Shown here: positions 1 through 36,746 of the stretch, in pieces
How the letters are laid out: every line of letters starts with the position of its first letter
Numbering within the stretch: position 1 is the stretch's first letter
DNA from: an uncultured Pelagibacteraceae bacterium
GTDB taxonomy: Bacteria > Pseudomonadota > Alphaproteobacteria > Pelagibacterales > AG-422-B15
NCBI GenBank assembly: GCA_902524795.1
Contig: CABZEU010000014.1
Location: 1-36,746, forward strand
Direction: 5' to 3'
DNA: 36,746 nucleotides
The notes under the pieces: model-generated
The model's database searches: none
What the model was told of the DNA's origin: nothing
The model's input: only the letters and a program-made list of their open reading frames with translations
Position numbers and translations under genes: made by a program

Positions 1-1006
1 TTTCTACAATTGTTTTTCTAAGTTGTAAATATGCACTGTTATTTTGAAATATTATTCCCTCTGGAACAATAATTCCTGCACGACCATTTGGTTTTAAATG
101 TTCATTTATATAATCAATAAACAATACTTCTGCTCTAGTGGATTTAACACCAAATCTATTATGAGGAGTTATCCCACCTTTTGGAGAAAAGAATGGTGGG
201 TTTGCAAGTATTACATCATAGTATTCATTCCATCTATCTTCACTTGAAAGTGTATCGTACTCATTAATTTTAGGGTTAGTAAATTTATGTAAATACATAT
301 TTACCAAAGACATTTTTACCATATCAGGAGAAATGTCATAACCATTTAAATTCTCTCCAATTTTTTTTCTATCAGATGCATTAAGACTGTCACCCAAATT
401 ATTTTTAGTGTTTTGTTTTAAAATATATTTGTAAGCACTAATTAAAAATCCTGCAGTACCACAAGCAGGGTCTAATATGGTTTCGATTTTCTGTGGATTT
501 ACTATCTCAGTTATAAAATCAATGATGTGTCTTGGTGTTCTAAATTGACCCGCATCACCTTGTGATCCCATGAAAGATAATAAATATTCAAATGCATCAC
601 CAAGTTTTTCTGAATTGGAGTAATGAAATTCATTAATCTCTTTTAAAAACATATTAAGAGTTGAGGGGTCTTTAAATGGAAGAAAAGAATTCTTAAAAAT
701 CTCTCTAAATAATTCAGGAAGATTTTCATTAGTATACATCTGCTCTATTGCTTCTGAATAGAGTTTAATTTTCTCAACACCACTCGTCTTAGTGTCTAAT
801 AAATTCTTCCAAGAATATTTTTGAAATTTACCTGAAAAATATGTTGATTTACCTCCCATTGATACAGATTCTTCATCCATATCATTCATAAACTTATAAA
901 TTAGACCATTTGTGATTTGCTCTACCTGTGCCTTTGGGTCTGGTAATTTACCAACCAATATTTGCCTTAAAGAGTTAATTCTTTTTTTTGTTACATCATC
1001 AAGCAT
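1..1006 (-). CDS. hsdM: Type I restriction-modification DNA methyltransferase subunit HsdM (partial)
   Basis: This is the N6-adenine methyltransferase (modification) subunit of a type I system. It works with HsdS, which is not visible here, to methylate the target and to license HsdR. The start is the ATG whose complement lies at 1004-1006, giving MLDDVTKKRINSL; it overlaps the end of hsdR by 8 bases, so the two are translationally coupled. About 335 codons are visible before the left edge, and the C-terminus is missing. The N-terminal helical HsdM domain is followed by the SAM-binding motif I (DPACGTAGF) and the catalytic motif IV (NPPF), then sequence typical of N6_Mtase. Both motifs are intact, so the enzyme looks active. 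The order R-M suggests that hsdS lies just outside the window. Confidence 0.93.
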   Translation of the reverse strand, partial: MLDDVTKKRINSLRQILVGKLPDPKAQVEQITNGLIYKFMNDMDEESVSMGGKSTYFSGKFQKYSWKNLLDTKTSGVEKIKLYSEAIEQMYTNENLPELFREIFKNSFLPFKDPSTLNMFLKEINEFHYSNSEKLGDAFEYLLSFMGSQGDAGQFRTPRHIIDFITEIVNPQKIETILDPACGTAGFLISAYKYILKQNTKNNLGDSLNASDRKKIGENLNGYDISPDMVKMSLVNMYLHKFTNPKINEYDTLSSEDRWNEYYDVILANPPFFSPKGGITPHNRFGVKSTRAEVLFIDYINEHLKPNGRAGIIVPEGIIFQNNSAYLQLRKTIVE

Positions 1007-3479
1007 TAGTAAATTTCTCTAATTCAATGTTTTCTCTGATATAAGAAGGTATACTTGTTCTAAATTCTTCAGGTAGTTTTTTAAAATATTCTCCAGTAGG
1101 ATGTATATTCAATTCAGCAAATCTTCCAGAGTCGACTATTTCTCTAAATTGTGAGTCTGTTGCATATGCTTCAAAAACCTGTCGTATAGAATCAAATGAA
1201 TTTTCATCAGGATTAAATAAACTATCAAATTTATCAAATTCATCTTCAAATAATTCGTCTTTTGATTTTATTTTGTTTATATGTCCAAACACATATAACA
1301 ATAGTTCTTTAGTGCTTAATCCTCGATCCAGTTTAAGCGCTCTTTTAAGTTTATCTAATGTGTAGTACTCATCAGGTTTGTTCAGAAGATTGTCATTTAG
1401 ATATTGTTCTGCTTGGTCAAAATCTCGATTATTCATCATTTCTTCAATTGAAGTGTGAGTTTTAATTTTTTCTGCAAATTCATCAAAGAACATTCGATCA
1501 ATTTTCATGCCCTCCTTTCCTATTTTGATAACATCTAAAGTAGCAAGAGGATCAGGATTAGTATTTTCAACTTCTTCTGGTTTAATAGTGATTACTGGTT
1601 CTTCAGGATTTGGACTTGAGATGGTTGGTAATTTTAGTTTTTCGTCGTATTTAAATTCTTTTTCAAAATACTCACAATTTGCAAAGAAATCAAAAAGTAG
1701 AAATTCTTTTTTATCATAATCAACTTCTTCTGTTATTTCTTTCTGATCTATCCAATGACTCTTAAAATTATTTAATCGTGTGCCTCTTCCTTTCATTTGT
1801 ATAAAATCAGAAGGAGAAAAAATTGGTCTCATCAAGCATATATTTAATAAATCTGTGCAGTCGTATCCAGTTGTCATCATGCCCACAGTTACACAAACTC
1901 TTGATTTTGATGTTTTATAGAATGGGTTAAAGTCAGATGTGCCTCCCAAATTATTGTTTCTAAAATTAGTAGTCATTTCTGTTGCACGATCTACCTTTGA
2001 TGTAACTTGCATTGCAAAGTCAGATTGATATTTTCCAGGAAACATTTCATGAGCAAATTCATTAAGGTACTGGGTGATTTTGCCTGCGTGATTTTGAGAA
2101 ACACAGAACACGAGAGATTTGCCAATTTCTCCAGAGTAGGGATCCTTTTTTGCATTTTCCATAAATGCCTTACAAAATGATAAATTCGTTTCTTCTGATT
2201 TAAATGTTTTTTCATACTGTTTTCTTGTGAACTTTGCTTCTATCGTATTTCCTTCTTCATCTACATCTGTATATGTGTAACCTTGATCTGATAAAAGTTG
2301 AGTAGTGATATCTGTTCGTCCATCTAGGGGTTTAGGGTTAACTAGGTAACCATCTCTTACGCCATCTAAAAGTGAGTATCTAAATGTAGGATTTCCACTT
2401 TCGCAACCAAATGTTGTATATGTATCAAGGAGCATACGTGTTTCAAGTTCTCTTGGATCAAGAACACCTTGATTTGAATAAACATTTTTTAAGTAATCCT
2501 TTGGGGTAGCAGTTAATCCAAGTTTATATCCAATGAAATATTCAAATACTTTTTTGCTTTGTCCACCAAGAGATCTATGTGACTCATCTGAAATTACTAA
2601 ATCAAAGTCATCTCTTGAAAATTCTCTCTTATATTTATTTTTGGTTTTTAAAGATTGTACTGTTGTGACAACTATCTCTGCAACTTTCCAAGATGTTTGT
2701 TTTTCTTTCCAAATTGCAACTGAATAATCATTTTTTAAAACTTCTTTAAATTCTTTTTCTGCTTGTGTCTCAAGTTCTAATCTATCAACGAGAAATAGTA
2801 CTCTTTTAACATTTGCTGATCTTAAAAATAATTTAATAATTGCACATGACGTGAGAGTTTTTCCTGTACCTGTTGCCATTTCAAGTAAAAAACGATCATT
2901 TCCTTCTTTTGCAGATTTTTGAATTGCTTTTAATGCCTGCAATTGGAATGGACGCAGAAATTTTAATTTATTTTTTTCTTTAAAATGATCTCTCTTATTT
3001 TCATTAATATAGTCTGGATTTTTGCTATATTCAGGCAATTGTGTTAGAACAATGTAGTCCTCATTAATTTCTTCTTCAAACAATTTATTATTATCTGGTT
3101 GGTACTTATTAAGTTTTAATTCAAGTTCTTCTTGAGTAGGGCAAATTGATATTGCAACGGGATTACCTATATGCGTATCCCATAGATAATGCATTTCACC
3201 ATTTGACATTATTGCAAAACGACACTTCTGTGCCTTCGCATATTTTCGAGTTTGCTCTTTTGCCGCTAGTAATCCACCATCCCCTTTTGAAACCTCTAAT
3301 GACTTTGCCTCAAGAGCACATAGTGGAAAATTATTTGAGTCATATAATGTATAGTCAACTCTACCTTTGCCACGTACTTCAAAATCTACATTTCGTTTTT
3401 CACCTTCGTGATCAGTCAAAATCCAATTTGATCTTCTTAACCAGTCATCAATAACAACTCTATCTTTCGCTTCACTCAT
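999..3479 (-). CDS. hsdR: Type I restriction endonuclease subunit HsdR (EcoEI-like)
   Basis: This is the motor and nuclease subunit of the type I system: it translocates DNA by ATP hydrolysis and cleaves it at a distance. The protein has about 826 residues. Its N-terminal nuclease domain carries a PD-(D/E)xK pattern (VDYTLYD, then LEAK about 15 residues later). The helicase core follows, with Walker A MATGTGKT, motif II DESH, motif III LTATP and motif VI QMKGRGTR. The C-terminal third matches the EcoEI R C-terminal type. The length suits this subclass, which is shorter than EcoKI HsdR. I chose the ATG with complement at 3477-3479 (MSEAKDRVV). The upstream TTG at 3503 would place the start inside the predicted promoter, whose -10 is at 3489-3494. 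It is divergent from the HD hydrolase gene and overlaps hsdM by 8 bases. Confidence 0.93.
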   Translation of the reverse strand: MSEAKDRVVIDDWLRRSNWILTDHEGEKRNVDFEVRGKGRVDYTLYDSNNFPLCALEAKSLEVSKGDGGLLAAKEQTRKYAKAQKCRFAIMSNGEMHYLWDTHIGNPVAISICPTQEELELKLNKYQPDNNKLFEEEINEDYIVLTQLPEYSKNPDYINENKRDHFKEKNKLKFLRPFQLQALKAIQKSAKEGNDRFLLEMATGTGKTLTSCAIIKLFLRSANVKRVLFLVDRLELETQAEKEFKEVLKNDYSVAIWKEKQTSWKVAEIVVTTVQSLKTKNKYKREFSRDDFDLVISDESHRSLGGQSKKVFEYFIGYKLGLTATPKDYLKNVYSNQGVLDPRELETRMLLDTYTTFGCESGNPTFRYSLLDGVRDGYLVNPKPLDGRTDITTQLLSDQGYTYTDVDEEGNTIEAKFTRKQYEKTFKSEETNLSFCKAFMENAKKDPYSGEIGKSLVFCVSQNHAGKITQYLNEFAHEMFPGKYQSDFAMQVTSKVDRATEMTTNFRNNNLGGTSDFNPFYKTSKSRVCVTVGMMTTGYDCTDLLNICLMRPIFSPSDFIQMKGRGTRLNNFKSHWIDQKEITEEVDYDKKEFLLFDFFANCEYFEKEFKYDEKLKLPTISSPNPEEPVITIKPEEVENTNPDPLATLDVIKIGKEGMKIDRMFFDEFAEKIKTHTSIEEMMNNRDFDQAEQYLNDNLLNKPDEYYTLDKLKRALKLDRGLSTKELLLYVFGHINKIKSKDELFEDEFDKFDSLFNPDENSFDSIRQVFEAYATDSQFREIVDSGRFAELNIHPTGEYFKKLPEEFRTSIPSYIRENIELEKFTNA

Positions 3480-3488
3480 ATTGAATTC

Positions 3489-3516
3489 ACTATACTTGAA
3501 CAAAAAAATCGTTCAA
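3489..3516 (-). promoter_or_regulatory. hsdR promoter with an inverted repeat
   Basis: On the minus strand a TTGAAC -35 (complement 3511-3516), a 16-base spacer and a TATAGT -10 (3489-3494) precede the hsdR ATG by only 9 bases, so the transcript would have almost no leader. The -35 is one arm of a perfect inverted repeat, TTGAAC-n9-GTTCAA (3496-3516). The other arm could act as a -35 for the divergent HD gene or as an operator half-site. No C-protein gene is present. Prediction by eye only. Confidence 0.5.
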
Positions 3517-3525
3517 ACTCATTAA

Positions 3526-4107
3526 ATGTTTAATAAAATTAAATACAAAAAGGCGCTAGATTATACTTATAGGTTGCATTTAAAGCATGATCGTAAAGGT
3601 GGAGCAAAAATCCCATATTTCTCACATTTATCTTCTGTAAGTAATTATGTAATTGAGAACCTGGGAACTACCGATGAAGCAATTGGTGCTTTACTGCACG
3701 ATGCAGTTGAAGATCAAGGAGGAGTGAAAACACTCAAAGTAATAAGAACAAAATTTGGTAGTAAAGTAGCAAACATCGTTAAAGAATGCAGTGACTTTGT
3801 TGTAGAGCCAAAACCACCATGGTCTGAGAGAAAAAAGAAGTATATTTCAGATATAAAGAATAAAACCCAATCCTCTATGTTTGTATCTATATGTGATAAA
3901 CTGCATAATGGAACATGTATAATAGATGATCATAAAAGAGTGGGTAAAAAACTATGGAAGCGATTTTCTGCATCACCCAAAGATGTCGCTTGGTACTATG
4001 AAAGTCTCTATAAGGAATTTAATAAGCATCTTAAGGGAAATAAAGTATTGAAAGATAAATATTTTTTAGTTGTAAAAGAGATTAAAAAGATCACAAAATA
4101 TGTGTGA
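3526..4107 (+). CDS. HD-domain phosphohydrolase, MESH1 / small alarmone hydrolase-like
   Basis: This is a 193-residue stand-alone HD protein resembling the hydrolase half of RelA/SpoT and the free-standing MESH1 enzymes, which remove pyrophosphate from (p)ppGpp or phosphate from NADPH. The metal and catalytic residues line up with the family: His34 (YFSHLSSV), His58-Asp59 and Glu62-Asp63 (LLHDAVED), then Asp124 and Asn128 (ICDKLHN). The length is close to MESH1 (about 180 residues) and no synthetase, TGS or ACT domain follows. There is no signal peptide or membrane segment, so it should be cytosolic. The substrate cannot be read from sequence: an alarmone, NADPH or another nucleotide are all possible. 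It is divergent from hsdR with 46 bases between start codons, so the two may be co-regulated. Confidence 0.82.
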   Translation: MFNKIKYKKALDYTYRLHLKHDRKGGAKIPYFSHLSSVSNYVIENLGTTDEAIGALLHDAVEDQGGVKTLKVIRTKFGSKVANIVKECSDFVVEPKPPWSERKKKYISDIKNKTQSSMFVSICDKLHNGTCIIDDHKRVGKKLWKRFSASPKDVAWYYESLYKEFNKHLKGNKVLKDKYFLVVKEIKKITKYV

Positions 4108-4244
4108 TTATTACATAAAAATCTGAGGTATTCATGCCTACTTTCGTGCGAATAAACTTGTAAGTAGTTGATATGAATAACAAATCTAGAAGTATAGGAA
4201 AAGTAGGGGTGAAAGACTGAGTTTTTTCAATGGGTTAGAGGAAT

Positions 4245-5003
4245 TTACTCCCCCATATACGCTTGCTTAACATCTGCGTTTTCTTTTATTTCACTTGGCA
4301 AGCCTGATGCCAGTATCTCACCATAGTTTAATGCCAAGATTCGATCTGAAACTTTATTTACAAAGCTCATATCGTGTTCAATCATAATTATTGTTATGCC
4401 GAGAAGGCTTTGAATATCTTTTATCCAGAACCCTAAATCATTTGTTTCTTCATTAGTTAAGCCAGACGACGGCTCATCAAGTAAAAGCAGTTTAGGTGCA
4501 GTACAAAGAGCACGTGCTAATTCAACATTCTTCCTTACACCATAAGGAAGACCATTGATCAGTGTGTCTCGGTAGTGTTGTAAATCTAGAAAATCAATAA
4601 CTTCTTCAATTTTTAATCTGTGCTCACGTTCTTGTTTTCTGGTTTTATTTGTAAATAATATCTCAGATAAAATATTTGTTTTTTTGTAAATATGACGTCC
4701 TAATAGCATATTTTGAAGGACTGTGGCATTTTCAAATAGTTCTAAATTTTGAAATGTTCTAGCAATACCCAGAGATGAAATATTATGTGGTTTAATCTTT
4801 GAAATATTTTCTCCATCAAAAAAAATTTCACCATTGCTTGGTTCATATATTCGACTGATTACGTTAAAGAGAGTAGATTTACCAGCTCCATTTGGACCAA
4901 TGATTGTAAATATCTCTCCTTTATCAACTGTGAAAGAGACATCATTTAATGCTTTTACTCCACCAAAGGATACAGTGATATTCTTTGCTTCAAATAAACT
5001 CAT
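4245..5003 (-). CDS. livG: Branched-chain amino acid-type ABC transporter ATP-binding protein (LivG)
   Basis: This is one of the ATPases of a HAAT-family (Liv) importer. The 252-residue protein has Walker A (GPNGAGKST), the LivG-type signature region LPYGVRKNVELARAL, Walker B (LLLLDEPSSGL) and the H-loop (MIEHDMSFV). It is the last gene of a livH-livM-livG operon, and its ATG overlaps the livM stop by one base. Liv systems normally use two ATPases, LivG and LivF, plus a periplasmic binding protein; neither partner follows here, since the next gene is convergent and unrelated. The substrate may be branched-chain amino acids, other amino acids, urea or short amides; sequence does not decide. 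Confidence 0.9.
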   Translation of the reverse strand: MSLFEAKNITVSFGGVKALNDVSFTVDKGEIFTIIGPNGAGKSTLFNVISRIYEPSNGEIFFDGENISKIKPHNISSLGIARTFQNLELFENATVLQNMLLGRHIYKKTNILSEILFTNKTRKQEREHRLKIEEVIDFLDLQHYRDTLINGLPYGVRKNVELARALCTAPKLLLLDEPSSGLTNEETNDLGFWIKDIQSLLGITIIMIEHDMSFVNKVSDRILALNYGEILASGLPSEIKENADVKQAYMGE

Positions 5004-6076
5004 TAAACCCTATCCGATTTTGTAAATACTTTTTGTTTCTTGAACGTTTGTTTTTTGTAAGTAGGAAACAACTGAAAAAATAATTTTATTTTTACCCAAC
5101 GACCATAAATACCTAGAGGTTCATAAAGTATGAAAAGAACAAGTATCAGTCCAAAAAGCATAGGCTCTAACCCTGGCTGTGAACCAATTGAACTTGGTAA
5201 ATAATCTCTGCAAATTGCTATAAATTGTGGAAGCGAGCCTACAAAAATTGCTCCAAATACAGTTCCATGGAGACTTCCCATTCCGCCTACAACAATCAAA
5301 AGAAGCAATGTTAGTGATAGGAAGATATTAAAGATGTCTGGCGCAAGATATCCAATGTAGTGAGCGAGCAAAGCTCCGGCTAGTCCAGTAAAAGCTCCTG
5401 ATATAGCAAATGATAAAGCTTTATATAAACCTAAATTTACCCCTAGACTTTGAGCGGCAATTTCACTGTCTCTAATGGCTACAAAAGCTCTGCCAGTAGG
5501 TGATCTTAATATATTTATAGCTGCAAACATGGAAAGTACTAGGAAAGCTAGACAAACATAATAAAAGGTAGCACTGTCATAGAAACTCATTCCCATAATT
5601 TCAGGCTGCGGCACAGGCATTCCTCTGTTTCCTCCAGTAAAATGTTCCCATTTAATAAAGACATGTTCAGCAATAAAACATAAAGCAAGCGTTGCAATCG
5701 CTAGGTACATACCTGTTAAACGAAGAATAGGTATTCCTATGAATGCACCCACCATAAATGAAACTATTACAACTATTGGAATGGAGGCAAAAAATGGGAT
5801 TCCATTTGTCAGCAAAAATGCATGCGTATAGGCTCCTATGCCTAGGAATGCAGCATGACCGAGAGAGGCAAGTCCCGTGTAACCAGATAAGATCATTAAT
5901 CCAATTCCTGCGATAGCCAAAATGCAAACGTAGGAAATCTCTCCTAAATAAAAATCATCAATGAGAAGCGGCATTGCAAGCATTAATATAATTAACAATG
6001 AATACCAAAAGCGATCACCACTATGCCGTGCAATATTAATATCTTGAGCGTAATTTGTTTTAAAAATAAATCTCAT
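5003..6076 (-). CDS. livM: Branched-chain amino acid-type ABC transporter permease LivM
   Basis: This is the second inner-membrane permease of the Liv-type importer, 357 residues long, with about nine or ten hydrophobic segments. The family hallmarks are LSGYTGLASLGHAAF near residue 65-80, the cytoplasmic EAA-like loop AIRDSEIAAQSLGV that docks the ATPase, and LLLIVVGGMGSLHGTVFGA near residue 260. It has a basic tail of about 40 residues (KKQTFKKQKVF) after the last helix. Start and stop each overlap a neighbour by one base (livH upstream, livG downstream), a tight operon. Confidence 0.9.
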   Translation of the reverse strand: MRFIFKTNYAQDINIARHSGDRFWYSLLIILMLAMPLLIDDFYLGEISYVCILAIAGIGLMILSGYTGLASLGHAAFLGIGAYTHAFLLTNGIPFFASIPIVVIVSFMVGAFIGIPILRLTGMYLAIATLALCFIAEHVFIKWEHFTGGNRGMPVPQPEIMGMSFYDSATFYYVCLAFLVLSMFAAINILRSPTGRAFVAIRDSEIAAQSLGVNLGLYKALSFAISGAFTGLAGALLAHYIGYLAPDIFNIFLSLTLLLLIVVGGMGSLHGTVFGAIFVGSLPQFIAICRDYLPSSIGSQPGLEPMLFGLILVLFILYEPLGIYGRWVKIKLFFQLFPTYKKQTFKKQKVFTKSDRV

Positions 6077-6957
6077 TAAACTTTTTTAACCTCAGCTTTA
6101 TCTGAAAATAATCCTCTTGGATAAATAATTAACGCTAAGATCAGCACTAAGTAGGCAGAAATTTCTCTGATGCCTTCAAATAAATAATTTTCATATGTTC
6201 CACACAATTGTTCAACTATGCCAATGATTATTCCTCCTACAATTGCACCAGGAATAGATCCAAATCCACCAAGCACTGCTGCAGCAAAAGCTTTTAGTCC
6301 AATAAGTGAGATTGAAGTATCAACAAGCGTTATCGGTGCAAGCAATACACCAGCAATCGCAGCTGTAGCAGCTGATATTGACCAAATTAACGAAAAAATA
6401 AATTTAACTGGGATACCCATATAATATGCGGCTAGTTGATTTTCTGAGGAAGCACGCATGGCTACACCAATCCTTGAAAATGTAAAAAAGAGATAAAGAA
6501 CTGAGACTAAAATAACGGTCCCAATAATTATAGATAAGTTAACATATGAAATAATAAGACCATTAAACTCAGTTATTTTTCCTGAAAAGGGTGTACTGAA
6601 TGAAAAGATATCAGTTCCCCAATAAATTGATGCAAAGCCTCTTAAAATAAATCCTATTCCTATGGTTAACATAACTGTTGCAAATGGAGGCTGGCCGATA
6701 ATTTGCCTTACAACAACTGAGTCTAAAAAAAATCCAAATACAGCAATTATTACAACAGTGAGAGCGAATCCCATGATGTAATCCATGCCTAGAACGCCTA
6801 TTAACGAGAAGGCGACAAAAGCACCGAGCATTAAAATATCACCTTGAGCAAAATTTATAGTTTCTGTCGCTTTGTAGATTAGAACAAAGCCAAGCGCCAC
6901 TAGCCCGTAAATGCATCCTGATGCCACACCGTCTATTATTAATTGTATCAATTGCAT
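6076..6957 (-). CDS. livH: Branched-chain amino acid-type ABC transporter permease LivH
   Basis: This is the first permease of the Liv-type importer, 293 residues and about eight membrane helices. Typical LivH features are the start GVASGCIYGLVALGFVLIYK, then TINFAQGDILMLGAF, the EAA-like loop GVAMRASSENQLAAYYMGI, and AFAAAVLGGFGSIPGAIVGG near the end. It is the first gene of the livHMG operon. The 161 AT-rich bases upstream are shared with a divergent membrane-protein gene, and no binding-protein gene is attached. Confidence 0.91.
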   Translation of the reverse strand: MQLIQLIIDGVASGCIYGLVALGFVLIYKATETINFAQGDILMLGAFVAFSLIGVLGMDYIMGFALTVVIIAVFGFFLDSVVVRQIIGQPPFATVMLTIGIGFILRGFASIYWGTDIFSFSTPFSGKITEFNGLIISYVNLSIIIGTVILVSVLYLFFTFSRIGVAMRASSENQLAAYYMGIPVKFIFSLIWSISAATAAIAGVLLAPITLVDTSISLIGLKAFAAAVLGGFGSIPGAIVGGIIIGIVEQLCGTYENYLFEGIREISAYLVLILALIIYPRGLFSDKAEVKKV

Positions 6958-7118
6958 ATATTAACTATTTAAAGTTTAACATTAAATATTCATTAAATTA
7001 TTAAGAACTATAACCTATAACAATTTTATAGTAATTAGATAAATTCAATTAAAAATTTAACTTTTTTTTTATTGAAACATTGGCAAAATCTACTTTTATT
7101 TAACTAAAGGAAAAATTT

Positions 7119-7934
7119 ATGTTTAAGACTGATGACCGCATTGTCGATATTGCAATGGGAGTAAGTTTTTTTATTGCTTTCATGTATGCTGCGATGATGA
7201 TTTTTGATCCAGACGTATTGCTTATGCGATACGATGATCCTAGTACAAATCCTGACATGGACACTCTCAAAGTGTTTTTATTTTGGTTTGGAGTAGCCAA
7301 TGTCGGAATGATAACAGGCATTATATATATGGGGTATAAAGGCTTAGACAGGGCATTCTTTGCATTTGCTGTTCCTTTTTTAGCTTTAGGTATTTATTGG
7401 AATATAACACCAGCTCAGAATAGTGGCAATTATGCAGGTATTATTTTGGTTTCCATTGGTTTGCTCAGTTTAATCATTGCACGTGCACGATCAGGATTGC
7501 CAAGAAACCCATTCGATATTCCAAAAGCAAATAGTTATTTTGGAACTGATGATAAAGTAACTAAAGTTCTTCTGTTTCTCGGTCTTATAGGAAATGCATT
7601 TAATGTAGTAATTTATTTTATAAGACCAGAAGGCTTAATAGAAGACTCACCTTTTTTAATTATGTCCGCTGAAGCTCAATACTTTTCAATGGCTATGATG
7701 TTTATATCTTTATCGTGGGTTCTTACTCTCTTGTATCAAATGAGAGCTGGTTACAGCATGACTATGATCGTTGTAGGGTTAATGCAATCTACATTAATGT
7801 TTGTTGGCATGTTAAATTTTATGATAAGAAATAATTTCAGCGGCGATGATGGAAATGCTCTTTTAGGTTTGTTTATCACCACTTTCTTTGTTGGATCGGT
7901 GATATTATTCTTTAGAAATCAAAGCAAAGCATAG
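7119..7934 (+). CDS. Membrane protein of eight helices built from two four-helix repeats
   Basis: I do not recognise a named family. The 271-residue protein has eight predicted hydrophobic helices. Its halves look like copies of one four-helix unit: both start with a TDD(R/K) motif (TDDRIVDIAMG at about residue 4, TDDKVTKVLLF at about 142), and the first helix of each ends in (D/R)P followed by an acidic or hydrophobic turn. Distant likeness to small four-helix families such as DUF4345 or DoxX is possible but unproven. A good ribosome site (AAAGGA, 8 bases before the ATG) supports the start. It is divergent from livH and shares an operon with the next gene 10 bases downstream, a single four-helix unit. 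Function unknown. Confidence 0.75.
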   Translation: MFKTDDRIVDIAMGVSFFIAFMYAAMMIFDPDVLLMRYDDPSTNPDMDTLKVFLFWFGVANVGMITGIIYMGYKGLDRAFFAFAVPFLALGIYWNITPAQNSGNYAGIILVSIGLLSLIIARARSGLPRNPFDIPKANSYFGTDDKVTKVLLFLGLIGNAFNVVIYFIRPEGLIEDSPFLIMSAEAQYFSMAMMFISLSWVLTLLYQMRAGYSMTMIVVGLMQSTLMFVGMLNFMIRNNFSGDDGNALLGLFITTFFVGSVILFFRNQSKA

Positions 7935-7944
7935 GAGATGCAAA

Positions 7945-8370
7945 ATGATAAAAAATAATGATACGCCTACGGTAGTTATACTAAGTTTAGTAGCTTTTGT
8001 TGCTTTAACGTATAGCTTTATGTTTTTAAACCCAATGAATGCGGAAGCCTTTATTGATCGAACAGGTGGACTAGAACAAGGTCAAGCTGGCTATTTCTGG
8101 ATGGGATTAATTGGAACTATTTATTTAGCTCTAGCCATTGGAAATATATTTGCATTACTAGCAACTCCTCAAGAGTGTGCTGTTTATTATAGAGTTATGG
8201 TAACTCTTACAGCCTTATTGTTCTTGAGAGCGATCTGGACTTCGATGACACAAGAAGGTGGTGGTGGGATTTCAGCACCATTAGTTATGCAAGGCCTTGT
8301 TTGGCTTGGAACCTTAGTTGTTTATACTAGATCTGGTCAGCGAATTGGATCAAACATTAACTGGATGTAA
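7945..8370 (+). CDS. Small four-helix membrane protein, partner of the upstream gene
   Basis: This is a 141-residue protein with four predicted helices, of unknown family. The first helix ends in LNPMNAEAF, reminiscent of the turn after helix 1 in both halves of the upstream protein, so the two genes may encode one, two and three copies of the same module. The last loop is short and ends in a polar tail (RSGQRIGSN). A GGAG ribosome site lies 9 bases before the ATG, and the gene is followed within 35 bases by a two-way terminator, so the operon has only two genes. A heteromeric membrane complex is a reasonable guess; no active-site signature is visible. Confidence 0.72.
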   Translation: MIKNNDTPTVVILSLVAFVALTYSFMFLNPMNAEAFIDRTGGLEQGQAGYFWMGLIGTIYLALAIGNIFALLATPQECAVYYRVMVTLTALLFLRAIWTSMTQEGGGGISAPLVMQGLVWLGTLVVYTRSGQRIGSNINWM

Positions 8371-8400
8371 CTTTTTTTTAGAGTAAACATAAACATAGTA

Positions 8401-8437
8401 AAAAAAGGGCTCAGGCATTAAGTTTGAGCCTTTTTTT
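8401..8437. terminator. Bidirectional intrinsic terminator
   Basis: A GGCTCA / TGAGCC stem (8408-8413 with 8425-8430) is flanked by six A's on the left and seven T's on the right. It can therefore terminate the plus-strand operon ending at 8370 and the minus-strand gene ending at 8470. Confidence 0.85.
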
Positions 8438-8469
8438 ATTAATATTAATTTTGCTTTTTGAGTTTGTTA

Positions 8470-8703
8470 TTAACAGCAACCACAGGTTTTTTTACCTGCA
8501 GGGGCAGCTTGTTGCGCTTTTTTTTCGGCGAGTAATTCTTCTTCTTTTATTTGATTTTCAGTGAGAAGTTGCGCTTCATTAGCTAGTTTGTCTTCAAAGT
8601 ATTTTTCTAAACAATCGTATCCAAGCTTCTTAGCTTTTTTTTCTTCATAACCTCTTCTGCCTTTAAGGTTAGCAATGATGTCAGGTATTGAAATATTTTG
8701 CAT
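8470..8703 (-). CDS. Small charged helical protein with a Cys-rich C-terminal tail
   Basis: This 77-residue protein is of unknown family. Residues 15-65 are rich in Lys and Glu and look helical, possibly coiled-coil (RRGYEEKKAKKLGYDCLEKYF, then EEELLAEKKAQQ). An Ala/Pro linker follows, and the chain ends in KKTCGCC. Such a terminal Cys cluster can bind metal, hold a disulfide or be modified. There is no signal peptide, so it should be cytosolic. It lies 78 bases downstream of the DUF3299 gene on the same strand, at the end of the zinc-island operon, and ends at a clear terminator. A zinc-related role is an inference from position and the Cys residues. Confidence 0.7.
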   Translation of the reverse strand: MQNISIPDIIANLKGRRGYEEKKAKKLGYDCLEKYFEDKLANEAQLLTENQIKEEELLAEKKAQQAAPAGKKTCGCC

Positions 8704-8781
8704 ATAGGGTTTTTATTTAAATTTTTACCTTTTTACAAGCACACATATTATTTATTTCACTAATCATTAATTTTTAACGAA

Positions 8782-9276
8782 TTACCAGTCAAAAAATCCA
8801 TGAGTACCTGTTGTTCCTCTGTAATATTCTACATCATCAGCTATTAGTTCATACCCAACAACTGCAAGTTCCTCAATGTTATGATTTTCAATTTTAATCT
8901 TACCTGTAACGTACACAGGTTCCCACCAAGCAAGTCCTTCCCATGGTTTTTTGGTTTCAACATAAACTATCTGATTAGGAGCAGGAGCGGGGACATGTAT
9001 ACATGCTCCTATGTAAGGCACAAGTAAGAAAGTGTTTATCTCTCGTCCAATTATATCTAACGGAAGTATATACCCCGGTATTCTGACTTCTTTGTCGTCT
9101 AATTTTTTGTTAAATTTAACTTCAGATGGATTAAACATTGCAGTCCATGGGATTAAGTCTTCCCAATCAATTTCTTTAGGTTCAGATGAGTAAGAATAAG
9201 ATGAAAGTAAAATTGTTGATGTAAGCACTAAACATTTAATGCTTAGGGAAATACTCTTTGATAGTTGAGTTTTCAT
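8782..9276 (-). CDS. DUF3299 exported protein of the ZrgA-type zinc operon
   Basis: This is a 164-residue periplasmic protein with an N-terminal signal peptide (hydrophobic SLSIKCLVLTSTILLSS, cleavage near SYS-SEP). The mature part matches DUF3299: WEDLIPWTAMFNP, a conserved GYILPLD strand, and GACIHVPAPAPNQIVYV, whose single Cys and His could bind metal. Its ATG overlaps the stop of the permease gene (ATGA), so the two are co-translated. In Vibrio zrg-type loci a protein of this family accompanies the DUF2796 zinc-binding protein and an ABC pair, which fits a periplasmic accessory role in zinc uptake. The exact biochemical role is not known. Confidence 0.85.
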   Translation of the reverse strand: MKTQLSKSISLSIKCLVLTSTILLSSYSYSSEPKEIDWEDLIPWTAMFNPSEVKFNKKLDDKEVRIPGYILPLDIIGREINTFLLVPYIGACIHVPAPAPNQIVYVETKKPWEGLAWWEPVYVTGKIKIENHNIEELAVVGYELIADDVEYYRGTTGTHGFFDW

Positions 9277-10523
9277 ATTTTAATTGTCATACCGTCATTA
9301 ATTGAAAACCAGTAGGCTCTAATTGCAGGGATCAGACTTACCAATGAAGCAGCTATAATAAATAACATAAAAATATAAATATCTTTTACAGCTAGCATTT
9401 CAATATTAACTAATATTCCGTAAGTATTATCAATCCATGGTTGCAATACGTACAATGTCAGGAACAGCATGACAGTGCTTACAATTATACTCATCACTGA
9501 GATAATGAATGCTTCAAGCATTAAAAGACCTATAACAACTTTAGGCGATGCTCCCATTGCTCGCCAAATAGCCATTTCACGTCTTCTCTCATTCAAACTT
9601 GAAAATATAATGGCCGTCATACCAATAAGTGTTGTAAAAATAACTGTTACGGAGATTCCAAGCAGTAGATTTTCAATAACGCCAACGATCCTCCACAGTT
9701 CTTGAAGAGCAACGCCAGGTAGAATTGAACTTAATGACTCCTCTGGATACTCATTAATCCATCGTTGTAATTGAAATATTTGTAATTTTGAATTTACCCC
9801 AATTAATGCTGCCGTGATATTTTTAGGAGAGAGGTCCATCTGACGAATTTCTTCTACAGGAGTAATTTGCCCTGGAATTTTAGCTCCAGTAGACCAGTCC
9901 ACATGAATTGCTTCAATTGCTTCCAAGCTTACGATAACTGTATTGTCGACCGGTGTTCCAGTTTTAGCAAGAATGCCTGAAACTTTAAAAGGCTGATCAT
10001 CGTGATCTGAAAATGATTGTAATCCATGAGATACAATGAGTGGAGTGCCCACAGAATAATTTAGTTTTTCAGCAACACCTGCGCCTATTATGACATCGTA
10101 TAAGTCATCTAGCTTGTTGCCCTCTTCTAATTCAATTGATTGCCCACCCCTAAATTTATATCGCTTAAAAAATTCACTATTGGTACCCATAACTCTAAAA
10201 CCTTTATGACTATCTCCGAGAGAGATAGGCACAGACCATGCAACTTCTTTTTTATTTATAACATCTTCATAACTTTCCCAAGTTATGTTGTTGGTAGCAT
10301 TTCCAATTCTAAAGACTGAATATAGAAGTAACTGAACAGAACTCGTTCTTGCGCCAACTATTAGGTCAGTTTGAGAAATCGTATCAGTGAAGCTTGTATA
10401 AGCAGATGTTCTTAACTTTTCAACGCTCATGTACAACATTAAAGATAAGGATATGGCAAAAACTGTCATACCAACAGTTAATAATCTTGCATACAAAGAA
10501 TTGAAGGTAAGTTTTAAAAGCAT
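9273..10523 (-). CDS. FtsX/MacB-type ABC transporter permease of the ZrgA-type zinc operon
   Basis: This 416-residue inner-membrane protein has the type VII ABC layout: one N-terminal helix (about residues 12-30), a large periplasmic domain of some 240 residues (MacB_PCD-like), then three C-terminal helices (about 285-310, 333-360, 380-405). The segment SSLNERRREMAIWRAMGASP between helices 2 and 3 is the conserved FtsX coupling region that contacts the ATPase. It is paired with the ATPase gene 2 bases upstream and overlaps the DUF3299 gene by 4 bases. LolC-like lipoprotein transport is the alternative, but the zinc-binding neighbour and the Zur box argue for a zinc-related system. Confidence 0.87.
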   Translation of the reverse strand: MLLKLTFNSLYARLLTVGMTVFAISLSLMLYMSVEKLRTSAYTSFTDTISQTDLIVGARTSSVQLLLYSVFRIGNATNNITWESYEDVINKKEVAWSVPISLGDSHKGFRVMGTNSEFFKRYKFRGGQSIELEEGNKLDDLYDVIIGAGVAEKLNYSVGTPLIVSHGLQSFSDHDDQPFKVSGILAKTGTPVDNTVIVSLEAIEAIHVDWSTGAKIPGQITPVEEIRQMDLSPKNITAALIGVNSKLQIFQLQRWINEYPEESLSSILPGVALQELWRIVGVIENLLLGISVTVIFTTLIGMTAIIFSSLNERRREMAIWRAMGASPKVVIGLLMLEAFIISVMSIIVSTVMLFLTLYVLQPWIDNTYGILVNIEMLAVKDIYIFMLFIIAASLVSLIPAIRAYWFSINDGMTIKI

Positions 10524-10525
10524 CT

Positions 10526-11227
10526 TTATTGTTCTTTCACCGAGACATTCTTCATATCTATAACTCTATCAAAGTTAGAGCTTAAAGATTTATCATGAGA
10601 AACCATTAATAAGGTTGAATTGCTACTTGCAACTTGAGAGAACATTAAATCTAGAAATATAGTTTGTGCGTCTGTATCCAAAGAGGATGTAGGTTCATCT
10701 GCTATGACCAATGAAGGATTTCCAATTAATGCTCTTGCAACAGCAACCCTTTGTTGTTGACCAACGCTTAATTCACTTGCTTTCATATTAACAACGTCTT
10801 CAGGCAAACGTAAAGATTTACAAATACTAATTGCGGTTTCTCTTTGATTGCTAATGTTTGCTGACCTTAATTTTGAAAAATAAAGTGGCAACAAAATATT
10901 ATCAATGACATTTGCATATGGGAGTAAATTAAATTGCTGAAATATAATACCAATGTTATCGGATCTATATTGATCTCTTTTTGTTGCTGATAAGTCATTA
11001 ATCAGCTTTTCATTCAATTGAATTTTGCCTGAAAGGGGAGTTAAAAATCCACAGATAAGTGAGAGTAGGGTTGTTTTACCTGAACCGCTCTCGCCCAAAA
11101 GCAATACTTTTTCTCCTTTGTCGACTGATAGCTCTGGAATATGAAGTTTAAATTTGCTTTTATTTGACCAATGAAACTTTACAGAATTAATTTGTATCGT
11201 TTTTTCATTCAAATTAGATTTTTCCAT
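10526..11227 (-). CDS. ABC transporter ATP-binding protein (LolD/MacB type) of the ZrgA-type zinc operon
   Basis: This 233-residue ATPase powers the FtsX-like permease encoded 2 bases downstream. Walker A is GESGSGKTT, the Q-loop is IIFQQFNLLPYANV, the signature is LSVGQQQRVAVARAL and Walker B is LVIADEPTSSLD, followed by the SHD switch. The signature reads LSVGQ rather than LSGGQ, a variant common in this family. The first 20 residues or so form a short extension before the first strand. The start overlaps the zrgA gene by 14 bases, so expression is coupled to the DUF2796 protein. Confidence 0.88.
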   Translation of the reverse strand: MEKSNLNEKTIQINSVKFHWSNKSKFKLHIPELSVDKGEKVLLLGESGSGKTTLLSLICGFLTPLSGKIQLNEKLINDLSATKRDQYRSDNIGIIFQQFNLLPYANVIDNILLPLYFSKLRSANISNQRETAISICKSLRLPEDVVNMKASELSVGQQQRVAVARALIGNPSLVIADEPTSSLDTDAQTIFLDLMFSQVASSNSTLLMVSHDKSLSSNFDRVIDMKNVSVKEQ

Positions 11228-11816
11228 CTGTGTTAATTAAAGGCTTATCTCCCTCTACCCCAAAGCTAGTAGACCCCATATTTGAGATAAACTGAACCTC
11301 TAACTCACCAGAATTCGTGAAAGTAGCAAAATAAGGAAAATTTACCTCTTTAATGGCGTTTATGTTGCCACATTCAAATGAATATTTTGCATAAAACTCA
11401 TTATGATTTTCTTCAGCATGCTCAGCATGCTCATCGTGTTCTTCATGCTCATCGTGTTCTTCATGCTCATCGTGTTCTTCATGCTCATCATGCTCATCTT
11501 CTTCCTTTAAAGCAACTTTCTGACCGTTTAATTCGCAAAGACTATTACTTGGTAGAGTGAATATATTTGTGTAATCATCAAATGTTTTCAGAGCTTGATT
11601 AATTTTAGCAATATCTTCATCATTTTTTGCTACATATTCAAACCCTACAATATCGGCTCCAGGTATCATAAATTCAAACTCAATTGTCGATCCTTCAACG
11701 GCAATATTTAACTCACCCACGCCATGTTCGTGCTTATCAACTTGTCTCGTCTCTTCAGCGCTGATTGTAAAAGTCATTAAATTAAATGAGAGTAATATAT
11801 ATATTATGTATTTCAT
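11214..11816 (-). CDS. zrgA: ZrgA-family (DUF2796) periplasmic zinc-binding protein, His-rich
   Basis: This 200-residue exported protein starts with a signal peptide (IIYILLSFNLMTFTISA, cleaved before EETRQ). The DUF2796 signature HEHGVGELNIAVEG comes next, then the EFEFMIPGADIVGFE strand region. About 35 residues in the middle (roughly 106-140) are almost only Asp, Glu and His, in HDEHEE units, and should bind several zinc ions with low affinity. This segment is encoded by perfect 18-base tandem repeats. The Vibrio cholerae ZrgA family is Zur-regulated and works in a secondary zinc uptake system; the gene order here (zrgA, ATPase, permease, DUF3299) fits that. A strong Zur-box palindrome lies about 60 bases upstream, so the operon is probably induced by zinc starvation. 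Confidence 0.9.
   Translation of the reverse strand: MKYIIYILLSFNLMTFTISAEETRQVDKHEHGVGELNIAVEGSTIEFEFMIPGADIVGFEYVAKNDEDIAKINQALKTFDDYTNIFTLPSNSLCELNGQKVALKEEDEHDEHEEHDEHEEHDEHEEHDEHAEHAEENHNEFYAKYSFECGNINAIKEVNFPYFATFTNSGELEVQFISNMGSTSFGVEGDKPLINTDGKI
11413..11505 (-). repeat. 18-base tandem repeats inside zrgA
   Basis: Three perfect copies of an 18-base unit (11431-11448, 11449-11466, 11467-11484) are flanked by degenerate copies. Each encodes six residues of the HDEHEE type. The frame is kept because the unit is a multiple of three, so copy-number change would lengthen or shorten the His-rich zinc-binding loop without a frameshift. Confidence 0.9.
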
Positions 11817-11874
11817 ATGAGTCTCTATTTGAAAAAAAATATACTATCGTTAAAAAAATATTTTATCTAGATAA

Positions 11875-11895
11875 AATTGTTACTATATAACAATT
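11875..11895. promoter_or_regulatory. Zur box upstream of the zrgA operon
   Basis: The inverted repeat AATTGTTA-n5-TAACAATT is perfect over both 8-base arms. Its core TGTTACTATATAACA differs at two of the specified positions from the proteobacterial Zur consensus TGTTATANTATAACA. It lies about 60 bases before the zrgA start codon and just past the end of zur, in the right place to block that promoter. Confidence 0.8.
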
Positions 11896-11917
11896 AAATT
11901 AATGGATGATTTTTGCC

Positions 11918-12319
11918 TTAAGATGTTTCACAGGATTTACAAGTACCAAAGAATTCTAGATTATAACCGTCAAATTTGATTCCACTATTATCCTTATAAT
12001 CTAATAAATATTTAAAGAGTTTAGGGTCATTTATTTCTGAGACTTCATCACAACTATCACATATTGAAAATGCGGTAGCGTGAGGTGTTTCACAATCTGA
12101 AGTTTTGCATGCAACAAATGAATTTTGACTTTCTACTTTATGAATTTTACCAATTTCAATTAACTTATCTAAAGCTCTGTAAACTTGAGGTGGAGCATTG
12201 ATGCCTTTTTTTTGTACATTAGATAAAATGGAATACGCTTTGACAGGTTTCTTGTTTTTTTGAATGTATTCAAGAATGATCTTTTGATTTTTAGACAGTG
12301 GTTTCTGTTTATTTTCCAT
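11918..12319 (-). CDS. zur: Zinc uptake regulator Zur (Fur family)
   Basis: This 133-residue repressor binds zinc and shuts off zinc import genes when zinc is plentiful. The N-terminal winged helix (residues 1-80) has the Fur-family NAPPQVYRALDKL recognition helix. The zinc sites are visible: His and Cys in CDCETPHATAFSICDSC, and a C-terminal CKSC, giving the two CxxC pairs of the structural zinc site. The length is slightly short for the family. It is the last gene of znuC-znuB-zur, 11 bases after znuB, and so is probably autoregulated through the Zur box in front of znuC. Zur rather than Fur is supported by its place inside the znu operon and by the two Zur-type palindromes nearby. Confidence 0.93.
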   Translation of the reverse strand: MENKQKPLSKNQKIILEYIQKNKKPVKAYSILSNVQKKGINAPPQVYRALDKLIEIGKIHKVESQNSFVACKTSDCETPHATAFSICDSCDEVSEINDPKLFKYLLDYKDNSGIKFDGYNLEFFGTCKSCETS

Positions 12320-12330
12320 TGTTTACTATT

Positions 12331-13122
12331 TTAATATTTTTTTCTGATTCTGGATAATGATAAAATAAATAAAATTATTGCAACTGTGACAATAGTTGGA
12401 CCCGATGATGTATTAATTTCGAAAGATGCATAAAGTCCAATAAATACTGATAATAATCCTCCAATAATTGACAAAATAACCATTTGTTTAGGATTATTTG
12501 ATAAATTACGCGCCATTGCACATGGAATAATAAGCATCCCAGTTATTAAGAGAAGACCTACCATTTTGATAGAAATTGCAATAAGAGCTGCCAATAAAAT
12601 TGTAAATATAGCGTTAACTCTTTTTGGATTCATGCCCTCAGCTTCAGCCAACTCATAATTTACTGTTGAGGCGAATAAAGGCTTCCATATTAGCCATAAT
12701 ACGAAAAGTATTATTGCGCCACCTGCCCATATGATGATCAAGTCATTTACATTTACCGACAGTATATCTCCAAACAATATCCCCATGATATCAAACCTTA
12801 TGAATGATAAAAATCCTAAGACTACCAACCCAATGGCCAAAGACGAGTGCGAGAGGAGTCCCAGTAGTGCATCCCCTGCTAAATTTGTTGTATTTTGTAA
12901 TCTCAATAAAATTAATGCGACTAATGATGAAACAGCAAATATTGATAGTGAAATGTTTATATCAAATGATATTGATAATATTACACCTAACAATGCTGAA
13001 TGCGCTAGTGTATCCCCAAAGAATGAAAGTCTCCGCCACACAACAAAGCATCCAAGAGGACCGGTAACTATTGCAATTCCAATACCAGCTATAAGTGCCC
13101 TAAATAAAAAGTCATCAAACAT
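12331..13122 (-). CDS. znuB: High-affinity zinc ABC transporter permease ZnuB
   Basis: This is the membrane channel of the ZnuABC zinc importer (ABC-3 family), 263 residues with about eight helices. Family marks are GPLGCFVVWRRLSFFGDTLAHSA-like sequence near residue 22-44, in which the FxGD and AHSALLG parts are diagnostic, the EAEGMNPKRVN cytoplasmic loop that contacts ZnuC, and LLITGMLIIPCAMAR. It starts one base after znuC ends and is followed at 11 bases by zur. Confidence 0.93.
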   Translation of the reverse strand: MFDDFLFRALIAGIGIAIVTGPLGCFVVWRRLSFFGDTLAHSALLGVILSISFDINISLSIFAVSSLVALILLRLQNTTNLAGDALLGLLSHSSLAIGLVVLGFLSFIRFDIMGILFGDILSVNVNDLIIIWAGGAIILFVLWLIWKPLFASTVNYELAEAEGMNPKRVNAIFTILLAALIAISIKMVGLLLITGMLIIPCAMARNLSNNPKQMVILSIIGGLLSVFIGLYASFEINTSSGPTIVTVAIILFILSLSRIRKKY

Positions 13123-13123
13123 A

Positions 13124-13873
13124 TTATTTTGCTTCTTTCACGATGTTACCATCTGAGTCATGAACATGGTCATGCTCATGTTCATAGAGAGATAGAAGCT
13201 GAGATGATTTTTCGCCAAAAAGTTCTTTATATTCTTTGTTTTGAGCAACAGCTACTGGCGTTCCTGAGCAACAAACATGCCCATTAAGACAAACGACATA
13301 GTCCGTAGCAGACATAACAACATGAAGATCGTGTGAAATTAAAAGTATCCCACACTTAAGTGTTTCGGATATTTTTTTTATCAATGCATATAATTCAACT
13401 TCGCCTGTAAAATCGACGCCCTGTACGGGTTCATCAAGGACCAAAAGGTCCGGCTTCTTTGCAATTGCTCGTGCCAAAAGAACTCTTTGAAATTCACCAC
13501 CTGATAATTCTCTCAGATTGTTATTTTTAAGGTGTTCAACACCCGTCAAGTTCAAAGCATCGTTTATTTCTTGTTCCTGTAGGTCCTGAGTTAAAACCAT
13601 AAAATCAATAACTCTAACTGGCAATGTCCAGTCAATCGAAACTTTCTGTGGTACGTAAGAAATTTTATTTGTTAATCTTTCTACATTGCCCTCAATGTTT
13701 TTGTAAAGACCAAGAGCTATTTTAGCAGTGGTAGTTTTACCTGACCCGTTTGGACCAATTAAAGTAACAATTTTTCCTTTTGTAATATTTAAATTTACAC
13801 CCTTCACAAGCCATTTGCCATCCTTATACAAACCGGCATCAGATACTTTTACTAAAAGGTCATTGTCTATCAT
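13124..13873 (-). CDS. znuC: Zinc ABC transporter ATP-binding protein ZnuC
   Basis: This is the ATPase of the ZnuABC zinc importer, 249 residues. Walker A is GPNGSGKTT, the signature LSGGEFQRVLLARAI, Walker B LLVLDEPVQGVD, and the switch ISHDLHVV. The C-terminal tail is His-rich (YEHEHDHVHDSDG), as in other ZnuC proteins, and may sense or hold cytoplasmic zinc. It is the first gene of znuC-znuB-zur and is divergent from znuA over a 71-base gap holding a consensus Zur box, so both directions are probably repressed together by one site. Confidence 0.94.
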   Translation of the reverse strand: MIDNDLLVKVSDAGLYKDGKWLVKGVNLNITKGKIVTLIGPNGSGKTTTAKIALGLYKNIEGNVERLTNKISYVPQKVSIDWTLPVRVIDFMVLTQDLQEQEINDALNLTGVEHLKNNNLRELSGGEFQRVLLARAIAKKPDLLVLDEPVQGVDFTGEVELYALIKKISETLKCGILLISHDLHVVMSATDYVVCLNGHVCCSGTPVAVAQNKEYKELFGEKSSQLLSLYEHEHDHVHDSDGNIVKEAK

Positions 13874-13895
13874 AAAAAATGCTTGCTAAATAATT

Positions 13896-13912
13896 ATGTT
13901 ATAATATAACGC
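13896..13912. promoter_or_regulatory. Zur box between divergent znuC and znuA
   Basis: The core GTTATAATATAAC (13898-13910) is an inverted repeat of 6-base arms around one base, matching the central part of the classical Zur consensus TGTTATANTATAACA. It contains TATAAT, so it probably overlaps the -10 of one or both divergent promoters. A bound Zur dimer would block the polymerase in both directions. Confidence 0.88.
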
Positions 13913-13944
13913 TATACTCAAACTATTATGAAAGCAATATATCT

Positions 13945-14970
13945 ATGAAATTACAACTTAAATTTGGATTAATCTTATCAACTTTTTCTCTATTAGCGTT
14001 TATTTCTTACGCTAAAGCTGAAACAAAAGTTATAACATCAATTAAGCCGATACATTCATTAATTAGTTATGTAATGGATGGAGTAGGAACGCCTGGCTTA
14101 TTAGTAGATGGCAGTTCTTCACCACACACTTTTCAATTGAAGCCTTCCCACGCAACAATGCTTCAAGAAGCAGATATCGTGTTCTGGATTGGCAAGGACT
14201 TGGAATCATTTCTAGAGAGACCTCTGGAGTCAATTGCAAAAGATGCAAAGCAAGTAACATTGATGGAATCAGAAGATATTGAAATGCTCAAATTTAGGGA
14301 AAAAAATGTATTTGATGATCATGATGAGCACGGTGATGAACATGACGAGCATGACGAACACGAAGAACATGGTGACGAGCATGACGAACACGAAGAACAT
14401 GGTGACGAGCATGACGAACACGGTGATGAACATGACGAGCACGCACATCATGATGGTCATAATCATGGTGAATTTGATATTCACTTTTGGCTAGATCCAG
14501 AAATCGCAAAGACTATTGTTCAAATAGCTGCAAAAGAAATGTCAGAAATTGATCCTGCAAATGCATCAAAATATGAAGCAAATGCAGCCAAAGCTCTGAA
14601 TGAACTTGATCAACTTATAAATGATACAAGAGGCAAGATAAATAAGGATGCCACTTATGTTGTATTCCACGATGCTTACCAATATTTTGAGCAACGCTTT
14701 GGAATCGAAGTAATCGGTGCACTCACAGTAAATCCTGAAGTATTGCCAGGCGCTAAACAGCTTGCTGAAATTAGAGAGGTCATTGAACACGAGGGCGTTA
14801 ACTGCCTATTCTCTGAGCCTCAGTTTAATCCAAGTATTGCTGAAACAATTGCTAGTGACACAGGCGTGAAGACTGCAGTTCTTGATCCGTTAGGAGCTGA
14901 ACTAGAGCCTGGAAAAGATCTGTATTTTGATCTTATAAGCGATATGGCATCATCATTTGAAAGTTGCTAG
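13945..14970 (+). CDS. znuA: Zinc ABC transporter substrate-binding protein ZnuA, His-rich loop
   Basis: This 341-residue periplasmic binding protein captures zinc for ZnuBC. A signal peptide (LILSTFSLLAFISYAKA) precedes the SIKPIHSLISYVM start of the cluster A-I fold. Zinc ligands are visible at SSSPHTFQLKPS (first His), FDIHFWLDPE (second His), VFHDAYQYFEQRFG (third His) and a late acidic residue (AVLDPLGAE). Between the first and second ligands, at about residues 127-173, lies an unusually long His/Asp/Glu loop of HDEH and HEEH units encoded by 30-base repeats. Such loops are thought to collect zinc. The gene is divergent from znuC over a Zur box and is followed after 24 bases by a DUF1826 gene. 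Confidence 0.94.
   Translation: MKLQLKFGLILSTFSLLAFISYAKAETKVITSIKPIHSLISYVMDGVGTPGLLVDGSSSPHTFQLKPSHATMLQEADIVFWIGKDLESFLERPLESIAKDAKQVTLMESEDIEMLKFREKNVFDDHDEHGDEHDEHDEHEEHGDEHDEHEEHGDEHDEHGDEHDEHAHHDGHNHGEFDIHFWLDPEIAKTIVQIAAKEMSEIDPANASKYEANAAKALNELDQLINDTRGKINKDATYVVFHDAYQYFEQRFGIEVIGALTVNPEVLPGAKQLAEIREVIEHEGVNCLFSEPQFNPSIAETIASDTGVKTAVLDPLGAELEPGKDLYFDLISDMASSFESC
14347..14436 (+). repeat. 30-base tandem repeats inside znuA
   Basis: Two perfect 30-base copies (14347-14376 and 14377-14406) and a third partial copy (14407-14436) encode the His-rich metal loop, ten residues per unit. The units keep the frame. Their codon pattern (GAGCATGACGAACACGAAGA) resembles that of the zrgA repeat read on its own coding strand. 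Confidence 0.9.
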
Positions 14971-14994
14971 GAGTTTATCAAAATAAGGCAGTCA

Positions 14995-15639
14995 ATGAGA
15001 AATCCAGAGGGAATTTTTTTAACTGACAATCTTGAGTCTCTAAAAAACTTCAATAAGTCTCAATACAAGCTCGGGATTGTAGAGAGAAATGCCCTTAATG
15101 GTGGGGATGAGTTCTTCAATGAGTTAATGCAGAAGCCTTTTCAAGTATCAGGAGCTGTCCGTAAACTCTTTGCAAAATCAGATATATCAAAACTTCTTGA
15201 AAATACTTTTTCTCCAAAATTGAGAGCCAATGAATTTTTCAAACAATGGCTTAGTGATATGGAAGACGTATGCAAGTCATTTTGTGATCTTGAGAACATT
15301 AAAGATGTTGCATTTTGGCTTGGTACTAAGCGTGGATGCAGTCGATACCATGTAGACAATGTTCCAAAACGGTTGCTTGTAACTTATGCTGGGAGAGGGA
15401 CTGAGTGGATACCTGATATAGCCGCAGATAGAACTGCTTTTGAAAGCGGTGAGCCTAATGAGCATATTGTAAAAGATACATCAGCCTTAAGACACATACG
15501 TCAATGGGATGTTGCAGTGTTCAGAGGCTTTCGTGAAGGCATATTGCACCGCACACCAGATGAAGCATTAAATGGGCCGTCAATATTACTTAGGTTAGAC
15601 CATTCTTCATTTTTAAAAAAAATAGATCATAGCTACTAA
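14995..15639 (+). CDS. DUF1826 protein, probable member of the Zur regulon
   Basis: This 214-residue cytosolic protein is of the DUF1826 family, which occurs next to znuA and other zinc-starvation genes in proteobacteria. The conserved core is CSRYHVDNVPKRLLVTYAG (about 115-133), GTEWIPD, then WDVAVFRGFREGILHRTPDE and ILLRLDH. I see His119-x-Asp121 followed by His185 and Arg200, the arrangement of metal and co-substrate ligands in 2-oxoglutarate/Fe(II) double-stranded beta-helix enzymes. That link is my inference, not established for this family. It lies 24 bases after znuA on the same strand and so shares its Zur control. Confidence 0.82.
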   Translation: MRNPEGIFLTDNLESLKNFNKSQYKLGIVERNALNGGDEFFNELMQKPFQVSGAVRKLFAKSDISKLLENTFSPKLRANEFFKQWLSDMEDVCKSFCDLENIKDVAFWLGTKRGCSRYHVDNVPKRLLVTYAGRGTEWIPDIAADRTAFESGEPNEHIVKDTSALRHIRQWDVAVFRGFREGILHRTPDEALNGPSILLRLDHSSFLKKIDHSY

Positions 15640-15761
15640 TCAATACATTAAATAACACATTTAAATGTTTCAAAAATGTGAATTATTTAAATTCTTATAC
15701 TTATTTATTGATTTCGATTTATTATCTAGAATAATTTAAAAGTTTTGAATCTATTAAAGAT

Positions 15762-16481
15762 ATGACATCAGAATTTACATTATTTGGTTTTCATCATCTA
15801 ATTTCAATTACATCAATCTTTGCAATTTCATTTCTATTTCCTGCAATGGTGAGATTGATTAACAATAAATCAATTACTGAAATAATCTTAATCATCTTAG
15901 GAGCTCTATTAATTATCCATGAATTAGCAAAACCTTTTTACAGAGTTTTTTTTTATGATCATTCTGTTTATGAGGTTTTTCCAATACACATTTGTCATAT
16001 CGCAGCATTATCGATGGGAATTTATATCTTCACTAAAATTAAATTTTTTTTTGAAGTTGCGTACTTTTTTGGACTAACTGGAAATTTGTTAGCTATGGTA
16101 ACGCCTGATGTTGATTATACTTATCCAGATGCTGAATTCATTACATATTACTTTGGTCATGGATTGCTTTTTATGACTGTATTTTATGTATGTATCTGTA
16201 CCAAAGTGGAATTGACCTGGAGTTCAGTAATTAGAGTTCTAGTTTTTGCTGTTTCCTTATTACCATTGATTTACTTGCTAAACCTTTATCTCGTTAGTTA
16301 TTTTGCTGATGCTAATTACTGGTATTTAATGATAACGCCTGCAGCCAATACGTTGTTGGATTTCTTCCCAGCCCCACCATGGCATATACCTTATCTAGCA
16401 ATATTAGCTCTGATCTTGTTTGTGATGTCGTATTGGGTGTACTTAGCCCTAATGAGACTAAATAAATTCAAATATCTTTAA
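15762..16481 (+). CDS. TIGR02206 / YwaF-family integral membrane protein
   Basis: This 239-residue protein has about seven hydrophobic helices and matches the TIGR02206 (TP0381/YwaF) pattern: FGFHHLISI at the start, FPIHICHIAALSMGIY near residue 80, FFGLTGNLLAMVTPDVDY, an FGHGLLFMTV helix, and WYLMITPAANTLLDF near the end. The conserved His residues at helix ends suggest a binding site in the membrane, but no function is established for the family. It is monocistronic, with no clear ribosome site before its ATG. Its last 24 bases overlap a small ORF on the opposite strand. Confidence 0.82.
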   Translation: MTSEFTLFGFHHLISITSIFAISFLFPAMVRLINNKSITEIILIILGALLIIHELAKPFYRVFFYDHSVYEVFPIHICHIAALSMGIYIFTKIKFFFEVAYFFGLTGNLLAMVTPDVDYTYPDAEFITYYFGHGLLFMTVFYVCICTKVELTWSSVIRVLVFAVSLLPLIYLLNLYLVSYFADANYWYLMITPAANTLLDFFPAPPWHIPYLAILALILFVMSYWVYLALMRLNKFKYL

Positions 16482-16607
16482 TATAATGATTGTGTTTAAG
16501 ACTAATAGCAGCAGAGGAACCACTGTTCTTATGAGTTCCATGATGTGATTAATGTTATCTAACTTCTTTTCGAGCTCAGATTTGTTATTCAGTAATTTGT
16601 TCAACAT
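16458..16607 (-). CDS. Small single-helix membrane protein, nearly leaderless
   Basis: This 49-residue ORF starts MLNKLLNNKSELEKKLDNIN, an amphipathic charged part that may form a coiled coil. It continues into a hydrophobic helix of about 20 residues (VVPLLLLVLNTIIILKI) and ends in FEFI. I recognise no family. The support is a near-consensus promoter whose -10 ends 6 bases before the ATG, so the message would begin at or next to the start codon. There is no Shine-Dalgarno sequence, as expected for a leaderless gene. It overlaps the 3' end of the TIGR02206 gene by 24 bases on the opposite strand. It could still be a chance ORF. Confidence 0.42.
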   Translation of the reverse strand: MLNKLLNNKSELEKKLDNINHIMELIRTVVPLLLLVLNTIIILKIFEFI

Positions 16608-16941
16608 ATAACAATTATAACACATCAATTTATTAAGTTCAAGTTTTATTATGTAAAACAGTAACTTATAAAATTTTATGAATATTTTACATTACCTTAA
16701 AATACTATCGGATCAATCAGAATAAATAGCAAAAATTATCTACATAAAATTTTATATCTTAGTTCGTAAGTTCTTGAGATTTTCAAACGAATCAAATCAA
16801 GGTTGATAATTCTTTTAATTTCAAAATTTCAATTTTTATTATGAAAAATATAAAAATCGAAAAAGAATGTCCAAATCATATCCAGGCAAGTGTTTGCCTA
16901 AATTCAGTGTTTAATATTTTCAATTAAGGAGAACAGAGACA
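16608..16941. other. AT-rich intergenic region with one hairpin
   Basis: This is the longest stretch without a gene. It contains the leftward promoter described above and, near the right end, a hairpin AGGCAA-GTGT-TTGCCT (16884-16899) with a 6-base stem and 4-base loop. The hairpin lies 27 bases before the AAGGAG ribosome site (16926-16931) of the PiT-like gene. I see no known riboswitch, RNA gene or repeat. The hairpin could belong to the 5' leader of the permease message. Confidence 0.5.
16614..16642 (-). promoter_or_regulatory. Sigma70-type promoter for the small membrane ORF
   Basis: On the minus strand: TTGAAC (complement 16637-16642), a spacer of exactly 17 bases, and a perfect TATAAT (complement 16614-16619). 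Transcription would start at about 16607, the first base of the ATG. Confidence 0.6.
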
Positions 16942-17937
16942 ATGGAAATATCTGACGTTTATATGATTATCGGTTTCACTTTAGCAGCTTATTCTGTGGT
17001 TGCTAATGACAGCGTGCAAACGCTTGGAACTTTTATTGCATCAAATTCAGAAAAGTTTAAATGGTATATACTTGCAGGCGCAGCTTCATCAGTATTAAGC
17101 TTAACATTATTTTATGGATGGTACATGTATGATGACATCTCATACGGTAGATTGAATAAAATACCATTTCAGGAAATTAAGTGGTATCACGCAGCTGCTC
17201 CAGGATTTCTTTTACTATTTACTAGATTTGGTGTTCCAGTATCTACGACATTTTTAGTACTATCTGCTTTTGCATCAACTGTAATTTTGGAAAAAGTTTT
17301 AATCAAATCTGTGATGGGTTATGGATTAGCTGCAATCATTGCTTATACGATATGGATTGTTATCTCAAGATACATTAATGAAAAATTTGATAAGGTTGAT
17401 AATATTAAACGATGGAGAGTCTTTCAGTGGATGACAACAGGTTTCCTCTGGTATACGTGGTTATCACACGATATGGCTAACATTGCTGTATTTTTACCTA
17501 GAGATCTACCTTTGACAATGTTAGTTGCAATTATTCTTCTTTGTTCTGCATTGTTATTTTATATATTTTATGAAAAGGGAGGACGTATTCAAAAAATTGT
17601 ATTAGATAAAACTGGAACTCGTTTCGTAAGATCTGCTACAATCATTGATGGAGTTTATGCCTTTATATTACTTTATTTCAAGCAGTATAATGATATCCCA
17701 ATGTCAACCACATGGGTCTTTGTGGGAATTTTGTGTGGTCGAGAATTAGCTATCGCAACAACAGCAGCTGATTACAAACTTGGCTATGTTTTTCCAATTA
17801 TTGGTAAAGATTTCCTAAAAATGATCAGTGGTCTTTTGATTTCTGTGGCAATAGTTCTATCAATCCATTATGTGATAATTCCTGGTGGATACGAAGATAT
17901 TAACTTTGCATTTTTAGAATCGTCTTTTAGGTTCTAA
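16942..17937 (+). CDS. PiT (PHO4)-like inorganic ion permease, divergent
   Basis: This 331-residue membrane protein has about ten helices. The inverted-repeat signatures of the PiT phosphate permease family can be recognised. First half: VVANDSVQTLGTF (19-31, family pattern GANDxANxxGT) and GVPVSTTFLVLSAF (97-110, family PxSTTHxxxG). Second half: SHDMANIAVFLPR (175-187) and DIPMSTTWVFVGILCG (251-266). The family transports phosphate or other oxyanions with H+ or Na+. This member is shorter than PitA (about 500 residues) and lacks the long central loop, so the substrate is uncertain. It has a good AAGGAG ribosome site 10 bases before the ATG and stands alone. No Pho box is visible upstream. 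Confidence 0.72.
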   Translation: MEISDVYMIIGFTLAAYSVVANDSVQTLGTFIASNSEKFKWYILAGAASSVLSLTLFYGWYMYDDISYGRLNKIPFQEIKWYHAAAPGFLLLFTRFGVPVSTTFLVLSAFASTVILEKVLIKSVMGYGLAAIIAYTIWIVISRYINEKFDKVDNIKRWRVFQWMTTGFLWYTWLSHDMANIAVFLPRDLPLTMLVAIILLCSALLFYIFYEKGGRIQKIVLDKTGTRFVRSATIIDGVYAFILLYFKQYNDIPMSTTWVFVGILCGRELAIATTAADYKLGYVFPIIGKDFLKMISGLLISVAIVLSIHYVIIPGGYEDINFAFLESSFRF

Positions 17938-17953
17938 TTAATTTCACATAATC

Positions 17954-17989
17954 GCTCTAGGACAGTCTTAGAAGACCTGTACCTAGGGC
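17954..17989. terminator. Strong hairpin after the PiT-like gene
   Basis: GCTCTAGG pairs with CCTAGGGC and, after a one-base bulge, ACAG pairs with CTGT; TC/GA at the tip closes a short loop. The 36-base structure starts 16 bases after the stop codon. No T-run follows on either side, so it may be a processing or stability element, or a Rho-assisted end, instead of a classical terminator. Confidence 0.5.
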
Positions 17990-18120
17990 AATTATGATAA
18001 TAGATAGAATTTTAATCTTTGAGAGTTTCTCAGACAGTATAACAATGGTTTTGAATACGATCCAATAAGAACAGTACGTGCAGCGGGGTATTCTCTTGGC
18101 TTATAAATAGAAATTTTCTA

Positions 18121-18954
18121 CTAAGATACGTATTCTAATAAGAAAACGCCTATAAACAAAATAATAGCCGCAGCAAGCCTTCTCTTTAATCCTTGTTCTT
18201 TAAAAAATAGTAATCCGATTAGTGAGGCAAATATTATACTGCTCTCTCTTATTGAAGCGACGTAGTGAATTGGTGCTTGTGTATATGCCCATAGAACAAG
18301 TGAGTATGAAGTTACAGAGCCAAGCGCAGCAATAATTAGTGGAAACTTGTTTTTGGTGAATGTTGTTATCAATAAATTGCGCTGATTGCTTATAGAATAA
18401 AGCAGAATTGGAATAGGCATCAAAAAAAATAGCCACACAATATACTGCATGGAGCTTTCAACAGATTTAACCGCATATGAGTCAACTAAAGTATAAAACG
18501 TTATAGAAACTGGAAAATACAATAAGGCCAATACATTTTTATAATCTAAGCTGAAACTTTTACCGATAAAAAGAACAAAAATACCTGATATGATTATTCC
18601 AATTGCTATGATTTCATTTAATGAAATTGTCTTGTTTAAAATAAATATTAAAATCAAAATTGTTAGTAAGGGCGCTAGACCTCTTGCAAACGGATAGGCG
18701 ACCGAGAAATCCTCTATAGCATATGCTCTTGTTAATGAGTGCATGTACATTGTATGGGCAATGACTCCAAAAAATAAATATATTGCTGCAGTAGAAGAGG
18801 GTAGGCCCACATAAAATAGGAAAGGCACCATCATAAGTGAGATGATGGATGCAAGTGTAACCATTTTTGCTAAACCATTGCCCTTATTCTTAATGAAGGC
18901 ATTCCATGATGCATGGAGGATAGCAGCAAACAGAATGACTGCTAAAATTGACAT
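18121..18954 (-). CDS. EamA / drug-metabolite transporter family permease
   Basis: This 277-residue inner-membrane protein has ten predicted helices in two EamA halves (DMT superfamily). It begins ILAVILFAAILHASWNAFIK, and ASWNAFIK is typical of EamA proteins. Each half carries a Pro- and Gly-containing helix (GRGLAPLLTILI-type in the first; HYVASIRESSIIFASLIGLL in the second). The exported compound is unknown. It is the last gene of an operon starting with the SDR and PNPOx-like genes; one base separates it from the latter. The operon suggests a metabolite that is reduced or oxidised and then exported, which is only an inference. Confidence 0.85.
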   Translation of the reverse strand: MSILAVILFAAILHASWNAFIKNKGNGLAKMVTLASIISLMMVPFLFYVGLPSSTAAIYLFFGVIAHTMYMHSLTRAYAIEDFSVAYPFARGLAPLLTILILIFILNKTISLNEIIAIGIIISGIFVLFIGKSFSLDYKNVLALLYFPVSITFYTLVDSYAVKSVESSMQYIVWLFFLMPIPILLYSISNQRNLLITTFTKNKFPLIIAALGSVTSYSLVLWAYTQAPIHYVASIRESSIIFASLIGLLFFKEQGLKRRLAAAIILFIGVFLLEYVS

Positions 18955-18955
18955 A

Positions 18956-19582
18956 TTAAGGTGTTAGCCATTCTTTGGTTAAATTCTCATTATTAAGCTT
19001 AAATAAGGCCCGTCTATGCCCATGTCGGTGGAGATAAAGCCATTCCAGGCTTTCAATCTTAATCTCAACAAGCGCAAAATTATCATAGCCTTTATTTAAA
19101 ATTTCTTCACTGGGCAAATCTTTTTCATGTTCTGGAAGATAACCAGACACAGGCGTATCTGAATGCGTGCCTGGAGCCACTTCAACAATATAGCATTTTT
19201 TACTAAATGATCTGGTGTTGGCCCATGCTTCTTGAGCTTTATCATTTTTATGATTGATTTTAGCAATGCCGGATACTTTAATTTGTATCTTTTTACCATG
19301 ATCATAAAAAAGCATACTGATCATTTCGTTATCCTTCAGCTCATTCACCTTATTAGATCGAATATCAGTGTGAAAACTTATTGAATTAGTTTCTTTATTC
19401 ACATGTCTCAATACTACTGTTCTTATGGACGGGTAATCCTTGTTGACTGTTGCAATGTAGCCTTGATGCATCTCTGATTTTGATTTTGCTTTACCAATTG
19501 TTAAGAGACTCCATATATTGTTATAGGTCTTATCTAAATCATCATAGAAATCAGGAATATCGTGCGTATGATCTTTTACCAT
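18956..19582 (-). CDS. Pyridoxamine 5'-phosphate oxidase-like FMN-binding protein
   Basis: This is a 208-residue cytosolic split-barrel protein of the PNPOx-like family. The FMN-binding strands are seen as SIRTVVLRHVN (about 52-62), SISFHTDIRSNKVNELKDN (about 68-86) and ISMLFYDHGKKIQIKVSG (about 88-105). The C-terminal LEWLYLHRHGHRRALFKL matches the family ending (W-LxxxxHxRxxF). PdxH proper has about 215-220 residues and a longer N-terminus; the likeness is enough for the family, but not for calling it pdxH. It overlaps the SDR gene by 7 bases. Confidence 0.83.
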   Translation of the reverse strand: MVKDHTHDIPDFYDDLDKTYNNIWSLLTIGKAKSKSEMHQGYIATVNKDYPSIRTVVLRHVNKETNSISFHTDIRSNKVNELKDNEMISMLFYDHGKKIQIKVSGIAKINHKNDKAQEAWANTRSFSKKCYIVEVAPGTHSDTPVSGYLPEHEKDLPSEEILNKGYDNFALVEIKIESLEWLYLHRHGHRRALFKLNNENLTKEWLTP

Positions 19583-20253
19583 TCGAGCTTTTTTCCTTCA
19601 TAATTTAAAAATGAGCCAGAGTTATCGAGATTAAGTTCATTTATAACAGTGATCATTTGAGTAATGCTCTCTGGTATGTCTAATTTGGCACTTGTGCCAC
19701 CCATATCTGTTTTTACCCATCCTGGGTGCAAAATAAGGACAGATATACCATCTTCTTTCCAATCTATGGATAAACTTTTTGCTGCAGAATTAAGAGCTGA
19801 TTTTGATGAGCGATAAAAATAAAATCTACCAGAGTAATTGTCATCAATGCTTCCCATTTGACTGGATATAAAAACTACTTTTTTATCAGATCCCATTTTT
19901 AAGTTGTTCTTTAATTTTCGTGCAAGAATTATCGGTATCACAGCATTAATTCTCATTTCATTCATCCAGGCATCTATATCAAGATCTTCTTTTAATTGCT
20001 CGTCACTAAAAATTCCTGCGTTGTGAATGAGAATATCAATTTTTTGTGACTCGATACTTGTTACAAAATTATTCACGCTTGCATCAGAAGTTAAGTCAAG
20101 TTCAGCGATATCGATATTATTAATTTCATTCAACTCTGTTGAGTTATCTTTATTTCGAGTAGTTGCAATTATATTATGGTTTGTATTGTTGTATTGCTTT
20201 ACAAACTCAAGTCCTAGACCTCGATTAGCTCCTATGATTAATATATTGCTCAT
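19576..20253 (-). CDS. Short-chain dehydrogenase/reductase (SDR)
   Basis: This 225-residue NAD(P)-dependent oxidoreductase has the classical Rossmann fold. The cofactor motif is GANRGLG (residues 8-14), the NAG motif appears in ILIHNAGIF, the Ser is in VFISSQMG, and the catalytic YxxxK is YRSSKSALN (about 150). HPGWVKTDMGG is the typical post-catalytic loop. The length suits the C-factor-like SDR subgroup. The substrate is unknown. It is the first gene of a three-gene operon with PNPOx-like and EamA genes. Confidence 0.88.
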   Translation of the reverse strand: MSNILIIGANRGLGLEFVKQYNNTNHNIIATTRNKDNSTELNEINNIDIAELDLTSDASVNNFVTSIESQKIDILIHNAGIFSDEQLKEDLDIDAWMNEMRINAVIPIILARKLKNNLKMGSDKKVVFISSQMGSIDDNYSGRFYFYRSSKSALNSAAKSLSIDWKEDGISVLILHPGWVKTDMGGTSAKLDIPESITQMITVINELNLDNSGSFLNYEGKKLEW

Positions 20254-20279
20254 TTTATATATAAACTTATAGTACGTTC

Positions 20280-20642
20280 ATGAGCATTTTAGCAAATCCT
20301 CTGCGACTAATCTTCTTTTTTTATTTATTTTATCTTTATTACTCATATGTGCGACCTGTGCCTGTTGACTCTACAGTAAGAGAAGTGGCAAATTTAATTA
20401 GTGATTATGGAATACACTTTATCTCATTTTTCATACTTGGCGCCCTGGCACAATTGTCTAACAATAAAAACAATGATTTTCTATTTGGGATTAGCCTGGC
20501 TCTGATCACAAGTGTTTTTATTGAGTTTATACATTTTTTTATTCCTTTTCGCGATTTTGTGATGATGGAAGGGGTTACAAATATAGTTGGTTGTTTGTCA
20601 GCGATATATTTAATAAACTATTATAAAAAAAATTATGGATAA
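20280..20642 (+). CDS. VanZ-like small membrane protein
   Basis: This 120-residue protein has four hydrophobic segments. The pattern of a helix ending in HFISFFILGALAQ, then FGISLALITSVFIEFIHFFIPFR and a last helix after FVMMEGVTNIVGC fits the VanZ-like family, where the conserved E-x-x-Q/H and R-x-x-x-x-x-D-x-x-x-N positions are partly kept (EFIH, RDFVMMEGVTN). The family function outside glycopeptide resistance is unknown. It is divergent from the SDR gene and overlaps the downstream thioesterase gene by 8 bases. Confidence 0.7.
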   Translation: MSILANPLRLIFFFYLFYLYYSYVRPVPVDSTVREVANLISDYGIHFISFFILGALAQLSNNKNNDFLFGISLALITSVFIEFIHFFIPFRDFVMMEGVTNIVGCLSAIYLINYYKKNYG

Positions 20643-21003
20643 GCTCATTATTAGAAATATTTGTCAACCACCAGATAGCAATCCTTACGGTACAGCACAC
20701 GGGGCTTGGGTAGTTAAACAAATGGCGCATGCAGGAATTTACATGACCCAACTGGTATCAAAGGGCAATGCAGTACTTGTTGAGTCAAAAGTTAAATACA
20801 AAAACCCAATGCACGTTGGTAAATTTATTAATGTTTATGGATCTGTTGTAGGCGTTAAGCAATCCAAAATGATTTTTAAAATTACTGCAAAAAGAACTGA
20901 AATGAATCAAAAGGAAGTTGATGTGGCAGTGGGGGAATTTTCATACATTGCGATCAATGATAAAAATAAGACAAGAAAATTTAAACCTAATCTAAAGATA
21001 TAA
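20635..21003 (+). CDS. Hotdog-fold acyl-CoA thioesterase (YciA/BFIT type)
   Basis: This is a 122-residue single hotdog domain, predicted to hydrolyse acyl-CoA thioesters in the cytosol. GTAHGAWVVKQMAHAGIYM (residues 19-37) corresponds to the family block G-x-x-x-G-G-x-(I/L)-x-x-x-(M/A)D. The usual catalytic Asp is replaced by a His-containing QMAHAG, a possible change of activity. KVKYKNPMHVGKFINVYGSV and the AVGEFSYIAI strand match the rest of the domain. The start overlaps the VanZ-like gene by 8 bases, and the 3' end runs into the minus-strand terminator at 21007. Confidence 0.8.
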   Translation: MDKLIIRNICQPPDSNPYGTAHGAWVVKQMAHAGIYMTQLVSKGNAVLVESKVKYKNPMHVGKFINVYGSVVGVKQSKMIFKITAKRTEMNQKEVDVAVGEFSYIAINDKNKTRKFKPNLKI

Positions 21004-21006
21004 AAA

Positions 21007-21032
21007 TAAGCCCCCAAGTTAATGGGGGCTTA
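21007..21032 (-). terminator. Intrinsic terminator of the 32-residue ORF transcript
   Basis: A 9-base perfect stem TAAGCCCCC / GGGGGCTTA (21007-21015 with 21024-21032) has an 8-base loop. Read on the minus strand it is followed by ATTTTTAT, an intrinsic terminator. On the plus strand no T-run follows, so its main orientation is minus, although it also sits directly behind the thioesterase stop codon. Confidence 0.78.
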
Positions 21033-21038
21033 CTGTAG

Positions 21039-21137
21039 TTAAAACGGAGCTCCACTCAAAAAGTGGAGGTTTCCATATCTACAATCACATGGAATCTCAC
21101 TACTCGAGCAAAGCTCCTCTATACTACTGATAGACAT
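21039..21137 (-). CDS. 32-residue Cys-containing small ORF with an extreme Shine-Dalgarno sequence
   Basis: The ORF encodes a 32-residue peptide starting MSISSIEELCSSSE, with three Cys (a CDC pair in PCDCRYG and one near residue 10) and a non-polar end (FLSGAPF). It has no signal peptide or membrane segment, and I recognise no family. Support for a real gene: a promoter on the same strand, an 11-base Shine-Dalgarno sequence spaced 6 bases (from GGAGG) from the ATG, and an intrinsic terminator just after the stop, in a unit of about 175 bases. Within the ORF is a hairpin CTCCACT / AGTGGAG (21050-21068). Alternatives are a regulatory RNA, or a peptide that is modified or binds metal. Confidence 0.55.
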   Translation of the reverse strand: MSISSIEELCSSSEIPCDCRYGNLHFLSGAPF

Positions 21138-21141
21138 AGAC

Positions 21142-21152
21142 CACCTCCTTTC
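21142..21152 (-). promoter_or_regulatory. Unusually long Shine-Dalgarno sequence
   Basis: Read on the minus strand it is GAAAGGAGGTG, complementary over 11 bases to the canonical 3' end of bacterial 16S rRNA (CACCTCCTTTC). Other genes in this window have none or 4-6 bases of such complementarity, so this site stands out and fixes the start of the 32-residue ORF. Confidence 0.75.
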
Positions 21153-21180
21153 ATTAAATATGGTTTAAAATATAGATATA

Positions 21181-21208
21181 TATATAATTTACTGGATTCT
21201 TATTTCAA
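21181..21208 (-). promoter_or_regulatory. Predicted promoter of the 32-residue ORF
   Basis: On the minus strand TTGAAA (complement 21203-21208), a 16-base spacer and TATATA (21181-21186) form a plausible sigma70 promoter. It would start transcription near 21174, about 37 bases before the ATG. The region is AT-rich, so a chance match is possible. Confidence 0.45.
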
Positions 21209-21222
21209 TCAAGGAGTTTGTT

Positions 21223-21660
21223 ATGTCGCCTGAATTAATATTTGAGCCAGTCATTAACATGTTATGGCTTTCTTTAGCTGTTTTTGCCTTTGGGACCACT
21301 CTTAGGCTTAAATCCATTATTATTGACAAAAAAAGCAAAGAAGAAGACTTTAAAATACCCACATTTGATAGTGGGGGTGAGACTATTCAAAATAGTCAGA
21401 GAAATCTGACCAATTTATTCGAATTCCCAATCTTTTTCTATGCTGTTTGCATCATGATTTATGTAACAGGGAATGTTGATGGTTATTTTGTTTTGTTGGC
21501 TACTTGGTTTTTCTGGTTGAGAGTCGCACACACTCTGACGCATATATTTTATAATAAAGTAATTCCAGGCATTGCAATACCTGTAAGGACTCTATTTTGG
21601 TTACCTTCAACAATCATTCTTGGCTGGATGGCGTATAGAGCTTGCTCTATGATGATGTAA
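21223..21660 (+). CDS. MAPEG-family membrane protein, first of a tandem pair
   Basis: This 145-residue protein has four helices. The MAPEG pattern is visible in RNLTNLFEFPIFFYAVCIMIY (about 66-86; family N-x-x-E-x-x-x-x-F) and WLRVAHTLTHIFYN (about 104-117; family R-x-x-(H/Y)-x-x-x-H). MAPEG proteins are membrane-bound glutathione- and eicosanoid-related enzymes in animals; the bacterial members are mostly uncharacterised. A GGAG ribosome site precedes the ATG. The stop overlaps the start of a second MAPEG gene by one base, suggesting a duplicated pair or a hetero-oligomer. Confidence 0.85.
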   Translation: MSPELIFEPVINMLWLSLAVFAFGTTLRLKSIIIDKKSKEEDFKIPTFDSGGETIQNSQRNLTNLFEFPIFFYAVCIMIYVTGNVDGYFVLLATWFFWLRVAHTLTHIFYNKVIPGIAIPVRTLFWLPSTIILGWMAYRACSMMM

Positions 21661-22079
21661 TGTCAGAAAATATTTTATTGCCTGCACTCGGATTAGTCCT
21701 GCTTACGTTTATAGTGGGACTGATGCATACAATTGCCTCAACTGATTTAATGAGAAAAAATAAAAGTTGGGAAGAAAGTGGTATTCCTATAGAACCTTAC
21801 AAAGATGCACCTTTGTATTTAAAGCTGATGAAAAACAATATCAGCAATTTATTTGAATTTCCTGTTCTATTCTACTTTTTGATAGTGATGATAATTTATT
21901 TTAATATCGCTAATGCATTCCTGGTCATCTGTGCATGGATTTACTTAGTGTTAAGAGTAGCTCATTCAATTTGGCACATTTGTTTTTCTAATACAAATAT
22001 ACGCGGTGCTATTTGGTTATTCTCCCAGACAGTTCTTTTTTTCATATTTGTTGGAAGTTCTTATATCTTATTAAGCTGA
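21660..22079 (+). CDS. MAPEG-family membrane protein, second of a tandem pair
   Basis: This 139-residue protein has four helices and is homologous to the upstream product: NNISNLFEFPVLFYFLIVMI and LVLRVAHSIWHICFSN align with its MAPEG blocks. I chose the ATG overlapping the upstream stop (TAATG) over an in-frame ATG 18 bases earlier, because the 1-base overlap is the usual coupling here. The family trimerises in membranes, so the two proteins could mix. The last 9 bases overlap the convergent Mpo1-like gene. Confidence 0.85.
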   Translation: MSENILLPALGLVLLTFIVGLMHTIASTDLMRKNKSWEESGIPIEPYKDAPLYLKLMKNNISNLFEFPVLFYFLIVMIIYFNIANAFLVICAWIYLVLRVAHSIWHICFSNTNIRGAIWLFSQTVLFFIFVGSSYILLS

Positions 22080-22409
22080 AACCCCAGCTTCGTCTAACTT
22101 CTTTTTGAGTTTACCTGTAAGCATCAAATACACCATATGGTGATCGCCCATGAGAGACCACAGTGGGTACTTAAAAGTCGCCGGTTTATTCTTTTCGATA
22201 AAAAAGTGTGATACCCAAGCTGGCCCATAACCAGCAAGTAGTATTAATGGAATAAATAAGAAATTCTGCGTAACTATTAAGGACCAAAAAAGAACCTGAT
22301 AAGCAATTGTACCAAAATAATGGAAGACTCTAGTACTTTTTTTTCTATGCTCCCTTAAATAGAATGGGAAGAAATCATTGTAATTTGTATATCTCTCTGG
22401 ATTTTTCAT
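22071..22409 (-). CDS. Mpo1-like (DUF962) membrane protein
   Basis: This 112-residue protein matches the DUF962/Mpo1-like family: YNDFFPFYLREHRKKSTRVFHYFGT at the N-terminus (conserved Y/F-x-x-H and R-x-x-H-x-x-G) and AWVSHFFIEKNKPATFKYPLWSLMGDHHM further on, where the HFFIEKNKPATF block is diagnostic. Yeast Mpo1 is an Fe(II)-dependent dioxygenase of 2-hydroxy fatty acids in phytosphingosine breakdown; bacterial members are little studied. The conserved His residues are present, so a similar oxygenase is possible. It is convergent with the MAPEG pair and overlaps it by 9 bases. Confidence 0.87.
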   Translation of the reverse strand: MKNPERYTNYNDFFPFYLREHRKKSTRVFHYFGTIAYQVLFWSLIVTQNFLFIPLILLAGYGPAWVSHFFIEKNKPATFKYPLWSLMGDHHMVYLMLTGKLKKKLDEAGVSA

Positions 22410-22432
22410 ATAATTGATATTATATTTCGATC

Positions 22433-22513
22433 ATGAATCTAGACAACAAAATAATGTATGCAATAGTCACAGCATTTGTTGTTTTCATCTTATATTCAAG
22501 TTTTTCGGCATAA
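22433..22513 (+). CDS. 26-residue single-helix membrane peptide, coupled to the next gene
   Basis: A short ORF encodes MNLDNKIMYAIVTAFVVFILYSSFSA, written here in two parts: a polar start MNLDNK and one hydrophobic helix (MYAIVTAFVVFILY). It ends 3 bases before the start of the DUF998-like gene, in the same direction, so translation would be coupled. No clear ribosome site is seen. It may be a small subunit of that membrane protein, a leader peptide, or a chance ORF. Confidence 0.38.
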   Translation: MNLDNKIMYAIVTAFVVFILYSSFSA

Positions 22514-22516
22514 TTT

Positions 22517-23218
22517 ATGAATACTTTCTGGGCAGTTCATATACCTCGATTTGTTATTTTTTACTTTATCTTAGCAAATATTATTGCGATTATACTTTTT
22601 CCTGGAGGGAATCATCTTGATAGTACTCAAGTAGGATATGATTTTACACTCAACTTCTTCAGCGAGCTAGGATTTTACAAGACTTTTTCTGAAGATATAA
22701 ATTTTCTTTCATCATTTTTCTTTAACAGCGCTATGTTTTTATTTGTTGCACAGGGTTTTGGCTTTTTATTTATGCCTTTCTTTTTTAAAGAAAATAGAAT
22801 TTCATATATTTTTGCTTGGATAGGTGCAATTTGCATATTTCTATCAACTATATTTTATGCAATGGTAGGCTTAACCCCGGGTGATTTATATTTTAATGCC
22901 CATATTTTTGCAGTTTTTACAGCCTTTAGACTTACAATACCAGGTGTGTTATTTTTAATGCTCGCATTTTATTTTAGTAGGGCAAGTAATATTTATACTA
23001 TTGGGGCTTTCCTGCTTCTTGCAAGTGTTATTGCTTATATAATTTTTATGGGTGATATGCCTCAAATTGATCCGGTGAATGATAGAGAAAATTTTGTTAG
23101 ATTTGTATCTATTGACACGCTTAGGTTAAATGTAATATTGCAAAAACTTATTGTGATAGCGATGCTTATATCGATGTTTATGTTTACTTTTGGTTTTCAG
23201 AAACTAAAAAAAAATTAA
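22517..23218 (+). CDS. DUF998-like membrane protein
   Basis: This 233-residue protein has about six helices. The pattern YDFTLNFFSELGFYKT near residue 40 (DUF998: YS-x-x-x-NxxSxLG) and a helix-loop of VGLTPGDLYFNAHIFAVF (about 115-132; DUF998: GxxP...xHxxxA) support the family, whose function is unknown. The conserved Asn, Ser-Glu, Pro and His lie at membrane faces. It has no clear operon partner apart from the 26-residue peptide just upstream, and it converges on the amidase gene 5 bases away. Confidence 0.65.
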   Translation: MNTFWAVHIPRFVIFYFILANIIAIILFPGGNHLDSTQVGYDFTLNFFSELGFYKTFSEDINFLSSFFFNSAMFLFVAQGFGFLFMPFFFKENRISYIFAWIGAICIFLSTIFYAMVGLTPGDLYFNAHIFAVFTAFRLTIPGVLFLMLAFYFSRASNIYTIGAFLLLASVIAYIIFMGDMPQIDPVNDRENFVRFVSIDTLRLNVILQKLIVIAMLISMFMFTFGFQKLKKN

Positions 23219-23223
23219 ACTAA

Positions 23224-24732
23224 TTATTTAGTTATATCTGGGACCCTATTGATCCATGGTGATGTTTCCTCAAGTTGAGCAGCTAGGGAAATTAACGTAT
23301 ATTCATCTGCATAACGAGATGCAAACTGAACACCTAATGGAATATTATCATCTGACCAATAGGTTGGAATTGAGATAGAGGGTTGCCCAGTTATATTCTG
23401 TAACATTGCATCTGGTGCATACCAAAGACTGTCTGGTGTTAAACTATTTAAAATAGCATCACGTAATGGCTTTATTTTGAATATAAATCCCAGTTTTAAA
23501 GCCATAATAATTTCAGCTCTAATTTCTGCTTTTTTATCAGGTCTGATTTTTCCAATTTTGGGAGGAAATTCTGAAATAATAGGAGTTAATACTACATCAT
23601 ATTTATCGGTTGATTGCATCACAGAGCGTGCAATTGATTGCATGGTATACCGTGCCCAAGTGTAGTCACTAGCACGAAAAGTATTGCCTAAATAATTATA
23701 CAATTTAGTTGTTGTTTCAATCTCAGATGATTTAAATTTACGACCGACCACATCTTTTAGTTCATTAAACATTTGACTTACATGAGATGTAATTACGATA
23801 GTAAATGCGCGCGAAGCTTTAAGCCCATCGTAATTAAAATGCATTTCTTCAACATCGTGTCCCAAATCTTCACAGAGTTTTGCATTAAACTTTACGGCTT
23901 TTATTGCATCATTTGATGGATTTACACCAAGAGGACTTTTTAAATTAAAACCAATTTTAAGTTTTCTCCTATCATTTAAAGCTTCTACCAAGCTGCCTTT
24001 TTCATAATGAACGCAGTAGGGATCACCAATGCTATTTTTAAATATTTCATCATACATGTGTGCTGTATCGCGTACACTTCTTGATACAATGCCTGAGTGT
24101 GTTAGGCCTCCCCACTTATCACCATGTGAAGGTCCAAAAGAAGTTCTTGCTCTATTTGGTTTTAATCCTATTAAACCACAAGATGCGGCTGGGATTCTAA
24201 TTGATCCACCGCCATCACTGGCATGAGCAAATGGAACAAGTCTAGCTGCCACACCTGATGCTGCACCACCCGATGATCCTCCTGGAGTTAAATCTAAATC
24301 CCATGGATTTCTTGTAGGTCCAAATTCAAGTGGTTCTGTCGTAATCATTAATCCGTATTCCGGCGTTGCTGATTTGCCGCATATTAATGCCCCAGAGTTT
24401 CGAAACTGTCTGGTTAATTCATTATCATAGTTCATTTTGGTATTTTTTAGGTATTTGCTTCCTTGCATCATGTTGTAATTAGCAAGTGAACTGTCCATGT
24501 CTTTTAATAGCATTGGCACACCTGCAAATTGTCCTTTCAGATCACTATTCCTATTTACAGATTCAAATGCATAGTGATACATGGTCCTGTGAACAGCATT
24601 GAGCTTTGGATTTAATCTTTCAATGAGGTCAATTGCTGAATCTAAGGGATCGATTGGAGAAATCTCTTTTTTCTTTATTAACTCATTTAATCCAACACCG
24701 TCATAATTTGTATACTCTGCAAATATAGCCAT
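23224..24732 (-). CDS. Amidase (amidase-signature family)
   Basis: This 502-residue enzyme hydrolyses amide bonds with the Ser-cisSer-Lys triad. All three residues are seen: Lys77 (PMLLKDMDSS), Ser153 (LTPGGSSGGAASG) and Ser177 (SDGGGSIRIPAA). The 24-residue Ser-Ser spacing is the same as in known members. The C-terminal NITGQPSISIP and LPLGVQFA blocks are also typical, although the order of words differs slightly. No GatB or GatC gene is adjacent and its insertion regions differ from GatA, so a catabolic or 6-aminohexanoate/nitrile-type amidase is more likely. It is monocistronic, divergent from the DUF502 gene with 55 bases between starts. Confidence 0.9.
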   Translation of the reverse strand: MAIFAEYTNYDGVGLNELIKKKEISPIDPLDSAIDLIERLNPKLNAVHRTMYHYAFESVNRNSDLKGQFAGVPMLLKDMDSSLANYNMMQGSKYLKNTKMNYDNELTRQFRNSGALICGKSATPEYGLMITTEPLEFGPTRNPWDLDLTPGGSSGGAASGVAARLVPFAHASDGGGSIRIPAASCGLIGLKPNRARTSFGPSHGDKWGGLTHSGIVSRSVRDTAHMYDEIFKNSIGDPYCVHYEKGSLVEALNDRRKLKIGFNLKSPLGVNPSNDAIKAVKFNAKLCEDLGHDVEEMHFNYDGLKASRAFTIVITSHVSQMFNELKDVVGRKFKSSEIETTTKLYNYLGNTFRASDYTWARYTMQSIARSVMQSTDKYDVVLTPIISEFPPKIGKIRPDKKAEIRAEIIMALKLGFIFKIKPLRDAILNSLTPDSLWYAPDAMLQNITGQPSISIPTYWSDDNIPLGVQFASRYADEYTLISLAAQLEETSPWINRVPDITK

Positions 24733-24787
24733 TATTAATTACCCTAATTAAAAAACTGTGATATTCTATTATTCCAAAATTAAGCTT

Positions 24788-25426
24788 ATGTCAGAATTAG
24801 ATAAGAAAAAAGGAAATAGCTTCGTAAATTTTATAAAAAGATATTTCTTTACTGGATTATTAATATCAGCGCCAATTGGGGCTACAATATACATAACTAT
24901 ATTTATAGTCGAATTTATTGCTGGATTAGTACCTCAAAGATTTAATCCCAATGGGCTGCTTCCAGAAATAATTGGGTACGAAATACCTGGTTTAGAATTA
25001 ATTATTGCTTTTTTATCTTTTATTTTAATTGGATTGATTTTTTCAACCTTGTTTGGAAAAGCAATACTTGGTTACTTTGATAACCTTATTACCAGAATAC
25101 CATTTGCAGGCAATGTTTACAAAGCAATAAAGCAAATCACTGAAACATTTTCTAATGCAGATGCTGCTTATCAGAAAGTTGTCTTAATTGAGTACCCAAG
25201 GAAAGACATCTATGCGATAGGCTTCATGACGGGTGAAACTAAGGGTGAAATCAAAGATCGTAAAAAGATCGATATGGTCAATGTATTCGTTCCGACAACA
25301 CCAAATCCAACATCAGGTTTTTTACTCTTTATTCCTAAAGAAGACGCTGTAGAACTTGATATGTCTGTTGAAGATGCCATAAAATTAGTTGTTTCTGCAG
25401 GTATGGTTGTACCTCCAACAAAATAA
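24788..25426 (+). CDS. DUF502 membrane protein
   Basis: This is a DUF502 protein of about 212 residues with two membrane helices (about 20-42 and 65-90) followed by a soluble C-terminal beta-rich part. Family marks are YFFTGLLISAPIGATIYIT, RIPFAGNVYKAIKQITETF, and VFVPTTPNPTSGFLLFIP. I chose the ATG at 24788; an upstream in-frame GTG at 24758 would add ten residues without a better ribosome site. In Alphaproteobacteria this gene commonly lies beside recG, as here, where it converges on recG with directly abutting ends. Function is not established. Confidence 0.88.
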   Translation: MSELDKKKGNSFVNFIKRYFFTGLLISAPIGATIYITIFIVEFIAGLVPQRFNPNGLLPEIIGYEIPGLELIIAFLSFILIGLIFSTLFGKAILGYFDNLITRIPFAGNVYKAIKQITETFSNADAAYQKVVLIEYPRKDIYAIGFMTGETKGEIKDRKKIDMVNVFVPTTPNPTSGFLLFIPKEDAVELDMSVEDAIKLVVSAGMVVPPTK

Positions 25427-27484
25427 TTATCCTGTTTTAAGATAATCAATTGCAACATCATTTCTAAACAAATGCAGCAGCACTCTTTGCGCTTTTCCAA
25501 GCGGTGTTTTTAATTCAGGATCATCTTTAATGGTCTTGATTGCTGTTTCCCTCGCTTCTTGTAAGAGGTGTTTATGTTTATCAAGGTTTGACAGTTTAAA
25601 ATTTGGTACGCCACTTTGCTTGGATCCAAGAATTTCTCCTGCACCTCTTATATCTAGGTCTTCCTCAGCAATTTTGAATCCATCGTTGGTTTCTTTCATA
25701 ATTTTTATTCTTCTTTTAGCATTTTCAGTAAGAGGACCGTTAAACAATAAAATGCAGGTTGAGGTTTTCTCTCCTCTTCCGACCCTCCCTCGTAATTGAT
25801 GAAGTTGTGAAAGACCAAATCTTTCTGCATTTTCAATTATAATTACAGTAGCATCAGGGTCGTCAATGCCGACTTCTATTACTGAAGTAGCTACTAATAT
25901 ATTAACTTTTCCAGATTTGAATTTTTGCATAACTGAATTCTTGTCTTCTTGTTGCATTTGTCCGTGCACAATTTCGACTGAATAATCGCTATAATAATTT
26001 CTGAGATCTTTTAGTCTTTCATTTACAGATTGTAATTGAAGTTTTTCAGACTCATCGACTAAAGGGCAAACCCAATAGATTTTTTCACCTTTATTAATTA
26101 TTTTATTAAGACTGTTTTTTAGATCTTCGACTTTACTTATATTAATTGATTTAGTATTAATTTCTTTCCTATTTTTTGGTTTTTCCATAATTTTAGAAAT
26201 ATCAGTGTCTCCATAAGCAGCAAGCTCTAACGTTCTTGGAATAGGAGTTGCTGTCATGAGCAATACATCACATTCGTTTCCTGCTTTTTCATTAAGTAAG
26301 ATTCTTTGGTGAACACCAAATTTGTGCTGCTCGTCAATTACAACTAAGCCAATATTAACAAAAGATACTTTCTCCTGAAATAGAGCATGAGTACCAATCA
26401 TAATATCCGCATCAAAATTATGACTATCTTTTGTTGACGAGGTTATCAAAGAACATGTTAGATCCATTGAGTTAACGATCTTTACTACTGTATTAAAATG
26501 TTGCTCAGCAAGTATCTCTGTTGGTGCCATGAGTATAGATCTTTTATTATTTTCTAAACATTGCATCATGGCAAACAATGCTACAATAGTTTTACCGCTC
26601 CCAACATCTCCTTGTAACAGTCTAAGCATTTTGTTTGGCTTTGACTGATCGCTTGATATTTCTTCTATAGTTTTCAATTGATCACCGGTGAGACTAAAAT
26701 CAAGATTTTCTCTCAATTTTTTTATAAATTTATTATTTCTTCTTATAGCTATGCCTTGAGTATGACTTATTTTGTTTTTTATAAGACGTATCGTTAGTTG
26801 CTGAGCTAATAGCTCATCAAAAACTAATCTTTCAAGAAAAAGAGAATTAACCGAGTCTGATGTATTGACAGGGTTGTGTATTTTTTTAATGGCTTCATTC
26901 CAATTCGGCCAATTATTTGTTTTAATTTTATCTTCAGGTATCCATTCTGGAAGAGGATCAAGATTTATTAATGCTGAATTTATAGATTTTTGTATAGTTT
27001 TTGATGTCAATCCAGCAGTAAGTGGATAAATACACTCAATTTTTTTGACGCTATCTAGATTTTCTAAGTCTACTACATGTTGGGGATGTGTTATCTGGAA
27101 GTTTTCATTAAATTTCTCAAATTTACCGCTAATTACTTTCTGCCTTCCTATAGGAAATATTTTTTTTAGATAGGTGCCTCGCAAGTTAAAATATACGATT
27201 GAAATACCTCCAGTGTCGTCCGTGCAATTAATGCGATAGGGCATCCTTTTATTGAATGATGGTGAATGACTATCTATCGTGACTATGATTGTTGCAATTT
27301 TACCTTCTTCAAGATCAACTATTTTTGGACTGTTTCTTCTATCGATGTATGTAGATGGCTTATGAAATAAGAGATCTATAACATATTTGCCACATAACCT
27401 TTCTATAACCTTAGCATTTTTTGGTCCAATGCCTTTAAGTGATATTATATTTGAAAAAAGCTTGTATAAGATTTTAGGCCTCAT
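25427..27484 (-). CDS. recG: ATP-dependent DNA helicase RecG
   Basis: This 685-residue helicase remodels stalled replication forks and Holliday junctions. The N-terminal wedge/OB domain (to about residue 240) starts with the LKGIGPKNAK helix-hairpin-like motif and has the FHKPSTYIDRR segment. The helicase core shows Walker A (LLQGDVGSGKT), motif II (VVIDEQHKFGVHQR), motif III (LMTATPIPRTLE), and motifs V-VI (VATSVIEVGIDDPDA, HQLRGRVGRGE). The C-terminal TRG motif region (DLDIRGAGEILGSKQSG) is present. The length is normal (E. coli 693). It is divergent from sdhE with a 30-base gap. Confidence 0.96.
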   Translation of the reverse strand: MRPKILYKLFSNIISLKGIGPKNAKVIERLCGKYVIDLLFHKPSTYIDRRNSPKIVDLEEGKIATIIVTIDSHSPSFNKRMPYRINCTDDTGGISIVYFNLRGTYLKKIFPIGRQKVISGKFEKFNENFQITHPQHVVDLENLDSVKKIECIYPLTAGLTSKTIQKSINSALINLDPLPEWIPEDKIKTNNWPNWNEAIKKIHNPVNTSDSVNSLFLERLVFDELLAQQLTIRLIKNKISHTQGIAIRRNNKFIKKLRENLDFSLTGDQLKTIEEISSDQSKPNKMLRLLQGDVGSGKTIVALFAMMQCLENNKRSILMAPTEILAEQHFNTVVKIVNSMDLTCSLITSSTKDSHNFDADIMIGTHALFQEKVSFVNIGLVVIDEQHKFGVHQRILLNEKAGNECDVLLMTATPIPRTLELAAYGDTDISKIMEKPKNRKEINTKSINISKVEDLKNSLNKIINKGEKIYWVCPLVDESEKLQLQSVNERLKDLRNYYSDYSVEIVHGQMQQEDKNSVMQKFKSGKVNILVATSVIEVGIDDPDATVIIIENAERFGLSQLHQLRGRVGRGEKTSTCILLFNGPLTENAKRRIKIMKETNDGFKIAEEDLDIRGAGEILGSKQSGVPNFKLSNLDKHKHLLQEARETAIKTIKDDPELKTPLGKAQRVLLHLFRNDVAIDYLKTG

Positions 27485-27514
27485 ATATCTAATGTATCAA
27501 ATAAATTAAAAAAT

Positions 27515-27772
27515 ATGGAAGATTTATCAACATTTCAAAAAAAACTATTGTACAAGTCCACTCATCGTGGATCCAAGGAAATGGATCTTATTTTGGGAAA
27601 ATTTGCACATAAGTACCTATCTCTATTTAATGAAGATGAGCTTGCAATGCTTGAAGCAATACTTGAAATGGATGATAACGATATTTATCAATATGCATTA
27701 AATAAAAAAGAAATTCCAGAGCCTTTAAATAATAGAGTATTCACTCTTCTTAAGGATTATACTTTACTGTAA
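27515..27772 (+). CDS. sdhE: Succinate dehydrogenase flavinylation factor SdhE
   Basis: This 85-residue SdhE/CptB/Sdh5-family protein helps to attach FAD covalently to succinate dehydrogenase. The RGxxE motif needed for activity is visible (HRGSKEMDLILGKF, about residue 17-30), followed by the five-helix pattern with EDELAMLEAILEMDDNDIY. The length is normal. It lies between recG and mfd, the usual alphaproteobacterial arrangement, and its stop overlaps the mfd ATG by one base (TAATG), so mfd depends on its translation. Confidence 0.93.
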   Translation: MEDLSTFQKKLLYKSTHRGSKEMDLILGKFAHKYLSLFNEDELAMLEAILEMDDNDIYQYALNKKEIPEPLNNRVFTLLKDYTLL

Positions 27773-30141
27773 TGCCATCAGGAGCACTAGTTACACCATC
27801 AAAACTGTCAAACTTAAATATTAATTTAAATAATAAATTCGATTACGAACTCACACTCAATTATTTGTCAACCAATGGATATGTCAGGGTAAGTTCAATA
27901 CGTGAACCGGGAGAATTTTCTGTTAAAGGAGATGTTATTGATATCTTTCCATCAGAATTTGCAAAACCAATAAGAATAAATTTATTTGGAAACGATATAG
28001 ACAAGTTTGAGGAATTTGATTTAAAGACTCAAAAAACTATTCAAAAAATTAGCAGAGCAATTATTCGGCCATTTAATGAATTTGCTTTCAATCAGGGAAA
28101 GAGATCAATTAAAGCCGACACTTTTTTATCGGACCTAAGTAGTTTTGAGGACAATGACTTAATAGTTCACGCTAATCATGGAATTGGTAAATTTCGTGGT
28201 TTAAAGAAATTAGAAGTTCTTGGGAATAGTCATGATTGTATTGAATTAAATTATTTTAATGATGATAAACTTTATGTTCCCGTCGAAAATATAGAATTAT
28301 TGAGTAAATACGGTGGCAAAAACGAGTATGTGCAAGTTGATAAATTGGGTAATTCACATTGGCAATATAGAAAGGCTAGTGCAAAAAATAAAATTAAGGA
28401 AATAGCAGAGGAATTAATAGTTATTGCTGCTAAAAGATCATTAAAGAAAGGAAAAAAATATAGGATACAAGAACCTTACTACTCTAATTTTATAAATGAA
28501 TTTGAGTTCCAAGACACAGAAGATCAAGTTAATGCTACTTCAGATATTTTAGCGGATCTAAGTCATGGTGCTCCTATGGACCGATTGATATGTGGCGATG
28601 TGGGTTTTGGCAAAACAGAGGTTGCACTTAGAGGTGCGTTCAATGTAGCACTAAATGGTGCACAAGTTGCAATCATTGTTCCAACGACACTCCTGTGTCA
28701 GCAACATTACGAAAACTTTATTAAAAGATTTAAAAATTTTCCAATTAAAATAGGTCAGTTATCAAGATTAGTTTCAACCTCAGAAACAAAATCAACTTTA
28801 GAAAAAATAAATAATGGCGAGCTTGATATAGTTGTTGGTACACATGCACTACTAGGTAATAAAATTAAATTTAAAAATTTGGGCATGCTAATTATAGATG
28901 AAGAGCAACATTTTGGTGTCTCTCAAAAAGAAAAAATAAAGAATTTGCGATCAGACATTCATGTATTATCTCTTACCGCAACACCGATCCCAAGAACCCT
29001 TCAAATGTCTTTGGTGGGATTAAGAGATTTATCCATTATTTCCACTGCACCATTAAATAGGCAATCTATAGCTACAGATGTAATCAATTTTAATGAAAAA
29101 GATCTTACAGATGCCATTCAAAAAGAACTAAATAGAAATGGACAAATTTTCTACGTATGTCCTCGAATTAAAGAACTGAAAGAAGTTGATGATTTTCTAA
29201 AAAAAGCAATGCCTGAGTTAAAATATAAGATTGCTCATGGACAAATGTCGCCCAAAAAACTTAAGAATACCATGATTGATTTTTATAATAATGAATTTCA
29301 ATTATTGTTATGCACAACGATTGTTGAGTCGGGTTTAGATTTACAAAAAACTAATACTATGATTATTCATAATGCAGATAAGTTTGGATTATCACAACTT
29401 TATCAATTAAGAGGGAGGATTGGTCGGTCAAATATTGAGGCTTTCTGTTATTATACCGTGAAAGACATTAACGGCATTACTGAAAATTCATTTAAAAGAC
29501 TTTCTTTGCTAAAAAAATTTAATAGCAGAGGATCTAGCTTTAATTTAGCAAGTCATGATCTTGATATGAGAGGTTCTGGCAATATAATTGGTGACGCACA
29601 ATCAGGTCATATAAAAGAAATTGGATTAGAGTTATATCATCGTCTTTTAAAAGACAAAATAATTGAAATGAAAAATGATAGCGATACAATTGATAATGAC
29701 TGGTCTCCACAGCTCAATTTAGGTTTAAGTGTTTTAATTCCTGAAAAATACATACCAAACTTAAATACACGATTATTCTTTTATAGAAAATTAGCATATT
29801 TAAATACTAATAGTGAACTGACTGAAGTTAAGAAAGAAATGGAAGAAAGATTTGGATTAATGCCTAATGAAGTTAATCACTTATTCAAAATCACTGAATT
29901 AAGAATTCTCTGTAAACAATTAAGTGTAGAAAAATTTGATCTTGGTAAGAAAGGTCTAACCATTAAATTTAGAAATAATAAATTTGATAAGAGCGACAAA
30001 TTGATTGATTTTATAAATCTTAACAAATTTGATATTAAATTAAGAACTGACCAAACACTTGTTTATAATTTTAGTAAAATCTCTGATAAACAGAGAATAT
30101 ATAAAGCTTTTAGCTTTGCAAAAGAATTGGCCTCGCTATAA
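27772..30141 (+). CDS. mfd: Transcription-repair coupling factor Mfd, minimal form
   Basis: This DNA translocase removes stalled RNA polymerase and recruits UvrA. It has only 789 residues against about 1150. Residues 1-105 match domain D2, the UvrA-binding part: TNGYVRVSSIREPGEFSVKG, and the three positions known in E. coli as Arg165, Arg181 and Phe185 correspond by spacing to Lys52, Arg68 and Phe72. After about 25 linker residues the polymerase-interacting domain begins (HANHGIGKFRGL, 133-144). Then come the translocase (Walker A GDVGFGKT 275-282; DEEQHFGV; LTATPIPRTL; LRGRIGRS; SHDLDMRGSGNIIGDAQSG) and the C-terminal D7. The D1a, D1b and D3 domains are absent. The ATG overlaps the sdhE stop, so no missing 5' part lies upstream. 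Confidence 0.92.
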   Translation: MPSGALVTPSKLSNLNINLNNKFDYELTLNYLSTNGYVRVSSIREPGEFSVKGDVIDIFPSEFAKPIRINLFGNDIDKFEEFDLKTQKTIQKISRAIIRPFNEFAFNQGKRSIKADTFLSDLSSFEDNDLIVHANHGIGKFRGLKKLEVLGNSHDCIELNYFNDDKLYVPVENIELLSKYGGKNEYVQVDKLGNSHWQYRKASAKNKIKEIAEELIVIAAKRSLKKGKKYRIQEPYYSNFINEFEFQDTEDQVNATSDILADLSHGAPMDRLICGDVGFGKTEVALRGAFNVALNGAQVAIIVPTTLLCQQHYENFIKRFKNFPIKIGQLSRLVSTSETKSTLEKINNGELDIVVGTHALLGNKIKFKNLGMLIIDEEQHFGVSQKEKIKNLRSDIHVLSLTATPIPRTLQMSLVGLRDLSIISTAPLNRQSIATDVINFNEKDLTDAIQKELNRNGQIFYVCPRIKELKEVDDFLKKAMPELKYKIAHGQMSPKKLKNTMIDFYNNEFQLLLCTTIVESGLDLQKTNTMIIHNADKFGLSQLYQLRGRIGRSNIEAFCYYTVKDINGITENSFKRLSLLKKFNSRGSSFNLASHDLDMRGSGNIIGDAQSGHIKEIGLELYHRLLKDKIIEMKNDSDTIDNDWSPQLNLGLSVLIPEKYIPNLNTRLFFYRKLAYLNTNSELTEVKKEMEERFGLMPNEVNHLFKITELRILCKQLSVEKFDLGKKGLTIKFRNNKFDKSDKLIDFINLNKFDIKLRTDQTLVYNFSKISDKQRIYKAFSFAKELASL

Positions 30142-30149
30142 TCAATGGT

Positions 30150-31280
30150 ATGGGTGTACTTAGTGGATATAGAATAATTGAATTATCTGGAATAGGCCCA
30201 GGTCCATTATGTGGAATGTTGTTCGCAGATCTAGGTGCTGAGGTTATAAGAATTGACCGAAAAAAAACAGCATTACCTCATACAAAGCCAAAATATGATA
30301 TTACAGGAAGAAATAAAAAATCTTTTAGTTTAAATCTTAAGAATAAAGAATCTCTTAATATATTTAATAGCCTTATTGAAAGTGCTGATGCATTAATAGA
30401 AGGTTTTAGGCCAGGCGTTACTGAAAAACTAGGTATAGGACCTAGCGACTGTATGAAAATAAATCCTAAATTAGTATACGGCAGGATTACTGGCTGGGGG
30501 CAAACGGGTCCGCTATCAAAATCTGCTGGTCATGATATTAACTACATTGCACTGGCTGGCGCGCTACATTCAATAGGAATTATTGAGAAACCAACAGTGC
30601 CTTTAAATCTTATTGGTGATTATGGAGGGGGCACTATGTTTTTAGCTTTTGGAGTTTGTGCTGCATTATTGTCAGTTTCAAAAACGGGCAAAGGGCAGGT
30701 AGTTGATGCTGCTATGATAGACGGTGTTTCAACTCTCACGTCAATTTTTTATAGCTTATCACAATCAGGTCTTTGGGATGTTAATAAGAGAGGAATGAAT
30801 TTGCTTGATGGGGGAGCTCCATTTTATCAAGTCTATGAAACGAAAGATCATAAATTTATATCTCTAGGCTCACTTGAGCCTCAGTTTTATCAGTTACTAA
30901 TTGAAAAATTAGAGATTCAGAGTGAATTTAGCAATCAATTGGACATGAACGAGTGGCCGAAATTAAAAGAAAAATTAGAAATGATATTTAAAACTAAAAA
31001 TATAAGTGAATGGAATGAATTGTTTGAGGGTTCTGATGTATGTTATGCACCTGTATTGTCAATAAATGAGGCTAAAGATCATCCTCATATGATTGATAGA
31101 AACAACTTTATTGATGTGGATGGAGTAATTCAGCCTGCGCCTGCACCTAGATTTAGTTCTGATGATAAAACAGAAATCAAAAAAGCACCTGAAATTGGTC
31201 AAGATAATAATGATATTATGAGAGAAATTGGCTACAGTGATGAAGAAATAAAAAAGTTTTATGAAGATGAGGTCATATAA
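30150..31280 (+). CDS. Alpha-methylacyl-CoA racemase / CoA-transferase family III
   Basis: This 376-residue cytosolic family III CoA-transferase-fold enzyme is most like alpha-methylacyl-CoA racemase (AMACR/MCR), which interconverts (R)- and (S)-2-methylacyl-CoA in branched-chain and sterol side-chain oxidation. The racemase residues line up with those of the mycobacterial enzyme (His126, Asp156, Glu241): His128 (SAGHDINYIALAGALH), Asp157 (LIGDYGGGTM) and Glu243 (SLEPQFY). It begins GYRIIELSGIGPGPLCGMLFADLGAEVIRI, written in pieces as IIELSGIGPGP and DLGAEVIRID. Start: the ATG at 30150, 8 bases after mfd; an overlapping ATG at 30145 is out of frame. Confidence 0.9.
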   Translation: MGVLSGYRIIELSGIGPGPLCGMLFADLGAEVIRIDRKKTALPHTKPKYDITGRNKKSFSLNLKNKESLNIFNSLIESADALIEGFRPGVTEKLGIGPSDCMKINPKLVYGRITGWGQTGPLSKSAGHDINYIALAGALHSIGIIEKPTVPLNLIGDYGGGTMFLAFGVCAALLSVSKTGKGQVVDAAMIDGVSTLTSIFYSLSQSGLWDVNKRGMNLLDGGAPFYQVYETKDHKFISLGSLEPQFYQLLIEKLEIQSEFSNQLDMNEWPKLKEKLEMIFKTKNISEWNELFEGSDVCYAPVLSINEAKDHPHMIDRNNFIDVDGVIQPAPAPRFSSDDKTEIKKAPEIGQDNNDIMREIGYSDEEIKKFYEDEVI

Positions 31281-31282
31281 TC

Positions 31283-31768
31283 ATGCCAAGTTTTGATGTC
31301 GTTAGTCGCTTAGAAATGCAAGAAATTGATAACGCAGTATCTAATGCAATGAAAGAAATAACTCAAAGATATGATTTTAAAGGATCAATATCAAAATTAG
31401 AGCGTTCAGACAATATCGTAACTCTCTTAACAGAAGATGATATGAAGGCAAAACAAGTAATAGAAATACTTACATCGCACTTAATAAAAAGAAAAATTGA
31501 TCCAAAAGCAATAAAATTTAAATCTTCGGAAAATGCCTCAGGAAATACCATCAGACAGAAGTACGATTTATTGGAAGGTATTGATCAAGAAATGGGAAAG
31601 AAGATTACCAAAATGATTAAAGATACGAAATTAAAGATCCAAGCAAAAATTCAAGGTAATGAGTTGAGAATTAGCGGTGCTAAAAAAGATAATTTACAAG
31701 ATGTGATGTCTAAGATTAATGAATTGAAACTAGAGCTACCTTTACAATTTGTAAATTTTAGAGATTAA
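31283..31768 (+). CDS. yajQ: YajQ family nucleotide-binding protein
   Basis: This 161-residue YajQ (DUF520) protein starts PSFDVVSRLEMQEIDNAVS, the invariant family opening, with RYDFKGS nearby and ISGAKKDNLQDV and PLQFVNFRD at the end. The fold is two ferredoxin-like domains. Members bind nucleic acid or nucleotides; a Xanthomonas homologue is a cyclic-di-GMP effector. No partner regulator is adjacent here. The start is 2 bases after the racemase gene, in the mfd operon direction, and the stop abuts that of the convergent EamA gene with no base between. Confidence 0.95.
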   Translation: MPSFDVVSRLEMQEIDNAVSNAMKEITQRYDFKGSISKLERSDNIVTLLTEDDMKAKQVIEILTSHLIKRKIDPKAIKFKSSENASGNTIRQKYDLLEGIDQEMGKKITKMIKDTKLKIQAKIQGNELRISGAKKDNLQDVMSKINELKLELPLQFVNFRD

Positions 31769-32713
31769 TTATCTGATTGGTTGATCAGTAGTAATATTTT
31801 GATCTTTTACTTTTTCTCTATATAAAATAAATATTCCAGCGGAAACAATTATTGTAATACCAGTCCAAGTTTTAAGGTCTACTGTTTCACTCCATATAAA
31901 CCAACCCAATATAACAGCCCATATCAAAAATATATATTCAAACGGAGCTATAATGTATGGCCTTCCATGTCTATATGCATTAAAGAGAAAAATAAATCCA
32001 AAAATTACAGACACTCCCACAACAAATATCATGAATAAGGACTTTGGATCGTTAAAAAACCAATCTCTAAAAAGAAAATTCAAAACTTCACTATTCGAAT
32101 TACCAAAGTCTAAAAATATTCCTGAAAATGTAATTATAGGACAAATAATTATCGTGGCGATATAAACATGTAATGTTTGAGTATAAACATTATCTTTTTC
32201 AGATGTGTATTTAATAATTATCATGTTAGCAGAATAACCGGCAGCACAGAGAATAGGGTAGATCATGTATATGTTGAATGAGTTAATATCGGGTGAGACA
32301 ATGAACAATACACCAATAAAACCATAAATAATGATTGCCCACCTTATTAATCCTATCTTTTCTTTCAAAAATATTCCTGAAAATATCGTAATGAAAAATG
32401 GCGCTGTAAAAAATAGTGCCGTAGCTTCTGCAAAAGTTAGGTAATGAAGACCAATATAATAGAAAACAAAAGCTAAAATAAACATGACTGTTCTAAAGAT
32501 TGATAATTTAGGAAACTCAGTTTTTAATATAATGTCTTTTTTAGTAATTTTTAAAAAGAGAGTTAAGAGAATTAATGCAACAACACTACGAGCAAACATT
32601 ACCTGTAGAATTGAAATATCAACAGCAAGTAATCTTATGACAGTATCCTGCAATGCAAATGCTGTCATGCCAAGCATGATATATGTTATCGCAAGAAAAT
32701 TATTTTCCTTCAT
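31769..32713 (-). CDS. EamA / DMT-family transporter
   Basis: This 314-residue membrane protein has ten helices in two EamA halves, of the RhaT/RarD type. Family signals: MLGMTAFALQDTVIRLLA at the start, ARSVVALILLTLFLK, FAEATALFFTAPFFITIFSG (written as ATALFFTAPFF), and in the second half IAPFEYIFLIWAVILGWFIW. No substrate can be deduced. Its gene is monocistronic and is divergent from the GMC oxidoreductase gene with 81 bases between starts. Confidence 0.88.
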   Translation of the reverse strand: MKENNFLAITYIMLGMTAFALQDTVIRLLAVDISILQVMFARSVVALILLTLFLKITKKDIILKTEFPKLSIFRTVMFILAFVFYYIGLHYLTFAEATALFFTAPFFITIFSGIFLKEKIGLIRWAIIIYGFIGVLFIVSPDINSFNIYMIYPILCAAGYSANMIIIKYTSEKDNVYTQTLHVYIATIIICPIITFSGIFLDFGNSNSEVLNFLFRDWFFNDPKSLFMIFVVGVSVIFGFIFLFNAYRHGRPYIIAPFEYIFLIWAVILGWFIWSETVDLKTWTGITIIVSAGIFILYREKVKDQNITTDQPIR

Positions 32714-32794
32714 TTAGTAGATTTTTATTTGAATAATAGCTTACTATGCACTAGTTAAAAAGCATTGATGAACACAAAAAAAAATTAATATACT

Positions 32795-34465
32795 ATGAAA
32801 TATATAGACACTGAATATGATTATATCATAGTTGGCGCTGGCTCAGCTGGATGTGTATTAGCAAATAGATTATCAAAAAATCCAAAAAACCGTGTTCTTC
32901 TTCTTGAGGCCGGCAGGGAAGATAAATCTATAACGTTGAAAATGCCCGGTGCCGTCTTATTAAACCTTAAAAGCACAAAGCATAATTGGGCATTTAAAGG
33001 TGAACCAGAACCTGAGCTTGCAGGGAGACAGTTGCAACATGATCGCGGCAAAACCCTTGGTGGATCTTCATCAATAAATGGCATGGTATTTATTCGGGGA
33101 AATTCATTGGACTATGAAGGCTGGAGACAAATGGGTTGTGACGGCTGGGGTTATGCCGACGTCTTGCCTTATTTTAAAAAAATGGAGTCATATAGCGGCG
33201 GTGGGGATGATTTTAGAGGCGATACTGGACCTTTAAGAGTACATAGAAGCGTGCCCAAAGATCCACTTTCCATTGCCTTTATTAAAGCAGGAAAAGAAGC
33301 AGGATATAAAGAAACAGATGACGTGAGTGGATATTGTCAAGAAGGTTTCGGCATTTTTGACCGAACTGTATTCAAAGGAGAAAGATGGAGTACAACCCGT
33401 GGATATCTTGACCCAGTGCGTGATAGAGAAAATTTAACTATTATTACAAAAGCACTTGTGTGCAAATTAATTTTTGAAAATAACAAGGCAACAGGAGTTA
33501 CTTTTAAAGATAACAAAAATAAAATATTTAACATAAAATCAAAAAAAGAAGTCATCCTTTGCGCTGGTGCAGTCGGATCTCCCCACATATTATTGCTTTC
33601 AGGTATTGGTCCAAAGGATCATTTGCAATCAATGGGTATTAATCTTATAGCTGATATGCCTGGTGTTGGCCAAAATCTTCAGGATCATCCTGATTTTATG
33701 ATAAAATATAAATGCTTAAAGCCGGTTACATTATGGCCTAAGACAAAAAGACTAAATAGTATAGGTGCTGGTGTTCAATGGCTATTAACCAAAGAAGGTA
33801 TGTGTGCATCCAATCATTTCGATTCAGTTGCATGTATTAGGTCTGGGCCAGGAGTTGAGTATCCAGATCTGCAATTATGTATTTCACCAATTGCGATGGA
33901 TGATAATTCATGGCAACCATTAAAGGAGCATGCGTTTCAGGTGCACGTCGGTTTAATGCGTACACATAGTCGCGGTAAGATTGAATTGCGCTCAAATAAC
34001 CCTGCTGATCCACCTCGTATTTTAGTTAATTATCTAAAAGATAAACGTGATAGGGAGTTAATGCGTAAAGGAATTCATTTAGTTCGCGAATTATTAGATC
34101 AACCGTCATTTTCTGACTTAAAGGGTGAGGAGATTTTTCCAGGTGATAATTGCAAGTCAGATGCTGACCTTGATGCCAAACTGAATTCGCACACGACTAG
34201 CCAATGGCATTTAGCTTGTACAGCGCGTATGGGTCTAAAAACAGACAAATATGCAGTAGTGGATAATTCAGGCAAAGTTCATGGTCTCTCTAATGTACGA
34301 GTTGTTGACGCTTCTATTATGCCTTTTGCTCCAAATGGCAATACAAACGCGCCTACAATAATGATTGCTGAGAAAATTAGTGATGAAATATTAGGCTCTA
34401 AACCTTTAACGCGCATAGAGTTGCGAACTTGGCAGAGCCCAAATTATCAGACTGATCAACGATAA
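32795..34465 (+). CDS. GMC-family FAD oxidoreductase (choline dehydrogenase-like)
   Basis: This is a 556-residue FAD-dependent alcohol oxidase or dehydrogenase of the glucose-methanol-choline family. The ADP-binding motif is IIVGAGSAGCVLANRLS (near residue 11-27) and the second flavin signature is GKTLGGSSSINGMVFIRG (near residue 86-103). The catalytic His is His472 (SQWHLACTARMG), and the second catalytic residue is in NGNTN at 514-518 (MPFAPNGNTNAPTIMIAEK). It has no signal peptide. It is most like BetA (about 556-560 residues), but the family also contains alcohol and PEG dehydrogenases, and no betB, betI or choline transporter is adjacent, so the substrate is left open. Confidence 0.92.
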   Translation: MKYIDTEYDYIIVGAGSAGCVLANRLSKNPKNRVLLLEAGREDKSITLKMPGAVLLNLKSTKHNWAFKGEPEPELAGRQLQHDRGKTLGGSSSINGMVFIRGNSLDYEGWRQMGCDGWGYADVLPYFKKMESYSGGGDDFRGDTGPLRVHRSVPKDPLSIAFIKAGKEAGYKETDDVSGYCQEGFGIFDRTVFKGERWSTTRGYLDPVRDRENLTIITKALVCKLIFENNKATGVTFKDNKNKIFNIKSKKEVILCAGAVGSPHILLLSGIGPKDHLQSMGINLIADMPGVGQNLQDHPDFMIKYKCLKPVTLWPKTKRLNSIGAGVQWLLTKEGMCASNHFDSVACIRSGPGVEYPDLQLCISPIAMDDNSWQPLKEHAFQVHVGLMRTHSRGKIELRSNNPADPPRILVNYLKDKRDRELMRKGIHLVRELLDQPSFSDLKGEEIFPGDNCKSDADLDAKLNSHTTSQWHLACTARMGLKTDKYAVVDNSGKVHGLSNVRVVDASIMPFAPNGNTNAPTIMIAEKISDEILGSKPLTRIELRTWQSPNYQTDQR

Positions 34466-34500
34466 ATAATTATTACTAAATTAAATTTACTTAAAGTTGA

Positions 34501-34590
34501 TGGCGGAGAGGGTGGGATTCGAACCCACGGAGGAATTGCTCCCTCGTCAGTTTTCAAGACTGATGCTTTCGACCACTCAGCCACCTCTCC
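34501..34590 (-). tRNA. tRNA-Ser (anticodon UGA), CCA encoded
   Basis: Read on the minus strand the gene begins GGAGAGGTGGCTGAGTGGTC, with the class II D-arm. The anticodon loop is TTGAAAA with anticodon TGA (complement 34554-34556), flanked by the CAGTC / GACTG-type stem. A long variable arm (GAGGGAGCAATTCCTC) follows, then the T-loop GGTTCGAATCC and the acceptor 3' strand CCTCTCC. G73 and a genomically encoded CCA follow at 34501-34504. This is a normal Ser tRNA reading UCA. Confidence 0.97.
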
Positions 34591-34631
34591 AGGAATTTTA
34601 AATTTATTTGAATTAAAATATATAACAATCT

Positions 34632-35042
34632 TTAATTGAGAAACTCAAATTTAGAAACAGTATAAATAGTGAGGACTGATATTGAAAGGCAAAGCGCTAT
34701 TCCCCATATTATATCAAACAAAATTATTTGTGTGTTAAGTGTATTAAATACAGCTTTTACAGTTAGTGCATAAGTCGCGTATGTAACGAGGCCATAAATA
34801 ATTGAAGGCATGATAATTGATGAAACACTGTTATCTTTATTTGGAGCTATGACAAAATACACTAAACCAAATACAAAAATAAAATAAAAAATCAATGCTA
34901 CCGGTAGGTTGAAATCTATTTTAACATCTTTTGGTAGGTTTTTTTCATAAACTTTTCTAACAAAGAAAGTGATGCCTATTAAATCAATAATAATAAAATA
35001 TATAAATGTTGTAATGTATAGCTTAATCATCATAGTTATCAT
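34632..35042 (-). CDS. DUF2177 membrane protein
   Basis: This protein of up to 136 residues has four helices and matches DUF2177: YFIIIDLIGITFFVRKVYEKNL at the N-terminus (family: LD-x-x-WL), ALIFYFIFVFGLVYFVIAP, YGLVTYATYALTVKAVFN (diagnostic GLVTYATYDLTN-like block) and IILFDIIWGIAL (DIxWG). Function is unknown. The ATG at 35042 lies only 2 bases from the divergent HPP gene; Met4 or Met5 (35033 or 35030) is a better match to the family start and leaves more room for a promoter. Confidence 0.85.
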   Translation of the reverse strand: MITMMIKLYITTFIYFIIIDLIGITFFVRKVYEKNLPKDVKIDFNLPVALIFYFIFVFGLVYFVIAPNKDNSVSSIIMPSIIYGLVTYATYALTVKAVFNTLNTQIILFDIIWGIALCLSISVLTIYTVSKFEFLN

Positions 35043-35044
35043 TA

Positions 35045-35500
35045 ATGAATAATGACAAAATAATCAATGCAATATTAAGTGCACTTGGAGCATTTTTTTT
35101 CATTAGTTTTTTAGCTTTTCTTGAAAATTCATTTGAGGGCACAATTTGGCTGATACCACCATTCGGTGCTTCTATGGTTTTAGTTATGGCTGTGCACGAG
35201 AGTCCATTAGCAAAACCAACTAATATTTTACTTGGACATATACTATCTGCTTTATCAGGTGTTATTATTTTATATTTAATAGGCGATCACTTTCTAGCGC
35301 TGGGATTAGCTGTAGGATTAGCAATATTTGTAATGATTATTACTAAGACTATACATCCACCTGCAGGTGCTAATCCGATTATTGTCATTCTAACAGGTCA
35401 GGGAATATCTTTTGTATTGTTTCCAGTAGCCGTTGGAGCGTTTATGTTAGTTATTTTTGCTTATCTATATAATAAGCTTTTGAAAAGAAATTATCCTTAA
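35045..35500 (+). CDS. HPP-family membrane protein
   Basis: This 151-residue protein has four helices with the signature KTIHPPAGANPIIV (near residue 100) and PPFGASMVLVMAV (about 38-50). The family has been linked to nitrite transport in chloroplasts and cyanobacteria; many bacterial members are uncharacterised. It lacks the CBS domains that some HPP proteins carry at the C-terminus. Its start codon is 2 bases from that of the DUF2177 gene on the other strand. No obvious ribosome site is seen; the message may be leaderless. The stop lies 5 bases before the convergent HTH gene. Confidence 0.88.
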   Translation: MNNDKIINAILSALGAFFFISFLAFLENSFEGTIWLIPPFGASMVLVMAVHESPLAKPTNILLGHILSALSGVIILYLIGDHFLALGLAVGLAIFVMIITKTIHPPAGANPIIVILTGQGISFVLFPVAVGAFMLVIFAYLYNKLLKRNYP

Positions 35501-35505
35501 TAAAA

Positions 35506-35787
35506 TTAATTTTTATTTGCTTTTTCAATTACTGAACAATATTGATCAATAAATGAAGTTCTCATTGGGTTAGGAGGTAATTTATCAAATTTGCCTGATT
35601 CTATATTTTTTAATTGATTTGTTGAAATCTTTGTTGTTGTTGCAATAGCTTTTAAATCAAGTTCAATACTTTTTCTCAACTTTGACAATTCTCTTATTTT
35701 TTTAACGGTTTCATTATCAATTTCACTGCTAATATTTGTAGATTGTTTTCTATCCATAACAAAGATGCCAGCGTCATTTTGAACCAT
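35506..35787 (-). CDS. Small RodZ-type helix-turn-helix protein
   Basis: This 93-residue protein consists only of a helix-turn-helix of the RodZ type (HTH_25): LRKSIELDLKAIATTTKISTNQLKNIE, here seen as KAIATTTKIS followed by LKNIESGKFDKLPPNP, a close match to the RodZ consensus EEGRFDxLPxxxF, then SFIDQYCSVI. In RodZ this cytoplasmic domain binds MreB and precedes a membrane helix and periplasmic domain; neither is present, and no MreB gene is adjacent. An internal ATG (Met11, 35757) could be the true start. It might be a truncated RodZ or an independent DNA- or MreB-binding protein. Confidence 0.72.
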   Translation of the reverse strand: MVQNDAGIFVMDRKQSTNISSEIDNETVKKIRELSKLRKSIELDLKAIATTTKISTNQLKNIESGKFDKLPPNPMRTSFIDQYCSVIEKANKN

Positions 35788-35898
35788 TTTTCTAAAAACT
35801 CCAATATTATTCTTCTATAAAACTTCAGAAATTACAAATAGTATTATGCACGAAAATTATGAATATGAATAATTATAATACCCAAATTGGGTTAGATA

Positions 35899-36746
35899 TT
35901 AAGTCTCTGTTTTAATTATCTTATTTGGACCTTCAAAAAGAATATCTGCTTCTTTAAGTCGATTTACAAGATGTTCTCCAAGTCCAGTTGCAGTAGTTAA
36001 GACGCCTCCTTTGTTTGTGTTTTCTAAGTATCCACCAGATTTAACTAAGCATAATGCAGACTCACATATGAATTTAGCTGTAGTTTTATAGCCTGGGTCT
36101 CCGTCTCCATAAATTCTTAACTTATAAAATTCATTATTAGTATTTTTGCCAATAAATATACTTTCAAACCATCCGTTATCACGCGTTTTTTTATCAGGTC
36201 CATTACCTGGCTTGGTAAATAATTTTCTAAACAAAGAACTTATTGGACTTACAATCATTAATCCCAATATTGCTAATCCAATTGATAACATAAGGGCAGA
36301 AGAATACTTTTTAACATTCATAAACTCTTTATAAGTAAAGTCCGATCCATAACCTGACTGATTAAGCTCATGTAATTCAACACTCCTTCTGACAACTCTT
36401 GTGTTAGCAATAGACATAACAAAAGGTGCAGACCATGATTTAATACTTTCTATGTACTTTATTTTAAATGTGTCTTTGCTAGCTTCTTTATTTTGTTTTT
36501 CTATGAAATCTTTACTATTTAATAGGAAAGGGTGTCCGATCGAGTAGTTTGATTTATAATTTTTCATTGTAAAAATACTTTCAATTGTTCCACCGCTTAC
36601 ACCACCACCTCCACGATGATAACCATCAATAGACAATAAGTTTTCATCAAGAGATCTTTGTAAATAAAAACATCCCATATCTGATGGAATTGAATCATAG
36701 CCACATGAAGGAATGATTTTAATTCCTTTTTTTTCTGCTTCTTCAT
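35899..36746 (-). CDS. Saccharopine dehydrogenase-like / trans-acting enoyl reductase protein (partial)
   Basis: The reading frame is open to the right edge of the window, so the N-terminus with the NAD(P)-binding domain is missing; 282 residues are visible. Just before the first internal Met the sequence IIPSCGYDSIPSDMG is the hallmark of the saccharopine dehydrogenase-like/trans-acting enoyl reductase family (family CGFDSIPSDLG), followed by GGGVSGGTIES. A membrane helix is predicted near KYSSALMLSIGLAILGLMIVS, as in the family. The C-terminal block GDGDPGYKTTAKFICESALCL is also typical. Mycobacterial relatives work in lipid biosynthesis; here the substrate is unknown. Confidence 0.85.
   Translation of the reverse strand, partial: EEAEKKGIKIIPSCGYDSIPSDMGCFYLQRSLDENLLSIDGYHRGGGGVSGGTIESIFTMKNYKSNYSIGHPFLLNSKDFIEKQNKEASKDTFKIKYIESIKSWSAPFVMSIANTRVVRRSVELHELNQSGYGSDFTYKEFMNVKKYSSALMLSIGLAILGLMIVSPISSLFRKLFTKPGNGPDKKTRDNGWFESIFIGKNTNNEFYKLRIYGDGDPGYKTTAKFICESALCLVKSGGYLENTNKGGVLTTATGLGEHLVNRLKEADILFEGPNKIIKTET

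Follow-up and report, generated by a model that had tools for sequence, protein, structure and literature searches.

SAR11 bacteria and their phages rank among the most numerous entities of the ocean, where growth is phosphorus-limited over wide areas. Phage auxiliary metabolic genes for phosphorus have been described, and the known ones encode enzymes, binding proteins or transporters. According to the accessible text of PMC10710835, the 31-residue membrane protein MgtS of Escherichia coli is thought to inhibit the PiT transporter PitA. Accessible portions of two further sources report a SAR11 arsC, with an aquaporin gene downstream, that is inversely related in frequency to surface phosphate (PMC6426599), and phosphate islands in HIMB59, another marine alphaproteobacterial order, that are flexible and contain a Pit gene of patchy occurrence (PMC10734472). 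The accessible part of PMC6589437 contains nothing on a SAR11 Pit transporter, and the literature search found no paper on a small protein such as the one described here.

The window, which is the whole analyzed stretch of 36,746 nucleotides, is a contig of an uncultured Pelagibacteraceae bacterium (CABZEU010000014.1, assembly GCA_902524795.1). It contains a small gene that looks like a real, strongly conserved gene and may encode a protein that helps to control phosphorus uptake. The features of the region are as follows.

15762..16481, plus strand: TIGR02206/TMEM164-like gene, convergent, with a 24-base overlap with the small gene (16458-16481)
16458..16607 (stop codon included), minus strand: small gene for a probable single-pass membrane protein of 49 residues (conservation, selection, structure model)
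16608..16628, minus strand: in-frame upstream extension with TTG 16628 and ATG 16625, probably unused
16614..16619, minus strand: −10 hexamer TATAAT, 6 bases upstream of ATG 16607
16637..16642, minus strand: −35 hexamer TTGAAC, layout also in viral relatives
16942..17937, plus strand: divergent PiT-like phosphate transporter gene, 331 residues (PF01384 match below threshold, fold match, recurrent neighbor)
18121..18954, minus strand: EamA gene, TIGR03340-like but below the model cut-off, a recurrent neighbor of the family in SAR11

The small gene and its promoter

On the minus strand, TTGAAC is followed by 17 bases, TATAAT, 6 bases, the ATG at 16607, 49 codons and the stop codon TAG at 16460-16458; the product is MLNKLLNNKSELEKKLDNINHIMELIRTVVPLLLLVLNTIIILKIFEFI. 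A preliminary description had proposed this promoter layout in front of a 49-residue single-helix open reading frame and its overlap with the TIGR02206 gene, and both were found again when the sequence was checked. The exact promoter pattern occurred once in the window, versus 0.04 occurrences expected in shuffled sequences. A looser sigma-70 scan of positions 16400-17000 gave no excess (3 sites versus a shuffle mean of 4.4), and the promoter alone is therefore unconvincing. The reading frame is open upstream of ATG 16607, and the in-frame ATG 16625 and TTG 16628 would extend it to 56 residues. A TAA is located 3 codons before the conserved ATG in the genus mate G019 and 1 codon before it in G067, a relative outside the genus, so that comparison favors ATG 16607 as the start and a start at ATG 16625 was rejected. 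The promoter is near-consensus and directly adjoins the start codon, with a predicted transcription start on position 16607 or beside it. The minus strand also contains a perfect 6-base inverted repeat, GTTTTACATAATAAAAC at 16643-16659, immediately ahead of the −35 hexamer, which is identical in six of the seven aligned genus sequences, including the most diverged one (G019), and absent in G067; it is a possible operator.

The preliminary description had suggested a search for protein-level conservation across relatives, and such conservation was found. The protein is identical in genus mates with 85-98% identity of the surrounding DNA, and the 49 codons differ from those of G019 by 7 synonymous and 0 non-synonymous changes. 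Relatives in another family of the order are 70% identical over 40 of the 49 residues and 47% identical over 38 of them. Pooled dN/dS values ranged from 0.036 to 0.115 in five groups. The group of the window (G067 included) gave 0.064, two further SAR11 groups gave 0.100 and 0.036, and the values of the two viral groups were 0.041 and 0.115. The small gene is thus conserved as a protein under purifying selection. A chance open reading frame was rejected because of these values, the relatives in the order and the profile matches.

The AlphaFold2 model contained a single helix from residue 2 to 45 with a mean pLDDT of 88, which together with the conservation backs the single-helix membrane protein proposed before; the best hydrophobic stretch of 19 residues is 25-43. 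The protein is probably located in the inner membrane, which it would cross once with the N-terminus inside, as judged from lysine- and arginine-rich N-termini in several relatives; the N-side of the protein of the window is itself neutral. Members of the family are roughly 40-66 residues long and share the core ERKLDxxNHxMELIRTxxP, a nearly invariant helix followed by one membrane helix, and E13, L16, D17, H21, M23, L25, R27, T28 and P31 are invariant in the 71-row family alignment. No model in Pfam, NCBIfam or PHROGs passed for this family, and a PDB sequence search gave no convincing relative (best E 0.88).

Evaluation of the leaderless expression claimed in the preliminary description needs to consider the upstream regions of the relatives. 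Upstream sequence was available for the window and for seven genus mates; the −10 motif was TATAAT in five of these cases and TATAGT in two (G010, G086) and had been lost in one (G019). G067 contains TATACT 5 bases ahead of the ATG. The nearest viral clade exhibited a promoter 6-9 bases ahead of the ATG in eight of nine distinct upstream sequences, the exception being L185, which has its upstream sequence in common with L208; L184 was cut off. A −10 motif at 5-9 bases from the ATG is thus common to the window, to most of its genus mates, to G067 and to the nearest viruses, but not to G019. Occurrence of the same layout in the nearest viral clade supports leaderless expression of the gene in the window, which stands as a prediction from the layout.

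The layout was also scored in the whole family as a sigma-70 promoter with at least 10 of 12 matching positions and the −10 motif 3-12 bases before the ATG. Nine of 46 distinct viral upstream sequences (L166-L168, L172, L173, L175, L176, L186, L243) contained it, versus 23 of 441 other gene starts on the same contigs, a comparison that favors the family since up to three ATGs were considered for its members and one for the controls. Among 64 distinct cellular upstream sequences, three reached 10 of 12 and six reached 9, and all but L127 belonged to the genus of the window or to G067. Several other relatives possess Shine-Dalgarno-like sequences instead, as judged by reading. This distribution indicates that the promoter on the start codon is a property of one branch common to host and phage and not of the whole family.

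Distribution among SAR11 genomes and marine phages

A five-row profile with a cut-off of E ≤ 1e-12 identified the small gene in 36 of the 397 genomes of the order. At E ≤ 0.01, the profile listed 58 genomes, and the additional 22 were left out: eight contained no more than a C-terminal fragment of 16-22 residues (G329, G299, G211, G249, G196, G084, G050, G140), with the flanks read in six of them, and 14 were weak matches with E values of 0.002-0.007 that were taken as chance, six of them within a protein of about 598 residues. A 71-row profile at E ≤ 1e-6 gave no relative in two wider samples. The class sample comprised 384 other genomes, and four genomes listed in its search are members of the same order; the phylum sample comprised 298 others and overlaps with the class sample. 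A scan of named genomes yielded 84 relatives, of which 80 were kept. The titles of 76 of these name Pelagibacteraceae or Pelagibacter, with AG-337-G06, one of the Pelagibacteraceae, classed in Candidatus Pelagibacterales; the remaining four were two Dehalococcoidia, one alphaproteobacterium and one Neomarinimicrobiota contig, which has the gene order of the viral contigs L207 and L211. Among cells, the small gene is patchy and nearly confined to SAR11.

Decayed C-terminal remnants of about 16-22 residues adjoin a TIGR03340-like permease gene in the loci L083, L080, L081, L082, L079 and L085 (near 5945-6025), and four of these six remnants are beside genes read as diacylglycerol-kinase-like, PlcP-like and glycosyltransferase genes; L079 and L085 end at contig ends. 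L072 (G336) contains the small gene twice in tandem, as diverged copies on the minus strand at 5972-6112 and 6128-6262 that come after a ugpQ-like gene.

The family is widespread in marine phage contigs. In IMG/VR, 348 of 376 stretches with the pattern encoded relatives, and the best 80 of these 348 were kept. Genes around the viral copies, read in a sample of loci, were those of phage replication, namely DNA polymerase B, clamp, clamp loader and a CobS-like ATPase, and the adjoining polymerases of L203 and L187 matched those of jumbo phages and T4-like cyanophages best, with about 50% identity. A tblastn search of a collection of cultured phages revealed no relative at E limits of 0.01, 0.1 or 10; a 51-residue control query worked in this search, and low-complexity filtering may hide some relatives. 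Eight whole phage records, including HTVC008M and Melnitz-2, contained no relative at E ≤ 0.01, and one 10-residue match was obtained at E 0.09. Viral contigs (L203, L205, L208, L223, L225) and SAR11 loci alike also contain, near the small gene, members of a family of membrane proteins of about 71-90 residues, which was defined by single-linkage clustering of BLAST matches.

The tree of the small protein was built on 42 columns, its bootstrap had not settled, and many of its forks are unresolved. The SAR11 label requires four changes on this tree, and the AU test rejected a single SAR11 clade (p 0.0042). The group of the window falls into the same half of the tree as the viral copies L172, L173, L175, L176, L166-L168, L186, L185 and L208, and the support for this half is weak.

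Phosphorus genes around the small gene

Neighboring gene clusters were named by Pfam or NCBIfam matches of representatives and otherwise by reading. Some of these names are below the NCBIfam cut-offs: TIGR03340 with 125-133 bits versus 288, PhoR with 290 versus 334, PstS with 149 versus 207, arsC with 67 versus 174, and ugpQ-like; for the latter two, the Pfam models LMWPc and GDPD pass. The loci of 35 of the 36 genomes could be judged, since that of G034 was cut by a contig end. In 31 of the 35, a phosphorus gene was present within about two genes of the small gene, as a raw count. The neighbor was a PiT-like gene in eight genomes of the genus of the window, in G067 and in five g3 genomes with the order arsC-like, aquaporin, PiT-like and small gene. 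It was phoR followed by pstS in G118, G395 and G045, phoR at a contig edge in G243, and a TIGR03340-like permease gene in G130; twelve g6/g10 genomes contained ugpQ-like and/or PiT-like genes or phoR-pst. Outside the 36 genomes, L096 carries phnA (TIGR02335), an aldehyde dehydrogenase gene, the small gene and phnW (TIGR02326), with phnA and phnW above cut-off, and L097 has the same order. The four exceptions were G138, G089 and G191, in which a large membrane-channel-like gene precedes the small gene by about 18 bp, and G069 with the small gene in a housekeeping region. The channel-like gene gave a sub-threshold CASTOR/POLLUX match in G138, the genome in which this was tested.

The positions of the small gene in SAR11 are thus several and unrelated, and most of them are close to genes for phosphorus acquisition. 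In marine bacteria, such loci can be flexible islands, as described for HIMB59 in the accessible part of PMC10734472, and this neighborhood may partly be a landing-site effect. A scan for Pho boxes of the E. coli type found none. A second small membrane protein of 75-87 residues (cluster 14; L010 1186-1449, minus strand) is encoded in two settings, after the small gene in 11 g6/g10 loci and next to the PiT-like gene in two genomes that have no small gene there (L249, L254).

The product of the gene at 16942-17937 matched PF01384 (PHO4) with E 1.5e-5 and 24.5 bits, compared to a gathering score of 33.7, and a g3 member of these PiT-like proteins gave no Pfam match at 0.001. A PDB sequence search with the PiT-like protein found no match. 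Its structure model (pLDDT 73.5) matched only two PDB chains at E ≤ 0.001, both of the sodium-dependent phosphate transporter 6L85, with a probability of 1.00, TM scores of 0.61 and 0.60 on the query and an rmsd of about 7. PiT-like genes were present in 78 of the 397 genomes of the order, in 24 of the 36 with the small gene versus 54 of the 361 without it (Fisher p 8.6e-11, relatedness ignored). In 22 of these 24 genomes, the two genes were within about 2 kb in three arrangements, and in G138 and G034 they were on different contigs. The small protein is no obligate subunit of the transporter because a PiT-like gene was not detected in 12 of the 36 genomes and 54 of the 78 genomes with a PiT-like gene are outside the 36. 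The flanks examined in 20 of these 54 contained no relative of the small gene; where the same junction was seen, PiT-like followed by algA or ugpQ followed by a gene for 76-78 residues, the small gene was simply missing.

The PiT-like gene is also viral, with at least 264 relatives among 600 stretches with the pattern, and this transporter gene is by itself a candidate phosphorus gene of viruses. Viral PiT-like genes (L269-L348, IMG/VR) are 61-71% identical to the gene at 16942-17937. No PHROG match at 0.001 was obtained for 26 aligned viral members. In a tree of 15 SAR11 and 25 viral PiT-like rows, the two were on separate sides, so that no recent exchange was seen for this gene. The two genes were not seen together in the viral loci: all 80 loci of the small gene lacked a PiT-like gene, and all 80 PiT-like loci lacked the small gene. 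Among long viral contigs, which are fragments, the 11 with the small gene had no PiT-like gene. Of the 19 with a PiT-like gene, 17 lacked the small gene, and the other two contained it at distances of 6 and 11 kb. A search for small partner genes recurring beside the viral PiT-like genes found none.

Possible function and comparison with known systems

To understand the biological meaning of these data, a membrane protein of SAR11 and marine phages is tentatively proposed, acquired from phages, that docks onto a transport system and adjusts it, in the window most likely the PiT-like one; this reading is held with rather less than even confidence. SAR11 may have taken the small gene from phages more than once and kept the copies in phosphorus loci. 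The juxtamembrane helix ERKLDxxNHxMELIRTxxP would dock onto a membrane transport system, with the divergent PiT-like transporter as the most likely target in the genome of the window, and the docked peptide might adjust activity or stability of the transporter by analogy to MgtS and PitA of E. coli. A phage would use a host-type promoter to make a leaderless or near-leaderless mRNA of its copy early, and through the encoded peptide it would control how much phosphate or ions the infected cell is supplied with. The strongest facts to the contrary are the 12 genomes without a PiT-like gene, the channel-linked copies, the viral copies away from PiT-like genes and the lack of a recognizable Pho box. 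A bolder version, which we regard as doubtful, is that an undescribed family moves repeatedly between marine phages, both T4-like and jumbo, and SAR11, is expressed early and leaderless and tunes phosphate transporters directly, with the host having taken over a control peptide.

The preliminary description had named the overlapped TIGR02206 gene, for a TMEM164-like membrane enzyme, as one candidate partner that the small protein might regulate. The 24-base convergent overlap is kept in the genus, but it is gone in G067, where the neighbor is still present; a TIGR02206-like relative was found near the small gene only in the genus of the window and in G067 among the loci L046-L245 and in none of the 80 viral loci. 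Regulation of this gene as a general role was rejected because of this narrow distribution, and with phosphorus genes as the recurrent neighbors, it is hardly credible as the partner. In the window, the PiT-like gene is the better candidate, as judged from gene positions. A holin, pinholin or antiholin of a phage, captured later, would agree with the small size, the single hydrophobic helix and one weak PHROG holin match (E 0.05, one of 20 members), which was the best PHROG holin match obtained. This origin is very improbable: no lysis cassette was recognized in the sample of viral loci read, where the neighbors were replication genes, the promoter layout suggests early and not late expression in one clade, cells keep the gene under selection, and the conserved part is a charged juxtamembrane helix.

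The main rival is a phage protein for takeover or superinfection exclusion, which SAR11 would have domesticated against related phages, with phosphorus loci being hot spots of gene gain. It is a serious candidate, if not a probable one. Many viral contigs carry the family, its occurrence in SAR11 is patchy, and no member was found in the other cells sampled from class and phylum; the viral copies are located among replication genes, a host-type promoter on the start codon suggests early expression in the nearest viral clade, and some SAR11 loci do not have the gene at the same junction. Yet the five phosphorus settings, PiT-like, ugpQ-like, phoR-pst, TIGR03340-like permease and phnA/phnW, would be hard to obtain from a pure defense gene, and a convincing PHROG match was not found. 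Alternatively, the protein may be a general regulator of membrane proteins, acting for instance on proteolysis or ion flux, which rides on phosphorus islands as a passenger. The copies linked to a channel-like gene in G138, G089 and G191, the negative Pho box scan and the viral copies without a PiT-like neighbor are consistent with this alternative, which is unlikely given the strong purifying selection and the 31 of 35 judgeable loci near phosphorus genes at unrelated positions.

This family, which is common to SAR11 and phages, is mostly located near phosphorus genes in the host and agrees with none of the family models tried, is a directly testable candidate for the control of phosphate entry by phage and host, and the host gene and its nearest viral relatives alike offer the promoter-on-ATG layout. 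As with MgtS and PitA in the accessible text of PMC10710835, a tiny membrane protein is linked to a PiT-family phosphate transporter. Here, the link consists of neighborhood only. In contrast to MgtS, the present family possesses a charged juxtamembrane helix that is conserved, occurs in phages as well and is positioned in phosphorus loci. AcrZ, SgrT, MntS and MgtR/MgtU are similar in their general kind, as small proteins adjusting a transporter, and the accessible text of the same source does not mention sharing between phage and host for them. The five g3 loci, with the small gene next to arsC-like, aquaporin and PiT-like genes, resemble the SAR11 arsC-aqpS low-phosphate cassette of PMC6426599, in the accessible part of which no small membrane protein is mentioned and the word Pit is absent from the main text. 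Finally, the small gene resembles the phosphorus auxiliary metabolic genes of phages in that viral copies exist of a gene sited in host phosphorus loci, and the PiT-like transporter is also viral. It would differ from them in encoding a small accessory protein, and its viral copies are not clustered with the PiT-like gene.
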